From Streptomyces hygroscopicus (GTDB lineage Bacteria; Actinomycetota; Actinomycetes; Streptomycetales; Streptomycetaceae): a stretch of DNA of 64,000 bases. A program made the position numbers and the translations under genes. Below are positions 1 to 64,000 of the stretch, one piece after another. Under the pieces are notes generated by a model. It was given only the letters and a program-made list of their open reading frames with translations. It was not told the DNA's origin and did not search any database. The stretch spans positions 11,222,001 to 11,286,000 of the forward strand of contig CP018627.1 in the NCBI GenBank assembly GCA_002021875.1. The letters are read 5' to 3'. Every line of letters begins with the position of its first letter. Positions within the stretch are counted from its first letter, which is position 1.

Positions 1-210
1 GGCGGCGACGGCCTGCGCGGTGCACCCGCCGATGGAGTGCCCGAGGAGCGCGATCCGCAGGTCGCCGAACTGGGCACGTACGGTCTCGGCGTGCATCGCG
101 ACGAGCGTGTCCCAATCGCGCGGCACCACCTCACCGGCGACCAGCCCCGGGTACTGGATCTCGAACATGTCGCGCTCGCCGTCGAAGCAGGGCGCGAACT
201 TTGCCGCTTG
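1..210 (-). pseudogene. Thioesterase-like alpha/beta hydrolase fragment, cut by left edge
   Basis: Reading leftward, this stretch encodes a PKS/NRPS-type thioesterase segment. It contains a YPGLVAGE-like strand, a DWDTLVAMHAETVRAQFGD helix and then the nucleophile elbow LLGHSIGG with the catalytic Ser. The frame runs off the left edge, so the C-terminal half with the catalytic Asp and His lies outside the window. No convincing start codon or upstream domain is seen to the right of about position 210, so the gene is either truncated at its 5' side or begins with unrecognised sequence. The family assignment to thioesterase/alpha-beta hydrolase is firm; whether it came from a polyketide or nonribosomal synthase is inference. 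Confidence 0.55.
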
Positions 211-766
211 ATGTGTGCGGCGCGCTCTCGTGGCGCACGCGTCAAGGGGGGCTACAGATCGCGCTGGTCCGCCAGCGGGCCGAACCGCTCGGTCGCTCAG
301 CCGGCTGGGTTTTCCGCCGCGTCGTAGACGGTGGCGAGCGGCCCACCGGCCCGGCTGCGCCCCGGCGGCGGGTTTCGAGCCGCTCGAGTGAACGTACACT
401 CGGCTCATGGGTCGCACACGTGCCGTGAGGGAGTGCCTGCAGCAGGCCACCGGTGCGCTGTGCCCGGCCGCTTCGGGTCCGGCAGCCGTCGGCTTGGCGA
501 CCGCGGCTGACGCCCGGGCGCCACAGACCGGCCGCAGCGCGTTGCACGGCCACGGCTAGCGATTCTCACGGCACCTGCCCTGGCTCGCCGCACTTCCGAG
601 AACACCGCAGGACATCGCCTGCCGGGCTGAGCTGTCGCGTCCGGCTCTCATCGGGCATGTCCCCGCCCACCGCTCCACGTCATCACCGCAGCTTCCGGCG
701 CTCCGTCGGTGCTGCCGCCTGGCGACGGCCGCGCGACCGGGCCGAGCCACCTTCGAAGGGATCATT
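211..766. other. Intergenic stretch with no recognisable gene
   Basis: About 550 bases separate the thioesterase fragment from the MurE-like gene. Open frames exist on both strands but are Arg/Pro/Ala-rich and match no family I recognise. A GAAGGGA ribosome-binding site at about 754-760 belongs to the next gene. Confidence 0.4.
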
Positions 767-2245
767 GTGAAGCTGAGTGAGCTGCTGGCCGGGCACGACC
801 ACCACATTCTCCAGGGCGACCCGGAGACGACGTGGATCACCGCGGGCACGACCTTCGATGCCGGCCGGGTAACGCCGGGTTCGCTGTTCATCGCGGTGCC
901 CGGGCACCGTGGAGGCGGTCCCGGCTCCGTCGGACCGGCCCTCGCGCGCGGCGCGGCGGCGGTACTTGTCGACGGCGGGGCACCCGATCTTCCGATGTCG
1001 GCGGCGGGTGTGTGCGCCGTGCGGGTGCCGGATACCCGGACGGCAGCCGCGGTCGTCGCCTCCCGCTATTTTGGCGAGCCGGGGCGGCAGATGGACATGG
1101 TGGCGATCACCGGCACCAACGGGAAGACGTCGGTGTCGTACATGGTCGAGTCAGTGTTGCGGCTCTCCGAGGGCGCGACGGTGGGGGTCATCGGGACGGC
1201 CGGCAGCCGGATCGGCGACGAGCCGATCTTGATGCCGAGGTCGGTACTGACCACGCCTGAGTCGCCGGATTTGCAGTACCTGCTGGGCTGTATGCGCGAC
1301 CGCGGGGCCGGCAGCGTGGTACTGGAGGCCACGTCGATGGCCCTGCTGACGCACCGGGTGGACTGCGCGTTCATCGACGTCGGGGTCTTCACCAATCTGA
1401 CGCAGGATCATCTGGACGATCATGGAACGATGGAGAACTACCGGGACGCCAAGCTTCGCCTGTTCCAGGGCCGGTGCCGGCGCGCGGTGGTCAACGCCGA
1501 CGATCCGGTGGGCGCCGGGATCCAGACGATGATGCCCGGCGCGGTCACCACCTACGGCATCGACACCGAGGCGGCGGACTACCGGGCCACCGAGCTCACC
1601 GTGGATGCTTCCGGCACGCGGTTCGTCCTGCACCACGACGGCCGCAAGTATCCGGCGGCGATTCCCGTACCGGGCCGGTATTCGGTGGCCAACGCGCTGG
1701 CCACCGTGGCGGCCTGCCACGCCCTGGGGCACGACCTGGGCGGCCTGGTCGCCGCGCTCGACCGGATGCCCCCGGTCCCGGGCCGGTTCGAACGCTTTCA
1801 GACCCCGCGCGGCACATCGGTGATCGTGGACTACGCCCACTCACCGGACTCCCTGGACAAGGTCCTGACCACCATCCGGGGCTTCGCCCCCGGCGGTGTC
1901 ATCACCGTCTTCGGCTGTGGCGGGGACCGTGACACCACCAAGCGGGCCGAAATGGGGGAGATTGCCGGGACCCACTCCGACCTGTGCATCCTCACCTCCG
2001 ACAACCCCCGCAACGAAGACCCCGAGGCGATCCTGGACCAGATCACCCCCGGTCTCACGGCAACCGGCACACCGTTCGAACGGTTCACCGACCGCCGTCG
2101 CGCGATCGCCTTCGCCCTGTCCGCCGCGGGCCCGGACGACATCGTCCTGATCGCCGGCAAAGGCAGCGAGCCGCACCAGATCGTCGGTGAAAAACTGCTC
2201 CCCTTCAGCGACATGGCAACAGTGCGCGAACTCGCCCGGGCATAG
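767..2245 (+). CDS. MurE-type UDP-MurNAc tripeptide ligase (accessory copy)
   Basis: Predicted cytoplasmic ATP-dependent Mur ligase of the MurE type, which adds the diamino acid to UDP-MurNAc-L-Ala-D-Glu. The 492 residues show an N-terminal UDP-MurNAc-binding domain (about 1-105), the P-loop GTNGKTS at about 116-122, the central-domain segment FTNLTQDHLDDHGTMENY, a DNPRNEDP motif at about 412 that contacts diaminopimelate in MurE, and GKGSEPHQ at about 464. The GTG start at 767 follows GAAGGGA. Length is normal for MurE. The gene stands outside a dcw cell-division cluster and beside a thioesterase fragment, so it is probably a second copy. It could serve a specialised pathway or cell-wall antibiotic tolerance, but nothing in the sequence decides this. 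Confidence 0.85.
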   Translation: MKLSELLAGHDHHILQGDPETTWITAGTTFDAGRVTPGSLFIAVPGHRGGGPGSVGPALARGAAAVLVDGGAPDLPMSAAGVCAVRVPDTRTAAAVVASRYFGEPGRQMDMVAITGTNGKTSVSYMVESVLRLSEGATVGVIGTAGSRIGDEPILMPRSVLTTPESPDLQYLLGCMRDRGAGSVVLEATSMALLTHRVDCAFIDVGVFTNLTQDHLDDHGTMENYRDAKLRLFQGRCRRAVVNADDPVGAGIQTMMPGAVTTYGIDTEAADYRATELTVDASGTRFVLHHDGRKYPAAIPVPGRYSVANALATVAACHALGHDLGGLVAALDRMPPVPGRFERFQTPRGTSVIVDYAHSPDSLDKVLTTIRGFAPGGVITVFGCGGDRDTTKRAEMGEIAGTHSDLCILTSDNPRNEDPEAILDQITPGLTATGTPFERFTDRRRAIAFALSAAGPDDIVLIAGKGSEPHQIVGEKLLPFSDMATVRELARA

Positions 2246-2837
2246 CGGAGTCCGTCCCGCGCGGGCCCGCGCGATGACGGCAGGACTGCGGGAGGCGATG
2301 GAGCGGATCGAACAGGGGCGGAAGCGTGCCGGGTCGGCGTACGTACCGGGTGCCTGGGAGCGCCGGGTGGTGCGGGATCAGCGGGTCCATCGGGGGCGGT
2401 CCGTTGTGGGCGTGTTCGTCACCCGGCTCGTGGGCGGTGCGCTTCGCTCGACGGGTATGCCCACTGTTGTGGTCAAGATCCGCCGGGTTACAGGTCCGTC
2501 CCAGCGGGCGGCGGCCGCGAACAGGTGAGGAACGGTGGCAGGAACCGCCGTCCCGGCCAGTCGGCGGAGTGCCCCGGAGCATTGTGGCGCCCGGCGTCCG
2601 AGCCCCGTTTCCCGCGCCGGACGGCGGCGGGGGAGGGGTGCGGGAGGGGCAGCGCGGGCGGGGTGTGACCGGTGGTGGTCCGCATTGCGCCTGGCTGTGT
2701 GTGTAACAGGGATGTATCAGAGGGGCGATTGGGCGGAACGTTCGCCGGGGCGGGCGGCTCCTGCTGATCAGAAACGCTCGCTCGTACCGACGTGTACCGA
2801 GCGGCCGGCACCCCCAACCGATACTGAGGAAGAAACG
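2246..2837. other. Intergenic region upstream of the lipoprotein
   Basis: No gene is supported here. A 16-bp perfect GC palindrome (2258-2273) lies just after the MurE-like gene; it has no loop or T-run and cannot be called a terminator. The last bases (GAGGAAG at about 2826-2832) form the ribosome-binding site of the next gene. Confidence 0.4.
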
Positions 2838-3503
2838 ATGCGCGTTCACAAGCTCACCTTCGCCGCCCTGGTCGTTGCTGCGGGCCTTTCGCTCACGGCC
2901 TGCCAGAACGACGATGACGGCTCGGGACAGAGCGACCCGTCGTCCTCCGCGTCCAGCGCGTCTTCCTCGGGCGGCGGTTCGGGCTCGGGCGGTTCGGATC
3001 AGGGCGGCGGGAAGGACTCCGCCGGGAAGGACTCCGGCGGGCAGGGCACGGCCGCCGGGACCGGCTCCAACGAGAACGGCAAGGTCGGCAAGTGCCGCAC
3101 CGACGAGCTGGAGGTCACGGCGGCGGACCGCACCATCGGCGGCGACGGCGAGGGCACCGTCGCGGTGACGCTGAAGAACGGTGGCGGCCGGGACTGCACG
3201 ATCTCCGGGTTCGCGGGCGTCGACCTGAAGACCAGCGAGGGGGCGCTGTCCGCGAAGCGCAGTGGTGAGCCGGCCGACCCGCACATCCTCAAGGACGGGG
3301 AGTCGACGTACTTCGGCGTCAACTACCCGATCAACGAGTCGGGCGGCTCCGGCGTCCGCGTCACGGGGCTGGTGGTGACCCCGCCGAACGAGACGAAGTC
3401 GGTCACCCTCGACTGGCCGGGCGGCGGCACGCTGCCCGTCACGGACGGCGCCGGCTCCCCGGTGAAGGTCGGCCCGATCGGGGGCATCGGTCAGGGCGGC
3501 TGA
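2838..3503 (+). CDS. DUF4232-containing secreted lipoprotein
   Basis: A 221-residue lipoprotein, exported and lipid-anchored outside the membrane. The ATG at 2838 follows GAGGAAG. Residues 1-22 form a signal peptide with Lys/Arg at the start, a hydrophobic core and a lipobox LTAC with the acylated Cys at 22. Residues ~25-75 are a low-complexity Ser/Gly/Asp/Lys linker. Residues ~80-221 match the DUF4232 beta-sandwich common in Streptomyces (KCRTDEL start, CTISGFAGVDL, a late TLDWPGGG strand) with a conserved Cys pair. Its substrate is unknown. It stands alone and is followed by a strong hairpin terminator. Confidence 0.9.
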   Translation: MRVHKLTFAALVVAAGLSLTACQNDDDGSGQSDPSSSASSASSSGGGSGSGGSDQGGGKDSAGKDSGGQGTAAGTGSNENGKVGKCRTDELEVTAADRTIGGDGEGTVAVTLKNGGGRDCTISGFAGVDLKTSEGALSAKRSGEPADPHILKDGESTYFGVNYPINESGGSGVRVTGLVVTPPNETKSVTLDWPGGGTLPVTDGAGSPVKVGPIGGIGQGG

Positions 3504-3516
3504 CCCGCACGTCCCA

Positions 3517-3554
3517 GGGTGCTCGGGCTGCACCGCGCCGCTGCCCGAGCACCC
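3517..3554. terminator. Hairpin terminator after the lipoprotein gene
   Basis: A perfect 12-bp inverted repeat, GGGTGCTCGGGC (3517-3528) and GCCCGAGCACCC (3543-3554), with a 14-nt loop. It starts 14 bp after the lipoprotein stop codon. There is no U-tract, which is usual in Streptomyces. Confidence 0.75.
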
Positions 3555-3646
3555 GCCAGTACGGCCTGTCCCAGCGGGCTCCGATCGCCGTCTCCGACCG
3601 CATCGCCTCACCGCGCTCGCCCACAGCGGCCTGGGAGGTTCTGAAC

Positions 3647-4780
3647 CTATGCCCGCTCGGGTCGTTCCGGGTTCGGGACGAAGGCGGGTAGCGCGGCGAG
3701 GCTGTGGCGCACGGCCTCGCCCCCGTACTTGAACATCTGCCGCTCGTAGTCGCCGACCGCGCCGAGGAGGTCTTGGCGGCGCTCGACGGTCTCGATCAGG
3801 CAGCGGCGCAGCAGGTCGGCATCGCGCAGGGCGGTGTTCGCACCGTTGCCGCCGGTCGGGGAGGTGGCGTGGATGGCGTCTCCGAGCAGCGTGACCGGAC
3901 CGGGCGCCCAGCGCTCGCGGGGCTCGACCACCCGGATGGACAGCAGGGTGCTGTTGTCCGGGTCGGCCTGCTCGATGAGCGCCTGCAGGTCCGGATGCCA
4001 GCCCTCCATCCTGGACAGCACGGCCTCCTGCGCGGTCGGGGCGCCGAGCGAGCCGTTCGGTGGCAGGAGCATGGCCCAGCGCACGTAGTCGCGGATATCG
4101 GGGAGGGTCACCTCGGGTGCCAGTTCCTCGGCCGCCTGCTTGGGCGGGGTACGGAAACGCATCGCTCCGAGCATCAGGCTCACCCCGTCCCCGGCGATCT
4201 TCGAGCCGAAGGCCGGCGCCAGGGTGGCAAAGCGCTCGGTCAGCGGCGTACGGCCGATGACGAACCGGGCGCCGGTGTCGGTCGCGGTGGTCTGCGGCGA
4301 GAGCACCGCGCGGACGGCGGAGCCGACCCCGTCCGCCCCGACGAGCAGGTCGGCGGTGGTCGGGTCGCCGTGCGCGAACCGGGCTTCGACCTTGCCGTCG
4401 TCCAGTACGTCGTAGCCGGTCAGCGCGGCCCCGGTGCGCACGGTGAGTCCGGTCACCAGCAGGTGCCGCAGCACTTGCCGGTCGATCACGATCCCGGTCT
4501 TGCCGGGGCCGAGTTCGCCGATCCGGTTCAGCTGCGGGTCCAGGACCAGCCGCTCGGCATAGGCGTCACCGACGATCGCGTCCAGCAGCGGGTGCCAGCG
4601 CGGCGGCAGACAGCCGCGCAGCGCCTCGAGCCCTACCGGGCTCAGCAAGAGCCGGTAGCCCTGGAACCGCGCGGTGATCGCCGGGTCCCGCTCGTACACG
4701 TCGGTCTCGATCCCGGCACCACGCAGACCCTGTGCCAAGCACAGACCTCCCAGACCGGCTCCGACCACGGAAACTCGCAT
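3647..4780 (-). CDS. FAD-dependent monooxygenase
   Basis: A 377-residue flavoprotein of the PHBH-like class A monooxygenase family, expected to bind FAD and use NAD(P)H and O2 to hydroxylate an unknown, probably aromatic, substrate. It shows the dinucleotide-binding VVGAGLGGLCLAQGL at about 4-18 followed by an acidic residue after VYE, and the second FAD motif LLGDAIHATSPTGGNGAN near residue 300. ATG 4780 is preferred over GTG 4783 because AGGAGG lies 6 nt upstream. It is divergent from the TetR gene at 4925, with two strong palindromes between them, so repression by that TetR is likely. Confidence 0.85.
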   Translation of the reverse strand: MRVSVVGAGLGGLCLAQGLRGAGIETDVYERDPAITARFQGYRLLLSPVGLEALRGCLPPRWHPLLDAIVGDAYAERLVLDPQLNRIGELGPGKTGIVIDRQVLRHLLVTGLTVRTGAALTGYDVLDDGKVEARFAHGDPTTADLLVGADGVGSAVRAVLSPQTTATDTGARFVIGRTPLTERFATLAPAFGSKIAGDGVSLMLGAMRFRTPPKQAAEELAPEVTLPDIRDYVRWAMLLPPNGSLGAPTAQEAVLSRMEGWHPDLQALIEQADPDNSTLLSIRVVEPRERWAPGPVTLLGDAIHATSPTGGNGANTALRDADLLRRCLIETVERRQDLLGAVGDYERQMFKYGGEAVRHSLAALPAFVPNPERPERA

Positions 4781-4809
4781 CACACACCTCCTGAACAGAC
4801 TTTCCGAAC

Positions 4810-4830
4810 CCTGCTCAGGACCTGAGCAGG
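4810..4830. promoter_or_regulatory. Palindromic operator upstream of the FAD monooxygenase
   Basis: CCTGCTCAGG at 4810-4819 and its exact complement at 4821-4830 are separated by one base. The site lies 30 bp upstream of the monooxygenase start, a suitable position for repressor or activator control. Its sequence differs from the neighbouring 4870-4905 palindrome, so two different proteins could bind here. Confidence 0.6.
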
Positions 4831-4869
4831 GGTGCGCGAACCACGCCGATACGAACTTAGTTCTGTTGG

Positions 4870-4905
4870 CACGATCTAAGATCTACTTAGCGAACTTAGA
4901 TCGTG
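4870..4905. promoter_or_regulatory. Palindromic operator upstream of tetR
   Basis: CACGATCTAAG (4870-4880) and CTTAGATCGTG (4895-4905) form a perfect 11-bp inverted repeat with a 14-bp centre. CGAACTTAG also occurs twice as a direct repeat (4852-4860 and 4891-4899). The right arm lies directly upstream of the likely -10 hexamer TATAGT (4912-4917), so binding would block tetR transcription. Confidence 0.65.
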
Positions 4906-4924
4906 TCAAGCTATAGTGATCGGT

Positions 4925-5680
4925 ATGCCCTCCGATCCCCGGCAACGCCGAGCAGCTCGTCACGCCCAGCCCGCTGGGGAGCCCGCAGCGGCGTCACCAC
5001 GCAAGAAGCCCATCACGGTCGATCGGATCACCGACGCCGCCCTGCAAGTCGTGGCCACCGAGGGCTACGACGCACTGACCATCCGTCGAGTCGCCGCGGT
5101 GCTCGGCACCGGACCGTCGTCGCTGTACGCGCACATCGTCAGCAAAGAGGACATCGACGATCTGCTCGTCGGCCGGCTCTGCTCCGAGGTCGCGCTGCCC
5201 GAACCGGACCCGGCCACGTGGCGCAAGCAGATCCTCGACGTGTACGCGCAGATCCGCGACCAGTACCTGAAATACCCCGGAGTCTCCCGTGCCGCGCTGG
5301 GCGTAGTCCCGACCAATCTCTCCACGTTGCGGGTCAGAGAAGGGCTTTTGGCGATCCTGCTCGCCGGCGGAATCGAACCGCAGAGCGCCGCCTGGGTGCT
5401 CGACGCCCTGTCCCTCTACGTCAGCGCCTACGCCCTGGAGCAGTCACTGGTCCAGCAGCGGCGGAAACACCCGGACCAGGAATGGGTCCTTGGCCGCGAC
5501 GAGCTGATCCGCCGGTTCACCGCGCTGCCGGCCGACACGTTTCCGCAGACCCGACGCTATGCCGCTGAGCTGACCTCCGGCACCGGACACGACCGGTTCG
5601 AGTTCACCCTCGGCCTGATCATGGACAACCTCACCCAGCCCCGGCCCCAGCCGACACCGGCATCCGACACCGCCGGCTGA
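4925..5680 (+). CDS. TetR-family repressor divergent from the FAD monooxygenase
   Basis: A DNA-binding regulator of about 251 residues. A flexible N-terminus precedes the TetR helix-turn-helix (ITDAALQVVATEGYDALT through RRVAAVLGTGPSSLYAHI, about residues 34-75), then a helical domain like that of tetracycline-repressor-type TetR proteins. The start is uncertain. GTG 4916 is in frame but overlaps a good -10 hexamer (TATAGT 4912-4917), while ATG 4925 lies at the expected transcription start, suggesting a leaderless mRNA. Palindromes at 4810-4830 and 4870-4905 make autoregulation and control of the divergent monooxygenase likely. The ligand is unknown. Confidence 0.85.
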   Translation: MPSDPRQRRAARHAQPAGEPAAASPRKKPITVDRITDAALQVVATEGYDALTIRRVAAVLGTGPSSLYAHIVSKEDIDDLLVGRLCSEVALPEPDPATWRKQILDVYAQIRDQYLKYPGVSRAALGVVPTNLSTLRVREGLLAILLAGGIEPQSAAWVLDALSLYVSAYALEQSLVQQRRKHPDQEWVLGRDELIRRFTALPADTFPQTRRYAAELTSGTGHDRFEFTLGLIMDNLTQPRPQPTPASDTAG

Positions 5681-5827
5681 ACGCCGCAACCCGAGGCGGG
5701 TCTGTACCGGTGTAACTCCCGATCATGGAAGTAGCACCTGACGAGTGACGTGACTGCCTCGGTTGAGGCGGTTGAAGAGGTCCGGCCGTCAGGTCAGCTT
5801 CAACTCACCCAACCCGCGCGGCTCTTC

Positions 5828-6427
5828 TCATGTCACGGCTCGACCGGGACGATCACCATGTCCGCCGAGGCCGTAAAGCTGCTCGGCTTGAATCGCGTCT
5901 ACCGGGACCTCGAAGACGATCTCGAGCCCGTCGCGCTCGTCCCACTGCTCGCCGACGCGCGTGAAACCGAAGCCCGCAATGGTGGCCAGGGAGGCGTTGT
6001 TGTCGGGGCTGATAGCGGCTCGCACGGTCGTGATGCCGGGTTCGGCGACGGCCCTGACGAGCAGCGCCGTCAGCATGGCGCGGGCGTAGCCCTGGCGGCG
6101 GTACCCGGGCACGACGGTGTAGCCGACCTCGACCATGCCGGCCTCGTCCGGCGGTCCGTGGAACCCGGCGTAGCCGACGACAGCTTCGTCCGGCTCGGAC
6201 ACCGCGATCCGCGTGATCCAGGGCGCGGCGGACGGGTCCGCGGCGAGCTGGTCGGCGCGATAGCCGAAGACCCAGCGAGCCCGGTCGCGGACGAAGTATT
6301 CGTCAAGGGCGATCCCGGCCTCGGCGCTGCCGCCGGCGAGGTCACCGTCGGCAAGCGCCCGCAGCGCCTTCGCGCTGAGCTCGACGAAGCGGACACGTTT
6401 GGGGAGGGGGAGAGGTTCGTTATTCAT
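5828..6427 (-). CDS. GNAT-family N-acetyltransferase
   Basis: A 199-residue acetyl-CoA-dependent acetyltransferase of unknown substrate. The acetyl-CoA pyrophosphate-binding motif is visible as VVPGYRRQGYARAML (motif A, RxxGxA type), followed by the usual ISPDNNASLATIAGFGF segment of motif B. ATG 6427 is chosen because homology starts near there; an in-frame start 60 bp upstream (6487) would add an atypical N-terminus. It is transcribed in the same direction as, and downstream of, the quinone oxidoreductase, with a terminator between them. Confidence 0.8.
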   Translation of the reverse strand: MNNEPLPLPKRVRFVELSAKALRALADGDLAGGSAEAGIALDEYFVRDRARWVFGYRADQLAADPSAAPWITRIAVSEPDEAVVGYAGFHGPPDEAGMVEVGYTVVPGYRRQGYARAMLTALLVRAVAEPGITTVRAAISPDNNASLATIAGFGFTRVGEQWDERDGLEIVFEVPVDAIQAEQLYGLGGHGDRPGRAVT

Positions 6428-6527
6428 CGCGGAGATGCTCGCCCAGCACCGGAGGGCTGTCCACCGTTTTACGGTCTCGGCGGACATGGTGATCGCCAGA
6501 GGCGGGAGGTTACCAGCCGTTCGTCAG

Positions 6528-6551
6528 GGGGCCTCGCTCATGCGAGGCCCC
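6528..6551. terminator. Hairpin terminator after the quinone oxidoreductase
   Basis: GGGGCCTCGC (6528-6537), tetraloop TCAT, then GCGAGGCCCC (6542-6551): a perfect 10-bp stem. It begins 11 bp beyond the stop codon of the leftward gene ending at 6562. Confidence 0.75.
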
Positions 6552-6561
6552 ACGACGGGGA

Positions 6562-7494
6562 TCAGACGGTGAGGACAAGCTTGCCCTGGAGGTGCCCGCC
6601 GTCGAGTAGCCGGTGCGCGTCGGCGACGCCCTCGAACGGGAACGTCTCCTGCACATGGACCCGGAGCCTGCCCTGTTCGACGAGTTCGACGAGACCTCGC
6701 AGGGCGACCGGATCGGGGTCGACCGCGATGCCGCTGAAGCGCATGCCGGCCGCCTCGTACTTGGCGACGAGCTCCGAATCCCCCTCGGCGACCGCCGTCA
6801 CCAAGTGACCGCCCGGGCGGAGCACTTCGAGCGACCGCTCGACGGTGTCGCCGCCGATCGTGTCGAGCACGACGTCGATGTCGCGAACCGCCTCGGCGAA
6901 GTCGACCGCCGTGTAGTCGATCACCTCGTCGGCGCCGAACCCCTCGACGAACTTCCGCTTGTTCCCGCCGGCGGTCGCGATCACGTGCGCACCGAGCGCT
7001 TTCGCGATCTGGATCGCGACGTGGCCGACCCCGCCACCACCGCCGTGGACCAGGACACGGTCGCCCTCGGTCACGCCGCCGAGGTCGACGAGGCCCTGCC
7101 ACGCCGTCAGCCCGACGACCGGCAGCGCCGCCGACTCGACGTGCGAGAGCGACGCCGGCTTGCGGACCAGGTGCAACGCCGGCGCCGCCACGACCTCGGC
7201 GTACGCGCTCGCCGCCCGCGGGAACAGCGGCATCCCGAACACCTCGTCGCCAGGCCTGAACCGATACGTCAGCGACCCCTCCTCGACCACGCCGCTGATG
7301 TCCCAGCCGAGGATGAACGGCGGCCGACCGAGCATCGGGGGGAACTCACCGGCGCGCAGGAGCGCCTCCAGCGGGTTCAGCCCGATCGCCTTGACGCGGA
7401 CGAGAACCTCGGTCGGGAGGGGCTGGGGCTCGGGCGCGTCCACGATGGTGAGCACCTCGGGACCGCCGAGCGACTGCTGGGTAATGACTCGCAT
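6562..7494 (-). CDS. NADP-dependent quinone oxidoreductase (zinc-less MDR family)
   Basis: A 310-residue medium-chain reductase of the quinone-oxidoreductase type, expected to reduce quinones or enones with NADPH in the cytosol. It has an N-terminal GroES-like fold (MRVITQQSLGGPEV start, then a GLNPLEALLRAGEFPP loop) and a Rossmann domain with VLVHGGGGGVGHVAIQIAKA at about 140-160. The structural and catalytic Zn ligands of alcohol dehydrogenases are absent. ATG 7494 follows AGGAGAG. It is divergent from the HxlR gene at 7571, the arrangement seen for QorR/qor in corynebacteria. Confidence 0.9.
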   Translation of the reverse strand: MRVITQQSLGGPEVLTIVDAPEPQPLPTEVLVRVKAIGLNPLEALLRAGEFPPMLGRPPFILGWDISGVVEEGSLTYRFRPGDEVFGMPLFPRAASAYAEVVAAPALHLVRKPASLSHVESAALPVVGLTAWQGLVDLGGVTEGDRVLVHGGGGGVGHVAIQIAKALGAHVIATAGGNKRKFVEGFGADEVIDYTAVDFAEAVRDIDVVLDTIGGDTVERSLEVLRPGGHLVTAVAEGDSELVAKYEAAGMRFSGIAVDPDPVALRGLVELVEQGRLRVHVQETFPFEGVADAHRLLDGGHLQGKLVLTV

Positions 7495-7570
7495 GACTCT
7501 CCTGGCTTTGGAGGGGGGGAGAGAACTCAGACTAGGTTTCTGATAGGAACCAGCAGGTACCTTTGGAGCC

Positions 7571-7957
7571 ATGAGCGGTTTCGGTCCCGGTGATCCCTTT
7601 CTCGCCGACTGTCCGGCGCGTCTGACGGTCGAGCTGATCGCCGACAAGTGGACGGCGGTCGTGCTCTACGGCCTCAGCAAGGGCCCGGTGCGCCATGGCG
7701 AGCTGATCGACCTGATCGGCGGCATCTCCCGCAAGATGCTCACCCAGACGCTCCGACGGCTCCAGGCGCACGGACTCATCCGCCGCCACGCCTACGCCGA
7801 GGTGCCGCCCCGCGTCGAGTACGAGCTCACCCCGCTCGGGGCGACGCTGATCGATCCGATCCACATGCTGACCGAGTGGGCGAGGGCGAACGGCGACGCG
7901 GTGCTCGATGCGCTCGACGCCGACGCCGATCCCGAGCCGGTCGCCCATAGCGACTGA
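7571..7957 (+). CDS. HxlR-family redox-type regulator
   Basis: A 128-residue winged-helix regulator of the HxlR/DUF24 family. DCPARLTVELIADKW near the N-terminus carries the single Cys (residue 14) at the position of the redox-sensing Cys in YodB, HypR and QorR. RKMLTQTLRRLQAHGLI is the recognition helix and VPPRVEYELTPLG the wing. It is divergent from the quinone oxidoreductase across a 76-bp gap containing an 8-bp palindrome AGGTACCT (7555-7562) and an imperfect GGTTTC/GGAACC pair. The likely role is thiol- or quinone-sensitive repression of the divergent gene; the target is inferred from position. Confidence 0.9.
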   Translation: MSGFGPGDPFLADCPARLTVELIADKWTAVVLYGLSKGPVRHGELIDLIGGISRKMLTQTLRRLQAHGLIRRHAYAEVPPRVEYELTPLGATLIDPIHMLTEWARANGDAVLDALDADADPEPVAHSD

Positions 7958-7992
7958 GGCCCCCGCCAGGGCACTGAGTACCCTCTCGGCCG

Positions 7993-8372
7993 CTACTCGG
8001 TATCGGCCCGGCCGCGCTCGGTCCGCAGGCTCTCGATGCGTTGGACGATCTGCCCTATCGGGGTGGTGGTCCTGGCCACGACCACGAGCGTCTCACCGGT
8101 CTCACCCCAAGTGCGGTGCACGAGGTCAAGCGCGTGGTCCACGGCGGACGCGACATCTCCGCCGGCGCCCGAACGCGGCCAGATGCGCAGTCCGTAGTTG
8201 TGCGCGGCGAGGACGCTCGCGGCGACGGTGTACGCGCGCAGCTCGCCGTCCGGCGTGGCGGCGAAGCGGCGCCGAGCGCACCGTCGCCGACAACCACCAC
8301 CTGAACGTGGCGCAGTTCGGTGGCCAGGATCGCGCCAGTCGGCCCGCACCCGGCCATGATCACGTCGAACAT
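7993..8372 (-). pseudogene. Remnant beginning as a FAD-dependent oxygenase
   Basis: ATG 8372 begins FDVIMAGCGPTGAILATELR, the FAD-binding N-terminus of aromatic-polyketide oxygenases, but homology stops after about 28 residues. The sequence then continues in another frame as a coding-like segment ending at 7993 (it includes RAYTVAASVLAAHNYGLRIW) that I do not recognise. A longer frame from 8493 overlaps the start with an unrelated N-terminus. This is best read as two gene fragments joined by a deletion, not as a functional gene. Confidence 0.5.
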
Positions 8373-8493
8373 GGGGGGCGCGCGATCGGCGCCGGAGGCC
8401 GACGACCGGAGTCCGGGGGAGGCCGCTCACGGTGAAGTCGCGCTCGACAGTATCGTTCGACGACGGCTCGGCGGTGAACTGCTGAGAGTCCAT

Positions 8494-9045
8494 AGGTGTT
8501 GCCTTTCGGAAGTGCCTTGTTGTCCAGGCGCTCCCGGCGACACCTATGTCAATCGCCGGCAGCGACGGGAAGGGGGAGCACCCACATCGATACAGCGTTT
8601 ATGGGTCTCACCTCCTCGGGCGGTGTCACGGTCCACTGCGAGCTACGAGCCCGAGCATCACCCCGTCCAACCCTTTTCCCAGCCACGTGATCACGACTCC
8701 AAGCGGGCCCGCGCGGTTGCGGGGCGAATCCGGCGTGGCGGCCTGGCCGGTCGCGGTCGCGGTCGCGGTCGACGGTCTGTTCCTGGCTGCCCCGAGGCGG
8801 ACCGGATCTCGGAAGGCGCTGGGCGCTGCGCCTGTGGCCGCGTTCGAATTCCCACGCCCACGCCTGGGAAGGCCAAGCGGCCGTGCCGGGAACAGCCGAT
8901 CCGGCAGGTATGTTGCATCGACCGAGGGACCGGCGTCGCACGGGTGGGAACAAGGTCATCCGCCCCGACTGGATCCGGGCCCCGGGATCGCGGAATGCCC
9001 GCCGCGCACTCGGACCAAGACGTATTTCTGCAGGAGGACTTTTTC
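8494..9045. other. Intergenic region upstream of the PIG-L deacetylase
   Basis: No gene is supported in these 550 bases. A short hexamer-like repeat (GGTCGCGGTCGCGGTCGCGGTCGA) occurs at about 8750-8771. A strong GCAGGAGGAC ribosome-binding site sits just before 9046. Confidence 0.4.
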
Positions 9046-9879
9046 ATGACTGACCGGCCCTTGACGCTCATGGCAGTGCATGCCCACCCCGACGACGAGG
9101 CCACCGGAACCGGAGGGGTCCTCGCGCAGTACGCGGCGGAAGGCATCCGCACGGTTCTCGTGACGTGTACCGACGGCGGTTGCGGTGACGGACCGGGGGG
9201 TGTCAAGCCGGGCGATCCCGGGCACGATCCGGCGGCCGTCGCCTTGATGCGCCGTAAAGAACTTGAGGCGAGCTGTGACGTCCTGAAGGTCAGCGATCTG
9301 GAGATGCTGGACTATGCCGACTCCGGGATGACGGGCTGGCCGAGCAACGACGCCCCCGGATCCTTCTGGCAGACCCCCGTGGAGGTAGGCGCGGCCCGAC
9401 TCGCGGAACTCATGCGGCACTACCGACCCGATGTGGTCGTCACCTATGACGAGAACGGCTTCTACGGCCACCCCGACCACATCCAGGCCCACCGCATCAC
9501 GATGGCTGCGCTGGAGATGACCGCGTTGACACCGAAGGTGTACTGGACGACGATGCCCCGCTCTGGGATGCAGCGGTTCGGCGAGATCATGCGCGAGTTC
9601 CATGAGGACATGCCGGAGCCGGATCCTGCCGAGGCCGCCGCGATGGCCGAGATCGGCCTCCCCGACGATGAGATCACCACGTGGGTGGACACCACCGCGT
9701 TCAGCGGTCAGAAGTTCGACGCGCTGGCCGCGCACGCCAGTCAGGGCGAGAACATCTTCTTCCTCAAGATGGGCAAGGAGAGGTTCGGCGAGTTGATGGG
9801 CATGGAGACCTTCGTACGTGTCCAGGGCGCCACCGGCGCGTCCGTGCCGGAGAACGATCTCTTCGCCGGACTGCGCTGA
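9046..9879 (+). CDS. PIG-L family deacetylase, mycothiol S-conjugate amidase-like
   Basis: A 277-residue zinc-dependent hydrolase of the PIG-L/LmbE family (N-acetylglucosaminyl deacetylase, MshB/Mca type). The metal site is visible as AHPDDE at about residues 13-18 and the later GHPDH at about 144-148. This family cleaves amides on GlcNAc-linked substrates; in actinomycetes it includes mycothiol biosynthesis and detoxification enzymes. Given the redox-stress genes around it, hydrolysis of mycothiol conjugates is plausible, but the substrate is inferred. ATG 9046 follows GCAGGAGGAC, an excellent ribosome-binding site. Confidence 0.85.
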   Translation: MTDRPLTLMAVHAHPDDEATGTGGVLAQYAAEGIRTVLVTCTDGGCGDGPGGVKPGDPGHDPAAVALMRRKELEASCDVLKVSDLEMLDYADSGMTGWPSNDAPGSFWQTPVEVGAARLAELMRHYRPDVVVTYDENGFYGHPDHIQAHRITMAALEMTALTPKVYWTTMPRSGMQRFGEIMREFHEDMPEPDPAEAAAMAEIGLPDDEITTWVDTTAFSGQKFDALAAHASQGENIFFLKMGKERFGELMGMETFVRVQGATGASVPENDLFAGLR

Positions 9880-10270
9880 TCCGACCGTCCGACCGGGGCC
9901 TGGGAAAGCTCATCGGCCCCTGCGCCAGGCCCTGTCGGGCAGCGGGAGCGGGTGAATCCGGCCGGTCAGCGCTGGAGGCACTCCTCGCGTCTGTTGGCCG
10001 CCCGGCCGGCTCCGCTTCCTCCAGGGCGTGGCGCCGTCGTTCCTGAGATCCGCTGGGACGGCGCGGGCGAGATGACAGAGGCGAGAGCGAACACCCCACG
10101 GCGCTTCGGGCAGGGTGACCTTCTGGATGGACTCGTTGCGGCCGTGGGTGCAGGCGAAGGTGTCCTCCCACAGCGTGACGTCCTCGGTGCTGCCCAGGGC
10201 CCGCCGTAAGAGTGCATCGCTCGGCGGTGGGGGCATAGTTTGAGGTGTCCACGACCTGGGAGGGGGCCCG
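9880..10270. other. Gap with a coding-like fragment on the minus strand
   Basis: Between about 10232 and 10010 the minus strand reads as a high-GC3 open stretch (for example TLWEDTFACTHGRNESIQKV) with no start codon and no family I can name. It could be the tail of a lost gene. Confidence 0.25.
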
Positions 10271-10801
10271 ATGAGGCGTACGGAAGCGGCCAAGCAGTTG
10301 GGGAGATTCGTGCGGGAGCACCGTACCGATGGCACGCGACGCCTGCGGCAGGCTGGTATCTGGCTGATGGCGGGGGCTGTGGGCACGGCCTTCGGGGTGC
10401 CGGTGGCGATCGCGTCGGTGGGCACCACCGAGGGGGCCCCGGCGCTGGCGGGGATACTGCTCGGGGTCGGCCTGGTGGGGTGGGGTCTGGGGATCTGGCG
10501 CCTGGTGCAGGCGTTCCGTACCCGGGAGCAGTGCTTCGACATTCATGAGCGGGGGTTCACCCACCGGGTGGCGGGCACCGCCACCGTGATCCCCTGGGAG
10601 GACGTCGCGCAGGTGAGTACGGCCGGCGGTGACGGCCGGCCGCTCGCCGACGCCCGGGGCATGGGCTCTACGTGCGAGATCCGGCTGCACAGCGGACGCC
10701 GGATCCGCGTCGATGCCTTCACCGAGGACCTCCGGGGCCTGGCGGCGGTCGTCCATCGTGCGGTTCACCTCGGGCAGTTCCCCCAGGGCCGGGGACGCTG
10801 A
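10271..10801 (+). CDS. Small membrane protein with two TM helices (DUF6585-like)
   Basis: A 176-residue protein of unknown function. Residues ~27-45 and ~50-75 are two hydrophobic segments (IWLMAGAVGTAFGVPVAIA and AGILLGVGLVGWGLGIWRLV) followed by a soluble domain of about 100 residues. That domain has the pattern of a PH-like beta barrel: FDIHERGFTH, VIPWEDVAQV and EIRLHSGRRI. The layout fits the DUF6585-type proteins frequent in Streptomyces. No neighbour suggests a role. Confidence 0.7.
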   Translation: MRRTEAAKQLGRFVREHRTDGTRRLRQAGIWLMAGAVGTAFGVPVAIASVGTTEGAPALAGILLGVGLVGWGLGIWRLVQAFRTREQCFDIHERGFTHRVAGTATVIPWEDVAQVSTAGGDGRPLADARGMGSTCEIRLHSGRRIRVDAFTEDLRGLAAVVHRAVHLGQFPQGRGR

Positions 10802-11133
10802 CCGGACCCGGCTGCCGCGTCCCGGCCGACGCAGGGGTGCGCCCTTGGTGCGGTCGATGGGCGGCTTGTCGGCGGCGGCCGCGAGCTCCTGGTCCTCGAC
10901 GAGCCGCCGCGGCCAGTTGCCCTGCCGCTGGGCCGAGACGAGCGGGATGATGGAGGCGGGCCTGAGCACGGGCGGGGAGTAATCGCATGACGATCACCAA
11001 GCACTTCGTCACGCTGAAGTTCGAGGTGGACGGTCCAGCGGTCGAGGCCGAATGGACGGTCGCCTGCGCTGCCCCGCGGCGGGCCCGGTGGCGAAGCCGT
11101 CCAGGGAGACCGGGATGTCAGCGATGATTCGAG
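10802..11133 (+). other. Gap with a short truncated frame at 10987-11124
   Basis: A coding-like frame with no visible start ends in ...VIA at 10988-10990. It overlaps by ATGA an ATG at 10987 that follows GGGGAGT and opens with MTITKHFVTLKFEVDG. That second frame turns Arg-rich after about 30 residues and stops at about 11124, so it looks truncated. The same VIA/ATGA pattern joins two plasmid-type genes at 13167. Confidence 0.3.
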
Positions 11134-11937
11134 TCATGCCGGGGCGGACCGGCGCAAGCCGAGCGCTTCGCGGCCGGCGTAGCGGGCCTGGGTGCCCAGT
11201 TCCTCCTCGATGCGCACGAGCTGGTTGTACTTGGCGGTGCGGTCGGCGCGGGAGAGCGAACCCGTCTTGATCTGGCCGCAGCCGGTGGCGACAGCGAGGT
11301 CCGCGATGGTGGTGTCCTCGGTCTCGCCGGAGCGATGGGACATGACGACGGTGTAACCGGCGCGGTGGGCGGTGGCGACGGTGGCCAGGGTCTCGGTGAG
11401 GGTGCCGATCTGGTTGACCTTCACCAGGATCGAGTTGGCGATGCCGTCGCGGATGCCCGCGCGCAGCAGTGTCTCGTTGGTGCAGAAGACGTCGTCGCCG
11501 GTGAGCTGGCAGCGGTTGCCGAGGCGGGCGGTCAGGTGACGCCAGCCGTCGTGGTCGTCCTCGGCCATCGGGTCCTCGATGGAGGCGACGGGGTAGCTGT
11601 CGACGAGGGTGGCGAGGTAGTCGGCGTGTTCGGCGGGGGTGCGGCGGATGCCCTCGCCGGTGTAGTCGTAGGTCTCGTCGTGGAAGAACTCCGAGCTGGC
11701 CGGGTCCATGACGAGGGTGATGTCGGTGCCGGGCTTGTAGCCGGCCTGCTCGATGGCGCGTACGACGAAGTCCAGGGCCTCGTCGGCGGTGCGCAGGTCG
11801 GGCGCGAAGCCGCCTTCGTCGCCGACGTTCACGCTGTGGCCGGCGGCGATCAGGTTGCCGCGCAGGGTGTGGAAGACCTCCGAGCCCATGCGGACGGCCT
11901 CGGCGAAGGTGGCCGCGCCGATCGGGGCGATCATGAA
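11134..11937 (-). pseudogene. Enolase, C-terminal part only
   Basis: 267 residues of the enolase barrel, starting at the conserved [20 protein letters not shown]. They include the metal ligand region [14 protein letters not shown], the TGDDVFCTN motif, the catalytic-Lys segment [13 protein letters not shown] and [15 protein letters not shown]. The N-terminal ~155-160 residues (capping domain, catalytic Glu) are missing, so it cannot work as an enolase alone. In-frame homology extends 3 bases beyond the ATG at 11934 (a Phe codon) and then stops at the junction with the divergent peroxiredoxin fragment. The real housekeeping enolase must be elsewhere; this would be a second, broken copy. Confidence 0.85.
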
Positions 11938-12317
11938 CCTATCCCGGCACGGGAGTCGAATGGGGCGAGCCGCCGATCCCCGGAGCGGTCGGCTGCACGC
12001 TGGAGAACCGGCTCTTCCGCGACGCCTGGCCCGACTTCCGGAAGGCGGGCGTGGACGTGCGCGGAGTCAGCACCCAACTCGTCCACGAGCAGACGGAGTT
12101 CGCCCGGACGGAAGCGGTCCCGTACCCCCTGCTCTCCGACGCCGCTCACCAACTGGCCGCGGCCCTGCGGCTGCCGACCTTCCGCGGCGCGGGCCGACTG
12201 CGCCACAAGCGCCTGATCCTGGTCGTCGACCCCGAACGGACCGTCCGGAACGCGCTGTTCCCGGTCGTCGACATCCCGCATGCGGTCGCCGAGAGCCTGC
12301 GACTGGCCGTGATCTGA
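11938..12317 (+). pseudogene. Peroxiredoxin-type thioredoxin-fold protein, N-terminus missing
   Basis: The frame enters without a start codon (an in-frame TGA at 11934) as [18 protein letters not shown], then [44 protein letters not shown] and LILVVDPERTVRNALFPV. This is the BCP/AhpC-like peroxiredoxin pattern around the resolving portion of the fold. The N-terminal ~40 residues are absent. It points away from the headless enolase, and both genes lost their 5' ends at the same point. Confidence 0.7.
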
Positions 12318-12846
12318 GCACGAGTCCGACCGTTAACCGAAGAAGACTGCGTCCGATGGCTGATCCGACCGTCCACCACCTCCTTTCCTATGGCACCCCG
12401 CACCTGCCCGAGGTGCAGCTCTCGCAGTTGGGCCCCTGCTCGACGGCAGCCCGGACGCTCTGCCCGGCCACCGCGTGGGCGCGCGAGCGACACGCCCGGC
12501 GACCCGGCTGTCCAGGTGCCCGGCGAACACGGTGGCGGGGTGGATGCGAACGACGGTGCAGGGGAGCCTGTGAGTCGGTGGACGATCAGGAGTTCCGGCT
12601 TCCCGCGAGCGATGAAGGAGGCCGACGCGACCAGACACGCGACCAGGAGCGGGACGAGGGACGCGACCAGAGGCACGACCTTCCGGTTGACGCGTCCAGC
12701 GCTCGGTCCACCGGAGGGGATCGGAGCTTCCGGGGTGGACGGCGTAGGGCGCGAGATGCGTTGCGCAGCCGGTTGCGAGATCCCTTGCGAGGTCGTGGGC
12801 GGGATGTGTTGCGGGTCCCGTCCGGAGCACCGTCACCTCTGCGCAG
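12318..12846. other. Gap without a supported gene
   Basis: More than 500 bases. A short ATG frame at 12357 (MADPTVHHLLSYGTPHLPEV...) lacks an obvious ribosome-binding site and matches nothing I know. The rest is Arg-rich in every frame and is probably eroded plasmid or arm sequence. Confidence 0.35.
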
Positions 12847-13170
12847 GTGGCGCCGCGTGGTCTCAGTTCAGGCGGTGGAGCTGGCGCGGACCCGGTCGCG
12901 GCCGCGTCCGCTCTCGTCTTCTCCGCGCTCCAGGTGGTGCCGTTGGCGGCGCCCAAGGGCCGGTGGTGCGCCCTGGTGGTGCCGGGCCGGACCGAGGAAG
13001 CCGGGGCGGAGGCGCGCCGGGTGTACGCGACCGGGCAGGACCGCCGCTGGTTCCTCGCGAATCCGAACGGCGCGGATGCGGTTGCCGCCGAGACGAAGGC
13101 CGCCGACGCCGCCCGGGAGCGCACCGCCCGGCCCCTTGATGGCGACACGGTGGGGGCGGTGATCGCATGA
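12847..13170 (+). CDS. Hypothetical plasmid-type protein upstream of the DciA-like gene
   Basis: About 107 residues with no recognised domain. The C-terminal half (from about residue 30) has normal codon use and an Ala/Glu/Arg-rich helix AEARRVYATGQDRRWFLANP. The true start is unclear because the first ~25 residues look non-coding-like. It overlaps the next gene by ATGA at 13167, so the two are translationally coupled. The order resembles small genes next to DUF721 on Streptomyces plasmids, but that is recollection and not proof. Confidence 0.45.
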   Translation: MAPRGLSSGGGAGADPVAAASALVFSALQVVPLAAPKGRWCALVVPGRTEEAGAEARRVYATGQDRRWFLANPNGADAVAAETKAADAARERTARPLDGDTVGAVIA

Positions 13171-13649
13171 CCACCGAGCTGAGCGGCGTCGACCTCGCAC
13201 GGCAGGCCCTGGTCGCCGCCTGCGAGCAGGCGGCGAAGAACAGCGCCACCCGCAAGAGGAAGCCGAAGCGGCGTACCGGCCAGGTCGTACGACGGGACGG
13301 CCGCGAGCCGCTCGGACCCGGCACCGCGATCACCCTGATGATGACGGAGCGCGGCATGGTCACCCCGGCCGTCGGCGGCGGCGTCCTCGCCCGGTTCGAC
13401 GACATCCGCGCCGCGGTTGTGCCCGAGCCGGCCGGGCACGCACGCGTGGTCGCGTTCGACGCGGACACCGGCCGCCTGGATGTCGTCCCCGACGCCCCGG
13501 GCTACGGCACCAAGCTGCGCTGGAGCGCGCCGAAGCTGATCGCGGCGGCCAACACGGAGGCGCTGGGGTGGGTCTCCGTTGGGCGGGGTGGTGGTCTGCC
13601 CGCGTTCTCATGCGGGCGGGTGTGCCTCAGGCGGCGAAACGCTTCGTGA
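13167..13649 (+). pseudogene. DciA-like (DUF721) protein, C-terminally truncated
   Basis: The ATG at 13167 opens MTTELSGVDLARQALVAACE, a basic linker KNSATRKRKPKRRTG, then the DUF721/DciA core: GLLARFDDI-like GGVLARFDDIRAAV, GHARVVAFDADTGRLDVVPD and YGTKLRWSAPKLIAAANTE. DciA proteins load or assist the replicative helicase; plasmid copies are common in actinomycetes. After the Leu near 13563 the frame becomes unrelated and runs into the 3' end of the azoreductase gene (23-bp overlap), so the conserved C-terminal tail is lost. Probably a non-functional remnant of a replicon module. Confidence 0.6.
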
Positions 13650-14268
13650 GGAGTTTGCCTTGCTGGGCGGCCTGTTCGTGTGCGGTGGACAGGGCCGTCT
13701 CGTGGAGCGGGATGAGGTCGGCCATCGCGGGGACGTGGGGGGCGTGGGTGAGCTCGGGCAGGATGATGCGCAGGTCCAGGCCGAGCATCCGGTTGAGGAT
13801 GGTTTCGAGGGACGGTACGAGGTGGTCCATGCCGTGGTTGGGGGTCCCGGGTCCGAAGCTGCCGCCCCGGGCGGTGATCACGGTGGCGGGGCGGCCGGCG
13901 GTGGGTGGAGTGGCGCCGATGGCCAGGGTTCGGCCGAAGACCATGATCTGGTCCAGCCATGCCTTGAACACCGAGGGCATCGTCAGGTTGTACAGCGGGA
14001 CGGTGAACAGGTAGGCGCTCGCGCCGAGGAACTCCTCGATGAGTTCGTCCTGGACGGCCTGCGCCTTGGCCTGCTCCGGGGTGTGCTGGGCGGGGTCGGT
14101 GCTGCGGGCGGTGATGCTCTCGGCGGTGAGGTGCGGGACCGGTGCCAGGCCGAGGTCGCGGTGGATGACGGGGCCGGTGAAGGAGGCACGGAAGGACCGG
14201 GCGACCTTGCGGGAGACGGATCCGTCGCCGGGAGTGGCCGAGGAATCGATGTGGAGGAGGTACGACAT
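13627..14268 (-). CDS. azoR: FMN-dependent NADH-azoreductase
   Basis: A 213-residue flavodoxin-like oxidoreductase of the AzoR family, which reduces quinones and azo compounds using FMN and NAD(P)H as a cytosolic dimer. The family signatures are present: LLHIDSSATPGDGSVSRKVA at the N-terminus (FMN phosphate loop), TVPLYNLTMPSVFKAWLDQI around residue 90-110, and TARGGSFGPGTPNHGMDHL at about 135-150. Length is typical. No regulator is adjacent. Its 3' end meets the truncated DciA frame, suggesting that it arrived or was joined there by recombination. Confidence 0.9.
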   Translation of the reverse strand: MSYLLHIDSSATPGDGSVSRKVARSFRASFTGPVIHRDLGLAPVPHLTAESITARSTDPAQHTPEQAKAQAVQDELIEEFLGASAYLFTVPLYNLTMPSVFKAWLDQIMVFGRTLAIGATPPTAGRPATVITARGGSFGPGTPNHGMDHLVPSLETILNRMLGLDLRIILPELTHAPHVPAMADLIPLHETALSTAHEQAAQQGKLLTKRFAA

Positions 14269-14522
14269 GTCTGTGTGGTCTCTTTCGGTTTCGGTGTGTG
14301 TCAGGACGGACGGGCAGGCGCGTCGGCACCCGGTGCGACGCGCCTGCGGACCGCGCGGCTCTCCGGCCCGCGGACGGGGTGCGGGCCGCGGGGGAGTGCC
14401 TCAGGAAATCGCGCGGGGTGCCGGCTTCCCGGCCGGGAAGTGGCCGGACACGAGGTGCCGAAGGTGATGAGCGGCGTGCGGGGGCGCCCCGGCGGAGCGG
14501 GGGGGTGCCTCTATGTCTTTCG

Positions 14523-15725
14523 TCAAGCGAGGCGTGGGGTTCTGGGCTCGTAGAAGGTGCCATCGCGGAGCATTGCGAACAGCACGCTGATGCGGTGCCG
14601 GGCCAGGCGGAGCAGAGCCTGCGTGTGGGTCTTCCCGCGGGCCCGGCAGCGGTCGTAGTAGGCGCGGGAGGCGGGATCGTGCAGGGCGGCGAACGCGGAC
14701 AGGAACATCGCGCGTTTGAGCTGTCGGTTGCCGCCTCGTGGTGCGTGTTCGCCGTGGATGGAGGTCCCCGACGACTTCGTCGTCGGGGCGAGGCCGGCGT
14801 AGGAGGCCAGGTGGGCGGCGGTGGGGAAGCTGGTGCCGTCGCCGACGGTGACCAGCAAGGTGGCGGCGGTCCTGACCGCGACCCCCGGAATCGAGGTCAG
14901 GACCGGGGAAAGAGGGTGAGCCTCCAGCAGTTGCCCGATCTGCGCTTCCAGGGCTCGTCGCTGTTCGTGGACGGCGGCGAGCGAGCGGGCCAGGGACGGG
15001 ATCACGACGTCGAGCGTGCCGGTCCCGGGAACGACGACGGTCTGCTCGTCGAGCGCGTCGAAGACCTCGTCGATCAGCCGCTGAGCCATGCGCGGGGCCC
15101 TGGGCCGGATCACCTCGACCAGCCTGCGCCGCCCGGCCTTTCGCAGTGCGGCCGGAGATCCGTAGCGTTCCAGCAGCCAGGTCACCGCGGGGTGGTCCAG
15201 GCGCGGCCCCAGGACGCGCTCCAGGCTGGGGTGGAACTGGACGAGCAGGCCGCGTATCCGGTTGGAGGTGCGGGTGGCCTCAGCCGCGAGGTCCTGGTCG
15301 AAGCCGACCAGAACGGTCAGCTCGGCGGTGATCTCGTCGGTCACCTCGAGCGAGCGCAGGGTGTGCGGCATCGTCCGCGCGGCGTCCGCGATCACCGCGG
15401 CGTCCTTCGCGTCGGTCTTCGCCTCACCCGGGTAGAGGTCGGCGATCCGCCGCATGGCCAGGCCCGGCAGGTAGGCGACCTTGCAGCCCGCGTCCCGGGC
15501 GACCGTGAGCGGGAGGGCGCCGATGGAGGCGGGCTGGTCCACGATCACCAGGACGGTGCCGAACTTCGCCGCGAGCTTGTCGAAGACAGCCCGCAGCTTC
15601 GGCTCACTGTTGGGCAGTTGCTTGTCGAAGACCCTTTTGCCGGCCGAAGTCAGCCCGTGACCGTGGTGGGCGCTCTTGCCGACGTCCAGGCCGAGGAAGA
15701 CGCCTACGTCGTCGATGTCGTACAA
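14523..15725 (-). CDS. IS110-family DEDD transposase, copy 1
   Basis: A 400-residue recombinase. The N-terminal RuvC-like DEDD domain is visible as LGLDVGKSAHHG (first Asp), VIVDQPASIG and GEAKTDAKDAAVIADAAR. The C-terminal transposase_20 domain has LTSIPGVAVRTAATLLVTVG and YAGLAPTTKSSG with the catalytic Ser. The TTG start at 15725 is preferred because GGGAGG lies just upstream; ATG 15878 would extend the protein into the non-coding end. Family knowledge: such enzymes are guided by a bridge RNA encoded in the element. It is intact and differs from copy 2 at three residues. Confidence 0.9.
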   Translation of the reverse strand: MYDIDDVGVFLGLDVGKSAHHGHGLTSAGKRVFDKQLPNSEPKLRAVFDKLAAKFGTVLVIVDQPASIGALPLTVARDAGCKVAYLPGLAMRRIADLYPGEAKTDAKDAAVIADAARTMPHTLRSLEVTDEITAELTVLVGFDQDLAAEATRTSNRIRGLLVQFHPSLERVLGPRLDHPAVTWLLERYGSPAALRKAGRRRLVEVIRPRAPRMAQRLIDEVFDALDEQTVVVPGTGTLDVVIPSLARSLAAVHEQRRALEAQIGQLLEAHPLSPVLTSIPGVAVRTAATLLVTVGDGTSFPTAAHLASYAGLAPTTKSSGTSIHGEHAPRGGNRQLKRAMFLSAFAALHDPASRAYYDRCRARGKTHTQALLRLARHRISVLFAMLRDGTFYEPRTPRLA

Positions 15726-15987
15726 CCCATCCTCCCGAACAGGGCTCGTGCGGTGCTGGCCAGGGTGATGGCGCCGTACGCGCGCATCCACGTTATGCAG
15801 ACCTGCCGCCCGCAATCGGCCTCGCGTTGCACCAGGCCAGGCGGTAGTCGGACCTCTCATCAGCGTCTCCCACGGCACCCCTCGGGCCCGGTGACACCAC
15901 CCCCCAGGTCATGCCTTCGACAGGGGGGAACAGTCATGCCGGGCCCGGAGGCCAGCGGCCCTCTTGCAGGACCGCCAAGAAGATAAC
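15726..15987 (-). ncRNA. Structured non-coding end of IS110 copy 1, bridge-RNA candidate
   Basis: The 262 bp upstream of the transposase contain nested stems. CCCTCGGGCCCGG (15879-15891) can pair with CCGGGCCCGGAGG (15939-15951), and inside it CCCCCC (15900-15905) pairs with GGGGGG (15923-15928) around a 17-nt loop. In the IS110 subgroup the bridge RNA is encoded at exactly this position. Seen: location and stems. Inferred: that this is a bridge RNA. Its exact ends and guide loops were not resolved. Confidence 0.45.
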
Positions 15988-16009
15988 GGGGGTGCCTCTA
16001 TGTCTTTCG

Positions 16010-17212
16010 TCAAGCGAGGCGTGGGGTTCTGGGTTCGTAGAAGGTGCCGTCGCGGAGCATCGCGAACAGCACGCTGATGCGGTGGCGGGCCAGGCGGAGA
16101 AGGGCCTGCGTGTGGGTCTTCCCGCGGGCCCGGCATCGGTCGTAGTAGCTGCGGGAAGCGGGATCGTGCAGGGCAGCGAACGCGGACAGGAACATCGCGC
16201 GTTTGAGCTGGCGATTGCCGCCTCTGGGGGCGTGCTCGCCGTGGATCGAGGTTCCCGAGGACTTGGTCGTAGGGGCGAGGCCGGCGTAGGAGGCCAGGTG
16301 GGCCGCGGTGGGGAAGCTGGAACCGTCGCCGACGGTGACCAGCAAGGTGGCGGCGGTCCTGACCGCGACCCCCGGAATCGAGGTCAGGACCGGGGAAAGA
16401 GGGTGAGCCTCCAGCAGTTGCCCGATCTGCGCTTCCAGGGCTCGTCGCTGTTCGTGGACGGCGGCGAGCGAGCGGGCCAGGGACGGGATCACGACGTCGA
16501 GCGTGCCGGTCCCGGGAACGACGACGGTCTGCTCGTCGAGCGCGTCGAAGACCTCGTCGATCAGCCGCTGAGCCATGCGCGGGGCCCTGGGCCGGATCAC
16601 CTCGACCAGCCTGCGCCGCCCGGCCTTTCGCAGTGCGGCCGGAGATCCGTAGCGTTCCAGCAGCCAGGTCACCGCGGGGTGGTCCAGGCGCGGCCCCAGG
16701 ACGCGCTCCAGGCTGGGGTGGAACTGGACGAGCAGGCCGCGTATCCGGTTGGAGGTGCGGGTGGCCTCAGCCGCGAGGTCCTGGTCGAAGCCGACCAGAA
16801 CGGTCAGCTCGGCGGTGATCTCGTCGGTCACCTCGAGCGAGCGCAGGGTGTGCGGCATCGTCCGCACGGCGTCCGCGATCACCGCGGCGTCCTTCGCGTC
16901 GGTCTTCGCCTCACCCGGGTAGAGGTCGGCGATCCGCCGCATGGCCAGGCCCGGCAGGTAGGCGACCTTGCAGCCCGCGTCCCGGGCGACCGTGAGCGGG
17001 AGGGCGCCGATGGAGGCGGGCTGGTCCACGATCACCAGGACGGTGCCGAACTTCGCCGCGAGCTTGTCGAAGACAGCCCGCAGCTTCGGCTCACTGTTGG
17101 GCAGTTGCTTGTCGAAGACCCTTTTGCCGGCCGAAGTCAGCCCGTGACCGTGGTGGGCGCTCTTGCCGACGTCCAGGCCGAGGAAGACGCCTACGTCGTC
17201 GATGTCGTACAA
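16010..17212 (-). CDS. IS110-family DEDD transposase, copy 2
   Basis: A 400-residue protein with the same DEDD and Ser motifs as copy 1 and three substitutions (Ala to Val in the ADAVRTMPH segment, Thr to Ser in GDGSSF, Ala to Ser in SRSYYD). TTG 17212 is the equivalent start. Both copies appear intact, so one or both could be active. Confidence 0.9.
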   Translation of the reverse strand: MYDIDDVGVFLGLDVGKSAHHGHGLTSAGKRVFDKQLPNSEPKLRAVFDKLAAKFGTVLVIVDQPASIGALPLTVARDAGCKVAYLPGLAMRRIADLYPGEAKTDAKDAAVIADAVRTMPHTLRSLEVTDEITAELTVLVGFDQDLAAEATRTSNRIRGLLVQFHPSLERVLGPRLDHPAVTWLLERYGSPAALRKAGRRRLVEVIRPRAPRMAQRLIDEVFDALDEQTVVVPGTGTLDVVIPSLARSLAAVHEQRRALEAQIGQLLEAHPLSPVLTSIPGVAVRTAATLLVTVGDGSSFPTAAHLASYAGLAPTTKSSGTSIHGEHAPRGGNRQLKRAMFLSAFAALHDPASRSYYDRCRARGKTHTQALLRLARHRISVLFAMLRDGTFYEPRTPRLA

Positions 17213-17474
17213 CCCATCCTCCCGAACAGGGCTCGTGCGGTGCTGGCCAGGGTGATGGCGCCGTACGCGCGCATCCACGTTATGCAGACCTGCCGCCCGC
17301 AATCGGCCTCGCGTTGCACCAGGCCAGGCGGTAGTCGGACCTCTCATCAGCGTCTCCCACGGCACCCCTCGGGCCCGGTGACACCACCCCCCAGGTCATG
17401 CCTTCGACAGGGGGGAACAGTCATGCCGGGCCCGGAGGCCAGCGGCCCTCTTGCAGGACCGCCAAGAAGATAAC
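17213..17474 (-). ncRNA. Structured non-coding end of IS110 copy 2, bridge-RNA candidate
   Basis: By eye the same sequence as 15726-15987, shifted by 1487 bp, with the same nested stems (outer arms 17366-17378 and 17426-17438; inner 17387-17392 and 17410-17415). Here the element end faces host sequence (GGGGGGTGTTTCC), not another IS copy. Confidence 0.4.
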
Positions 17475-17510
17475 GGGGGGTGTTTCCTGGCCACCGCAGC
17501 AGGTGGAGGC

Positions 17511-18179
17511 TCAGCGAGCTGCCGTGCCGGGCGCGTCAGCGGCCTTGCGCAGCGCGGACAGGAAGGTATCGACCGGCTGCGCGCCGGAGAGGCCGTACGT
17601 GCGGTTCAGGACGAAGAACGGCACTCCGCTCGCGCCGAGCGCCTGAGCCTCGCGGGTGTCCTCCAGGACGTCGGCAGCGTAGGCGTCACCGGCGAGAACC
17701 TTGTGTGCCTCGTCGGCCGGGATCCCGACCTCGTTCCCCAGCCGGACGAGGGTCTCGACGTCATCGACGACCTCGCCCTCGATCAGGTGGGCGCGCATCA
17801 GCCGCTCGTGCATCTGGGAGCCGAGGCCGTGGGCACGGCCCAGCTGATTGAGGCGGTGGGCATCGAAGGTGTTGACGAGGACGGCCCGGTCGAAGTCGTA
17901 GGCGAGCCCTTCTGCCGCCCCCAGCTCCGCAAGCTGCCCGGTCATCGCACGGACCTGCGCCGGCGAGCCGCCCGTCTTCCTGGCAAGGGCGTCGTACACG
18001 GGCTCCCGCACGCCTTCACGGTGAGCGGGGTCGAGCTGGAAGCTGCGCCACACCACCTCGACCTCGTCAGCGTGCCCGAACTCGTCGAGTGCCTTGTCCA
18101 GCCGGCGCTTGCCGATGTAGCACCACGGGCACACGACGTCCGACCACACCTCGATCCGCAACCGCTGCTGCCCGCTCAC
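17511..18179 (-). CDS. DsbA-family oxidoreductase, FrnE type
   Basis: A 222-residue cytosolic thioredoxin-fold protein of the FrnE/2-hydroxychromene-2-carboxylate isomerase-like group. The active site CPWC follows EVWSDVV near residue 13-20, a large helical insertion spans ~60-170, and ASGVPFFVLNRTYGLSGAQP supplies the cis-Pro loop. FrnE proteins act as disulfide oxidoreductases or isomerases. I choose GTG 18179 because it overlaps the stop of the upstream small gene as GTGA, implying coupled translation; GTG 18188 is an alternative. It is divergent from an HxlR gene with a perfect palindrome between. Confidence 0.85.
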   Translation of the reverse strand: MSGQQRLRIEVWSDVVCPWCYIGKRRLDKALDEFGHADEVEVVWRSFQLDPAHREGVREPVYDALARKTGGSPAQVRAMTGQLAELGAAEGLAYDFDRAVLVNTFDAHRLNQLGRAHGLGSQMHERLMRAHLIEGEVVDDVETLVRLGNEVGIPADEAHKVLAGDAYAADVLEDTREAQALGASGVPFFVLNRTYGLSGAQPVDTFLSALRKAADAPGTAAR

Positions 18180-18322
18180 AGCAGGCACACCCCGTCCGAG
18201 CAGACGGGAGCGTCGTCGGCCCCGACGACGACCAGGGCAGGGGTAGGGGCCGGTTCCTCGTCGGACGGCGCTGGACCGGGCTGCGCCCCGGGCCCGGGGG
18301 CTTCATCCATTGAGGTGCTCAC
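18176..18322 (-). CDS. 48-residue Pro/Asp/Glu-rich peptide with C-terminal Cys pair
   Basis: A small gene with an excellent ribosome-binding site (AAGGAGG, 6-7 nt before GTG 18322), directly upstream of and overlapping FrnE. Residues ~6-30 are Pro/Gly/Ala/Glu-rich and probably disordered. LVVVGADDAP leads to the ending VCSDGVCLL, with Cys residues at 41 and 46. No signal peptide. I cannot name a family. It could be a thiol/disulfide substrate or relay for FrnE, a metal-binding tag, or a modified-peptide precursor; all are inference. A downstream in-frame ATG (18310) is an alternative start. Confidence 0.6.
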   Translation of the reverse strand: MSTSMDEAPGPGAQPGPAPSDEEPAPTPALVVVGADDAPVCSDGVCLL

Positions 18323-18335
18323 GGGATCCTCCTTG

Positions 18336-18356
18336 GGTTACTTATTGTGCGTAACC
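18336..18356. promoter_or_regulatory. Palindromic HxlR operator
   Basis: GGTTAC (18336-18341) and GTAACC (18351-18356) form a perfect inverted repeat with a 9-bp centre. It lies 14 bp upstream of the small-peptide start and 44 bp from the HxlR start, suited to control of both divergent transcripts. Confidence 0.6.
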
Positions 18357-18399
18357 TCAGTCTGCGGCAGCATGGGAGGAACCGGAAGGAGGCACTTTG

Positions 18400-18780
18400 A
18401 TGTCAGTCACGAACATGAATGTGCCCGAGACGATCAAGCCGACCGACGACTGCGCCGTCCGTGAGGTGCTCGACCTGGTCGGCGACAAGTGGAGCGTGCT
18501 GATCGTCGTCCTCCTCGGCCGGCGCACACACCGCTTTTCCGAGCTGCACCGCGCCATCGAAGGGATCAGCCAGCGCATGCTCACCCTGACCCTGCGCGCG
18601 CTGGCCCGCGACGGCCTCGTCACCCGCACCCCGCACGCGACCGTCCCGCCCCGGGTCGACTACGAGCTGACCGACCTCGGCCGGACCCTGCTGATCCCCC
18701 TCACGGCGCTGGACACCTGGGCCAACACCCACCGCGAAGAGATCCGGGCCGCCCGCCGACGCCACGACCAAGCCTCCTGA
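18400..18780 (+). CDS. HxlR-family redox-type regulator
   Basis: A 126-residue winged-helix regulator. DDCAVREVLDLVGDKW carries the conserved N-terminal Cys, its only Cys. RMLTLTLRALARDGLV is the recognition helix and VPPRVDYELTDLG the wing. ATG 18400 follows GGAAGGAGG. It is divergent from the peptide-FrnE pair and probably represses it, with thiol oxidation or an electrophile as signal by analogy with YodB/QorR. A hairpin follows the gene. Confidence 0.9.
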   Translation: MSVTNMNVPETIKPTDDCAVREVLDLVGDKWSVLIVVLLGRRTHRFSELHRAIEGISQRMLTLTLRALARDGLVTRTPHATVPPRVDYELTDLGRTLLIPLTALDTWANTHREEIRAARRRHDQAS

Positions 18781-18781
18781 A

Positions 18782-18820
18782 GCGTGCCGTGGAAGCGTGC
18801 GTCCGGCCAGGACGGCACGC
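18782..18820. terminator. Hairpin after hxlR
   Basis: GCGTGCCGT (18782-18790) and ACGGCACGC (18812-18820) form a perfect 9-bp stem with a 21-nt loop, starting at the hxlR stop codon. A shorter inner CGTCC/GGACG pairing is also possible. Confidence 0.5.
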
Positions 18821-19020
18821 GGCAGTCGCAGTGTCAAGGCTGGCCCCGCTGCGCCTGCGGCGCCCCTGCGATCCCGGCAAAGGAGACGCCTGCCGGGCCT
18901 GTTGTGGCGGATAAGGAGCGCGGCGCGTCATCAGTACCTGGGGTGCCGCGATGCGGCTCGACCGGACCGCGCCGGTCCGTTGAGGCAAAGAGCGTCTGTT
19001 CTTCTGCGGGTTCCCGCCTG

Positions 19021-19527
19021 TCAGGGGCGGACTGGACGGCGGAACCAGTGACCGGACTGCCGCTGGGACAGCAGGATCACGATGGTGACACCAACCGCGC
19101 ACAGGACCAGCCCGACAGGTTGCCCCTGCCCCATGGTGCCGAACCCGATGAAGAGCATCAGCGAAGCGAGGAAGATCGCCGTACCCCGTGAGTTGGGCTT
19201 CCGCTTGGGAAAGCGCAGAGCGCAGATCAGGCCCAGGAACGCCGGGAGGGACGTTACGGATATCGAGCCGGCCGCCTCCGCGTCGCCCCTCACGATGGCG
19301 AGCACCATGGAGACCAGGCCGAACCCGCCCATTACGAAGAACAGCACCTGCGCGGCCCGGACCTGCCCCGGCATCGCCATCGGCTGGAGGTGGTGGTAGC
19401 CGCCCGGGACACCGGGGCCGTTCGGATACGGCTGATAGGGCGGCTGCGCCTGATCCGGGGCGGGGCCGTACCCAGCGGGTCCCGCTTGACCAGCGTCGTT
19501 CCATCCTGGCGGTTGTTGACTGGACAT
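19021..19527 (-). CDS. Pro/Gly/Tyr-rich membrane protein
   Basis: A 168-residue protein of unknown function. Residues 1-50 are a cytoplasmic-type Pro/Gly/Tyr/Gln-rich tail (QPPYQPYPNGPGVPGGYHH). About four hydrophobic segments follow (VLFFVMGGFGLVSMVLAIV, SLPAFLGLICALRF, AIFLASLMLFIGFG and VGLVLCAVGVTIVILL). This layout is common among Streptomyces membrane proteins annotated only as hypothetical. No operon partners are visible. Confidence 0.75.
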   Translation of the reverse strand: MSSQQPPGWNDAGQAGPAGYGPAPDQAQPPYQPYPNGPGVPGGYHHLQPMAMPGQVRAAQVLFFVMGGFGLVSMVLAIVRGDAEAAGSISVTSLPAFLGLICALRFPKRKPNSRGTAIFLASLMLFIGFGTMGQGQPVGLVLCAVGVTIVILLSQRQSGHWFRRPVRP

Positions 19528-19728
19528 GATCAGGACCCTACCAGCGTCTCCAAGAACGCACTGATGTGCGGCAATTACCCCTCTGGGCGGTCAAGACGGC
19601 GCGTCATACCTGGGGCCGGGCACCCCCGACGTCCACTGAACAGGTCAACGGCTATCCGCTCCTCGACGAGGAGACCGTTACCGCCTCCAGCGAGGACGAA
19701 GAGCCGGACGAGGACTCCAGCGGAGCGG

Positions 19729-20178
19729 GATGAGACGGGGCGCCGCTGGGCCGCCCCATACCTCCACGCCCCCACCCCGGACGCGCCCGCCCCGGACGCC
19801 ACGACGCTCCGGTGCCCGGACCATCCGGAGGCGCGTCTCATCCGGCTCCTCGGACAGGCGCGGACCTGCCCCAATGCCTCCGCCCTGGACGGCAACCGGA
19901 CTCCTGGCTCACGGACGGCGCGCACGCCTCCACGACACCGCGGCCGGCTCATCTCGGCGGGCACCCGACACACTGTGCTGGTGCACCCCGACAACGCCAC
20001 CGACCTCCAGCCCCTGCCCAACTGGGAGAACAGCAACGGGTGCTGCGGACCGACAGGCGACGAAGGGCTCAACCGAGCCTGCCCCTGCGGCGCTCCGGTC
20101 CCGACCCTCGCAGCCGACTGCTTCGGGCCCTACGAACTGCACCTCGACCCCGTCCGGCGGTGCGCGTTCTCCCAGTAA
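19729..20178 (+). CDS. Hypothetical Cys-containing protein, start uncertain
   Basis: The C-terminal half (from about 19960) reads as a real protein: HTVLVHPDNATDLQPLPNW, ENSNGCCGPTGDEGLNRACP, CGAPVPTLAADCFGPYELHL and DPVRR. Five Cys residues suggest metal binding. I know the sequence type only as a Streptomyces hypothetical protein. The N-terminal part is Pro/Arg-rich with no clear start, so the gene may be truncated. Upstream, about 19563-19731 holds another coding-like tail in a different frame ending with an acidic EDEEPDEDSSGAG, origin unknown. Confidence 0.45.
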   Translation, partial: DETGRRWAAPYLHAPTPDAPAPDATTLRCPDHPEARLIRLLGQARTCPNASALDGNRTPGSRTARTPPRHRGRLISAGTRHTVLVHPDNATDLQPLPNWENSNGCCGPTGDEGLNRACPCGAPVPTLAADCFGPYELHLDPVRRCAFSQ

Positions 20179-20292
20179 GAACTCCTAACGAAATGATCCG
20201 CGAGGTGGTTGGACCGCCCCTGGACTGGTGATCTGGGGCTGCGGGGTGGCGCGATTGAAGCGGCGGGAGTCTACCGGCGATTGAGCAGGCGG

Positions 20293-20685
20293 CTATGTGT
20301 CAGCCCTGCTGTCGTACGCCCGCTGGCAGTTCTGGATTTCCTCGCCGTGCTCGACAGTCCAGCTGTAAAGGTGCCCGAAAGGTTCGCGCAGGGACTCACC
20401 CAGCGCCGTGAGCGAGTACTCGACGCCGACCGGTGAGGTCGGCAGTACTTTTCGCTGAATCATGCCGTTCCGCTCAAGACGGCGCAGTGTCTGAGTGAGG
20501 ACACGCTGCGTCACACCTTCCAAGCGGCGCTTCAGCTCATTGAACCGCATGGGCCGCTCCAGCAGCGCCATGATCATCATCGACCACTTGTCCGCTATCT
20601 GGTCGAGGATCGGCCGGCTGGGGCAGTCCGCCCGGAAAACGATGCGTGTTCCCGCGTCAACGCCGTGCGGGTCGGTATCCTTCAT
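20293..20685 (-). CDS. HxlR-family two-Cys regulator
   Basis: A 130-residue winged-helix regulator. RADCPSRPILDQIADKW carries the conserved N-terminal Cys, and a second Cys lies near the C-terminus (EIQNCQRAYD), a spacing like that of two-Cys YodB-type sensors. RVLTQTLRRLERNGMI is the recognition helix. ATG 20685 follows CAAGGA; upstream in-frame starts up to 20751 would include basic non-homologous sequence and the operator. It is divergent from the enoyl-CoA hydratase gene with a palindrome between them. Confidence 0.9.
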   Translation of the reverse strand: MKDTDPHGVDAGTRIVFRADCPSRPILDQIADKWSMMIMALLERPMRFNELKRRLEGVTQRVLTQTLRRLERNGMIQRKVLPTSPVGVEYSLTALGESLREPFGHLYSWTVEHGEEIQNCQRAYDSRADT

Positions 20686-20740
20686 GATCCTTGGTTCTCC
20701 CAGAGTGCGTTCTTGACGGTCCCAGCGGCGTCGCCGACGG

Positions 20741-20769
20741 TAGGTATGCATTGCAAACCTACATACCTA
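20741..20769. promoter_or_regulatory. Palindromic HxlR operator
   Basis: TAGGTATG (20741-20748) and CATACCTA (20762-20769) form a perfect inverted repeat with a 13-bp centre, 10 bp before the enoyl-CoA hydratase start and 55 bp from the hxlR start. Confidence 0.6.
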
Positions 20770-20779
20770 TCGGTAACTG

Positions 20780-21643
20780 ATGGAGAACCTCTTGACCACC
20801 AATCTCTACGCGACCCTGCATATGAGCATCGAAGACGGCGTCGCCCGGATCGTCTTCGATAATCCGCCGGTGAACGTGCTCGACGCGACGATGATGCGCG
20901 AGCTCCGCACGGCGCTGGACGCCTTGAAGGGCGATCCATCGGTCCGGGTGATCGTCTTCTCCAGTGCCGACCCGGAGTTCTTCCTCGCTCATGTGGACAT
21001 GCGGATCGGGGAGAGGATGGACGTTCTGGAGCAACTCGCTGCGTCGGCGCCGGCGGACGTCAATGTGTTCCAGGCCATAGGCGAGCTCCTCCGCCATCAG
21101 CCTCAGGTGACCATCGTGAAGCTCGCCGGGAAGACCCGTGGAGGCGGGGCGGAATTCGTAGCAGCGGCGGACATGGCATTCGCCGCAGCCGAGACCGCCG
21201 GAATCGGCCAGATCGAAGCGCTCATGGGCATCGTCCCCGGCGGAGGCGGAACGCAGTACCTCCGTGACCGCGTGGGCCGCAACCGTGCACTGGAGGTGGT
21301 GCTCACCGCAGACCTGTTTGATGCCGAGACCGCAGCGTCTTACGGCTGGATCAACCGGGCGCTGCCGGCCGGCCAACTCGATGAGTACGTCGACCGTATC
21401 GCCCGCAATATCGCTGCGCTGCCCGATGGTGTCATCGAAGCGGCCAAGCGCGCACTGCCTGCCGAACACATCACGGACGGACTCCTCCGCGAGAACGAGG
21501 CGTGGGCCACTCAGATCGCTTTGCCTGCCGTTCAGCAGTTGCTGGGCCGAGGGCTGCGCAACGGGGCGCAGACACCGGCAGGCGAACGCGGCCTCGAGGA
21601 ACTGATGCGCAGTGCCGCGCGCCCAATGAGCCAGACCCAGTAG
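20780..21643 (+). CDS. Enoyl-CoA hydratase/isomerase family protein
   Basis: A 287-residue crotonase-fold protein. Homology begins at about residue 15 (MSIEDGVARIVFDNPPVNVL). The first oxyanion-hole region is FSSADPEFFLAHVDM and the second VKLAGKTRGGGAEFVAAADM, where crotonases usually have a Gly/Ala-rich IxGxxxGGG. IEALMGIVPGGGGTQYLRDRVG follows; one catalytic Glu (in IGQIEA) is present. The substrate is unknown, and the C-terminal ~70 residues look like the dimer/trimer arm. It is divergent from HxlR. No Shine-Dalgarno is obvious before ATG 20780; ATG 20822 is an alternative. Confidence 0.85.
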   Translation: MENLLTTNLYATLHMSIEDGVARIVFDNPPVNVLDATMMRELRTALDALKGDPSVRVIVFSSADPEFFLAHVDMRIGERMDVLEQLAASAPADVNVFQAIGELLRHQPQVTIVKLAGKTRGGGAEFVAAADMAFAAAETAGIGQIEALMGIVPGGGGTQYLRDRVGRNRALEVVLTADLFDAETAASYGWINRALPAGQLDEYVDRIARNIAALPDGVIEAAKRALPAEHITDGLLRENEAWATQIALPAVQQLLGRGLRNGAQTPAGERGLEELMRSAARPMSQTQ

Positions 21644-21699
21644 CTGAGGCCGGGACGGCCGTGCGGGCCGGTGGCGCGATCCCGCGGCAAAATCGGTGG

Positions 21700-21895
21700 T
21701 GTTGCGGCCGTGGTTCACCAACGAGACCACGCGCACGCTGACCCTGGCGGGCTTCAACGCCAATCCGGGCTGCTTTCAGCCCCCCAGCAGATTCCGCCCG
21801 GCGGGCGAGTGACGTGGTTCGTCAGCTGCGGCCCCAGTACATCGAGGGCTACGTCACCTACACCGTTGACGGCAGCGGGGCGTCGGCCCAGGAGA
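21700..21895 (+). pseudogene. Degraded small secreted protein, aegerolysin/ET79-like pattern
   Basis: Three successive frames together read as one small beta-protein: FTNETTRTLTLAGFNANPGC, then IPPGGRVTWFVSC, then PQYIEGYVTYTVDGSG. At least two frameshifts separate them and no start or signal peptide is seen. The pattern (strand, IPPGG turn, GYVTYTV) resembles the aegerolysin/crystal-ET79 group, but the match is short. Clearly not functional. Confidence 0.4.
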
Positions 21896-21946
21896 GGTCA
21901 GTCCCGGGCCGTCGGCCGCAGTCGGTCACCGGACTGCCGCTGTCCC

Positions 21947-22546
21947 TCAACGGAATTCCCGGGGGCAGGTGGTGTGAGCTGCTTCCGGGAGGGTGCGGGT
22001 GATCCGGTCGCGCATCGGCCGTAGCTCCTGGCCTTGGTAGGTGTCGGGAATCTGACCTTTGCGCCGGGGGACGAGGAGCAGGAGGTGGTCTCCGCCGGCG
22101 TATGCCTCGGCAGGGTCCGCGACGGCGGGGTCGGCGAGGTCGAACCGTGCCGTGGCGGGCCCGGTGCTGGGCTTGAACCACCGGTTCACGGAGACCGTCA
22201 CCTGTACCCGGCCCTGTCCGGTGGGGCGCACCGAGGTGAGGTCACCCTCCACTACGGCGTTCGCGCAGGCGAGGGCCTCTGGGAAGGTCTGTCCTCGGCC
22301 TGCGGTGTCGGGCTCGGTTCCGGAGCCGCCGTCGGCGATGACCATCACTGTCACGACGATGGCGGCGGCGCAGGCGACTGCCGCTACGGCGATTGCCGCC
22401 CGGACACGCCGCTGTCCGCGCGAGGGGCGGGCCGACGCCGCGCGGTCCGCCGGCGCCGTGGTGGGGTCCGGGCGCCCGGCCTCCTCCGCGATCAGCGCAA
22501 ACGCCTGTCGCAGCCGGGTCTCCTCAGTCTCGGTCGGTTCGGTCAC
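21947..22546 (-). CDS. Single-pass membrane protein, possible anti-sigma partner
   Basis: A 199-residue protein. It has an N-terminal cytoplasmic segment of ~50 residues with a short helix (EETRLRQAFALIAEEAG), one transmembrane helix (AAIAVAAVACAAAIVVTVMV, ~50-70) and an extracellular domain of ~125 residues with two Cys residues (ALACANAVV and TTCPREF). It lies downstream of and overlaps (23 bp) the sigma-factor gene, so it is probably its membrane-bound partner or anti-sigma factor. No zinc-anti-sigma HxxxCxxC motif is visible, so this rests on gene order and topology. Confidence 0.65.
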   Translation of the reverse strand: MTEPTETEETRLRQAFALIAEEAGRPDPTTAPADRAASARPSRGQRRVRAAIAVAAVACAAAIVVTVMVIADGGSGTEPDTAGRGQTFPEALACANAVVEGDLTSVRPTGQGRVQVTVSVNRWFKPSTGPATARFDLADPAVADPAEAYAGGDHLLLLVPRRKGQIPDTYQGQELRPMRDRITRTLPEAAHTTCPREFR

Positions 22547-23135
22547 TGTGGATCACTTCCGTCTCGCGTAGCCGGGTGCGCAGCGCGGCCACGGCCGTGT
22601 GCAGGCGGCTTTTGACCGTGCCTTCGGGGATGTCGAGCAGCCGGGCGATGTCACGCACCGGAAGATCGGCGTAGTAGCGCAACGTGAGAATCTGACGCTG
22701 GTGAGGGGGCAGGGAGCCGAGTCCGTCCGCCACCGCGAGGGCCAGCGCGCGGTCCTCTTCGGCGTGTTCCGCGGCGGGCCGCTGCGCCCAGCGGGCGGCG
22801 AGTCGGGCACGCAGCCCGTCGTCGCGCGCACCGGCCCGGTGCCAGTCCGCGGCGACGCGGGCGGCGACGACGCTGCTCCACGCGGAGGTGTCGCGGACCG
22901 CCGCGCGATCCGGGTCGGCGCTTTGCTCCAGCAGCCTCAGCCGTACCTCCTGCACCCCGTCGTCGAGGTCGCCCCACGGCACGCCGCCCAGGGCCAGGAT
23001 CGCGCGCACACGCGAGACATCCACGTCGGTCTTGTCGGGCGTGTGGGTGTCGGGTGTGTGCCTGTTGGGCCCGTGAGGGGCAGCGGCGTCCGCGCGGCGC
23101 CCGATACGGCGTAACGTGCGTCGGCGTCCGGTCAT
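22524..23135 (-). CDS. ECF-like sigma factor (SigE family)
   Basis: A 203-residue sigma-70 family factor. Region 2 lies around WGDLDDGVQEVRLRLLEQ (~60-80) and WSSVVAARVAADWHR. Region 4 is clear: LPPHQRQILTLRYYADLPVR followed by DIARLLDIPEGTVKSRLHTA. Residues 1-40 are basic and His/Asp-rich. ATG 23135 follows AGGGAGGGAACCC. It is coupled to the overlapping downstream membrane protein, a typical ECF sigma/anti-sigma arrangement. No obvious autoregulated promoter motif was recognised. Confidence 0.85.
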   Translation of the reverse strand: MTGRRRTLRRIGRRADAAAPHGPNRHTPDTHTPDKTDVDVSRVRAILALGGVPWGDLDDGVQEVRLRLLEQSADPDRAAVRDTSAWSSVVAARVAADWHRAGARDDGLRARLAARWAQRPAAEHAEEDRALALAVADGLGSLPPHQRQILTLRYYADLPVRDIARLLDIPEGTVKSRLHTAVAALRTRLRETEVIHSDRTDRD

Positions 23136-23306
23136 GGGTTCCCTCCCTGTCCCTCCTAGGACGGAGGAGAATCGGGAAACGTTCGGCTGTGCCGGGCGAT
23201 GAGCGGCCCGCGATTGTCCGGGACAACCGGCGAACAACTGGCGGCAGTTGTGCAGCCGTACCAGCCCGCCATGGCGGCGCGGCGGTACGGTGCGCATCGA
23301 TCTGCG

Positions 23307-23435
23307 TGAACGCACCCGGCCAGTCCGACTCGGGCGACTTCGTCGTCGCTGCCCGCACGAACTGTGGCCACATGCTGGCAGTGGAGCTGGCGGACGTCTC
23401 CGGCAAGGGCACGGCCGACTTCGATACCGCTTGCG
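23307..23435 (+). pseudogene. SpoIIE/PP2C phosphatase fragment
   Basis: A 43-residue open stretch reads SDSGDFVVAARTNCGHMLAV then ELADVSGKGTADFDTA, the metal-binding start of SpoIIE-type PP2C phosphatases (GDF...LADVSGKG). Nothing before or after continues the domain, so it is a scrap. Confidence 0.45.
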
Positions 23436-23499
23436 GCCAGCGCCACAGCGGTATTTCGTGTGCCACGAACCTCGGGCTCATCACTCATATACGGGGCGA

Positions 23500-23868
23500 A
23501 TGTCCGCTGTGCCCGCCGCTGAGCCGTCACCGTCCGCTGCCGAGGTGCTGCGGCAGCGCTACAAGCGAAGGCTTCCCGTCGCGCTCGGCGAGTTGGCCGG
23601 GCCGACGCACGGCTCCGTACAGCTGCCGCTGCATGTGGCGTGGTCGGGTCTGACGCGGTTCGATCTGGACCGGCCGCGGTCGCGGATGACCATGTACCGC
23701 ACCGTGCTGGCCGAAGGGCAGCACGGTGACCTGATCGTCCTGCTGGACCGGGACCTCCTGGTCGCCCAGTGGCCCGTCCTGCGCACACTGATCAGCCGGG
23801 CCATCCGCGACGTATGGGAAGAGGCTTTCCCCGAGCTGGCGTCGGCTCGCCCGGCAGCCGCGGCGTGA
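23500..23868 (+). CDS. Hypothetical protein coupled to an AbiEii-type gene (antitoxin candidate)
   Basis: A 122-residue protein starting at ATG 23500 (MSAVPAAEPSPSAAEVLRQR). It contains YKRRLPVALGELAGPTHGSV, LHVAWSGLTRFDLDRPRSRM, a helical GDLIVLLDRDLLVAQWPVL and TLISRAIRDVWEEAFPEL. I know no name for the family, but similar proteins precede AbiEii/AbiGii-type nucleotidyltransferase genes in Streptomyces. It overlaps that gene by GTGA. A role as partner or antitoxin is inferred from coupling only. Confidence 0.6.
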   Translation: MSAVPAAEPSPSAAEVLRQRYKRRLPVALGELAGPTHGSVQLPLHVAWSGLTRFDLDRPRSRMTMYRTVLAEGQHGDLIVLLDRDLLVAQWPVLRTLISRAIRDVWEEAFPELASARPAAAA

Positions 23869-24377
23869 ACCTCAGCGACCTTCACCGCCGGCTCCTCTCC
23901 GACGTCCTGGCCATTGGCACCCCCTACCCTTTGGGCATCACCGGCGGGTACGCCGTCCAGGCCCACGGCCTGGTCGACCGGCTCAGCCAGGACCTCGACG
24001 TCGCCACGGAAAACCCCGCACCCATGGCGGAGATCACCCGCACCCTCATCGCCGGGCTGGCCGAGCGCGGCTGGCAGGTGACAGAGGTGGGCGTGGACCC
24101 GCTCTCCGGCCGCCTCGTGGTCACGGACCCCGCCAGCGGGGAGCAGTGCGAGGCCGACATCCTCAAGGAGGCATTCTGGCGCCCGCCCACGGTTACCGAG
24201 TACGGCCCCGTCCTCCCCCTGGACGACGTCATCGGCACGAAGGTCCGCGCCCTGGGCGGCGTCCCGGAGGCCGAAGGCCGGGGTGTGGCCCTTGTGGTGG
24301 GAGCAGGAACGGACCGGAGAACCGGTGTTGCTGTCCGAACCTGTATGCGCCGGCGCCGGATGGTCTGGTTCAGGTGA
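23865..24377 (+). pseudogene. AbiEii/AbiGii-type nucleotidyltransferase toxin, C-terminally truncated
   Basis: The GTG start at 23865 overlaps the upstream stop. The N-terminal domain is clear: VNLSDLHRRLLSDVLAIGTP, then the nucleotidyltransferase motif ITGGYAVQAHGLVDRLSQDL DVAT with the GG(Y)xxxxHGxxDR.S.DxD pattern, and later VLPLDDVIGTKVRALG with the conserved Lys. After about 24260 homology ends and ~40 unrelated Arg-rich residues follow to the stop inside the 3' end of the TauE gene. The C-terminal helical part is missing, so toxin activity is doubtful. Confidence 0.65.
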
Positions 24378-25119
24378 GGCCGTCGATGAGCATGAAGGCG
24401 GCCACGGCCAGCAGCACGACGGCGAAGGTACGTTGCAGCAGGGTGCCGGTGACCTTGGCGGCCAGGCGTTTGCCGTCCCTGACACCGAGGATTGCCGTGC
24501 CCGTGAAGGGGCCGACCACCGCCCAGTCGATGCCGGCGGTGGTGGCGCCGCGGGTGGCCAGGGAGGCCATGGAGTTCGCCGAGATGACCAGCAGGCTGGT
24601 GCCGACGGCGGCCTGCATCTCGAATGCGAGCACGGTGACCAGGGCGGGGACGGCGAGGAAGCCTCCGCCGACCCCGAGGAGCCCGGTCAGCGCACCCAGC
24701 CCCGCGCCGGTGCCGGCGGCCTTCGCGGGTTGCACCACAGGCGTCTGACGGGTGCTCGCCTGGCTGGGACGCAGCATTTTGACGGCGGCGAGTGCGGCGA
24801 TGGCGGCGAACGCGGCGGTCAATACCGGTTGGGGCAGGCGGGAGGCGGCGGCTCCGGCCGCGGCGGCGGGCAGGAGTCCGGCCGCGGCGAACAGGGCGCC
24901 GGCCCTCCAGCGGACGTTGCCGGTGCGGGCGTGGGCGTACAGGGCGGTGAGCGAGGTGGCGGTGACGATGATCAGGCTGGCGGTGGTGGCGGCGGCCGGG
25001 GTGAAGCCGAGCAGGTAGATCAGCGCGGGCACCGCCAGGACGCTGCCGCCCCCGCCGAGGGCGCCGAGGGCGATTCCGACCACGGCCCCGGAGATCAGGG
25101 CCAAGATCAGCGCGCTCAT
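24370..25119 (-). CDS. Sulfite exporter TauE/SafE family membrane protein
   Basis: A 249-residue integral membrane protein with about eight hydrophobic helices in two repeats. The TauE/SafE signatures are GALGGGGSVLAVPALIYLLG near the N-terminus and GLLGVGGGFLAVPALVTVLA in the second half. It is predicted to export sulfite or another small sulfur anion. ATG 25119 overlaps the stop of the upstream rhodanese as ATGA. It is the last gene of the persulfide operon, where it would remove the sulfite produced by persulfide oxidation. Confidence 0.9.
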   Translation of the reverse strand: MSALILALISGAVVGIALGALGGGGSVLAVPALIYLLGFTPAAATTASLIIVTATSLTALYAHARTGNVRWRAGALFAAAGLLPAAAAGAAASRLPQPVLTAAFAAIAALAAVKMLRPSQASTRQTPVVQPAKAAGTGAGLGALTGLLGVGGGFLAVPALVTVLAFEMQAAVGTSLLVISANSMASLATRGATTAGIDWAVVGPFTGTAILGVRDGKRLAAKVTGTLLQRTFAVVLLAVAAFMLIDGLT

Positions 25120-25478
25120 GCTATGGCACCGCTGCCGCCGCCTTCGCCGGTGACCGGCAGGCCCTGGCGTGTCCAGGCGGTCATTCCGCCGGTGACGTCG
25201 GTGGCCTCGACGCCCCGTCCGGCCAGCAGCTTGGCTGCCTGCTGGGAGCGGTGACCGGAGCGGCAGATCGTGACCACCGGCTTGCCCTGCGTGGAGACTG
25301 GCAGGGAAGCGCCCGTGATCAGGCGGGAAAGCGGCAGGTGCAGCGCGCCGGGCGCGTGCCCGGCCTTCCACTCCGGTGTTTCGCGGGCATCCAGCAGCAC
25401 GGCCTGGCCGTCGCTGGTCTGCTGGTGGGCCTGCTGGGGGGTGAGGCGGACGGGGCCGTGGTGAAGTTGCGGGAACAT
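25116..25478 (-). CDS. Single-domain rhodanese sulfurtransferase
   Basis: A 120-residue cytosolic rhodanese. The catalytic loop is TICRSGHRSQQAA with the active Cys; LLDARETPEWKAGHAPGALH is the CH2A region and DVTGGMTAWTRQGLPV the C-terminal element. It would carry persulfide sulfur between the dioxygenase-rhodanese fusion upstream and acceptors. ATGA overlap with TauE/SafE and a 42-bp gap from the upstream gene indicate an operon. Confidence 0.9.
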   Translation of the reverse strand: MFPQLHHGPVRLTPQQAHQQTSDGQAVLLDARETPEWKAGHAPGALHLPLSRLITGASLPVSTQGKPVVTICRSGHRSQQAAKLLAGRGVEATDVTGGMTAWTRQGLPVTGEGGGSGAIA

Positions 25479-25519
25479 CGTCTGATCTCTTTCGTGCAGG
25501 TGGTGCGGGATAGGGCGGG

Positions 25520-26896
25520 TCAGTCGGTGCCGTCGGGGCGGGTGAGGATCAGTCCCGCCTCGGTGGCGGCGTCGAAGCCGTCGTCGATGGCGACCACGTC
25601 GCGGCCGGCGGCGTCCAGCAGGGAGGCGGCGATCGCCGCGCGCATGCCGGCGGCGCAGTGCACCCACACCGTCCCGGCCGGTACCTCGCCGATGCGGCCG
25701 TGCAGCTCGTGGATCGGGATGTGGACCGAGCCGTCGAGGAAGCCGCCCGCGCGCTCGGAGTCCCGGCGCACGTCCAGGACGACCACGTCGTCACCGCGCT
25801 CACGGGCATCGGCGAGATCGGCAAAGCGGGCGCGGAGGAAGGAAGCGAGCTGCTCGCCGGCGCGGACCCAGGTGCCCGGGTCGCCGGTGGCGGCGGCGGC
25901 CGGGCGGTCGATGCCTACCCGGGTCAGTTCTCGCTGTGCGTCGGTGATCTGCTCAGGGGTGTCGGCGAGCAGGGTGACGGGTTTGCCCCACGGGATCAGC
26001 CAGGCCAGGTAGGTGGCGAGCTTCCCCTCGCCCTCAAAGTTGAACGACCCGGCCACGTGCCCCTCGGCGAAGGCCATGCTGCTGCGCAGGTCCACCACCC
26101 ACTCACCGGCGGCCAGCCGGGAAGCGATCTCCTCGGCGTCCGCACGCCCCGGCGGGGTGAGGTCGACCGGCGCGGGCCCCGCGGCGTTGGCCGGGCCCAT
26201 GTGCGCGTAGTAGGCGGGCACGTCGTCCAGCCCGGCGAGTATCTGCGCGACGAAGGTGTCCACGTCCAGGACCAGCGCGTCGTTGGTGGCGCGTTCCTGG
26301 CCGATCGTGGTCGCGTCCCCCTCGGCCGGTGAGGAGGAGCAGAAGCTGCCGAAGCCGTGGGTGGGCAGCACCGGCACCTCGTCGTCCAGCTCATCGGCCA
26401 GGCGGTGGGCGGAGGCATGCTGGGCACGGGCCAGTTGCTCGGTCAGCCGCGGCTCGACCAGATCGGGGCGGCCCACCGTGCCGATCAGCAGCGATCCGCC
26501 GGTGAACGCCGCCACACCGCGTCCGTCCTCAGTAAGGACGTAGGAGGTGTGGTGCGGGGTGTGCCCGGGGGTGGCGAGCGCGCGCAGCACCAGACCCTCG
26601 TCCACCGTCACGGTGTCGCCGTCGGCCACCGGGGTGCGGGCGAAGGACACGTGCGCTGCGGTCGGCACCAGGTAGCAGGCCCCGGTCACCCGGGCCAGCT
26701 CCAGGCCGCCGGTGACGTAGTCGTTGTGCACGTGGGTCTCGGCAACGAAAGCAATGCGCACCCCTCGCCGGGCCGCCGCGGCGATGACCTGATCGATGTC
26801 ACGCGGCGGATCGATGACCACCGCCGAACGGGGTCCGCCGGACAGGTAGCTGCGGTTGCCCAGGCCCTCGAATTCCAGGATGTCGACGAAGAACAC
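25520..26896 (-). CDS. Persulfide dioxygenase-rhodanese fusion (CstB/ETHE1-like)
   Basis: 458 residues. Residues ~1-240 are a metallo-beta-lactamase fold of the ETHE1 group (AETHVHNDYVTGGLELARVT, PGHTPHHTSYVL), expected to oxidise persulfides to sulfite with Fe(II) and O2. Two rhodanese domains follow. The first (~265-350, VVDLRSSMAFAEGHVAGSFN) lacks a Cys in its active loop (VTLLADTPEQ) and is probably structural. The second (~365-455) has WVHCAAGMRAAIAASLL with the catalytic Cys. I choose GTG 26896 because AGAGGAG lies upstream. It is the first gene of a three-gene operon, with a CsoR-type palindrome in front. Confidence 0.9.
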   Translation of the reverse strand: MFFVDILEFEGLGNRSYLSGGPRSAVVIDPPRDIDQVIAAAARRGVRIAFVAETHVHNDYVTGGLELARVTGACYLVPTAAHVSFARTPVADGDTVTVDEGLVLRALATPGHTPHHTSYVLTEDGRGVAAFTGGSLLIGTVGRPDLVEPRLTEQLARAQHASAHRLADELDDEVPVLPTHGFGSFCSSSPAEGDATTIGQERATNDALVLDVDTFVAQILAGLDDVPAYYAHMGPANAAGPAPVDLTPPGRADAEEIASRLAAGEWVVDLRSSMAFAEGHVAGSFNFEGEGKLATYLAWLIPWGKPVTLLADTPEQITDAQRELTRVGIDRPAAAATGDPGTWVRAGEQLASFLRARFADLADARERGDDVVVLDVRRDSERAGGFLDGSVHIPIHELHGRIGEVPAGTVWVHCAAGMRAAIAASLLDAAGRDVVAIDDGFDAATEAGLILTRPDGTD

Positions 26897-26920
26897 GACT
26901 ATGACTCCTCTTGAACGGTG

Positions 26921-26934
26921 TACCCCGGGGGGTA
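26921..26934. promoter_or_regulatory. CsoR/CstR-type palindrome upstream of the persulfide operon
   Basis: TACCCC (26921-26926), GG, GGGGTA (26929-26934): a perfect G-tract palindrome 25 bp upstream of the operon start. Sites of this type are bound by CsoR-family repressors, including the persulfide sensor CstR. No csoR/cstR gene occurs in the window, so a regulator elsewhere is implied. Confidence 0.55.
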
Positions 26935-26940
26935 TCCCAA

Positions 26941-27437
26941 GGCGAAAAGCGCCCCTTGCCGGGTATCGCCTCACCCAACTCGGGTACTCGGCGGGGTCTC
27001 GCGGGTGCAAAGGATGGGGATCTTCGCCGTGTAGCAGGCGACGATGCCAACGGCTGAGGAAACAGCCCGCTCTTCGAGCCGGCGCTTGCTCACCGCCTTC
27101 CCGCCCGGACGTCGGACCGGCGTACCGGCTCCGGCCTCTTGCCCCCGAGGAGCTGTTCAGTGGAGGCCCGCCGTCGGCGATGGAAGGCCGACTGATGCTC
27201 GGCGAACGATGTCATGGGCGACGTCAGGAATCTGTGCCACGGTCAACGGGCGTGACCGCGCGGCCCGGTGGGCACTTCGACCGGGAGCGCGCGAGGCGCG
27301 TTTGCCACAAGGGGCGCTGCCGCCTGTCATCGGGTCGGCACAGACGAGGTTGCGGTCTCCTCGCACAAGGCAGGGCCCGGTCCGGTGCTGCTTCCGGGGC
27401 CCTGCCTCAGTCGATCGCTTGGCGGGAGCGGCCGCGA
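26941..27437. other. Gap between the persulfide operon and the SnoaL-like gene
   Basis: About 500 bases with no supported gene. All frames are Arg/Pro-rich without known motifs. It should contain the promoter of the leftward persulfide operon near its left end. Confidence 0.4.
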
Positions 27438-27842
27438 TCAGCGCTGTTCGGGCGAGCCGGACGACGGCATGGATTCGTTGAGCGGTACGACGTTGAAGTA
27501 TTCCTCGATGCGGTCGATGAGGCCGCCGTCGAACCGGAAGTACATCGCCGCGTGTACGTCACTGCGGGACCCGTCGGTCATGGTCAGGTGGAGTACTTGC
27601 TGCTGGAGCACTTCGTCGCCGTCCTGGAACTGCCGCACGATGTCGTACCGAAGTGTCTCGACGTCGGCGGCCAACTGCTTCAGCAGTCCCATGTTCTCGT
27701 CGATCGGCTGGTCACCGCTTCCGTCGTTGTGCCACACGGTGGCGGTGTCGGTGCACAGGGATCGCATCGTGGCGTAGTCCCGCACCTCCCACTGCCGGAG
27801 GTAGTGCACCGCTGCTGCGCGAAGATCCTGGTCGGGTGTCAT
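27438..27842 (-). CDS. SnoaL-like nuclear-transport-factor-2 fold protein
   Basis: A 134-residue cone-shaped NTF2-fold protein: RAAAVHYLRQWEVRDYATMR as the first helix, LCTDTATVWHNDG, LRYDIVRQFQDGDEVLQQQV and MYFRFDGGLIDRIEEYFNVV. The family covers polyketide cyclases, isomerases and small-ligand-binding proteins, and the substrate cannot be told. ATG 27842 follows GAAAGGAAAG. It lies downstream of, and in the same direction as, the DUF1684 pseudogene (36-bp gap), probably once one operon. Confidence 0.8.
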   Translation of the reverse strand: MTPDQDLRAAAVHYLRQWEVRDYATMRSLCTDTATVWHNDGSGDQPIDENMGLLKQLAADVETLRYDIVRQFQDGDEVLQQQVLHLTMTDGSRSDVHAAMYFRFDGGLIDRIEEYFNVVPLNESMPSSGSPEQR

Positions 27843-27877
27843 CGTTCTTTCCTTTCGTGCGCCGGTTGCGGCGGATG

Positions 27878-28725
27878 TCAGACGGCGGGGCCGGTCGTGG
27901 TGCCGACGGCCGCTCCTTCTTCGAAGACGGGGGCGCGTTCGCCCGCTTCGATGCGTAGGAGGAGGTGGTTCTCCCGGGGCGACAGGGGGCAGGGGAAGGC
28001 CGCCGAGAACATGTGGTGGGGAACGACGGCCCGGTTGAAGTCGATACGGGCCGTACCCGTGGCGTCCTTGGGCCGAGGGAGGATCAGCCACCGGCCCATG
28101 CCGGGCGTGTCCGTGCCGCTGGTGCCGTCGGTGAACGTGATCAGCAGGGTGTCGCCGCCCACGCCGAACGCCCGGAGCGTGTGCCGCTGACCTCGCAGAT
28201 CGAAGACGAAGTACCCGGGGCCGGGAGGGTGTCCCGCGTGCTCGGGCTGGTCAGCCGGGTCACTTCCAGGAGGCGTCCGGCATCCGCCGGACGGTACTCC
28301 GCCTCGACGGTCCAGGCCGGGTCCCACGGCCACGCCTCGACCCCGCGCAGGCCGACGAGGGTGGGCGCGGCCGGATCCCACACGACCAGGACATGGGCTC
28401 CCCGCAGCTCCTCGATGGTGCCGCGCCGCCCGCCGGGGAAGGACAGGCGGCTGGCGCTGGTCAGTTCCACCGCGCCGTCGACGGCCTGGTCATCGGCGGA
28501 GACGCCCTCCGCACGGGCCGCGGTCAGCGTCAGGCTCCCCGAGAAGCCGGTGGACGTCCACCGGCCCGGAACCTCGGGGACTTCCTGACCCGGTTCCGTG
28601 ATCAGCCGATAGGCGATGCGGCCCGCCTTCCCGTCCGGGCCCGCCATCTCCTCCCACCGGCTCCGACGCCACTTGTCGTACCCGGTCAACGCGTCGTCGT
28701 CACCATCGAAGCAATCGCTGGGCAC
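27878..28725 (-). pseudogene. DUF1684 protein broken by a single frameshift
   Basis: The first ~165 codons from ATG 28725 read in one frame (MPSDCFDGDDDALTGYDKWR ... LLEVTRLTSPSTRDTLPAPG). At about 28213-28220 the continuation YFVFDLRGQRHTLRAFGVGG is in another frame and runs through FTDGTSGTDTPGMGRWL, IDFNRAVVPHHMFSAAFPCP and ENHLLLRIEAGER to 27878. The second part is the conserved DUF1684 core. Loss of one G in a CCCCGGG run would explain the break. Function unknown. A sequencing error is possible. Confidence 0.75.
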
Positions 28726-29097
28726 AGTGCTCTCCTCTGTAGGTGGCGGTCACCCGCGACCGCCGTCAGGACTTACCGCCGGCCGGGAACCTCGACCGGT
28801 TCGACGGCCGGTCGATGGTTTGGATGGTGCGCTCGCCTCGAGAACACAAGCAAAGCTGTTTGCTGTAACGGCAAATGCGAGAAAGGCGCCGAGCTGGTGA
28901 CCGCGCTCTGACATCACCCTGGAGAACACGATCTCCGCCGCGCGATGTGCTGAGGGGAACCTCAGGCGGAACATCTCGCCCCACTGGGGGACGGCTGCCA
29001 CGTGCTCGGCTGGGCGAGCGCTTCATGCCGACCTTCCGGCCGTTCCAGACGCGCACGTGCACGCGAGTCTGCTGCACGCCGCCGTCCCGCTGGGTCA
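28726..29097. other. Intergenic region without a supported gene
   Basis: About 370 bases. Short imperfect inverted repeats occur (for example GATGT...ACATC around 28943-28970), but no gene or RNA family was recognised. Confidence 0.4.
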
Positions 29098-29118
29098 AAC
29101 TTGCCGACTCGGCAAGTT
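29098..29118. promoter_or_regulatory. Palindromic operator before the FAD oxidoreductase fragment
   Basis: AACTTGCCG (29098-29106), ACT, CGGCAAGTT (29110-29118): a perfect 9-bp inverted repeat 30 bp upstream of the start at 29149. TetR- or PadR-type regulators bind such sites. The cognate regulator is not adjacent. Confidence 0.6.
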
Positions 29119-29148
29119 CTGCTGCCTCATCGGCCAGGGCGAGTGAAC

Positions 29149-29682
29149 ATGCCTGATATGAACACAAACCAGTCCGTGGAAGTGATCGTCATCGGCGGTG
29201 GTGCCGCCGGTCTGTCCGGGGCATTGACCCTGGCCCGAGCGCGCCGCCCCGTGATGGTGATCGACTCGGGGGAGCCGCGCAACGCGCCTGCTTTCGGCGT
29301 GCATGGATTCCTCTCACGCGACGGCATACCGCCTCACGATCTCGTCGCTCGTGGGCAGGAGGAGGCGGCCCGCTACGGCGGCAGCGTGCTGCCCGGTCGT
29401 GTGGTCTCGGCCGAGCACGTCGACGGCCTGTTCGAGGTCATGACGGCCCGCCGTCGCCTCGAAATGCGGCCGCGTGGCGTCATGGCAACGCGGCGAGATG
29501 GCGCGCCAGGCGTCGCGGGGCAGCGGGAACGTGTCAGCCAGGTCGTGGGGCCTTGGGCCAGGGACGCGGAGTCGCCTCGATCTGGCGGCTCCGCACAACC
29601 TGCCTGTCAGCTCTGCTCGTCGTCCAGCGCCAACGGGTCGGTGCCCTGCCGTGCGGCTCGCAACAACCGCCGCAGACCATGA
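29149..29682 (+). pseudogene. Thioredoxin-reductase-like FAD oxidoreductase, N-terminal third only
   Basis: From ATG 29149 the sequence has VEVIVIGGGAAGLSGALTLA (FAD-binding Rossmann motif), RRPVMVIDSGEPRNAPAFGV and HGFLSRDGIPPHDLVARGQE, typical of small thioredoxin-reductase-like enzymes. Homology stops near 29455 after about 100 residues. The rest of the frame to 29682 is unrelated, and the CxxC and NADPH domains are lost. The intact upstream operator suggests a once-regulated gene cut by deletion. Confidence 0.7.
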
Positions 29683-29800
29683 GGGGCCACAGTGCGCGGG
29701 TTGTTCGGCGGGACCACCTCCGGTGCAGCGGGTGCGTTGAACGCCAGCACGTTCGGCAGCACGACCGCACGTGTCTGAGCGTGCGGCAACTCGCACCCGG

Positions 29801-29980
29801 GACTGACACCCAGCCGCGCGCTGGGCCCTCGATGATGCCGAACGGCAGGGCGATACAGCCCGTGACCAGCAGTGCCGAGCCCGGAGCGTCGAGTCCGGTC
29901 GGAGCCCGGCCGGTCTTCGGGGCGAGGTACGCCGCGCAAGCCAGCAGCACGACAGCGATCGGTACGGAGATCCAGGAGAG
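29801..29980 (-). pseudogene. MFS (DHA2-type) transporter scrap
   Basis: A 60-residue stretch LSWISVPIAVVLLACAAYLA ... LDAPGSALLVTGCIALPFGI resembles the TM6-TM8 region of 14-TM drug:H+ antiporters. Flanking frames hold further scraps: a GGVLGNAGGALIL stretch to the right (~30040) and an unrecognised tail ending at 29607 (GLRRLLRAARQGTDPLALDD). No intact gene lies between 29455 and 30226. Confidence 0.5.
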
Positions 29981-30226
29981 CGCGCCAGGGCGGATACCCG
30001 CAGGATCAGCGCCCCGCCCGCGTTTCCCAGGACGCCGCCCACCGGCTGCCAGGCCCACCTGGAGGTGCGCCGCATGCCGGCGACATGATGCAGCTCCACC
30101 AGCGCCTCGTCCCCAGGGCCCGCCGCGACTGGCAGCTCCGCGGCGTCGGCGCCCTGCGCGCTGGATGACCATCGCGGCCGGACCGGGCACCCGGCCGATG
30201 GGCCGGCAGCCGAAGTCTGCCGTGTG

Positions 30227-30823
30227 TCAGGCGGACTTGAGCAGCTCGGGCAGCTGGGTCGTGTCGATCAGATGGGCCCGGGACGGGAACACCTCGTTGA
30301 CCAGCACTCGGTTGACTTCGGGGTCGGGGTCGGCGACGCCGTCGGTCAGGACGAAGACGCGGTAGTCGCGGTCGGCGGCGTCGATGAGCGTGGACAGGAC
30401 GACACCACCGGTGCTGATGCCGGAGAGGATCAGGGTGTCGATGCCGCGGTTGTGCAACTGCTCGTGGAGATCGGTGGTGGAGACCGAGCCGAAGCGGATC
30501 TTCCGGACGACGATGTCGCCGTCCTCGGGGGCGATCCGTCCATCGATCTGCGTGGCGTCCTCCTCGTGGTGCATCATCCTCGCCGCGGCGACCGCGCTGA
30601 AGGTCTTGTTGGTCGCCGGCACCTTCGCCCAGTCGTCCTCGGTGAAGGCGACGCGGACGTAGCCGATGGTGCCACCGGCAGCACGGACGTCGGCCATCGC
30701 GCCCTTGACCCGCTCGATGAGCGCGTCGGGTTCGGGAGCGATTGCGACGATCCCGTTCTGGAAGTCCATCGCCAGCAGGGCGGTCCGCCTGGGGTCGATC
30801 TGAGGGAGGGCGGGGGTGGTCAT
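30227..30823 (-). CDS. Isochorismatase-like hydrolase lacking the catalytic Cys
   Basis: A 198-residue isochorismatase-fold protein. The catalytic Asp is in LLAMDFQNGIV and the Lys in DIVVRKIRFGS. The loop that normally holds the nucleophilic Cys reads SGISTGGVVLSTLIDAAD, with Val/Gly instead. This Cys-less form recurs in the superfamily, and its activity is uncertain. ATG 30823 overlaps the MFS stop (ATGA). It is the third gene of a MarR-MFS-hydrolase operon, so it may act on the exported or inducing compound. Confidence 0.85.
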   Translation of the reverse strand: MTTPALPQIDPRRTALLAMDFQNGIVAIAPEPDALIERVKGAMADVRAAGGTIGYVRVAFTEDDWAKVPATNKTFSAVAAARMMHHEEDATQIDGRIAPEDGDIVVRKIRFGSVSTTDLHEQLHNRGIDTLILSGISTGGVVLSTLIDAADRDYRVFVLTDGVADPDPEVNRVLVNEVFPSRAHLIDTTQLPELLKSA

Positions 30824-32316
30824 GCGTGGTTCTCCTTATGGGAAGTCATTTCTGCGTTCGCACTGCTTGTAGCTGTGTCGGTGCGGTTTGAGGCGCTGGT
30901 CTCGCGGTCCGTCTTGCGGGACATCAGCCGACGGTCGAAGACGGTCAGGAGCAGGGCGACGACGCCCGCCGCGACCAGGACGAAGCCCAGGGTGTGCAGG
31001 CCGTGGTCGCTCGCGCCGTCGCGGAAGACGATGCCGCCGATCACGGAGGACGTGATGGTGCCGAGGTATCCGAAGGTCCGGAACAGTCCGGAGGCGGTGC
31101 CGATCTGGTCGGGGGGCGCCGCCATGTAGAGCGCGGTCTGGTTGCCGACTGTGGCGGCGGCCGACGTGACACCGAAGATCAGGGAGACGAGGACGATCGC
31201 GCTCGCCGGACTGTGCGAGGTGAGCAGCATGATGCCGCCCGAGCCCAGCACCATGGTGAAGGCGGCCGCGATCAGTGGTCCACGTACCAGGTTGCGGCTG
31301 GCGAGCGGGCGTGAGAGCAGCGCGGAGACGGCGCCCATCGGGAGCAGCAACAGGCCGGATGCCACGGTGGACAGGCCGTGCGCCGCCTCCATCCACTGGG
31401 TCATGCCGTACATCACCGTGTAGACGCCGAGCAGGGTGAGGGCTTGGCGCAGGTAGGTGCGGGAGAGGGCGCCATTGGCGGCGAGGCCGCGGAAGTCGAA
31501 GAACGGCGCGGTCTTGCGCAGCTCCCACCCGACCGTGGGCGCGGCGGCCACGACGAAGACGGCCAGAGCCGCCCACCGCAGGCGGGGCAGGTCCATCAGG
31601 AAGAGGACCAGCGCCGTCATCGAGGCGGCGAAACCGAGGATGCCGGGCAGGTCGATCCGGTCGGCGATCTTGCGGAAGCCGCTGTCCCCGCGGTCGAGTG
31701 GAGGATCCTCGGGCAGCCAGCGCAGTGCCATGGCCAGTGCGATCGCGGTGATCGGGATGTTGATGAAGAAGGCCCAGCGCCAGCCCGCGGCGCCCACGAG
31801 GAGGCCGCCGATCGGTGGGCCGACGGCCGCGGTGGCCATGCCCGCGATGGCGAGGCCACCGAGCACCCCGCCCGGCGGTGCGTCCAGGCCGGCCTCCTCG
31901 GCGCGGCGCCGGATCATCACCATGGCGCAGGGAAAGGCCGCCGAGGTACCGATGCCGATCAGGACCCGGGCGACGGTCAGCATCGCCAGGTTCTGGCCGA
32001 GGCCACCGACCACACCGCCGAGCAGCACGAGCAGGATGCCGGACAGGAAAATCCGGCGCGGGCCGACCACCTCGGCCAGTTTGCCCGCGGTGGGCTGGGC
32101 GACGGCGCTGGCCAAGTACAACGAGGAGACGAGGACGGCAGTGGCGCCCACCGAGACGTTCAGGTCGGCGGCGATGGGCACCAGGCCGGTGGCGATGATG
32201 GAGCTGTTGATCGGGTTGAGGGCGGAGCCCACGTAGAGCGGTGTGGTGAAGGGCCACGAGAACGAGTCGCTCTTCAGGTCGCCCGCCGAGGCATCGCGGC
32301 CTACGACCGTTCTCAT
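30820..32316 (-). CDS. MFS drug efflux transporter, DHA2 type
   Basis: A 498-residue membrane protein with about 14 hydrophobic helices. The motif A region GKLAEVVGPRRIFLSGILLV and motif C-like GPPIGGLLVGAAGWRWAFFI are characteristic of 14-TM drug:proton antiporters (EmrB/QacA type). Its start overlaps the MarR stop and its stop overlaps the hydrolase start, so all three genes are translationally coupled. It is predicted to export the compound sensed by MarR. Confidence 0.9.
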   Translation of the reverse strand: MRTVVGRDASAGDLKSDSFSWPFTTPLYVGSALNPINSSIIATGLVPIAADLNVSVGATAVLVSSLYLASAVAQPTAGKLAEVVGPRRIFLSGILLVLLGGVVGGLGQNLAMLTVARVLIGIGTSAAFPCAMVMIRRRAEEAGLDAPPGGVLGGLAIAGMATAAVGPPIGGLLVGAAGWRWAFFINIPITAIALAMALRWLPEDPPLDRGDSGFRKIADRIDLPGILGFAASMTALVLFLMDLPRLRWAALAVFVVAAAPTVGWELRKTAPFFDFRGLAANGALSRTYLRQALTLLGVYTVMYGMTQWMEAAHGLSTVASGLLLLPMGAVSALLSRPLASRNLVRGPLIAAAFTMVLGSGGIMLLTSHSPASAIVLVSLIFGVTSAAATVGNQTALYMAAPPDQIGTASGLFRTFGYLGTITSSVIGGIVFRDGASDHGLHTLGFVLVAAGVVALLLTVFDRRLMSRKTDRETSASNRTDTATSSANAEMTSHKENHA

Positions 32317-32795
32317 ATGCCACCGCCACTCAGGTCGACTTCGGCGAGCCGCTCCAGCAGTTCGATGGCCTTCTCGACGTCCTGGCGTTCGTCCGGGGTG
32401 ACCACTCGGTCGATGGCGCGTGTCAGGAATGAGGCGCGGCCATTCAGGAGCCGGTCCACCAGCTCTATCGCGGACGGATCGGCGCTCATCAGCTTCTTGC
32501 GGCCGTCCTGCGGGTCGGGCTCACCGTGGACGAGCCCGGCGGCCTTGAGTACCGCCAGGCTCTGCGCGATGGACTGCGCGCTGACATGTTCCAGTGCGGC
32601 GAGCCGGGCCGCGGTGACGGGGCCCTCCCGCACGACACTCGCCAGTACGCCGAGCTGCGTGGCGGTCAGACCGGTCTCGTTCTGCCCCGACTCCGCGCGC
32701 AGGCGTGCGCGCAGCCGTTTCATCGCGTCCTGGAGACGCTGCGCGGTCGCGGCAGACACGGCGGTGGGCTGCTGCGGCCGGGGATTCGTGTTCAT
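32313..32795 (-). CDS. MarR-family repressor
   Basis: A 160-residue winged-helix regulator: LTATQLGVLASVVREGPVTA, RLAALEHVSAQSIAQSLAVL as recognition helix, LVHGEPDPQDGRKKLMSADP as wing, then dimerisation helices. Its promoter (TTGGCA, 17 bp, TACGGT) puts the transcription start at or next to ATG 32795, so the mRNA may be leaderless; GGAGGT sits too close to the ATG to serve as ribosome-binding site. A perfect 12-bp palindrome over the -35 region implies autorepression of the whole operon. Confidence 0.9.
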   Translation of the reverse strand: MNTNPRPQQPTAVSAATAQRLQDAMKRLRARLRAESGQNETGLTATQLGVLASVVREGPVTAARLAALEHVSAQSIAQSLAVLKAAGLVHGEPDPQDGRKKLMSADPSAIELVDRLLNGRASFLTRAIDRVVTPDERQDVEKAIELLERLAEVDLSGGGI

Positions 32796-32801
32796 ACCTC
32801 C

Positions 32802-32830
32802 ACCGTAAGGTTCTCAAGTAACTTTGCCAA
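32802..32830 (-). promoter_or_regulatory. Promoter of the marR-MFS-hydrolase operon
   Basis: On the minus strand, -35 TTGGCA (32830-32825), a 17-bp spacer and -10 TACGGT (32807-32802). The predicted start is about 32795, the marR ATG. Confidence 0.55.
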
Positions 32831-32840
32831 GTTACTTGAG
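32813..32840. promoter_or_regulatory. MarR operator
   Basis: CTCAAGTAACTT (32813-32824), TGCC, AAGTTACTTGAG (32829-32840): a perfect 12-bp inverted repeat with a 4-bp centre. It covers the -35 hexamer and most of the spacer of the operon promoter. Confidence 0.75.
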
Positions 32841-32947
32841 GAAATATATGCGGCGACGGGCCGGGCGCCGATGCTTCGTGGGCCCCTTTTCGTCATCGGA
32901 CAGCACGCGCAGATGCCTCGATCCGCCGCAGCCATGGGCTCATCGGG

Positions 32948-33658
32948 TCACGTGGAACTCTCCTGGCGGCCGCGGAGGTCGAGGTTTCCGTACTGTCCGC
33001 CGCGTACCCGCTCCGGGGCGAACATGTCTGCGAGTGCGGCGACGTCGTCCACGCTGAGCGGCACCGCGGTCGCCTCGGCGTTCTCACGGACGTACTTCAC
33101 CCGCTTCGTACCGGGAATGGGGACTATGTCGTGTGGCTGAGCGAGGAGCCACGCGAGCGCGACCTGTCCCGGTGTGTGACCACGCGCCGTGCTGAACTCG
33201 CGGAGCTCGTCGACAAGACCCTCGACCGGAACCGAAGGGTCGAGGCGGTGGATGTAGTAGAGATCGATGTAGTCGGTGCCCAGTCGTGCGAGGCTCGCCT
33301 CACATGCCTGTGCCACGTACTCGGGACGGCCATCCATGACCACACCGCCTGCGTCGCCGGGGCGCGATCCGAACTTCGTGGCGAGGACAACTTCGTTGCG
33401 TCGGCCGCGTACGGCGCGGCCGAGCAGTGCCTCGTTGTGGCCGAACCCGTTCGAGGTCTGCCCGATGACGGCGTCGGCGGCGCCATAGATGTCGCTGGTG
33501 TCGAAGAAGTCGATACCCACATCGATCGCCGTGTGGATGGTGGCGATCGACTCGGCAGGGTCGGCCGGGCCGTAGAACTGGGACATGCCCATGCAGCCGA
33601 GGCCGATCGGCCGGACGTGGATGCCACTGTGGCCCAGGGGGACCCGTGCTGTGGTCAT
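32948..33658 (-). pseudogene. Aldo/keto reductase with an in-frame internal deletion
   Basis: 236 residues. The N-terminal part of the barrel is normal and keeps the catalytic set (FDTSDIYG with Asp and Tyr, LATKFGS with Lys, YYIHRLDP with His). After GLVDELREF the sequence jumps to STARGHTPGQVALAWLLAQP. The ~85-90 residues that normally lie between (as in the paralogue at 49961-50941) are missing without a frame change. The C-terminal cofactor region PIPGTKRVKYVRENA is present. Without several barrel strands it is unlikely to fold as an active enzyme. ATG 33658 is the likely start. Confidence 0.75.
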
Positions 33659-33955
33659 GCTGCACTCCATGCGGTTGTTGGATGGTCCGTGAGGTGGAGG
33701 GCGGCAATGGCGAGCCCTCCGCCGGCGTCCTGGATGCCAGGAACCCGGGCCGGGGATCGGGCGGTCTCAGTGGACGAACAAGCGGTGGCCGCCGTCCAGC
33801 CGCGGCGTCGGTCCAAGGGGACCGTCGTGCCGCCGCCTTCCCGCGGTGTGACCGTTGCTGACAAGTGCGGATGGTCGGTCCGGGCGGACCACTCCGGCCG
33901 GAGTCAGCCGCCCCGCCGTCACCCTGTCGACGGGTGCCTGGCCGCTACAGCGGCA
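33659..33955. other. Intergenic region without a supported gene
   Basis: Nearly 300 bases between the deleted aldo/keto reductase and the end of the leftward SDR. Nothing recognisable was seen. Confidence 0.4.
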
Positions 33956-34912
33956 CTAGCGGATGAATGCCTCGGACACGGCCCACAGGCGTGCCGCGTT
34001 GTCCTGGTCGAGGGCGTACGGGGCGACGCCGGCGACGGCACCGGCTCGCTCGGAGACCGGCTTGGCCTCCGCGCAGTCCTCGAAGTAGCGGCCGGTGACG
34101 CCTGCCACCGTCGGCGAGGCGGCCATCAGCACCGAGGTCGCGGCGCCCTGCTCCACCGCCTTCTCCGGCGGGAGTGCGAGTTCGCCGGTGGCGATGACGG
34201 CGGCCACCTGCTGGGGGTCCATGTTCCGGCCCAGCGACGTCGCGCCGATGTTGCCCGGCATCACGGCATTGGCGGTGATCCCGTCGTCGGCCCATCGCTT
34301 GGCGGCACCGGCGGCGAACAGTGCGGTGGCGCTCTTCGACTGCCCGTAGGAGGTCCACGGGTCGTAGGGGCGGAATCGGTAGTCGAGGTCGTCGAAGACG
34401 ACAGGCGAGAAGAGGTGGCCGATGGAGCTCACCGCGACGATCCGGGCACCGTCGGCCGCGGCGAGCGCCGGGTGGAGGCCGGTGGCGAGGGCGAAGTGGC
34501 CCAGGTGGTTGACGGCGAACTGCCACTCCCGGCCGTCAGGCGTGCGGGTGAGGTCCGGCGGGGACATCACTCCCGCGTTGTTGACCAGGATGTCCAGCGG
34601 ACCGTCCCAGGCTGCCACGAATGCCGCGACCGTCGACCGGTCGGCCAGGTCGAGCCGCCCCACGGTCAACTGTCCGGAACTGGAAGGCAGTTCTCCTTCC
34701 AGACGTGCCGCCACGCGGGAACCCGCGTCGGTGTCCCGAACGGCCAAGGTGACGTCGGCGCCCGCTGCGGCGAGGGCCCGGGTCGTTTCCACCCCGATTC
34801 CGGAACTGGCTCCGGTCACCACGGCCCGGCGGCCGTGCAGGTCGACGCCGTCGAGCACCTCGGCGGCGGTGGTGGTCGCTCCGAACGTGCGGGGTGTCTG
34901 CGGTGGGGACAT
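33956..34912 (-). CDS. Short-chain dehydrogenase/reductase
   Basis: A 318-residue classical/extended SDR of the WW-domain-oxidoreductase-like group: TGASSGIG cofactor motif at ~35, VRDTDAG, LVNNAGVM, SSIGHLFSPV and catalytic YGQSK at ~195. The substrate is unknown. It is divergent from a TetR gene at 35027. Its promoter (TTGGAC, 18 bp, TACAGT) is overlapped by a near-palindrome, so TetR repression is likely. It is closely related to the SDR at 36507-37457, with the same VVTGASSGIGVETTRALA block and similar C-terminal FEDC motif, so they are duplicated enzymes under different regulators. Confidence 0.9.
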   Translation of the reverse strand: MSPPQTPRTFGATTTAAEVLDGVDLHGRRAVVTGASSGIGVETTRALAAAGADVTLAVRDTDAGSRVAARLEGELPSSSGQLTVGRLDLADRSTVAAFVAAWDGPLDILVNNAGVMSPPDLTRTPDGREWQFAVNHLGHFALATGLHPALAAADGARIVAVSSIGHLFSPVVFDDLDYRFRPYDPWTSYGQSKSATALFAAGAAKRWADDGITANAVMPGNIGATSLGRNMDPQQVAAVIATGELALPPEKAVEQGAATSVLMAASPTVAGVTGRYFEDCAEAKPVSERAGAVAGVAPYALDQDNAARLWAVSEAFIR

Positions 34913-34957
34913 GAGGCGTGTCTCCTGACATGGGGGAACCGAGGACCGGTCGGCTTC

Positions 34958-34987
34958 ACTGTAACCACAAAAGTTAGACTCGTCCAA
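34958..34987 (-). promoter_or_regulatory. SDR promoter with overlapping TetR operator
   Basis: On the minus strand, -35 TTGGAC (34987-34982), 18-bp spacer, -10 TACAGT (34963-34958). TTAGACTCGTCCAA (34974-34987) is a 14-bp palindrome with one mismatch pair, centred beside the -35, and TCGTCCA is repeated at 34996-35002. Confidence 0.55.
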
Positions 34988-35026
34988 AAATACATTCGTC
35001 CAGGAATCGGCACGTACGATGGCTCG

Positions 35027-35611
35027 ATGGGAAGGACGATGAATCTGCGGGAGCGCAAGAAGCTGGCGACCTGGCGCGCCATCCGGTCCGCCGCGCTGCG
35101 GCTCTTCGACGAGCAGGGGTACGAGGCCACGACCGTCGAGCAGATCGCGGCCGCGGCGAATGTCTCGCGCGCCACCTTCTTCAACTACTTCGCCAGCAAG
35201 GACGCGGCAGTCCTCGACCAGGACCCGGAGGAGCGGCGCAACTGGCAGGCCCTGATAAAGGACCGTCCCGCGGGCGAGCCGCTCTGGGACTCCCTCACCG
35301 CGATCATGACAGGGTTCTGTGAGAGCCTGCGGGACCGCATCCCTCTGCAGCGCCGCCTCAAGGCGCAGTCGCCCGCCTTCGCCCAGTCGGCGCAGAGCTT
35401 TGGCGAGCAGTTCTTCACCGACCTGGGGCACTGGGTGGCATCCCGCACCACCGACTCCGACGAGCTGACCCCGACGCTGCAGCTGAACCTGGCGATAGTC
35501 GCCACCACTACCGCCTACCAGACCTGGCCCGCTGACGAATCCTTCGACGAATTCCTGCAACGACTCGAACGCTGCCTGCGCCAGGCGGGTCCGGGCACGC
35601 CCGCCGACTGA
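35027..35611 (+). CDS. TetR-family repressor
   Basis: A 194-residue regulator: RKKLATWRAIRSAALRLFDE, QGYEATTVEQIAAAANVSRA and TFFNYFASKDAAVL make up the TetR helix-turn-helix, followed by a helical ligand domain. ATG 35027 is used; ATG 35039 is a possible alternative. It is divergent from the SDR at 33956-34912 and is probably its repressor, acting on TTAGACTCGTCCAA. Confidence 0.9.
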   Translation: MGRTMNLRERKKLATWRAIRSAALRLFDEQGYEATTVEQIAAAANVSRATFFNYFASKDAAVLDQDPEERRNWQALIKDRPAGEPLWDSLTAIMTGFCESLRDRIPLQRRLKAQSPAFAQSAQSFGEQFFTDLGHWVASRTTDSDELTPTLQLNLAIVATTTAYQTWPADESFDEFLQRLERCLRQAGPGTPAD

Positions 35612-35637
35612 CCCGTCCGTGAATTCCCGGCTCTTCC

Positions 35638-36303
35638 CTATGCGTCGAGTTGGGTGATCTGCCGCGAGTGCAGGATGCGAGGTCCGGCACCGTCCAGCCG
35701 CGCAACAGCGATCATCGCGCGCCCGAGATGCTCGGTACTGGTCACGTACCGGGGGGCGAGGCGGCGCAGGAGTGGATAGAGCCAGAACGTGAGCCGGTAG
35801 AGGAGCCGGTACCAGTTCGTTCCGGAAGTCTCGCCGTGGATGGGCTGGATCCATCCGGGACGGAAGGCGTAGGTATGCATGTCCATGGCCAGCAGAGCAT
35901 TCTCCGTGCGGCCCTTCACCCGGGCCCAGGAGGTGCGCCCTTGCTCCGTGCTGTCGGTGCCTTCTCCTGACACGTATACGAATGTCAGCCGAGGATTGCC
36001 GGCGGCCACGACCCGTGCGGCTTCCATCGTGTAGGTGTAAGTGACCTTCTCGTACTCCGCGTTGCTGCGCCCCACCGACGACACGCCAAGGCAGTAGAAA
36101 CACGCGTCAGCATCTGCGAGATCCGCCGCGATCGGGTTCAGGTCCTCGAAGTCCGTGTGGAGAACTTCGCGAAGCTTGGGAGCACTGCGGCCGAGTGGCC
36201 GTCGCACGATGGCGATCACTTCCGTCACCCCCGGGTCCTCCAGGCACGCGCGGAGCACTCCTTGGCCCACCATGCCCGATGCTCCGAAGAGAACTACTTT
36301 CAT
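35638..36303 (-). CDS. NAD(P)H-binding atypical SDR
   Basis: A 221-residue Rossmann-fold protein of the NmrA/atypical-SDR type: KVVLFGASGMVGQGVLRACL cofactor motif at the N-terminus, CFYCLGVSSVGRSNAEYEKV and FRPGWIQPIHGETSGTNWY. Such proteins are often redox sensors or epimerase-like enzymes lacking the YxxxK pair; here YTYTMEAAR sits near that position. It lies 26 bp beyond the TetR stop on the opposite strand and has no clear operon partner. Confidence 0.8.
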   Translation of the reverse strand: MKVVLFGASGMVGQGVLRACLEDPGVTEVIAIVRRPLGRSAPKLREVLHTDFEDLNPIAADLADADACFYCLGVSSVGRSNAEYEKVTYTYTMEAARVVAAGNPRLTFVYVSGEGTDSTEQGRTSWARVKGRTENALLAMDMHTYAFRPGWIQPIHGETSGTNWYRLLYRLTFWLYPLLRRLAPRYVTSTEHLGRAMIAVARLDGAGPRILHSRQITQLDA

Positions 36304-36506
36304 TACGGCTCCTTGGGATTCTGTCCCAGGCGGGATTCGCCGCAGGCGCTGCAGCCAACCCCGACCGGCACGTCAGGATGGGAAGACCTGCGGTTCGGTC
36401 GGGTGGAGGGACCATCCAGGCGCAGCCCTGAGGTGGTTCCGGCGAGGAAGGCGATCTATCCGTAGATGTTCGTGGTGGTGGAGGGTTTCCCCCAGGCGCA
36501 GGTGTC

Positions 36507-37457
36507 TCAGGAGCGGAGCATCGCGGTGCCCAGGTCCCAGAGCCGCTTGGCGTTGTCCGTGTCGAGTGCGTAGGGGCGCACGCCGCTGTCGGCGTAGGGG
36601 TTGGGGTCGGTGTTGAGCTCGGCCTCGTTGCAGTCCTCGAAGTAGCGGCCGGTGACGCCTTCGAGTAGGGGGGATGCGGCCACCAGCACCGAGGTTGCGG
36701 CACCTTCCTCGACGGTCTTCCAGGTGAAGTTGGCGAAGGCTTCCTCGACCTCCGGTGTCGCGTTGCCCTCCTGGTGGCGCTGGAGTCCGGTGCGTATGCC
36801 GCCGGGCATGACCGCGTTGGCGGTGATGCCGTCGTCGGCCCACCGCTTGGCCGCCCCGACAGCCAGCAGCACATTGCCGGTCTTGGACTGGCCGTAGGCC
36901 GCCCACTCCTCATAGGGGCGGCGCTCGAAGTGGATGTCGTCGAAGACGACCGGGGAGAACAGGTGGCCGCTGGAGCTGAGCGAGACGATGCGCGCGCCAC
37001 CGGCGGCCGCGAGCGCGTCGTGGAGGCCGAGGGTCAGGTTGAAGTGGCCGAGGTAGTTGGTGGCGAACTGCAGTTCCCAGCCCTCGGTAGTGCGGTGCGG
37101 CTCGGGCAGCGCCATGATCCCGGCATTGTTCACCAGGATGTGCAGCGGGCCCCGCCAGGCGTCGGTGAAGGACGCGACCGAGGCTCGGTCGGTCAGCTCC
37201 AGTGGTGCGGCAGTCACCTTGGAGTTGCCGGTCTTGGCCGCGATCTCCTGGGCGACACGGTTGCCCGCCTCGACGTTGCGGACGGCGAGGGTGACATCGG
37301 CACCGGCACTGGCCAGGGCGCGTGTCGTCTCGACGCCGATGCCGGACGCGGCGCCTGTGACGATCGCGCGCTTGCCGGTCAGGTCGACCCCCTCGATGAC
37401 CTCGTTCGCCGTCGTGTGAAAGCCGTAGGGCGTAGTGAAGCGCTCGCGCGAGCTCAT
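36507..37457 (-). CDS. Short-chain dehydrogenase/reductase, TetR-controlled
   Basis: A 316-residue SDR with TGAASGIG at ~38, LVNNAGIMA, SSSGHLFSPVVFDD and catalytic YGQSK. It is a paralogue of the SDR at 33956-34912. ATG 37457 follows GGAG. Two perfect CCGGAA-N4-TTCCGG palindromes lie 73-120 bp upstream, and a third half-conserved one is in front of the divergent tetR (37779), so that regulator very likely represses this gene. Substrate unknown. Confidence 0.9.
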   Translation of the reverse strand: MSSRERFTTPYGFHTTANEVIEGVDLTGKRAIVTGAASGIGVETTRALASAGADVTLAVRNVEAGNRVAQEIAAKTGNSKVTAAPLELTDRASVASFTDAWRGPLHILVNNAGIMALPEPHRTTEGWELQFATNYLGHFNLTLGLHDALAAAGGARIVSLSSSGHLFSPVVFDDIHFERRPYEEWAAYGQSKTGNVLLAVGAAKRWADDGITANAVMPGGIRTGLQRHQEGNATPEVEEAFANFTWKTVEEGAATSVLVAASPLLEGVTGRYFEDCNEAELNTDPNPYADSGVRPYALDTDNAKRLWDLGTAMLRS

Positions 37458-37529
37458 GTGTGGGCTCCGTTCATGTCGGCGCTCCCCGTCGATTCCTGGC
37501 CGCTCGCGCGGCGGGGGAGCCATCGTTAT

Positions 37530-37545
37530 CCGGAATCCGTTCCGG
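37530..37545. promoter_or_regulatory. TetR operator site 1
   Basis: CCGGAA (37530-37535), TCCG, TTCCGG (37540-37545): a perfect inverted repeat, 73 bp upstream of the SDR start. Confidence 0.65.
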
Positions 37546-37557
37546 TAATGGAAGGCT

Positions 37558-37577
37558 AACCGGAACAGATTCCGGTT
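37558..37577. promoter_or_regulatory. TetR operator site 2
   Basis: AACCGGAA (37558-37565), CAGA, TTCCGGTT (37570-37577): a perfect 8-bp inverted repeat with the same core and 4-bp spacer as site 1, centred 30 bp from it (about three helix turns). Confidence 0.7.
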
Positions 37578-37755
37578 GCAAGGAGGCGGGTTGGTCACTC
37601 TCTGTGTGTGGGGGGGCCTCCCTGTGGTGATGACGATTTCGAGAGAGGGGGAGTGGTCTGAGCTGGGTGGTCTGCTCCACGTCGCGGCGGGCGTTGCTCG
37701 AAGGTGCCCGACTCGCCACTGAGTGGTCGCGGGGGCCTGTATGTATGATGTAAGT

Positions 37756-37767
37756 GGAATGTATTCC
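37756..37767. promoter_or_regulatory. TetR operator site 3, before tetR
   Basis: GGAA, TGTA, TTCC at 37756-37767, the same GGAA-N4-TTCC core 11 bp before the tetR GTG start. Weaker outer bases suggest lower affinity and autoregulation. Confidence 0.55.
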
Positions 37768-37778
37768 GTTTCGTAGGG

Positions 37779-38357
37779 GTGGTCGTGACCGAGGCGACGC
37801 AGCGCAGACCGCGTGCGGACGGGCAGCGCAATCGCGCGCGCCTCCTCGAGGTCGCGCTGCGTTTGTTCATAGAGAGGGGCCCGGACGTCCCCTTCACTGA
37901 GATCGCCAAAGAAGCCGGTGTCGGTGTCGGCACCGTCTACCGCCACTTTCCGACGCGCGAAGACCTCATCGAGGCGGCATACCGTTCGGAGCTTGACGCC
38001 GTGTGCGCTGCGGCCGGGGAGTTGCTCGACCAGGTGCCGCCTCGCGACGCTCTGCGCATCTGGATGGACCGCTTCGTCGACTACTGGGCCACCAAGATCG
38101 GTCTGACGGAGGCCATCCGGGCCGTCGTAGCCGCGGGCGGAAATCCGTTCGCGCAAAGCCGCGAGCGACTCGATGAAGCCGTCGGCGCACTGCTGTCGGC
38201 AACCGCGGCGACAGGGTTCACGCGATCCGAGGTCGAACCGGACGATGTGGTGGTGTCACTCAGTGGCATCGCCATGGTCGCAGGCGTACTCGAGGATCGC
38301 GATCAGCTCGGCCGGGTGCTCGACCTCTTGTATGAGGGGCTGCGTACCAGGTCATGA
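37779..38357 (+). CDS. TetR-family repressor of the divergent SDR
   Basis: A 192-residue regulator: GQRNRARLLEVALRLFIERG, FTEIAKEAGVGVGTVYRHFP and TREDLIEAAYRSEL form the DNA-binding domain, close to the common SbtR/TetR_C subgroup. GTG 37779 or GTG 37785 could be the start; no strong ribosome-binding site separates them. Three GGAA-N4-TTCC operators in the 321-bp divergent region define its likely targets: the SDR and itself. Confidence 0.9.
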   Translation: MVVTEATQRRPRADGQRNRARLLEVALRLFIERGPDVPFTEIAKEAGVGVGTVYRHFPTREDLIEAAYRSELDAVCAAAGELLDQVPPRDALRIWMDRFVDYWATKIGLTEAIRAVVAAGGNPFAQSRERLDEAVGALLSATAATGFTRSEVEPDDVVVSLSGIAMVAGVLEDRDQLGRVLDLLYEGLRTRS

Positions 38358-38427
38358 GCGGCTACGCGGACGGCCGTTCACGGGTGATTCGTTGGCGGCG
38401 GGTGCCCGGCGAGGTCAGAATGTCCCG

Positions 38428-39228
38428 ATGCAGGCTTTCAAGATCACCACGACCGATGAGGTGCTGGCCGACCTGCGCGAGCGGCTCTCGCGTACTCGAT
38501 TCCGGAACGACCTGCCGGGCGAGGACTGGGGATGGGGGACGCCACAGCCCTGGCTACGGCGCCTCGTCGAGCACTGGCTGTACCGCTGCGACTGGCGCCG
38601 TACCGAAGCCGAGTTGAACGCTCTTCCCCAGGTCGTCGGTGACTTCGCCGGGCTGCGCGTGCACGCTTTCGTGGTGCGTTCGCGGCACGAGGACGCCACG
38701 CCGCTGCTGCTGTGCCATGGCTGGCCCGGCTCGGTGGTGGAGTTCCTGGACTGCCTGCCCGCGCTGGTCGACCCGACGAGCCATGGCGGACGTGCCGAGG
38801 ACGCCTTTCACGTTGTGTTGCCCTCGATACCCGGATTCGGCCTGTCGGGACCGACTGCCGCCCCTGGCGTCGATGTGGCCGCCATCGCCGACGCGTTCGC
38901 CGCCCTCATGTACGAGCTCGGCCACCCTCATTTCTTGGCGCAGGGCGGGGATTGGGGGGCCTTCGTCGTCCGGCAGCTTGGCATTGAGTATCCCAATCGA
39001 CTCTTGGGCGTGCACATCAACTTTCCGTGGGCGGTTGCCCCGCCCGGCCTTGATGATCCTCTGGCCGGGGTGACAGCGGCGGAGCGCGAGACGTTGGAGC
39101 GAAACACCCGGGTGTACGGCGGCGACAACGGCTACTACATTCAACAGGCCACGCGGCCGCACAGCATTGGCCCGGCGCTGGAGCCGTCTGTCGACGAGCC
39201 CCGGGAACCATTCCTTGATCAGCTTTGA
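38428..39228 (+). pseudogene. Epoxide hydrolase truncated by an IS21 remnant
   Basis: 266 residues. The N-terminal epoxide-hydrolase domain (FKITTTDEVLADLRERLSRT, WRRTEAELNALPQ) is followed by the alpha/beta-hydrolase core with LLLCHGWPGSVVEF (oxyanion HGWP), PSIPGFGLSGP and the nucleophile elbow AQGGDWGAFV with Asp. Homology ends at about TRPHSIGPAL (39178). The last ~16 residues are antisense IstA sequence, so the cap continuation and the catalytic His region are missing (normal length ~380). Probably inactive. Confidence 0.8.
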
Positions 39229-39369
39229 CCAGTCAGCTTCGCTCATTGGCGGTCCGCCGGGGCTGATCCCTGACGCTTCCGCGGGGGCCAGGCACTTCCT
39301 GACCGTCTTGCGGTCCACTACTCCCAGAGACGCGGCCAGTTCGCTGTTCGGCCGGATCCGCACGCCCTA
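39180..39369 (-). mobile_element. IS21-family IstA N-terminal remnant
   Basis: On the minus strand, SELAASLGVVDRKTVRKCLA (helix-turn-helix), PAEASGISPGGPPMSEADWS and KLIKEWFPGLVD match the N-terminus of IstA transposases. Only ~60 residues remain. The right-hand side (39370-39536) has no gene. The remnant fuses to and truncates the epoxide hydrolase. Confidence 0.7.
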
Positions 39370-39536
39370 AGGAGCGACGAAGTCGTGCACTACGCCGTGG
39401 CCTGCCGGTCACACCTCTGCTCACGCCTCCTGCGATGGCGCCCTTGCTATGACATCGGAACGAGCCTTGTCGCGGCGTCGTCGAGCTGCGTTGCGCAGGT
39501 GCAAGCCGTCAGGCCGTCTGCGGAACCGGCATTCGG

Positions 39537-40304
39537 TCAGTGAGCGGTGAAGCCGCCGTCGACCGGGAGAGCGACACCGACCACGAGGCTGGCGCCCGGA
39601 CTGCACAGCCAGAGAACGGCCGCGGCGATCTCCTCCGCACGCCCCAGCCTTCCGATGGACTGTTCCTTCATGATCTCTGCCATGGTTTCGGCCTGGTTCT
39701 CGACCATATCCGCAGCCATGGGAGTGTCGACCACCCCGGGGCACACCGCGTTGATGCGGACACCTCTCGGGGCGTATTCGACCGCGGCGCTCTTGGTCAG
39801 GCCGATCACACCGTGCTTGGACGCGTGGTAGGCCGCGCGCTCCGGCATACCCAGGAGCCCGCCCAGCGAGGAGCAGTTGACGATGGCACCGCTGCCCTGC
39901 TCCCGCATCTGGCGGAGCTCGTGCTTCATGCTGGCCCAGATGCCGCGGAGGTTGACGGCGTTCACGTGGTCGAAGTTCTCGGCGGGCTCGTCGGCCGCGT
40001 CACAGGGCGGTGCCTGCACACCGGCGTTGTTGAACGCCATGTCCAGGCGGCCGAACGTGGTGACCGCCCGTTCCACCATCGCGGCCGTCTGGCTTTCGTC
40101 TGTGACATCGCAGGTGACGCCAATCGCCTGGTGACCGGCTGACGTCAATTCCTCGGCTGCCGCCTCCACGGCGTGCTTGTCGATGTCTGCGAGCACAATG
40201 GCGGCACCAGCTTCGGCGAATGACTGGGCCGTCGCGAGCCCCATGCCAGATGCCGCGCCGGTGACGAGTGCCACCTTGTTCTCGAAGTTGTAGATCGGGT
40301 TCAT
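39537..40304 (-). CDS. Short-chain dehydrogenase/reductase (classical)
   Basis: A 255-residue classical SDR: TGAASGMGLATAQSFAEAGA, ADIDKHA (an Asp after beta-2, suggesting NAD preference), NNAGVQAPP, IVNCSSLGGLLGMP, catalytic YHASK and CPGVVDTPM, ending ALPVDGGFTAH. ATG 40304 is the start matching the family N-terminus. The substrate is unknown. No regulator is adjacent. Confidence 0.9.
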   Translation of the reverse strand: MNPIYNFENKVALVTGAASGMGLATAQSFAEAGAAIVLADIDKHAVEAAAEELTSAGHQAIGVTCDVTDESQTAAMVERAVTTFGRLDMAFNNAGVQAPPCDAADEPAENFDHVNAVNLRGIWASMKHELRQMREQGSGAIVNCSSLGGLLGMPERAAYHASKHGVIGLTKSAAVEYAPRGVRINAVCPGVVDTPMAADMVENQAETMAEIMKEQSIGRLGRAEEIAAAVLWLCSPGASLVVGVALPVDGGFTAH

Positions 40305-40548
40305 GGTGTGCGTAGCTCCAAACATCGGTCGGCGAGGCGCCGACCAGTCAGAAAAGTGATCAGATCTCCGTCGTCGGTCGGGCCGAAGGCCAGAGCCGGC
40401 CTCATCGCCACGTGCCGTTGTGGAAGCCTGGCACCCGGTGCTTGGGGCCGGTTCCGGCACGGTGACGCAGTTCGCGGACTGGGTCCGCCCACTGCGTAGG
40501 GGCTGGATCAGCGGCGGGTGCTGCGGCGTGGGCCGTTGTACTCGCCGT

Positions 40549-41394
40549 TCAGGCGGTGGTGTCGTTGTAGCCCAGGTTGCCGCCGAGTTCGCGGGAGGCT
40601 TCGGCCTGGGCGAGGAGTTCCTGGGCCTTGGCCGTCACGCCCTCGATGGCGTCGGCGCCTGCGACGAAGCGCTGCAGGGGCTTGTCCTGGCCGGCGATGG
40701 TGAGCAGGGCGCGGGCGAGCTTGGCGGGGTCGCCGGTCTGCCGGCCGTTCATGCTCTTCCAGGCCGCGACTGTGGCCGTGGTGCGCTCGGCGTAGTCGTC
40801 GATGGTCGGCTCGGGCCAGATGGTGGAGCCGTCCACGAGGAGCTCGGTGCGGAAGAAGCCGGGTTCCACGACCGTGGTGTGGATGTTGTACGGCTCGACG
40901 TCGTAGCGCAGGGATTCCATCCAGCCCTCGACGCCGAACTTGGAGGCGGCGTAGGCGACGCAGAACTCCTGGCCGATCAGACCGGCGGAGGAGGAGAGGG
41001 TGATGATGTGACCGGCGCGCTGCTTGCGCAGGATGGGCAGGACGGCGCGGGTGACGTTCATCGGGCCGAAGAGGTTGGTCTCGATCTGCCGGCGCATCTG
41101 CGCGGGCGTGATCTCCTCGAAGTAGCCGGCGAAGAAGTTGCCGGCGTTGTTGACCAGGACGTCGATACGGCCGAAGCGGTCGACGACGGCCTGTGCGGCG
41201 GCCTCGGCGTCCTCCAGGCTGGTCACGTCCAGCTTGGTGACCAGCAGGTTGTCCTGCGGGCCGCCGAGAGTCTTCTCGACCTCCTCGGGGCGGCGGCCGG
41301 TGGCGACGACCTGGTGGCCGACCGCGAGGGCTTCGCGGGCGATGTCGGTGCCCAGACCGCGTCCGGCGCCGGTGACGAGAATGACCTTGCTCAT
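40549..41394 (-). CDS. Short-chain dehydrogenase paired with an MmyB-like regulator
   Basis: A 281-residue classical SDR: TGAGRGLGTDIAREALAVGH, ATGRRPEEV (Arg after beta-2, suggesting NADPH), LVNNAGNFFAGYFEE, LSSSAGLIGQEF and catalytic YAASK. ATG 41394 follows AAAGGACC. It is divergent from the MmyB-like gene at 41667, an SDR-regulator pairing known for this regulator family in actinomycetes. The shared operator-like motif lies at 41614-41635. Substrate unknown. Confidence 0.9.
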   Translation of the reverse strand: MSKVILVTGAGRGLGTDIAREALAVGHQVVATGRRPEEVEKTLGGPQDNLLVTKLDVTSLEDAEAAAQAVVDRFGRIDVLVNNAGNFFAGYFEEITPAQMRRQIETNLFGPMNVTRAVLPILRKQRAGHIITLSSSAGLIGQEFCVAYAASKFGVEGWMESLRYDVEPYNIHTTVVEPGFFRTELLVDGSTIWPEPTIDDYAERTTATVAAWKSMNGRQTGDPAKLARALLTIAGQDKPLQRFVAGADAIEGVTAKAQELLAQAEASRELGGNLGYNDTTA

Positions 41395-41613
41395 GAGGGG
41401 GTCCTTTCAGGCGCCGCTCCCGGCACCCGGTGTTGTGCGGTGATGATGCGTGACGTCGCCGAGCCCAGGTATCCCGGCCGTCGGCGCGGGGCCGATCGGG
41501 CGCGCAGCACGAGACGCCGTTCCTGGCCGGTTTCTCCGGGCTGTGTCATCGACTTTCGCACGTTCACGCGCATCCACAAAGGGGAGAATTCCTTACCCGG
41601 ATGAAAGGTTCCA

Positions 41614-41635
41614 GGTATAAATCTCTACCCCCCAA
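41614..41635. promoter_or_regulatory. MmyB-type operator motif, copy 1
   Basis: GGTATAAATCTCTACC (41614-41629) followed by CCCCAA. The core is an imperfect palindrome (GGTA...TACC) and is 15 of 16 identical to 52134-52149, in front of the paralogous regulator. Confidence 0.65.
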
Positions 41636-41666
41636 TGCTGGACCATTCGGTGTCACACTGGCCGGT

Positions 41667-42536
41667 ATGACTCGCAATGCGCATCTCAACGAGCTGGGCG
41701 AGTTCCTCAAGACCCGCCGGGCCGAACTGAGCCCCCGCGCAGTGGGCCTGCCCGACACTGGTGGCCTGAGGCGGGTCAAGGGCCTGCGCCGTGAGGAAGT
41801 CGCCCAGCTCGCCGCCATCAGCACTGAGTACTACACCCGGCTCGAGCAGGGCCGTATCCAGGCATCGGGGCCGGTGCTGTCCGCTCTGGCGCAGGTACTC
41901 CGTCTGGACGACGACCAGCGGGACTATCTCTTCGAACTCGCCGGTAAGGACCAGGCCCGGCCTCGCCGCCGTGCCGCGCAAAAGGTGCAGCCGACACTGC
42001 AGCGTCTCCTGGACAACCTGATCGACACGCCGGCTATTGTGCTGGGCCGCCGCACGGACATCCTCGCCTGGAATTCTCTGGCCGCCGCTCTGATGACCGA
42101 TTACGCGGATATTCCGGAGAAGAAAAGAAATCACACGCGGATTCTTTTCACCGATCCCGCGATGAGGACCCTGTATGCGGACTGGGAGGAGGTCGCCCAC
42201 ATCACCGTCGCGCAGCTGCGCATGCAAGCTGCCAAATACCCCGACGATCCCCGTCTGACCGCCCTCGTCGGAGAGCTGTCCGTGCAGGACCCGCACTTCC
42301 GCCGTTGGTGGGGCGATCACCACGTCGCCGCCCGCACGGTGGGCACCAAAACCTTCCACCATCCTGTGGCCGGCGAGCTCACCCTCGACTGGGACACCCT
42401 CACCGCCAGCATCGACGCCGAGCAACAGCTCATCGTGATGACCGCCGAGCCCGGCACCCCTTCCCACGATGCGCTGCGCATCCTCGCCTCCTGGGCCACG
42501 AGCCAGCAGCAGTCCGCACCCGACACCACCACCTGA
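41667..42536 (+). CDS. MmyB-like XRE-family regulator
   Basis: A 289-residue regulator. The N-terminal XRE helix-turn-helix reads ELGEFLKTRRAELSPRAVGL, GLRREEVAQLAAISTEYYTR and LEQGRIQASGPVLSALAQVL. The C-terminal PAS-like MmyB ligand domain has LGRRTDILAWNSLAAALMTD, YADWEEVAHITVAQLRM and TKTFHHPVAGELTLDWDTL. The family is known for this two-domain layout and for pairing with SDR genes. ATG 41667 gives the family N-terminus. It is paralogous to 52346-53209. Confidence 0.9.
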   Translation: MTRNAHLNELGEFLKTRRAELSPRAVGLPDTGGLRRVKGLRREEVAQLAAISTEYYTRLEQGRIQASGPVLSALAQVLRLDDDQRDYLFELAGKDQARPRRRAAQKVQPTLQRLLDNLIDTPAIVLGRRTDILAWNSLAAALMTDYADIPEKKRNHTRILFTDPAMRTLYADWEEVAHITVAQLRMQAAKYPDDPRLTALVGELSVQDPHFRRWWGDHHVAARTVGTKTFHHPVAGELTLDWDTLTASIDAEQQLIVMTAEPGTPSHDALRILASWATSQQQSAPDTTT

Positions 42537-42777
42537 CCGCACCAGTACGGCCCGATCTGCGACTGCTGACGGAATGCGACGCGCCCACCATCACCGTCGG
42601 TTGGGCACGCCCCCGGACTGTCACGCGCCACAGCCGGGTCGTGGCGCACCGTCGCGTCACTGACACCGCCGGCGGCTCACTCGCGCCCGACGGCCGGACG
42701 CGTACCCCAGTACCCCCACCACCCAAGGCGTTGGCCGCCCCCTGGGCCAGTGCATCCCAACCGATGAGGAACCACCC

Positions 42778-43890
42778 GTGAGTGCCCTGTTCACCCCTTT
42801 GACCCTGCGGTCACTCGAGATCCCCAACCGCATTTGGACGTCCCCGATGTGCATGTACTCCGCCGCCCCGGACGGGCCGGAGACCGGGGTGCCGACCGAC
42901 TTCCACCTCACCCACCTGGCCGGCCGGGCCACCGGCGGCGCCGGGCTGGTGATGGCCGAGGCCACCGGGATACGGCCCGACGGGCGCATCACCCCCTGGG
43001 ATCTGGGGCTGTGGAACGACCGTCAGCAGCAAGCGTTCGCGCGCATCACCGCAGCCATTCGCTCCCATGGGTCGGTCCCGGCCATCCAGCTCGGCCATGC
43101 CGGCCGCAAGGCATCCGTCGACAAGCCCTGGCTCACCGGCCGGTACATCCCCGAGGCCGAGGGCGGCTGGCAGACCATCGCGCCCAGCCCGGCGCCGTTC
43201 GCCGGGCGGTCCGTGCCGCACGAGCTCACGGTGGACGAGATCCAGCAGCTGGTGCGGGAGTTCGCCGATTCGGCGAAGCGTGCCCTGGCCGCGGGCTTCC
43301 AGGTGGTCGAATTGCACGGCGCCCACGGCTTCCTGATCAACTCCTTCCTTTCTCCGGCCTCCAACCACCGCACCGATTCCTACGGCGGCAGCTTCGAGGA
43401 CCGTCTGCGTTTTCCCCTCCAGGTGGTCGACGCCGTACGCGAGGTGTGGCCCGACGACCTGCCGGTCTTCTTCCGCACGTCGGCCACGGACTGGCTGACC
43501 GAGAATCCGGAGGACGAGCGCGAGGGCTGGACCGGCGACGACACCGTCCGCCTCGCCAAGGAACTGGCCGCGCACGGCGTCGACCTGCTCGACGTGTCCA
43601 CCGGCGGCATGGTCCCCGACGCCACGATCCCCGTCGGGCCCGGCTACCAGGTGCCCTTCGCCGCCCGGGCCCGCGCCGCGGCCGGGATCCCCACCGGCGC
43701 CGTCGGCCTGATCCTGGAACCCGCCCAGGCCGAGGACATCGTCGCCACCGGACAGGCCGACGCCGTCCTGCTCGGCCGCGAACTGCTGCGCAACCCGTAC
43801 TGGCCCCAGCACGCCGCACTCGAACTCGGCGCCGAGCCCCGCTGGCCCGAGCAGTACGACTACGCCGTCCGACGGCGCAGCAAGCGCTGA
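42778..43890 (+). CDS. Old Yellow Enzyme, YqjM-type ene-reductase
   Basis: A 370-residue FMN-dependent ene-reductase that reduces activated C=C bonds of enones and similar electrophiles with NAD(P)H. SPMCMYSA at residues 22-29 holds the YqjM-type Cys (25) and Tyr (27). VELHGAHGFLINSFLSP carries the substrate-binding His pair, and SNHRTDSYGGSFEDRLRF is the classic OYE signature. The C-terminal LLGRELLRNPYWPQHAA ends the barrel. GTG 42778 follows GATGAGGA. It lies downstream of the MmyB-like gene with a 241-bp gap. Confidence 0.92.
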   Translation: MSALFTPLTLRSLEIPNRIWTSPMCMYSAAPDGPETGVPTDFHLTHLAGRATGGAGLVMAEATGIRPDGRITPWDLGLWNDRQQQAFARITAAIRSHGSVPAIQLGHAGRKASVDKPWLTGRYIPEAEGGWQTIAPSPAPFAGRSVPHELTVDEIQQLVREFADSAKRALAAGFQVVELHGAHGFLINSFLSPASNHRTDSYGGSFEDRLRFPLQVVDAVREVWPDDLPVFFRTSATDWLTENPEDEREGWTGDDTVRLAKELAAHGVDLLDVSTGGMVPDATIPVGPGYQVPFAARARAAAGIPTGAVGLILEPAQAEDIVATGQADAVLLGRELLRNPYWPQHAALELGAEPRWPEQYDYAVRRRSKR

Positions 43891-44050
43891 GGGCGATGGT
43901 CCCCGCGCCGCGGATGCGCAGGGAGCGCCGTCCCACCACACAGGCGGTGTCCGCACCACCAACACCGCGAGACGGTCGTCACGCTCTCTGCCCGTCGAGG
44001 GGCGCCGCGTGGGTCGGCCGTCGGCATCCCAAGGGAAGGAACACCTCTTC

Positions 44051-45037
44051 ATGAGCACAAGGCAGTCCTCATTGATGAAAGCGATCGGTCTCCACACCTA
44101 TGGCGGCCCGGATGTGTTGCACACCGTCGAGCTCCCCGAGCCGCACGCCGGCCCCGGCGAGGTACGGGTGCGGGTGCGTGCCGCCGGGGTGAACCCGGCC
44201 GATGCCATGCTCCGCGACGGTTCCCTCGCCGAGTGGTACCGCGATGTCGAACCTCCTTACATTCCCGGCATGGATGTGGCGGGCACGCTCGACGAGGTCG
44301 CGGACGACGTCAAGGCCGCGTACGGACTGTCCGAAGGCGAGCCCGTGATCGGCATCGTCGACAACCACGGCCGTCATGGCGGCTACAGCCAGTACGTCGT
44401 CCTGCCGGCCGCGTCGGTCACGCGTCAGCCCGTCGGCACGACGTTCGCGGAAGCGGCCTCGTTCCTCATGAACGCGCTGACGGCCCGGAGCATCCTCGAC
44501 GCCCTCGCATTCGCGCCCGGTTCGACGCTGGTCGTCACCGGAGCCGGCGGCGCCGTCGGCGGCTACGTCGTCCAGCTCGCTGCCGCGGAGGACCTGCGTG
44601 TCGTCGCGGTGGCGTCGCAGCATGACGAGGGCTGGCTGCGTTCCCACGGCGCCGACACTTTCGTCGCTCGCGGCGACGACATCGCACAGCGCGTACTGGA
44701 CGTTGTGCCCGGTGGAGTCGACGCCGTGGCGGACAGCGCCATGCTGCACGACCGGATCGCGTCGGCGATCCGCGACAACGGCCAGATCGCGGTCCTCCGT
44801 TTCTGGGACGGCGATCCTGGCCGCGGCATCGCCGTGCATCCCGTGAACGTCCGCTCACGCGCCACCGACACCGCGGCCATCACCCGGCTGCGCGAACAGG
44901 TCGAATCGGGTGAGCTCACTCTCCGAGTCGCGGCGACTGTGCCCGCCGCCCAGGCTCCCGAGGCTCATCGGCTGCTGGAGAAGGGCGGCCTGCGGGGACG
45001 ACTCATCCTCGAATTCCCGCCCGCGGCAGCCATGTGA
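44051..45037 (+). CDS. NADP-dependent quinone oxidoreductase-like MDR
   Basis: A 328-residue zinc-less medium-chain reductase: MKAIGLHTYGGPDVLHTVEL, AAGVNPADAMLRDGSLAEW, GMDVAGTLDEVADDV and the Rossmann motif TLVVTGAGGAVGGYVVQLAA at ~175. It is expected to reduce quinones or enals with NADPH. It lies between the OYE and nitroreductase genes, all in the same direction with 145-160 bp gaps, so either separate promoters or a loose operon. ATG 44051 is favoured; a second ATG (44075) precedes MKAIGL. Confidence 0.88.
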   Translation: MSTRQSSLMKAIGLHTYGGPDVLHTVELPEPHAGPGEVRVRVRAAGVNPADAMLRDGSLAEWYRDVEPPYIPGMDVAGTLDEVADDVKAAYGLSEGEPVIGIVDNHGRHGGYSQYVVLPAASVTRQPVGTTFAEAASFLMNALTARSILDALAFAPGSTLVVTGAGGAVGGYVVQLAAAEDLRVVAVASQHDEGWLRSHGADTFVARGDDIAQRVLDVVPGGVDAVADSAMLHDRIASAIRDNGQIAVLRFWDGDPGRGIAVHPVNVRSRATDTAAITRLREQVESGELTLRVAATVPAAQAPEAHRLLEKGGLRGRLILEFPPAAAM

Positions 45038-45181
45038 AAGGCATCGCGGGAGCGCAAAGACCGAACGTCAATCGTGACGTGCACCCCGCATGGCGGCGTA
45101 GGTGTCCACAACGCCGCGCCCACCTTTCACACCCATGCACGGGCATCGCCGTGCCACCACCCCGTCCGCAAGAGGAGCACT

Positions 45182-45904
45182 GTGTCTGGCGACACCCTTT
45201 CCTTCGCCGAGGCCGTCCGGGCCCGTCACTCCGTTCGCGCGTTCCTGCCGGATCCGCTTTCCCTCGCGGAGATCCGCAGCGTGCTGGAGGACGCGCGGAT
45301 GGCCCCCTCCAACTGCAACACCCAGCCGTGGCAGATCCACATCGTCTCGGGCCGGCAGCGGGATCTGCTGAGCAAGGAACTGCTGCGGGCCGAAGCCGCA
45401 GGAGAGGTGTGCGGCGACTTCACCTTCGACCAGAACGAATACTTCGGTGAGTACGCACAGCGCTCCCGCCACCAGGCAAAGACCCGCAATGACGCCCTGG
45501 GGATCGCCCGGTCGGACCGTGAAGCACGCCGGGTGGCGGATCGGCGCAACTTCGAGTTCTACGGGGCTCCCCATGTGGCGATGCTTTTCGCTCCCGTCTT
45601 CGGTGACGGAGTGCGCGTGGGCGGCGACATCGGCATGTACGCGCAGACCCTCTTGCTCTCTCTCGCCGCCCGGGGCCTGGGCGGAATCCCTCAGACGGTG
45701 CTGGGCCTCTACGCCAACACCGTCCGCGATGTTCTGAATGTTCCCGACGACCTCAGGCTGTTCTTCGGTATCTCGTTCGGGCACGAAGACCGCGGGTCCG
45801 CAGACAACAGCTACCGCCTCGGCAAGGTCGCGGCCCAGGAGAACGTCATCGCCCACGACACCCCTGGCCTGTTCGACAGCCGTTCAGCCCCGAACCCCGC
45901 CTGA
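45182..45904 (+). CDS. Nitroreductase-family flavoprotein
   Basis: A 240-residue FMN-dependent nitroreductase: AVRARHSVRAFLPDPLSLAE (phosphate-binding RHSVR), ARMAPSNCNTQPWQIHIVSG (NTQPW signature), YAQTLLLSLAARGLGGIPQT and IPQTVLGLY. The C-terminal GISFGHEDRGSADNSYR is typical. It reduces nitro groups, quinones or enones with NAD(P)H. GTG 45182 follows AGAGGAGCACT. A strong terminator follows. Confidence 0.9.
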   Translation: MSGDTLSFAEAVRARHSVRAFLPDPLSLAEIRSVLEDARMAPSNCNTQPWQIHIVSGRQRDLLSKELLRAEAAGEVCGDFTFDQNEYFGEYAQRSRHQAKTRNDALGIARSDREARRVADRRNFEFYGAPHVAMLFAPVFGDGVRVGGDIGMYAQTLLLSLAARGLGGIPQTVLGLYANTVRDVLNVPDDLRLFFGISFGHEDRGSADNSYRLGKVAAQENVIAHDTPGLFDSRSAPNPA

Positions 45905-45914
45905 CCACCCCGGG

Positions 45915-45946
45915 CCGCCCGTCCGGCAGCGCCGCCGGACGGGCGG
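45915..45946. terminator. Hairpin terminator after the nitroreductase
   Basis: CCGCCCGTCCGGC (45915-45927), AGCGCC, GCCGGACGGGCGG (45934-45946): a perfect 13-bp stem 10 bp after the stop codon. Confidence 0.85.
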
Positions 45947-45987
45947 GCCCCACTCCGGATTGCAGACGACACGAAGGGAAGAGCCCT

Positions 45988-47052
45988 ATGAAGGGTTACG
46001 TCATCCAAGAGAAAGGCCGCGCCGACTGGCAGGAGGTCCCGGTCCCGGAGATCGGACCGTACGACGCTCTGGTCCGCCCGACCGCGGTGGCGACCTGCAC
46101 GACGGACGTGCACCTCATCGACTCGCTCTCGCTCCCGAACGCGCTGGGGAAGGTCATCGGTCACGAGGCCGTCGGCGTCGTCGAGCGCGTCGGCGACCTG
46201 GTCGCGGACTTCGCACCCGGGGACCGCGTCGTTCTTCCCGCGGGGCTGGCCGACTGGCGGCACCCCCGGGCGCAGCGCGGAGAGGGCAAGTTCCACCAGA
46301 GCAAGAGCCCCTACTTCTCCGACGACCCGACCAACGGCGGGTGGTTCTCGGAACTGGTGAAGTGCTTCGACGCCGACTCCAACCTGGGGCACATTCCCGA
46401 CGGAGTCACCGATGTCCAGGCCGTGTCCGTCGACGACATGGCCGCGACCGGCTTCACCGGCGTCGAGCGGATGGAGATCCAGTTCGGTGAGGTCGTCGTC
46501 GTACTGGGCGTGGGCCCCGTGGGACTGATGGGAGTGGCCGCGGCGGCGCTGCGAGGGGCCGGTCGCATCATCGCCGTCGGTTCGCGCCCGAACACGATGA
46601 CCCTCGCGACGCAGTACGGGGCGACCGACCTCATCGACTACAAGAAGGGTGACGTCTACGAGCAGATCATGACGCTGACCGGTGGTGCGCAGGTCGACAG
46701 CGTGCTGGTCGCCAGCGGCGGTAGCGCGAGTGACCAGATCGGCACGGCCATGAAGCTGACGAAGTTCGGCGGCCACGTGTCGGTGGTCTCCGGCTTCTTC
46801 GACGACGAGACGGTAACGATCCCGATGGATGTCTGGAACTACGGTGTGATGGAGAAGTTCCTCACCGCGGCTCAGGCCAACCAGGGCCGGGACTACATGG
46901 AGCGTCTCCTGCTGCTGATCGCGAACGGCAAGCTCGACACCCAGCCGCTCGCGACGCATGTGCTGCGCGGCTGGGACAGCGTCGGGAAGAGCCTCGAACT
47001 GATGCGGAGCCGCGACCAGACCATCATCAAGCCGGTGGTCATCGTCGACTGA
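45988..47052 (+). CDS. Zinc-dependent secondary alcohol dehydrogenase, TbADH type
   Basis: A 354-residue NADP-type medium-chain alcohol dehydrogenase. The catalytic zinc ligands fall at the same residue numbers as in the Thermoanaerobacter/Clostridium enzyme: Cys37 (ATCTTDVH), His59 and Glu60 (IGHEAVG), Asp150 (SVDDMAATGF). VVVVLGVGPVGLMGVAAAAL is the Rossmann motif and AVGSRPNTM the NADP phosphate site. The structural-zinc Cys cluster is absent, as in that group. It interconverts secondary alcohols and ketones. ATG 45988 follows AAGGGAAGAG. Confidence 0.9.
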   Translation: MKGYVIQEKGRADWQEVPVPEIGPYDALVRPTAVATCTTDVHLIDSLSLPNALGKVIGHEAVGVVERVGDLVADFAPGDRVVLPAGLADWRHPRAQRGEGKFHQSKSPYFSDDPTNGGWFSELVKCFDADSNLGHIPDGVTDVQAVSVDDMAATGFTGVERMEIQFGEVVVVLGVGPVGLMGVAAAALRGAGRIIAVGSRPNTMTLATQYGATDLIDYKKGDVYEQIMTLTGGAQVDSVLVASGGSASDQIGTAMKLTKFGGHVSVVSGFFDDETVTIPMDVWNYGVMEKFLTAAQANQGRDYMERLLLLIANGKLDTQPLATHVLRGWDSVGKSLELMRSRDQTIIKPVVIVD

Positions 47053-47157
47053 CGGCAACTGTGCGGTGAACGCCGACCGGGAAGGCACTGAGGTCCCTCC
47101 GCGTGCCGTGGGACGCCGGCCAGAGGTCGGCGCCCGGGTCGGATGCGTAGGGCGTGG

Positions 47158-47686
47158 TCAGCACCGCAGCAGGTCCGCGGCGGCGAGACTGAGTACGCCG
47201 TCGTGCCAGGTCAGGCCGCGCAGATCGCGGACGACGATGGTGGCGTCGGTGGCCAGTCCGCGCTGACCGACTCCGATGACCGTCGCGCCCGCTGCGGCTC
47301 CGGCCTTCGCCCCCGCGGTGCTGTCCTCGAAGACAACAGTCCGCGCCGGGGCGAAGCCCAGCTTCTCTGCCGCCATGCGGTAGCCGTCGGGTGCCGGTTT
47401 GCCGTGGCTGACCTCGTCTGCGGTGATGAGTACGGGCGGAGTGGGGAGTCCCGCCGCCCTGAGGCGGGCCCGGGCCAGGACGGTCACGCCGGAGGTCACA
47501 ACCGCCCACCGGTCGCGCGGCAGGCTCTCGAGGAAGTGGAGGGCGCCGGGAAGCGCTGTGGTGGTGACCGCGGCCTGAACCTCCAGGCGGTCCGTGGTCG
47601 GAGTCGACCAGGACACCGTCGTTGTCGAAGAGCAGGCCCTCGCAGGGGAAGTCGAGCACGGTGGGCGGGCGGGACCGCGCAGTCAT
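47158..47686 (-). pseudogene. HAD-family phosphatase with cap deletion and frameshift
   Basis: ATG 47686 opens a frame with GLLFDNDGVLVDSD, the HAD nucleophile motif DxD. Within ~5 codons the sequence switches frame and jumps to DRLEVQAAVTTTALPGALHF, missing most of the cap domain. The remaining frame has WAVVTSGVTVLARARL (motif II Ser/Thr), GKPAPDGYRMAAEKLGF (motif III Lys) and VVFEDSTAGAKAGAAAGATV (motif IV). A deletion of roughly 50 residues plus a frame change. Not functional. It follows the 2-hydroxyacid dehydrogenase pseudogene by 11 bp. Confidence 0.8.
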
Positions 47687-47697
47687 GGGTGGTCGCT

Positions 47698-48735
47698 TCA
47701 GGTCACGGGGCGGTTGCGGTAGCGGCCGACCAGTTCACGGGCGGCGGTCTGCATACGGACGGGGGGAAGCCCCTGAGCGAGGAGTGTCAGGTCGTCGAGG
47801 ACCATGTCGCCGATGGCCTGGAAGGCTTCCGGGATGCCGCCCGCGCGGTGAGCGGAAAGCACCAGACCCTCGAGATCGCGGGCCGGGTCGTCGGCGGCGA
47901 CCGGTTCATCCGGCCATACGTCGATGCCCGCGAGCAGGCGTCCGCGCGCGACGTGGGAGAGGAGCGCGGGGTAGTCGACGACCGGAGCGCGGCTGACCAG
48001 GACGAGGCGGGCGCCGTCCGGTAGCAGTTCGAGTTCGCGTTCCCCGATCAGGTGGCGGCTTTCGTCCGTGGCGGTGGCCAGCACGAACACGAAGCGGCTG
48101 CGGGACAGGGTCTCGTCCAGTGAGGCGGGAAGCACACCGTGTTCGTGGAGGACGCCGGGCGGCGGCCAGGGGTCGTAAACGCGGATGGTGGGCCGGAAGG
48201 GGGCGAGGAGCCGGTTGAGGCCGCGGCCGAGGTTGCCGAAGCCGACCAGGCCCACATCGGAGCCTTGCAGCAGGACGGCGTCGGCGTTGCCCTCGGAGAC
48301 GTACCGCTCCTGTCCGGCACGGAAGGCGCGGTCCTCGCGGCTGATGCCACGGGCGAGGTCGAGGGCGAGTCCGAGGGATTACTCGGCGACCGCCTGGGCG
48401 TAGGCGGGCCCGCAGCCCAGGACGTGGATGCCGCGCTCGAAACAGGTCGCGTAGTCGACGTTGGAGAAGAAGTTGCCTTCGACGTTCAGCAGAGCCCGCA
48501 ACTTGGCCGCGCGGGCGAGCCGGTGGGCCGACAGGTCGGGCTGTCCGACGATCGCGAAGGCGTGGGGCAGAACCTCCTCCAGGGCTTCTTCGGAGGGATT
48601 GTTCTCCAGGTCCACCACGGTGAAGCGGTCGCGGAGCAACTCCAGGGTGGCGGGGGTGAAGATGCGGTCCGTGCGCTGTGGAGTGGGGCGCAGGACCACC
48701 ACGGGCTTGGCGGGGGTGGGGGGTGGGGTGCTCAC
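47698..48735 (-). pseudogene. D-2-hydroxyacid dehydrogenase interrupted by one nonsense codon
   Basis: A 346-codon frame broken only by TAA at 48381-48379. Upstream: MSTPPPTPAKPVVVLRPTPQ, ALLNVEGNFFSNVDYATCFE and HVLGCGPAYAQAVAE. Downstream in the same frame: SLGLALDLARGISREDRAFR, the NAD-binding GLVGFGNLGRGLNRLLAPFR, the catalytic Arg segment LVLVSRAPVVDYPAL and GIDVWPDEP. A Tyr codon TAC to TAA would restore the family sequence (AVAEYSLGLALD). Members of this group usually sit in sugar-acid catabolic operons with HAD and ABC-transporter genes. Sequencing error is the alternative. Confidence 0.85.
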
Positions 48736-48948
48736 AGAACTCCTCGCGTGAGTACGGGAATCGGCTCGCCGGTCACAGCTCGGCGCTCTCGGCGCCGGTG
48801 ACCAGGGCGACGAGTTCCTCGCCGGTGGGGTGTCGCGGGTGCGGCGGTGGGCGACGGCGCGGCCCTGGCAAGCGCACGGAGCTGTGTCCGGCTTCAGGAA
48901 CTCATGATGGTTCTTCTCGCAAGATCGCGGGTTTGTTCTTCGGCCCGA

Positions 48949-49926
48949 CTAGAAGTAGGTGGGCTCGCGCGGCACGTAGTGCTCCTCGAGCGCGGTGACC
49001 TCTTCGTCGGTGAGTGTGATGTCGAGTGCCGCCACAGCGGCGGGCAAGTGGTGGTGCTTGGTCGCACCCACGATCGGGGCGTCGACCACGGGATTCTTGA
49101 GCACCCAAGCCAGCGCGATGGTTGCCATCGACACGCCCCGCTCCTTCGCGATGCGCTCCACCGCGTCGATCGTCGGCTTGTCGCTGTCCTGCCACAGCGG
49201 TCGTCCGTCGAAGTCGGTACTCGGGTTGTCCCTGCCGCGCTTGGTGTCGTTCACGCCCCACGGCCGTGCGACAACGCCCGCGGCAAGAGGGCTCCACGGA
49301 AGGCTGCCAACCCCCTGGTCGGCCAGAAGGGGGAACATCTCCTGCTCTTCCCCGCGCTGCACCAGGTTGTACTGGTCCTGCATGGAGATGAACTTCGTCC
49401 ACCCGTTCAGCTCGGCGACATACTGCATCTTGGCGAACTGCCAGGCGTACATGCTGGATGCACCGATGTAGCGGGCCTTACCGGCCTTGACCACGTCGTG
49501 CAGCGTCTCCATCGTCTCTTCCACCGGGGTCCGCGGGTCGAAGCGGTGGATCTGGTAGAGGTCGACGTAGTCGGTGCCGAGACGGGTGAGAGACGCGTCG
49601 ACCTGTTCCATGATCGCCTTGCGCGACAGCCCGGAGCCTCCAGGGCCGTCATGCATGGGCTGGTGGACCTTGGTCGCCAGCACGATGTCATCGCGTCGCG
49701 CGAACTGTTTGACCGCCCGGCCGACGATCTCTTCCGAGGTCCCGAAACTGTAGATGTTGGCGGTGTCCCAGAAGGTGATCCCGAGGTCGAGCGCCTGCTG
49801 GAAGAACGGTGCGGCAGCCTCGTAGCCGAGGGCCCACTTCTCCCGGGATCCGTCACCGAAACCCATGGTTCCCAGGGAGACGCGACTGACGGTGAGGCCC
49901 GAAGACCCCAGGCGGGTGTACTCCAT
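48949..49926 (-). CDS. Aldo/keto reductase
   Basis: A 325-residue TIM-barrel NADPH oxidoreductase of the AKR superfamily. Catalytic residues are seen in FWDTANIYSFGTSEEIVGRA (Asp, Tyr), VLATKVHQP (Lys) and LYQIHRFDPRTP (His). SMQDQYNLVQRGEEQEMFPL and the C-terminal PIVGATKHHHL cofactor loop are typical. ATG 49926 follows AAGGAAGAGGAA. It is the last gene of a three-gene set on the minus strand (SDR, AKR, AKR) with gaps of 25 and 34 bp, likely one operon. Confidence 0.92.
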   Translation of the reverse strand: MEYTRLGSSGLTVSRVSLGTMGFGDGSREKWALGYEAAAPFFQQALDLGITFWDTANIYSFGTSEEIVGRAVKQFARRDDIVLATKVHQPMHDGPGGSGLSRKAIMEQVDASLTRLGTDYVDLYQIHRFDPRTPVEETMETLHDVVKAGKARYIGASSMYAWQFAKMQYVAELNGWTKFISMQDQYNLVQRGEEQEMFPLLADQGVGSLPWSPLAAGVVARPWGVNDTKRGRDNPSTDFDGRPLWQDSDKPTIDAVERIAKERGVSMATIALAWVLKNPVVDAPIVGATKHHHLPAAVAALDITLTDEEVTALEEHYVPREPTYF

Positions 49927-49960
49927 TTCCTCTTCCTTCGAAAGTGTGTGGCACCGGCGG

Positions 49961-50941
49961 TCAGCGGTCGATGCTGGCCATGTTCGCCTCGTCGTGGCGT
50001 TCACCGGCTGCCGGGGTGAGGTTGTTCAAGCGCCCGAGCTGAGCGGTGCTGAGTTCGATGCCGTCGGCGGCGGTGTTCTCCTCGACGCGCGCGACCCGCC
50101 TGGTCCCGGGGATGGGGGCGATGTCCTTGCCGCGGGTCAGCAGCCAGGCCAGCGCGGTCTGGGCCGGAGTCGCTCCGATCTCGGCGCCGATGGCCCGCAC
50201 TTCGTCGACGATGCGCAGGTTGCGCTGGAAGTTCTCGCCGGTGAAACGCGGGTTGGTCTTCCGCCAGTCGTCATCGGCGAAGTCGTCGACGGTGCGGATC
50301 TGGCCGGTCAGCAGGCCGTGTCCGAGCGGCGAGTAGGGAACGAATCCGATGCCGAGTTCGCGCAGGAGTGAGAGGATCCCGGCCTCGACATCGCGGGTCC
50401 ACAGAGAGTATTCCGTTTGCAGCGCGGCCACCGGATGCACGGCGTGCGCACGGCGGATCGTCTCGGGGCCGGCTTCGGACAGTCCGATGTGGCGGACCTT
50501 GCCCTCGGCGACCAGCTCGGCCAGCGCGCCGACGGTCTCCTCGATGGGAGTGTTCCGGTCCACGCGGTGCTGGTAGTAGAGGTCGATGTGGTCGGTGCCG
50601 AGGCGCTTGAGGGAGCCTTCGACCGCGGCCTTCACGTTGCCGGCGCTGCTGTCGGTGACGCCGGGGCCGCCACCGGAGTGGGAGACCAGACCGAACTTCG
50701 TCGCCACGACAACGTCATCGCGCCGGCCCTTGATGGCCTTGCCGACGATTTCCTCGCTGTGGAAGGGGCCGTAGATCTCGGCGGTGTCGATATGGGTGAC
50801 CCCGAGGTCCAGCGCCCGGTGGATGGTGCGGATCGACTCGGCGTCATCGAGTCCCCCGCCTGTGGTGTAGGTGCCGGCCATGGTCATGGCTCCGAGGCCG
50901 ATGCGAGAGACATCGAGCCCGCCCAGTGATACGTGCTTCAT
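49961..50941 (-). CDS. Aldo/keto reductase
   Basis: A 326-residue AKR: IDTAEIYGPFHSEEIVGKAI (Asp, Tyr), VVATKFGLVS (Lys), YYQHRVDRNTP (His), QTEYSLWTRDVEAGILSLLR, PYSPLGHGLLTGQIRTVDDF and PIPGTRRVARVEENTAA. It belongs to the YakC/AKR13-like group and is a close relative of the internally deleted AKR at 32948-33658. It is the middle gene of the SDR-AKR-AKR operon. ATG 50941 follows AAGGAGTATCCG. Confidence 0.92.
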   Translation of the reverse strand: MKHVSLGGLDVSRIGLGAMTMAGTYTTGGGLDDAESIRTIHRALDLGVTHIDTAEIYGPFHSEEIVGKAIKGRRDDVVVATKFGLVSHSGGGPGVTDSSAGNVKAAVEGSLKRLGTDHIDLYYQHRVDRNTPIEETVGALAELVAEGKVRHIGLSEAGPETIRRAHAVHPVAALQTEYSLWTRDVEAGILSLLRELGIGFVPYSPLGHGLLTGQIRTVDDFADDDWRKTNPRFTGENFQRNLRIVDEVRAIGAEIGATPAQTALAWLLTRGKDIAPIPGTRRVARVEENTAADGIELSTAQLGRLNNLTPAAGERHDEANMASIDR

Positions 50942-50966
50942 CGGATACTCCTTGTCGTGGCGGCCG

Positions 50967-51731
50967 TCAGGTTTGGTCGGTGGGCATGACCCAGAGTTCG
51001 GCGATCGAGGCGTGCCGGGGCCGGGTGACCATGTAGGCGATCCCGTCGGCGATGTCAGCCGGATCGAGCCGCTCATGCTGCTCGTTGAACGGCTCAAGCA
51101 TCTCCGTGTGAATTTTGTCGTTGTTGTGCGAACCGAGCTCGGTGTCGACTGCGCCCGGCTCGAGCACGCCCACACGCACGTGCCGCTGGGTGATTTCCTG
51201 GCGCAGAGACTCGGTGAATCCGTTCACGCCGAACTTCGTCATGTTGTAGACGCCGAAGTTCGCCCACGCCTGGCGGCCGGCGATCGAGCTGATGTTGACG
51301 ATGTCGGCAACCCGGCGCGGGCCCTGCTCGGCGGCCTCGAGCAGGTGGGGCAGGGCGGCGTGGGTCGTGTAGAGCAGGCCCTGAACGTTGATCGCGATCA
51401 TCCGCTCCCACTCCTCCATATCCGCACCGACCACGGGGCCCAGGAGCATCAGGCCGGCATTGTTGACCAGCGTGTCCAGCCGTCCGAAGTGCTCGACGGT
51501 CTGTTGCACGGCCGCCTCGGCCTGGGCGCGGTCGGTGATGTCCGCTTCCACCACCAGGGCGGTGCCGCCCGCCTTCTCGATCTCGGTGGCGAGGCCGTCG
51601 AGGCGGTCTTTGCGGCGAGCCACGAGGGCGACGGATGCTCCGTCCTCGGCGAGTCGGCGTGCGGTGGCGGCGCCGATACCGCTGCTCGCGCCGGTGACGA
51701 GAGCGATGGTGCCGGTCAGTTTCGATGCCAC
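50967..51731 (-). CDS. Short-chain dehydrogenase paired with an MmyB-like regulator
   Basis: A 254-residue classical SDR: TGASSGIGAATARRLAEDGA, ARRKDRLDGLATEIEKAGG, LVNNAGLMLLGPVVGADMEE, NISSIAGRQAWANFG, catalytic YNMTK and VLEPGAVDTELGSH. GTG 51731 follows AGAGGAAGGAC. It is the first gene of an operon with the two AKRs, divergent from the MmyB-like gene at 52346 across a region holding two operator-like motifs. It repeats the SDR/MmyB design found at 40549-42536. Confidence 0.9.
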   Translation of the reverse strand: MASKLTGTIALVTGASSGIGAATARRLAEDGASVALVARRKDRLDGLATEIEKAGGTALVVEADITDRAQAEAAVQQTVEHFGRLDTLVNNAGLMLLGPVVGADMEEWERMIAINVQGLLYTTHAALPHLLEAAEQGPRRVADIVNISSIAGRQAWANFGVYNMTKFGVNGFTESLRQEITQRHVRVGVLEPGAVDTELGSHNNDKIHTEMLEPFNEQHERLDPADIADGIAYMVTRPRHASIAELWVMPTDQT

Positions 51732-52345
51732 GAGAGGTGTCCTTCCTCTTGGTGTACGGCGTAGAGGCAGACGGCGGGGCGCCACCTCAGCGGCCTCGGC
51801 CGACGCATTGCGCAGACCTCTGCGCGGGGCAGTCAAGGCGTACTGAGGGGGAAACAGCGCCGGGCCTCGTCCTCGCCGGGGTCGCCGCGGCGGCGGTCTC
51901 CCCGACGCGGATGCCCGCCCCGGTCGGCTGGAGCCGACCAGCGGTCTACGAAGCTTGTGCGTCGACTGTGCTCATCCGTCGGGCACGGACCGCTGCCTGT
52001 CCTTCTGGTCCGGCAGGATCACGACTCGCGGGCGGAAGAATTCCGCCTGGCAACCGTCTGTCCGATCTATCGATGGGCACAGACACAACAGTGCCGTCGG
52101 CTCCCGACCGCGACAATGGGAGAGATCTTTCCGGGTATAAATCCCTACCCCCCAAAGAATTCCCAGAAGAGGGGCGTCCAGCCGTAATGAGTACGGCTCC
52201 GAATCTCAATCGAGCGGCCGGGATGTCGCGCAGCGTGATCCGCGCCCGTACGCGGGAGGCACAGTAAACAGGGCAGCCGGTCCGGCATAGATTTATACCC
52301 CCAGCTGAGCTGTGCCGCAGCGGCTTCCGCAGTACCGTGGCGGAC
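51732..52345. promoter_or_regulatory. Divergent control region with two MmyB-type motifs
   Basis: A 614-bp region between the SDR operon and the MmyB-like gene. Motif copy 2, GGTATAAATCCCTACC plus CCCCAA, lies at 52134-52155. Copy 3, on the other strand as GGCATAGATTTATACC, lies at 52284-52299, 46 bp before the regulator start. No gene is seen here; a short tail of reading frame between the motifs is not convincing. Confidence 0.6.
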
Positions 52346-53209
52346 ATGAGCAGGGACGCACACCTCAGTGAGCTGGGTGAATTTCTCAAGGCTCGGCGTG
52401 CCGAGCTGAGCCCCCGTGCGATGGGTCTGCCCGAGAGCGGGGCCCTGCGGCGGGTACCGGGCCTGCGCCGGGAGGAGGTGGCCCAGCTTACTGCGATCAG
52501 CACCGTGTACTACACCCGCCTGGAGCAGGGCCGCATCGAAGCTTCCATTCCGGTCCTGATCGCCCTGACCCGGGCGTTGCGTCTGGACGAAGACCAGCGC
52601 GACTACATGCTCGAACTGGCTGGGAAGGAAAACGCGCGGCCACGTCGGCGCGCGGCGCAGAAGGTCCGGCCGCCATTGCGGCGGCTCCTCGATAGTCTCA
52701 CCGACACCCCTGCTCTCGTTCTCGGCCGCCGCATGGACATTCTCGCCTGGAATCCCCTTGCCGCCGCCTTGATGATGGATTTCTCCCGAATTCCGGAAGA
52801 GCAGCGAAATGCTGTGCGGCTGGTCTTTGCTGATCCCACTTTCAGGGAATTGTACGTGGACTGGGAAAGCGCGGCGCGTACCACCGTGGCATTTCTGAGG
52901 ATGGAAGCAGCGGATAACCCGGACGATCCCCGCATGACCGCACTCGTCGAGGACCTGTCAGAGCAGGATCCTCAGTTCCGGGAGTGGTGGGCCGCCCACC
53001 ACGTGGCACACCACGCCATGGGGACGAAGACCTTCCGCCATCCCGTGGCCGGCGACCTCACCCTCGACTGGGAGACCCTCGCCTGTCCCACTGACCCCGA
53101 TCAGCAGCTCGTCATCTTGACCGCGATGCCTGGCAGTCCCTCCCACGAGGGACTGCGTTTCCTTGCCTCCTGGGCCGCCACCCACCAGCCGACTGATGCA
53201 GTCGGCTGA
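52346..53209 (+). CDS. MmyB-like XRE-family regulator
   Basis: A 287-residue paralogue of the regulator at 41667. HTH: ELGEFLKARRAELSPRAMGL, GLRREEVAQLTAISTVYYTR, LEQGRIEASIPVL. MmyB ligand domain: LGRRMDILAWNPLAAALMMD, YVDWESAARTTVAFLRM, TKTFRHPVAGDLTLDWETL. ATG 52346 is preferred over GTG 52337. Its stop codon at 53209 directly abuts a truncated xdhC, marking a recombination joint at the 3' end. Confidence 0.9.
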   Translation: MSRDAHLSELGEFLKARRAELSPRAMGLPESGALRRVPGLRREEVAQLTAISTVYYTRLEQGRIEASIPVLIALTRALRLDEDQRDYMLELAGKENARPRRRAAQKVRPPLRRLLDSLTDTPALVLGRRMDILAWNPLAAALMMDFSRIPEEQRNAVRLVFADPTFRELYVDWESAARTTVAFLRMEAADNPDDPRMTALVEDLSEQDPQFREWWAAHHVAHHAMGTKTFRHPVAGDLTLDWETLACPTDPDQQLVILTAMPGSPSHEGLRFLASWAATHQPTDAVG

Positions 53210-53285
53210 CCTGGACGACGGTGGCGAGCGCGAAGGAGCGGGCCTCGCGGCACCAGTCGTAGAGCGTGTCCGCGATGTTCAGCAT
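53210..53285 (-). pseudogene. XdhC/CoxI N-terminal stub
   Basis: From ATG 53285 (GGAGACC upstream) the minus strand reads MLNIADTLYDWCREARSFAL ATVVQ, the N-terminus of XdhC/CoxI-type molybdenum-enzyme maturation proteins. It stops being homologous after ~25 residues, at the end of the MmyB-like gene. In intact operons xdhC follows the large molybdenum subunit, as it does here. Confidence 0.6.
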
Positions 53286-53333
53286 GGGCGGGTCTCCGTG
53301 TGGCGGGCGACGTGGGAGGACGGTTCGGGCGGA

Positions 53334-53373
53334 CCGCCGCCGTGTCGTCGGGGGTGAAGTGACACGGCGGCGG
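53334..53373. terminator. Strong hairpin between the molybdenum subunit and the xdhC stub
   Basis: CCGCCGCCGTGTC (53334-53346) and GACACGGCGGCGG (53361-53373) form a perfect 13-bp stem with a 14-nt loop. Confidence 0.65.
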
Positions 53374-53430
53374 CCCCAGAGGCCCGGCGGCGGGGCGCGG
53401 TAAGCCGCCGGGCGGTCGCGGGAGACACCC

Positions 53431-53464
53431 TGGGCGGCCGTCTCACCATGAAGGCGGCCGCCCA
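53431..53464. terminator. Hairpin terminator after the molybdenum subunit gene
   Basis: TGGGCGGCCG (53431-53440) and CGGCCGCCCA (53455-53464) form a perfect 10-bp stem with a 14-nt loop, 22 bp beyond the stop codon at 53486. Confidence 0.7.
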
Positions 53465-53485
53465 GGGGCTCTATCGGGCCTTGGC

Positions 53486-55504
53486 TCAGAGGAGGGCTTC
53501 GGCGGTGATGGGCAGTTCACGGATACGGCGGCCGGTGGCGTTGAAGACCGCGTTGGCGATGGCCGGCGCCACGCCGATGTAGACGACTTCCCCGAGGCCC
53601 TTGACGCCGATGGGGTCGGCCTTGGTGTCCTCGCCGTCGAGATAGATCGCCTTCAGGTCGGGGATGTCGGCGTTGACCGGGACGAGGTAGTCGGCGAGGT
53701 TGGCATTCACGATGCGGCCGTCGCGCGGGTCCGTGACGGTGTGCTCCAGCAGGGCGGTGCCGATGGCGCCGACCATGCCGCCGAGGGCCTGGCTGTCGGC
53801 GAGCTTGGGGCTGATGATGCGGCCCGCGTCGTAGACGCCGAGCATCCGCCGCACCCGGACCAGGCCCAGCCGGGCGTCCACAGCCACCTCGGCGAAAGTC
53901 ACGCCGTAGGCGTACATGGAGAACCGGGACTCGCCGGGGGTGAAAGTCCCGAGGACTTCGAGGTGGGTGCGGTTGTTGCGGGCCAGGAGCTGCCGGTAGG
54001 TCTCCCCGCGGGCAGGATTGTCCTTCACCTGCAGCCGTCCGGCACGGACCACGACATCGTCGGCATGAGCGCCGTACAGTGGCGATTTCTCGTCCTCGAC
54101 GGCCAGTCTGATCGCCTGTCGGCGTAGCTTGTCGCAGCCGTCCTGGACGGCGGAGCCGACTCCGGCCATGGTCTGCGAGCCGCCGTGCGGCGGGGCCGGT
54201 GGCATGAGGGAGTCGCCGAGCCGGAAGGTCACGTTCTGCATCGTCAGGCCGAGGGCGTCGGCCGCCAGCTGTGTCTGGGAGGTGTACGTGCCAGGCCCCA
54301 TGTCGCTGGTCCCGGACTCGACCAGGGCGGTGCCACCGGCGTCCAGCCTGACCCGGGCCTGGGCCGCGTTCCGCAGGGTGTCGTAGATGCCGGACGCCAT
54401 GCCGGTGCCGATCAGCCAGTCGCCGTCACGGGTGGAGCGGGGCCTGGGGTTGCGCCGGTTCCAGCCGAACTCCCGGGCACCTACCGTGTAGCACTCGCGC
54501 AGCCGCCGCGTGGAGAACGGCAGCCCATTGGACTCGTCTTCGCCGGGTTCATTGCGTATCCGCAGCTCGATCGGATCGATGCCCAGCTTGTGGGCGAGCT
54601 CGTCCACCGCCGACTCGATGGCGAAGGCGGCCGTGGCGAAGCCGGGACCGCGCATCCACGTAGGGGTGTTCACATCCAGCGGCACCGTCCGGTACGCCTG
54701 ACGGACGTTGGCCATGCTGTAGAGCATCTGCCCCGCCATCAGGATGCCCTCCGAGAACGTCTCGTAGGCCGAGGTCTCCGCCCTGATGTCGTGCGTCATC
54801 CCGGCCAGCCGCCCGCGCCGGTCACTGCCCAGACGAACCCCATACTCGTACGTGGGCCGGTAGCCCGTTCCGAAGTACAGCTGCCTGCGGGTCAGCACGA
54901 GTTTGACCGGGCGGCCCGTCTCGCGGGCGGCGAGGGCCGCGATGGTGATGTGCGGCCAGGAGCGCAGCGAGTTGCCGAATGCTCCGCCGATGAACGGCGA
55001 GATGACACGCACCGAGTCCTGCGGGATGCCGAACACGGCAGCCAGGTCGTTCCGCGTACCAGGCACCCATTGGGACTTGTCCCACAAGGTGAGCTTTCCG
55101 CCGTCCCAGCGGGCAACGGTTGCATGCGGCTCCATCGCGTTGTGATGGGTCCGGGCCGGCCGGTACGTCATCTCCAGCCGCACGGCCGCTGAGTCCACCG
55201 CCTTGTCCGCGTCACCCCGCGCGTAAGTCTGGGGGTCGTCGGCGGGAGCGGAGGTCATGTCGGTCGACGGCTTCTCGGCGTCGTAGTCGACCTCGACCAG
55301 GCTCGCGGCGTGCTGCGCCGCCTCCAGCGTGGTGGCCACCACGACCGCGACCGGCTGCCCATGGAAGAGGACCTTGTCGTTCTGGAAGACGGGCAGTCGC
55401 CCGCCCGGCGGGTCGAACGACCCCGGTGGGATGTCGCGGTAGGCCAGCTTGGGCGCATTGAGGTGGCTGATCACCTTCAGGACGCCGGGCTGGGCGAGGG
55501 CGGC
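53486..55504 (-). pseudogene. Xanthine-dehydrogenase-family molybdopterin subunit, N-terminus missing
   Basis: About 670 residues of the large molybdenum-binding subunit (XdhB/CoxL/YagR type). In-frame homology starts at AALAQPGVLKVISHLNAPKL (55504) and continues through VLFHGQPVAVVVATTLEAAQ, ISPFIGGAFGNSLRSWPHIT (cofactor-binding GGAFG), NVRQAYRTVPLDVNTPTWMR, HGGSQTMAGVGSAVQDGCDK and the catalytic-Glu motif VKGLGEVVYIGVAPAIANAV near the end. The first ~60-90 residues are replaced by Tn3 sequence. The [2Fe-2S] and FAD subunits are not in the window, so activity is unlikely unless an internal GTG start (55474) is used. Confidence 0.75.
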
Positions 55505-55519
55505 GCGACCCGGTCGGCG

Positions 55520-55842
55520 ATACCTGCCGGTGGCAGACGAACCGGCAGCTCACCGTGTAGGAGTCCGGCCACAAGCCGGCCCGGGACGTGTGCCACGGCA
55601 AGCGCGGCACCATCCATCAGGCATACCGGGGCGGCATGGAGGACCAGCTCGGCGCGCTCGGTCTGGTCCTCAATGCCATCGTGCTCTGGACGACACGCTA
55701 TGCCGCCGCCTCCGTCGCCCGGCTGCGCGCCGAGGGCCATGAGATCGCGGTCGGGGATATCGCCCGGCTCTCTCCACTCAAGCACGAGAACGTGAATCTG
55801 CTCGGGCGCCGCGGCTTCACCGCCTCCACGCCGGCCGTGTAG
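55520..55842 (+). mobile_element. Tn3-family TnpA C-terminal remnant
   Basis: VCHGKRGTIHQAYRGGMEDQ, LGALGLVLNAIVLWTTRYAA and ARLSPLKHENVNLLGRRGFT match the C-terminus of Tn3-type transposases. Just upstream, RQLTV, a TAG codon and ES(G)HK lie in the same frame, where the family has RQLTVQESRHK, so a CAG-to-TAG nonsense mutation is visible. This remnant replaced the 5' end of the molybdenum subunit gene. Confidence 0.75.
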
Positions 55843-55988
55843 GCGACTGTGTATCCCCTGGGCCTCCCGAAGTCGTTTGCACTACGGTCGATTTGGCCGT
55901 AGCAGTGTGCGCGACGAGTAGGTTTCCGGACGGCAGATGGACCGGTGGCCGAACGAGGCGACCCGCCCGCTGCGGTCGGCTGGAGGCG

Positions 55989-56069
55989 CACCTGCGCTAC
56001 CGGCCGCCCGGGCAACCGCACTTCGGCGGGATCATCGAGCGGCTGTTCGGCACCCTGATGCGTGAGCCA
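55989..56069 (+). mobile_element. Mu-type/DDE integrase core scrap
   Basis: HLRYRPPGQPHFGGIIERLF GTLMREP is the end of the rve integrase core (with the GG.IER Glu motif) of Mu/Tn552-type transposases. Only 27 residues remain. The following ~190 bp contain a short helical frame (IEELRRELYQAQVRG) possibly from the same element. Confidence 0.5.
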
Positions 56070-56277
56070 TCGAGGAGCTGCGGCGAGAGCTCTACCAAGC
56101 CCAGGTCCGGGGGCCGGCAGCAGTTCGACTCTGAGATTGCGGAAGCCGAGCTGGAGTTGTTGCTGGAACTGCGCAATTTTGAAGGGGGTGCTCAGGAGTT
56201 CTCGGGTGCTCACGAGATATCCACAGGCGCCGGAAATCCCCTGGGGTGTTGTCAGTGCCTGCCTCTAGCGTCGCCCC

Positions 56278-57579
56278 ATGAGCTATCGCGACGTCGCCTC
56301 GAGGCAGGTCCTGATCTGGTCCTGCACCACCGTCGGCGCCCGCCTGCCGGTGGCCATGGCCCCGTTGGCCCTGGTCTTCCTGGTGCGCGAACGCCCCGGC
56401 GGCTACTCCCTGGGCGCGATCCTCGCGGCGGCCTACGTCATCGGCGAGATCATCGGCGCCCCCGTCCTCGGAATGCGCCTGCGCCCCGACCACGCCCGCG
56501 CTCACCTGGCCGTCGGGCTCGCGGTCGGAGCCGCCGCCTTCGCCGGCATCGGGGTGTTCCCCGACGCGTATCCGGCGGTCCTCACCGGGTTTGCGTGTCT
56601 CGCCGGTGCCGCCCCGGCCGCTGCCACCGGTGGCCTGCGCACGCTGCTCACCGTGCTCGTCCCGGAGCGTGCGACAGCGCAGGCGCTGTCCGTCGAGTCG
56701 ATACTGACAGCCGGCATCTGGGCCGTCTCCCCGGCCGCGGTTGCCGGTCTGGCTCTCGGTGTCGCACCGCCCGTCCCGCTGTTCCTGGGCGCCGCCCTGA
56801 TGGCGTCGTCGGTCGCGGGCCTGTGGCTGCTTCCGGCCAACTGGGGCGCGGACGACACGGGCGGCGAGGACCGGACGGGCGCGTCGCAGCTGCGACTCCT
56901 GACCGGCGCCTGGCCGGTGTACGTCATGGGCGCGGCCAGTCTGGCCCTGCTCGGTCTGGCCGAACTCGTGCTGCCGGCGCTGCTCGAACAGCGCGGCGTC
57001 GGCGTCGGCTGGTCCGGTCCGCTGCTGACCGGGATGGCGGTGGGCGGGGGGCTCGGAGCCTTCGTCCACGGTCTCCGGTCCTGGCCCGGACTGCTGCGTA
57101 CCCGCAGCGTGGTGCTGATGGCCGGGACATCGGCCTGCGTGGCCCTCGCGGCGCTGACGCCTCACCCCGCCGGGATCACCGCGGCGCTGCTCGTGGGGGG
57201 CACGCTCCAGTCGTGCGCGATGCTCACCCGCAACCTGTCCCTGCGCGAGGCACTTCCGCCGGGCGCTCTGGCCGCGGGTTACTCGGTGATGTACGCGGCG
57301 GCGGGTGCGGGTTACGCGGCGACAGGGTCGCTCGCCGGTGCCCTCCTCAAGGTGCTGGCACCGTCCACGGCCATCCTGGCCGGAGTCGGCCTCACTCTGG
57401 TGCTGACGGGGGTCGGCTGGTGGGGCGAGGTACGCCGGGCCGGCCGTTCGGCGCCGGGAGCCGACACTGCCGTAACTCTCGGCTCCGCCGCTTCCCGCCC
57501 CGCCGCTTCCGATCCTGTCGACCCCGGCCCGGAAGGTCCGGCGAACACCACCAACCAGGCCCCTGACAGGGCTCTTTGA
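56278..57579 (+). CDS. MFS transporter
   Basis: A 433-residue membrane protein with about 12 hydrophobic segments, starting MSYRDVASRQVLIWSCTTVG. Examples are LPVAMAPLALVFLVRERPGG, GGLRTLLTVLVPERATAQAL, VYVMGAASLALLGLAELVLP and AGYSVMYAAAGAGYAATGSL. The C-terminal ~60 residues are a hydrophilic Ala/Pro/Asp tail. It is predicted to be a major facilitator exporter of unknown substrate. It stands alone next to transposon scraps. Confidence 0.85.
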   Translation: MSYRDVASRQVLIWSCTTVGARLPVAMAPLALVFLVRERPGGYSLGAILAAAYVIGEIIGAPVLGMRLRPDHARAHLAVGLAVGAAAFAGIGVFPDAYPAVLTGFACLAGAAPAAATGGLRTLLTVLVPERATAQALSVESILTAGIWAVSPAAVAGLALGVAPPVPLFLGAALMASSVAGLWLLPANWGADDTGGEDRTGASQLRLLTGAWPVYVMGAASLALLGLAELVLPALLEQRGVGVGWSGPLLTGMAVGGGLGAFVHGLRSWPGLLRTRSVVLMAGTSACVALAALTPHPAGITAALLVGGTLQSCAMLTRNLSLREALPPGALAAGYSVMYAAAGAGYAATGSLAGALLKVLAPSTAILAGVGLTLVLTGVGWWGEVRRAGRSAPGADTAVTLGSAASRPAASDPVDPGPEGPANTTNQAPDRAL

Positions 57580-57799
57580 AATTGGTTCTGACCGCGATTC
57601 CGTGAAGAGGGCGATCATCGCGATGTGAGGATGCGTGTTCGCAGGAGGGTGAAGGACGGGCTCTGGCCGCAGTTCCGTGAAAGCGCAGGTCAGCGACGGA
57701 AATGTAATATCCTTCGCCTGGGTGTCCGCTTCGTGGCGATCAGTCGGGGACGGATGGACAGCGGTCGGCTGTCCTGTGATGATCGATGGCGCGGCCGGA

Positions 57800-58333
57800 T
57801 CATGCTTGGAACTCGGTGAGATCGATGGTGTGAACGCGCAGCGGATAGGCATACACCGGGTGCGCCGTCTCTCGCTCGGGCACCATGCCGAGCTTTCGGA
57901 TGACGTTCTCGGAGGCGTCGTCACCCACCCGGTTGATGCTGATGGCGCGGTCGAGGCCGCGGTCCTGGAGCGCGAACTCCAGCGTGGCGTGGGCGGCTTC
58001 GGACGCGTATCCCTGGCCCCAGAACTGTGAGCCGAGCCGCCAGCTGATTGCCACGCCGGGCAGTACCTCCGGCAGGAACTCGGGCACGGACAGACCCGTG
58101 AAGCCTGCCAGTTCACCCGAGGCAAGAAGCTCGACGGCGAAGAGTCCGAAGCCCTCCTCGTCCCACTCCTCCTCCCACTGTTCGATGGCCTCTGCCGTGT
58201 GGTCCAGGTCGAGCACCGAGCCGTCGTCAATCCAGCGCATGACCCGTGGGTCCGCGTTGATGTCCGCCATCGGCGCGAGGTCGTCGTCATGCCAGGGACG
58301 GAGGAGGAGGCGGGGTGTGCGGATCTCGGTCAT
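57800..58333 (-). CDS. GNAT acetyltransferase, RimJ/RimL type
   Basis: A 177-residue acetyl-CoA-dependent acetyltransferase: TEIRTPRLLLRPWHDDDLAP (typical RimJ start), GVAISWRLGSQFWGQGYASE AAHATL (motif A), INRVGDDASENVIRKLGM (motif B). The substrate could be a protein N-terminus or small molecule. ATG 58333 is preferred; ATG 58342 would add MGA. Confidence 0.88.
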   Translation of the reverse strand: MTEIRTPRLLLRPWHDDDLAPMADINADPRVMRWIDDGSVLDLDHTAEAIEQWEEEWDEEGFGLFAVELLASGELAGFTGLSVPEFLPEVLPGVAISWRLGSQFWGQGYASEAAHATLEFALQDRGLDRAISINRVGDDASENVIRKLGMVPERETAHPVYAYPLRVHTIDLTEFQA

Positions 58334-58557
58334 GGCACCCATCCTGCCGAAGGTAACGGCCTCATCGGTAATCCGGCGCTCGCCCGTGCTGCCGCTCCGC
58401 GACGCAAGGCAGCAAGCCGCCTGCACCGCACACCGTGACGGGTGAAACACCGGGCCGACGGCCGGGCAGATGACGTGCCGCTTCGGCAGCGCGGTCGATG
58501 GGTGAGATCGATTCGGTGGCAGCCTGCCTCCGGTGCCCACATGCCGAGGCGGCTCCG

Positions 58558-58920
58558 TCACCGCGTACGGTCACGTCCCAGATGACCGCGACGGCCGTGG
58601 ATTGGCCGGACGGCGAGGGCGGGGAACAGGCACCGGATCTCGTTCCAGGTCAGCGAGGCCAGGCCGTCGGGACCAGACCGGTGGGCGTGTTCCTCGGGGC
58701 GGACAACGGCCAGGAAGGCGTGGGCGAGCATGGCGAGGGTGACCCAACGGCTCCAGGAGGGACGGCGGGGGACCTGGTGTTCACCGAGCCCGGCCAGGCC
58801 CCTCCGGGTCTGGAAGGATTCCACGACAACCCAGTCGTGGAAGCGGTTGCCCTTCGCGCCGCATCCGGCGGGCAGCTTCCGGCAGGCCCGCTTCGGGAGC
58901 TTCTTGTAGCGGGTGAGCCG
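58558..58920 (-). mobile_element. IS701/IS4-type transposase C-terminal remnant
   Basis: RYKKLPKRACRKLPAGC and GAKGNRFHDW are followed directly by VVVESFQTRRGLAGLGEHQV, WVTLAMLAHAFLAVVRPEEH and SLTWNEIRCLFPALAV. This is the IS701-type C-terminus with an internal deletion between the DW and ESFQ motifs. No start codon; the right side joins the LysR fragment at 58921. Confidence 0.65.
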
Positions 58921-59517
58921 TCAGGCGGATCGGGGCCGGTCGTCCATGGCCTGGTGGTCGCGCACCGCCTCTTCCAGCGCCCGTATCCCGAGGTCGATCA
59001 GCGGGTTCCGCCGGCTGCCCCGGCGTACGCAGGTGAGGATCCGCCGCATCGGCATGTTCTCGCTCGACACCGGTACCCGCACCACCGCCTGGCCCGCCGG
59101 GCCCTCGGCCGGCCGCGGGACCAGCGAGACGCCCAGCCCGTTCCCGACCAGCGACCAAACCGCCGGCCATTGGGTGGCCGCGTGCGCGATCCGCGGCGAG
59201 AACCCGGCCGCCGCGCACAGCACCCGCACCCGCTGGGCGTGGTCGCAGGTGCCCGGGTCGGCGACGATCCAGTCCTCGGCCGCCGCGTCCTCCAGCCGCA
59301 CCGATACCGCCCGCGCCAGCGGGTGGTCGGCTGGCACCAGCAAAATGTGCGGCTCCTCCAGCAGGGGGCTCTGCTCGAATCGCGCGTCATCCGGCGGCGG
59401 CCCGCCCTCGGTGGGCTCCATGACCGCGAGCTCCACCTTGCCCGCCACCAGCAAGTCCATGCTCTCCACGGTGTCGCACAGGAGCGGGACCTTGAGTTCG
59501 CGCGCGAGCTCACGCAT
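58921..59517 (-). pseudogene. LysR regulator lacking its DNA-binding domain
   Basis: 198 residues equal to the LysR substrate-binding domain: MDLLVAGKVELAVMEP, EEPHILLVPADHPLARAVSV, AAEDWIVADPGTCDHAQRV and WSLVGNGLGVSLVPRPAEGP. The N-terminal ~95 residues (winged helix-turn-helix and linker) are absent upstream of 59517. Without them it cannot act as a normal LysR regulator. Confidence 0.75.
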
Positions 59518-59841
59518 GTGGGCTCGGCGTCAGAACGAACGGCATGGCGCCGACGTCCGCAGCACCTTGGCAACCCGCGAGTTTCCCCCGTTTGACCGGT
59601 CCAGGAGTCAGCACACACCGATCTGTCCATGCCGGGGGCGATTCTGGCGCCGGCGGCTTCACCTGCCAGAGCCCACTCGGTACTCCTCACGGGCCGACTC
59701 CACGCCACCGAGGGGCTCGGCGACTACTGCGGCACCGCGCTGCCGCCGGTACTGCGCCGCCTGCTGGCCGTCGAGTCCGGCCGTTTCGACGAGACCTTCC
59801 GCGTCGGTGGAGAAGCCGACAGTCATCCGTAGCCATGAATA
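59518..59841. other. Gap upstream of the alginate lyase promoter
   Basis: About 320 bases. A coding-like plus-strand stretch (59629-59832, including GLGDYCGTALPPVLRRLLAV) is unrecognised and may be a fragment. Confidence 0.3.
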
Positions 59842-59870
59842 TTGACATGTTCACGGATGGCCCTTATGGT
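59842..59870 (+). promoter_or_regulatory. Near-consensus promoter of the alginate lyase gene
   Basis: TTGACA (59842-59847), 17-bp spacer, TATGGT (59865-59870). The predicted start at about 59877 gives a ~56-nt leader with GAGGAG before ATG 59933. Confidence 0.7.
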
Positions 59871-59932
59871 CCAGGCCATTCTCGTCTGTATGTGGGAACG
59901 ATGTTCTCATTCATGAACTGAGGAGTCGGTGG

Positions 59933-61123
59933 ATGGCACGAACCAGAACCGCGTTACTCAGTGTTCTCGCCTTGCTGGCCGGCCTGCTGAGCCTCCAGCT
60001 CAGCGGACCGGCCCCACGGGCCGCGGCCGCGCCGGCCGCCTTCACCCACCCCGGGGTGCTGGTGAGCCGGGCCCAACTCGACTACGCCCGCTCGAAGGTG
60101 CAGGCCGGTCAGCAGCCCTGGAAGGCCGCCTACGACAACATGATGGCCAGCTCCTACGCCTCGCTGTCGCGCACCCCCCAACCGCGTGCCGTCGTGGAGT
60201 GCGGCTCGTCGTCCAACCCCAACCATGGGTGCAGCGAGGAGCGCCAGGACGCCATCGCGGCCTATACCGACGCGCTCGCCTGGTACTTCACCCGGGACAG
60301 CAGGTACGCCAAGAAGTCGATCGAGATCATGGACGCCTGGTCCTCCACGATCACTGATCACACCAACAGCAACGCCCCGCTGCAGTCCGGCTGGTCCGGT
60401 GCCACCTGGCCGCGCGCCGCCGAGATCATCAAGTACACCTACGACGGCGGCTGGTCGGGCGCCGGACGCTTCGCCACCATGCTGCGGGACGTATACCTCC
60501 CCGAGGTGATCAACGGCGCGGCGACCAAGAACGGCAACTGGGAACTGGTGATGACCGAGGCGGCCATCGGTATCTCGGTGTTCATCGAGGACCGCACGGC
60601 CTACGACAAGGCGGTCAGCACCTACCTCGACCGCGTCCCTGCGTACGTCTATCTGACCGCGGACGGCGACCTGCCCAAGCCGCCCGCGAACAGCAGCATC
60701 GACACCGAGGCCGAGATCATCAAGTACTGGCAGGGCCAGAGCACCTTCGCCGACGGCCTCGCCCAGGAGACCTGCCGCGACTTCGGGCACACCGGCTGGG
60801 GCATCGCCTCCATCGCGGACATCGCGGAGACCAGCCGTATCCAGGGCCAGGACCTCTACCCGAAGATCCAGGACCGGCTGCGCTACGCACTGGGTTTCCA
60901 CACCGCCTATGAGAACGGCACCACCGTGCCCTCCTGGCTGTGCGACGGCTCCGTAAAGAAGGGCCTCGACCAGGTCACCGAGGTCGGCTTCAACGCCCTC
61001 CACAACCGCCTCGGCATCAGCATGTCCAACACCCAGAAGTACACCGAGGCCCACCGGCCGTCCGGCACGGACAACTACTTCAACGCCTGGACGACGCTCA
61101 CCCACGCGGACAACCCGTCCTGA
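59933..61123 (+). CDS. Secreted alginate lyase family protein
   Basis: A 396-residue secreted polysaccharide lyase. Residues 1-33 are a Sec signal peptide (MARTRTALLSVLALLAGLLS ... RAAAAPAA) with AxA cleavage. The mature protein has the alpha-barrel alginate-lyase pattern (PF05426 type): VLVSRAQLDYARSKVQAGQQ, SGWSGATWPRAAEIIKYTYD, NGNWELVMTEAAIGISVFIE and ETCRDFGHTGWGIASIADIA. It would cleave uronate polymers outside the cell. GAGGAG precedes ATG 59933, with a strong promoter at 59842-59870. A LacI-type box lies just downstream. Confidence 0.9.
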   Translation: MARTRTALLSVLALLAGLLSLQLSGPAPRAAAAPAAFTHPGVLVSRAQLDYARSKVQAGQQPWKAAYDNMMASSYASLSRTPQPRAVVECGSSSNPNHGCSEERQDAIAAYTDALAWYFTRDSRYAKKSIEIMDAWSSTITDHTNSNAPLQSGWSGATWPRAAEIIKYTYDGGWSGAGRFATMLRDVYLPEVINGAATKNGNWELVMTEAAIGISVFIEDRTAYDKAVSTYLDRVPAYVYLTADGDLPKPPANSSIDTEAEIIKYWQGQSTFADGLAQETCRDFGHTGWGIASIADIAETSRIQGQDLYPKIQDRLRYALGFHTAYENGTTVPSWLCDGSVKKGLDQVTEVGFNALHNRLGISMSNTQKYTEAHRPSGTDNYFNAWTTLTHADNPS

Positions 61124-61198
61124 CCGAGCGGTGCCGCGGGCCGGTCAGCCACCCGCGCGGCGGGTCCGCCACCCGCGCGGGTGGTGCTGCGGCCCGCT

Positions 61199-61212
61199 TG
61201 GAAGCGCTCCAG
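61199..61212. promoter_or_regulatory. LacI/CebR-type operator box
   Basis: TGGAAGCGCTCCAG resembles the palindromic TGGGAGCGCTCCCA box bound by LacI-family regulators of polysaccharide genes in Streptomyces (11 of 14 positions). A 16-bp perfect palindrome CCACCCGCGCGGGTGG lies just before it (61169-61184). It is now stranded between the lyase and the LacI remnant. Confidence 0.45.
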
Positions 61213-61237
61213 CCCTGATCACCCTGCGGTCCGCGGT

Positions 61238-61575
61238 CGCTGGGCGCGCGACGCCACCGCGTACCTGGCCGGCCTCGGCCGTACACGGATCGCCGCCATC
61301 GGCGTGGACCAGCGGCGTCGGCGACCAGTCGGCAGCGCCTGGAGGGCCTCCAACTCGCCCTGCACGAGGCCGGGGTGGCGTACAACCCCCGGCTCGCGCC
61401 CGCCATCAAGGAGTTCGACCGGTACAACGGCCTGCTGGCGATGGGCGCTCTCGCCGCCCTGTCGGCCGGCGGGCGGCCGGACGCGGTCTGCTGCTTCAGC
61501 GACCTGCTGGCGGTCGGGGCCCAACGGGCCCTGTTCGAATCGGGGTTGGGCATCCCGGACGACGTCGCCGTGGCA
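61238..61575 (+). pseudogene. LacI-family regulator remnant
   Basis: Two frames of a LacI sugar-binding domain: DATAYLAGLGRTRIAAIGVD up to about 61320, then a frameshift to QRLEGLQLALHEAGVAYNPR, NGLLAMGALAALSAGGRPDA and VCCFSDLLAVGAQRALFESG ending at IPDDVAVA (~61575). The DNA-binding domain and the C-terminus are missing. It joins the sialidase fragment directly. Confidence 0.7.
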
Positions 61576-62044
61576 GCAGCCGCCGTAGTCGACCCAGCCG
61601 GACACCCCCTCCGCGAAGGCGTCGGCGTAGGGCAGAACCCCGCTGTTGGCCACTGCCGTGGCCGCCATGCAGCCGGTCGGCCCGGTGGCCGTCGCGGTGG
61701 TGAAGCGGACCGTCGTGCCGGTGGTGTCCAGGAGCAGGTGCGGGCTGTAGCTGGTGCTGCAGTTCTGGTCCGGGTCGGCGACGGGTCGGAAGGGCGCCGG
61801 GGCGCAGATCTCGTACGCCATGACCATCCGCCCGTCCGGGAGCGTAGCGACGGTCGGCATCCCCGGACGGTCGGCGTCCACGTCGCTTTGGACATCGACG
61901 ACGAGTCCGGGCGCGACGTTCGTGGCGCCGTTCGTGGAGCCGTCGGGGTACGCGCTCCAGGTGACACTGCCGTCGTTCGACACCACGTGGGAGATGATCT
62001 GGGCGTACTCGGGCTCGCGCCGCTCGTCGGGGAAGTACATGGCC
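61576..62044 (-). pseudogene. Secreted glycosidase (sialidase-like BNR) internal fragment
   Basis: The minus strand reads MYFPDERREPEYAQIISHVV, SNDGSVTWSAYPDGST, GMPTVATLPDGRMVMAYEIC and VANSGVLPYADAFAEGVSGW. This is the beta-propeller/BNR pattern of exo-sialidase-like glycosidases. Both the signal peptide side and the C-terminus are missing. It meets the LacI remnant at ~61576. Confidence 0.5.
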
Positions 62045-62078
62045 GACCGTCCGCCGCCCTCGGCAACGGCATGACAAC

Positions 62079-62360
62079 GTGCGCCAGGAGCTGGTCTGGG
62101 ACCTACGAGCGCTTGACGCCGCCGGTCTGGTCACCGACGAGCGGGTAGCACAAGCTGGGGTGACGCTTTCGGTGGCCGGCTTGTACCCGTCGTTGCACCT
62201 CAACGTGGGCGAGTGCTATCGCAAGCTGGGCGATCTCGGCCGCGCCCATGAGCATCTCCAGCACGCGCGAGGCACGATCGGCGCGCTTGGCGACGACGCG
62301 TATGGGCAGCTCATCAAGGGGGGCCTGGAACGGCTGGCGCAACAGTTGACCTCCGAATGA
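62079..62360 (+). pseudogene. TPR-like protein, C-terminal part
   Basis: A 93-residue helical sequence: RQELVWDLRALDAAGLVTDE, GLYPSLHLNVGECYRKLGDL, GRAHEHLQHARGTIGALGDD and YGQLIKGGLERLAQQL. This matches the end of small tetratricopeptide-like Streptomyces proteins, which usually have a further ~60 residues at the N-terminus. GTG 62079 could be a start by chance. Probably truncated at the junction near 62075. Confidence 0.5.
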
Positions 62361-62516
62361 TCACGAGCTCCCGCACGGTTGGTCGGGTGTCCCAGGAGTG
62401 AGATCCCCATAGCCGCGCCTGGGCGGAGAGGATCAGCCCGGGAGTGGAGTGTCGACCCCCGCCATCGGCTCACCTGCGCTCGCGCGGAGAGGACGGTCGC
62501 CCGAGCAATCTGGAGG

Positions 62517-63506
62517 TCAAGTCAGCACGATCGGGTTGGTGAGAGCGGCCATATGGCCATGCGGGTGGCGTACCTCGATCCGGACGAACGCCGAGTCCTC
62601 CGAGGTCGTGTGCCACTCTGCGGTACCCACGCCGGAGTCCGGCAGGGATTCGCGGTGGACTTTGCCTCGGTCGGTGTGGAAGCTGACGGTCGCCGATGGG
62701 ACACCGCGTATGTGCGCGCGCACCATGACGGGTTCCCCGTGGGTTGCCAGGCGTTCGCCGATCCCCGCGTTGTGGTCGGCGGCGACGGCCGTGAGCGACA
62801 GATCGACGGCAGCCGATTCGGCAATCCAACTGCGGCCCGCACGGATTCCCGCGAGGACGGCAGGCGTGCTCAGACCCTCGGCGAACACGACGGTGTGCGG
62901 GATGCCGATCTGCCCCTCGAGGTGGGTGTCGCTGTTGCCCATGGCCGGATGCCAGCGCCCCGCGTGCATTCCCTCCGCCAGCCCTCGACCCCACTCGGCG
63001 AGGGCGGCCTCGTTGTCGGCGTTCCACGGCCGGTCCGACGTCCACAGCCCGTTCCATACTTCGACCACATCGAGGTCCCGGTAGGGGTACATGAAGGTGC
63101 CTGAGGGATAGGGCGCATGCGGGTGCGCGGCCACGCACAGTCCACCGGATTCGCGGACCTCGTCCAGGCATCGGCCGATGAGTTCGTCCCCCGCGCGATA
63201 GTCCCAGTCGATCACCTGGCCCGGGGCGATGCCGAGAGCGAGCCAGTGCCCGGTCTTGGTGGTCACCTCCTCACCCAGGAGGACCAAGAAGTCATCTGAG
63301 GCATGGCGCCCCCAAGCACTATGCGCGTTCGCGGAGTTGTGCTCGGTGGTGGCGATGAAGTCGAGTCCCACTGTGCGAGCGTCGGCCGCCAGCTGCTCAG
63401 GAGTGAGCTCGCCGTCCGAGTACACGGAGTGGATGTGGCAGTCTCCGCGATACCAGCCGGCTCCTCGGCCACGCGCTTGCCTAGGCGGGAATCCCGAGTG
63501 CGGCAT
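62517..63506 (-). CDS. CehA/McbA-family PHP-type metallohydrolase
   Basis: A 329-residue metal-dependent hydrolase. The N-terminal PHP domain has GDCHIHSVYSDGELTPEQLA (HxH), FIATTEHNSANAHSAW (His-Asn), LLGEEVTTKTGHWLALG (Glu) and CVAAHPHAPYPSGTF. GNSDTHLEGQIGIPHTVVF supplies the late Asp-His pair. The C-terminal ~100 residues are a beta-sandwich (VMVRAHIRGVPSATVSFHTD). The CehA/McbA relatives hydrolyse carbamate esters such as carbaryl; the natural substrate here is unknown. Confidence 0.88.
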   Translation of the reverse strand: MPHSGFPPRQARGRGAGWYRGDCHIHSVYSDGELTPEQLAADARTVGLDFIATTEHNSANAHSAWGRHASDDFLVLLGEEVTTKTGHWLALGIAPGQVIDWDYRAGDELIGRCLDEVRESGGLCVAAHPHAPYPSGTFMYPYRDLDVVEVWNGLWTSDRPWNADNEAALAEWGRGLAEGMHAGRWHPAMGNSDTHLEGQIGIPHTVVFAEGLSTPAVLAGIRAGRSWIAESAAVDLSLTAVAADHNAGIGERLATHGEPVMVRAHIRGVPSATVSFHTDRGKVHRESLPDSGVGTAEWHTTSEDSAFVRIEVRHPHGHMAALTNPIVLT

Positions 63507-63587
63507 CGCTTTCCTTGTCTAAGACGGCCCAACCGTCAGACGAACGAGCGCAGTCGACACAGTGTACCCAGCGCCGGCTTGGCGCAC

Positions 63588-63740
63588 ATGCATCAATTCG
63601 TGTCCTTGCTGTACATGGTGACCCGGAAGCTGCTGACCGTTCCATCGGTGCTCCTCCGTCGCGGGACGGCGAAGGACGCGGAACTGTTGGTGCTGCGGCA
63701 CGAGAACGCGGTCCTGCGCCGCCAGTTGGCCGGACCGGTC
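63588..63740 (+). mobile_element. IS3-like/integrase-core transposase N-terminal remnant
   Basis: VSLLYMVTRKLLTVPSVLLR, RGTAKDAELLVLRHENAVLR and RQLAGPVR match the N-terminus of a group of actinomycete integrase-core transposases. Only ~51 residues remain before the sequence turns into P450 scrap. Confidence 0.6.
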
Positions 63741-63835
63741 CGGGGCAGGACGGTCTTCAGCCCGGCGCGGGCGATGTTCTGCCCGAGGCACTGGTGGACG
63801 CCGTAGCCCAAGGCCAGGTGGCGGAGGATCTTCTG
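63741..63835 (-). pseudogene. Cytochrome P450 heme-loop scrap
   Basis: The minus strand reads RHLALGYGVHQCLGQNIARA, the heme-binding Cys motif and L-helix start of actinomycete P450s (GYGxHxCLGQxLAR). Nothing else of the gene is visible on either side. Confidence 0.55.
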
Positions 63836-63897
63836 GTGCTGTGGATCCCGGCTCCGGCGCGGGACGCGGACGCTCGGGGCTGACCCGCTGGTGTGGT

Positions 63898-63921
63898 CCG
63901 CCGCCCGCTGAGGGGCGGCGG
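63898..63921. terminator. Hairpin terminator near the right edge
   Basis: CCGCCGCCC (63898-63906), GCTGAG, GGGCGGCGG (63913-63921): a perfect 9-bp stem 11 bp beyond the stop of the leftward gene at the edge. Confidence 0.65.
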
Positions 63922-63931
63922 GCCGTCCGCG

Positions 63932-64000
63932 CTACTTTTGGAGGGCGTGTGCGAGGGCTTCGTCGAGTAGTTCCCGCAGGGCCGAGGAGGTCGGTGCGAT
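63932..64000 (-). CDS. Partial gene at right edge, C-terminus only
   Basis: The last 22 codons of a leftward gene, IAPTSSALRELLDEALAHAL QK, ending at TAG 63932-63934 and followed by a hairpin. The codon pattern is coding-like, but the family cannot be judged from this piece. Confidence 0.4.
   Translation of the reverse strand: MAPTSSALRELLDEALAHALQK

Follow-up and report, generated by a model that had tools for sequence, protein, structure and literature searches.

Two IS110-group elements stand head to tail in the chromosome of Streptomyces hygroscopicus, which raises the question of what placed them side by side and what their long non-coding ends encode. The window (the whole 64,000-nucleotide stretch of DNA that was analysed) contains two elements of 1487 bp each that meet at 15987/15988 with a spacer of 0 bp (Table 1), just as the earlier note had described them. 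The joint is also what that note took it to be, a junction of the right end (RE) of copy 2 against the non-coding 5' end (LE) of copy 1, and reads RE-CCCCC-LE. The LE length of 262 bp holds if the coding sequence starts at the TTG at 15725, a start picked by reading; the RE extends only 22 bp past the stop codon, giving the element a long LE and a short RE. Both transposases possess the DEDD_Tnp_IS110 (PF01548, E 1.2e-49) and Transposase_20 (PF02371, E 1.4e-21) domains, which supports the earlier IS110-type assignment, and the copy-1 protein scores 232.9 bits against NF033542 (IS110 family RNA-guided transposase; cutoff 140). Among the 40 plasmid matches listed, DNA similarity is ~83-90% over 95-100% of the element. 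At this level the elements are alike to the ISSgr1-like IS110 elements of Streptomyces, a name that we presume to apply from one GenBank annotation, carried by a row of 84% similarity; they differ from these in forming a tandem and in having sister copies with an IS4-family element in the LE. The two copies are not identical, as they differ at 26 positions, of which 25 fall within the 335 bp adjoining the right end, and copy 1 has 100% identity to a copy that stands singly at 2.55 Mb in the same genome. The tandem itself adds a new example to an already known kind.

Table 1. Positions of the tandem, its ends and the predicted guide-RNA parts in the window
Feature	Position	Strand	Remark
Chromosomal flank left of tandem	14490..14500	.	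Last two bases in G-run 14499-14505 (C-run on element strand)
IS110-group element copy 1	14501..15987	-	Type A body, beta right end; downstream in element orientation
Conserved right end of copy 1	14501..14527	-	Sequence comparison
DEDD recombinase CDS, copy 1	14523..15725	-	400 aa, with TTG taken as the start
LE (non-coding 5' end) of copy 1	15726..15987	-	With putative bridge-RNA locus
Predicted bridge RNA	15785..15975	-	LE 13-203; ends inferred from conserved block
RDG, CATAACG	15791..15797	-	LE 191-197; reverse complement of CGTTATG
LDG, AGAGGTCC	15850..15857	-	LE 131-138
Target-binding arm	15874..15953	-	LE 35-114
RTG, CTGGGGGG	15900..15907	-	LE 81-88
Empty IS4 site, copy 1, GAAGGCATGA	15909..15918	-	LE 70-79; 10 bp repeated around sister-copy IS4; in C5-N17-G5
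LTG, GTTCCCCCC	15923..15931	-	LE 57-65
5' stem-loop of predicted bridge RNA	15955..15975	-	LE 13-33
IS110-group element copy 2	15988..17474	-	Type A body, alpha right end; upstream in element orientation
Conserved right end of copy 2, CTTGACGAAAGACATAGAGGCACCCCC	15988..16014	-	Makes RE-LE joint with copy 1
DEDD recombinase CDS, copy 2	16010..17212	-	Start set by analogy with copy 1
LE of copy 2	17213..17474	-	Identical to copy-1 LE
Empty IS4 site, copy 2	17396..17405	-	As in copy 1
G-run (C-run on element strand) at right tandem border	17475..17480	.	Before TGTTTCC

Each LE looks like a bridge-RNA locus, the RNA of which is predicted to be expressed. The earlier note had named the non-coding end as a structured bridge-RNA candidate and proposed to look for a conserved fold in homologous ends; such a fold is supported across 62 LEs, with 31 pairs and 98.4% of cells paired. 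Two-sided changes occur in 61 cells, compared to 22.5 in shuffled alignments and at most 10 when the fold is slid; covariation contributes little to the folding energy, -2.82 of -57.99 kcal/mol. Both stems pointed out earlier are present: the first, 15879-15891/15939-15951, belongs to the outer stem of the target arm; the second, 15900-15905/15923-15928, corresponds to the complementary RTG and LTG. No two-sided change was found in the LTG:RTG helix among the 62 LEs, and the helices of the donor part are not the same in the two folds computed. The LEs share a conserved order of 5' stem-loop, target arm and donor part, the last with a tentative closing stem. Might this structure be a DNA or regulatory palindrome without any bridge RNA? 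An Rfam search of the whole window gave no match at the gathering threshold, and the poly-C/poly-G pairing is trivial; however, changes in the donor guides go along with changes at both ends of the element, and the order of parts is that of the bridge RNAs described in PMC11208160, which makes a mere palindrome very improbable.

This covariation supports the bridge-RNA reading in both donor guides. The LDG 5-mer equals the right-end 5-mer in all 87 elements with both readable, 17 of the 104 LEs lacking one part. It reads AGAGG in 82, AGAGA in 4 and AGGGG in 1, and the five co-changed, informative cases come from few lineages, four of them being related AGAGA elements. For the RDG, the varying base agrees with the LE terminus in 92 of 97 cases (87 T-A and 5 C-G; 7 of the 104 LEs had no motif). 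The donor-junction motifs are ACATAGAGG...CGTTATG in most relatives and CGTTATC in the window, where the RDG consequently has one mismatch (CATAACG against CGTTATC). Another candidate for the LDG, GAGGTGCC at about LE 107-114, matches the RE on the other strand; it was dropped because it belongs to the stem of the target arm, and because it is AGAGG at LE 131-135 that changes together with the RE. The C and G runs of LTG and RTG fit poly-C targets. The RTG varies too little for target covariation, and the LTG is associated with the target flank at one register with a best p of 0.001, uncorrected over 46 position-offset combinations and taken from related rows.

The target itself can be read from a relative (L233) with an empty site, in which flanks 90% and 93% identical to those of the tandem meet at one GGGGG. 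Insertion occurs at a core common to donor and target, somewhere within the C-run, without a longer duplication. The G-tract seen at each joint corresponds, on the element strand, to the C-run of target and donor, and the suggestion that GGGGG marks the target core is borne out to the extent that the G/C tract is the place of recombination. At the level of sequence, then, donor-guide matching is established for these IS110 elements, and so is a poly-C target. A poly-C target entails that LTG and RTG complement each other and that the target-loop DNA forms a palindrome, C5-N17-G5.

By contrast, the idea of a normal promoter assembled across the joint was not supported. The distance of 22 nt between TTGACG and TATCTT was found again, with TTGACG placed at 16013-16008 on the minus strand instead of 16016-16011. 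In the five tandems, the gap from TTGAC to TAT is 22 nt in the window, 23 nt in L018, L086 and L110, and 24 nt in L043, and varies with the length of the C-run at the joint. A normal promoter with a fixed -35/-10 pair across RE-LE is not supported in these five tandems, the spacing being both off and variable, and it was dropped; a promoter of another type may still be present.

How did the tandem arise? Heterotypic tandems account for 5 of 94 left flanks, and they probably arise by insertion beside a resident end. We propose that bridge-RNA-guided recombination brought two related, non-identical ISSgr1-like IS110 elements into head-to-tail order at a poly-C target. Each LE would encode a bridge RNA consisting of a 5' stem-loop, a target arm (LTG CCCCCC, RTG GGGGGG) and a donor part (LDG AGAGG, RDG CATAACG). 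The second element, in circular form, would have integrated at the end of its resident counterpart, since the C-run and one half of the target are still present there. Alternatively, a one-copy circle may have crossed over with a resident copy by homologous recombination, the head-to-tail product of which would look the same. The window copies differ at a single site over a shared 1.15-kb block, their right-end types are swapped at a sharp breakpoint (element 1141-1153), and the IS110 copies of the genome are mosaics of each other, all in keeping with such a crossover. The other four tandems, however, join less similar elements, with 74% over 684 bp in L043, 85% over 419 bp in L086, 87% over 657 bp in L110, and, in L018, only short comparable pieces of 52 bp (90%) and 95 bp (69%), and are thus poor substrates for homologous recombination. 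Moreover, their joints read C6 or C7 compared to C5 in the window, which fits recombination within the C-run. We thus consider homologous recombination a possible yet rather unlikely origin and keep to guided insertion beside a resident end.

The palindrome of the target loop is also the site of a second transposon. In two of the five near-full-length IS110 copies of the genome, an IS4-family element sits exactly between LTG and RTG; both window copies are empty IS4 sites. The insertion in these sister copies, more unusual than the tandem itself, lies outside the window. The IS4 elements have terminal inverted repeats (CAATGCCGTTGC...GCAACGGCATTG), and a homologous IS4 in L145 contains Nterm_IS4 (PF13006) and DDE_Tnp_1 (PF01609) and scores 230.1 bits against NF033592 (cutoff 115). 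Among the matches listed, 38 of 40 classifiable IS4 copies lie in an IS110 LE (22 forward, 12 inverted, 4 hybrid), and in the IS4-seeded searches only, 34 of 36 occupy the target loop, in both orientations and usually with 10-bp repeats. Sixteen of the 38 were readable at one end only, 1 had its other end cut and 4 were hybrids; they do not represent 38 events, as L148 and L149 are one locus in two strains, and L010 and L011 carry identical IS4s. Members of the IS4 family duplicate about 9-13 bp. A duplication of 11 bp was rejected in favour of 10 bp on the basis of L024 and L145; the 10-bp repeats are identical in 12 of the 17 non-hybrid copies whose two ends both lie in an LE; in the other 5 they are unequal, 2 of these by one base. 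The counts leave out L153 (same as L034), L190 (same as L010), L158 (part of L180), L186-L188 (repeats of L152, L154 and L151), end-less internal fragments, and the relatives of ~65% identity in G091 (L198, L227, L228), which are not in an IS110 LE. Distant IS4s (L170-L179 and L199-L218; ~41-57% protein identity) stand outside the end comparison, and L162, L163 and L164 were entered as not classifiable; L163 by eye resembles an IS110 LE with another guide. The plasmid sample comprised 7 of 8 records, and a 63-record set added 3 further ones, the others already being in the sample or covering at most 37% of the query.

Two explanations without such targeting of guide loops were weighed. A single ancient insertion spread by IS110 transposition would account for the identical insert in L010 and L011 and for the correlation of host and IS4 distances (Mantel r 0.36, p 0.002, 15 copies), from which it follows that part of the association is co-inheritance. 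It agrees poorly with the two orientations (22 and 12), with 10-bp repeats that differ between hosts and follow each host's own loop, with IS4s 3.4% and 6.5% apart in hosts 41% and 42% apart, and with the fact that, of the 80 loci retrieved with the IS110 protein as query, only 5 carry the IS4, and is very unlikely as a whole explanation. The other holds that IS4 reads only a generic C5-N17-G5, the IS110 LEs being a safe haven and insertions elsewhere being lost by selection. One clean exception, L152, lies outside IS110 in CCCCC-N17-GGGGG with a 10-bp repeat, L168, likewise outside IS110, has a GGGGG spaced as expected on the only side that could be read, and IS110 LEs are presumably non-essential DNA. 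However, C5-N17-G5 has 30 matches in the genome (18 for the control pattern; 85 against 68 for C5-N16/18-G5), so that the motif by itself is insufficient to account for the preference, and uniform targeting of this motif was not accepted as the whole explanation. Only 6 of 32 such sites lie in IS110 LEs (4 of the 30 intact matches plus 2 occupied); against this share, taken from one genome, 34 of 36 would have a binomial probability of 8e-23 if the copies were independent, which they are not. The safe-haven explanation is accordingly doubtful, though worth keeping in mind. The recurrent position is directly visible in the sequences, and the IS4 lineage would insert in the middle of the palindrome with a 10-bp duplication, its transposase presumably recognising the site, and split the guide, with a likely loss of guide function. 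We hold it to be reasonably probable that this lineage has the bridge-RNA target loop as its main home, reads the C/G-run palindrome and, by splitting the guide, probably silences RNA-guided transposons. On this reading it would parasitise the guide-RNA gene of another transposon and would have moved between IS110 hosts ~40% different. The joint reading, a bridge-RNA-guided IS110 tandem together with an IS4 lineage that inserts in its target-loop palindrome, appears likely.

IS231A, also of the IS4 family, is found in the ends of Tn4430, with a palindromic target flanked by G/C. The present IS4 elements resemble it in preferring a site of this kind inside another transposon, and differ in that the site is a guide-RNA gene rather than a terminal repeat. 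ISRm22, another IS4-family element, has copies in repeated palindromes (REP) of Sinorhizobium, nine according to the text and ten according to a table of PMC1525189; both elements lie in repeated palindromic sequence, while here the palindrome belongs to the guide-RNA gene of another transposon, as its target loop. Compared to the IS621/IS110 bridge-RNA elements, as described in PMC11208160, the elements share the long LE with a predicted bridge RNA, the short RE, the recombinase, the RE-LE junction, two guide pairs, and ATA/TAT motifs beside the donor junction. They differ from the IS621 group as described there in their poly-C target of low specificity, in the mutual complementarity of LTG and RTG, and in a joint promoter spacing that does not fit. 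The IS1111/seekRNA elements likewise have a guide RNA from a non-coding end and a circular intermediate (PMC11187229); their guide RNA lies in the RE (PMC11208160), whereas here it would lie in the LE.

The literature found holds no published report of an IS4 lineage in a bridge-RNA target loop. As far as that literature shows, these IS4 elements would, if the reading is true, be the first transposon to land in a bridge RNA's guide region. The 104 LE starts with donor-guide covariation are useful for the study of poly-C-targeting bridge recombinases. Furthermore, the IS4 insertions make it testable whether separating LTG from RTG switches off an RNA-guided transposon or whether the RNA works with a long loop or in trans, and suggest in what way self-complementarity may be a disadvantage to a guide.

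Direct sequence comparison bore out the spacer-free, head-to-tail IS110 pair described in the earlier note: the two copies are each 1487 bp, abut with 0 bp between them and both encode an IS110-family recombinase, as revealed by domain matches. A single copy elsewhere in the host genome (12.0 Mb, one contig) shows 100% identity to copy 1. Copies 1 and 2 differ at 26 positions, 25 of which fall within the 335 bp adjoining the right end (RE). The genome has two further near-full-length copies, L010 and L011, in addition to shorter matches.

Positions of the IS110 copies and of features along them
Feature	Position	Strand	Remark
Copy 1	window 14501-15987	-	
Copy 2	window 15988-17474	-	
Single copy identical to copy 1	genome 2.55 Mb		
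L010	genome 4.92 Mb		
L011	genome 0.10 Mb		
Mosaic breakpoint with the 39-nt self-complementary stretch before it	window 14835-14905 (element 1083-1153)		
Target-binding hairpin	about LE 49-97		deleted in LEs of L051 and L112
Left end of relative L113	1288	reverse	paired 10-bp repeats

Comparison of copy 1, copy 2, L010 and L011 revealed 120 variable sites with a mosaic distribution. Up to element position 1150, copy 1 matches L010 throughout and departs from L011 at 93 sites; beyond that point, the differences number 23 and 2, respectively, a pattern explained by recombination or gene conversion between copies. A 39-nt stretch, 82% self-complementary, lies directly upstream of the breakpoint and is possibly a recombination hot spot. 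The non-coding 5' end (LE) of L011 is the same as that of L010 over positions 1-161, including a nested insertion sequence, with 93 differing sites in the remainder to 1150, as if the LE and its insert had been transferred from another copy by gene conversion.

The LE was proposed in the earlier note to encode a structured bridge-RNA candidate, a proposal strengthened by a predicted fold kept across 62 LEs and by donor guides that match the element ends. Of 358 loci matched by the recombinase protein, the best 80 were sampled together with relatives found by DNA, giving 104 LE starts and 102 RE ends; from 76 distinct LEs, 63 were picked at <96.5% identity, and L094 was removed as broken. The alignment yields a 5' stem-loop followed by a long target-binding arm and then a donor part, a predicted fold and guide set matching the plan of published bridge RNAs (PMC11208160). 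Over 31 named pairs, 98.4% of cells are paired, and two-sided changes occupy 61 cells, compared to 22.5 in shuffles, in which relatedness remains, and at most 10 with the partner slid. The covariation term of the computed fold is small, and no two-sided changes were found in this alignment for the helix between the left and right target guides (LTG and RTG). The clearest support for the predicted bridge RNA comes from the guides. The left donor guide 5-mer equals the right-end 5-mer in 87/87 elements with both readable (AGAGG 82; AGAGA 4, related to each other; AGGGG 1), one part being absent in 17 of 104 LEs. Of 97 right donor guides compared at the variable base, 92 fit the LE terminus, five through a C-G rather than a T-A pair, and five disagree; the motif is missing in 7/104. 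For the LTG, the base adjoining the C-run agrees with the flank in 49 of 91 (shuffled 36.7, p 0.001) and the neighbouring base in 22 (shuffled 15.4, p 0.011), the former being the best among the 46 combinations tried on related rows.

In the relative L233, an empty site, flanks 90% and 93% identical to those of the tandem meet at a single GGGGG; therefore the tandem occupies a poly-C run on the element strand, which fits the suggestion that the G tract at each joint is the target core. The gene on one side of the pair has a flavodoxin fold, and the one on the other side is DsbA-like. C-runs are likewise the site of most other copies and relatives; a few flanks deviate (e.g. L060, L066, L078). 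Among 94 LE copies in which both the left flank and the guide anchor could be read, 5 have spacer-free RE-LE joints, and the joined elements are non-identical in all five. Their C-runs and TTGAC-to-TAT distances are C5 and 22 nt in the window, C6 and 23 nt in L018, C7 and 24 nt in L043, C6 and 23 nt in L086, and C6 and 23 nt in L110, so a normal fixed-spacing promoter is absent. We think that such tandems formed by insertion beside a resident element, where a second element would enter because the resident's end retains the C-run and one target half. Homologous recombination of a circle is the rival route, and may account for the window's own pair.

Among the sampled relatives, L018, L026, L037, L041, L052, L077, L101 and L104 have a right end hundreds of bp to about 1 kb past the transposase match, with ORFs in between in L026 and L037, and are IS110 elements carrying putative passenger DNA. 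An IS110-type recombinase, 68% identical and annotated as hypothetical protein, is found in Streptomyces phage TurkishDelight (H94).

L010 and L011 carry an identical 1399-nt insert (including the terminal C) exactly between LTG and RTG. It was classed as IS4-family via relatives (a homologous copy in L145 was scanned); its inverted repeats are CAATGCCGTTGC...GCAACGGCATTG, and its 10-bp repeat is GAAGGCATGA. Relatives occupy the same LE point in L024, L025, L034, L075 and L092, loci reached via the IS110 protein. Surveys seeded with IS4 DNA covered the own genome, plasmids, 392 Streptomyces genomes and 391 genomes of the order; with repeats and distant relatives removed, 43 copies had a readable end, of which 3 were unclassifiable. 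Among the matches listed, 38 of the remaining 40 are sited within an IS110 LE and 2 outside one, or 34/36 without four found only through IS110. L148 and L149 are one locus in two strains, thus the copies are not all independent. Relative to the host, 22 are forward, 12 inverted and four hybrid (L144, L146, L156, L180); in the hybrids both flanks are the same side of an LE, inverted, which suggests rearrangement or recombination between IS4-bearing IS110 copies. Identical 10-bp repeats flank 12 of the 17 non-hybrid copies with both ends in an LE; 16 copies were read at a single end, and the other end of L154 is severed by another element. In L154, L162 and L164, the IS4 end is interrupted at CATG by another element's end (ACTCTGTTGGCGATC...), followed in L154 by a long transposase-like ORF, which we take to be an IS1182-type transposase.

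By title and abstract start, in a search with most subscription papers and all preprints outside its scope, we found no report of an insertion sequence in a bridge-RNA gene, nor were such passages found in PMC12859917 and PMC9208149. All copies of ISRm22, an IS4-family member, lie in REP palindromes (PMC1525189), so palindrome choice is already known in the family.

The insertion puts 1.4 kb between LTG and RTG, and we infer that the split bridge RNA could not guide in that form. In 12 of 15 such loci, one frame or another stays open for at least 331 codons in the 1.1 kb downstream of IS4 (the start of the host recombinase), which by itself does not establish that the gene is intact. At the IS4 site of L113, near-identical 10-bp repeats GAATCGATGA and GAACCGATGA with one base between them may be an excision footprint.

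The own-genome IS110 site reads C5-TGTC-GAAGGCATGA-CCT-G5, and L152, outside IS110, likewise has C5-N17-G5 with a 10-bp repeat (CCCCC-ATC-GCCTTCCATG-CCTC-GGGGG); L168 has GGGGG at equal distance on its one readable side, and certain other IS110 hosts have an N16 spacer or a shorter C-run. L012 and L013, in the own genome, are LE pieces without a full element, with the C5-N17-G5 site intact in L012. The host genome has 30 C5-N17-G5 matches, compared to 18 for a control pattern (85 versus 68 with 16-18 spacers). Only 4 of the 30 lie in IS110 LEs, plus 2 occupied sites; therefore the LE preference exceeds motif prediction, and additional recognition, selection or co-inheritance would account for the excess. 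Distances between IS4s show a weak correlation with those between hosts (r 0.36, p 0.002, 15 copies), but IS4s 3.4% and 6.5% apart occupy hosts 41% and 42% apart, so these distances point clearly to host switching of IS4 between IS110 elements.
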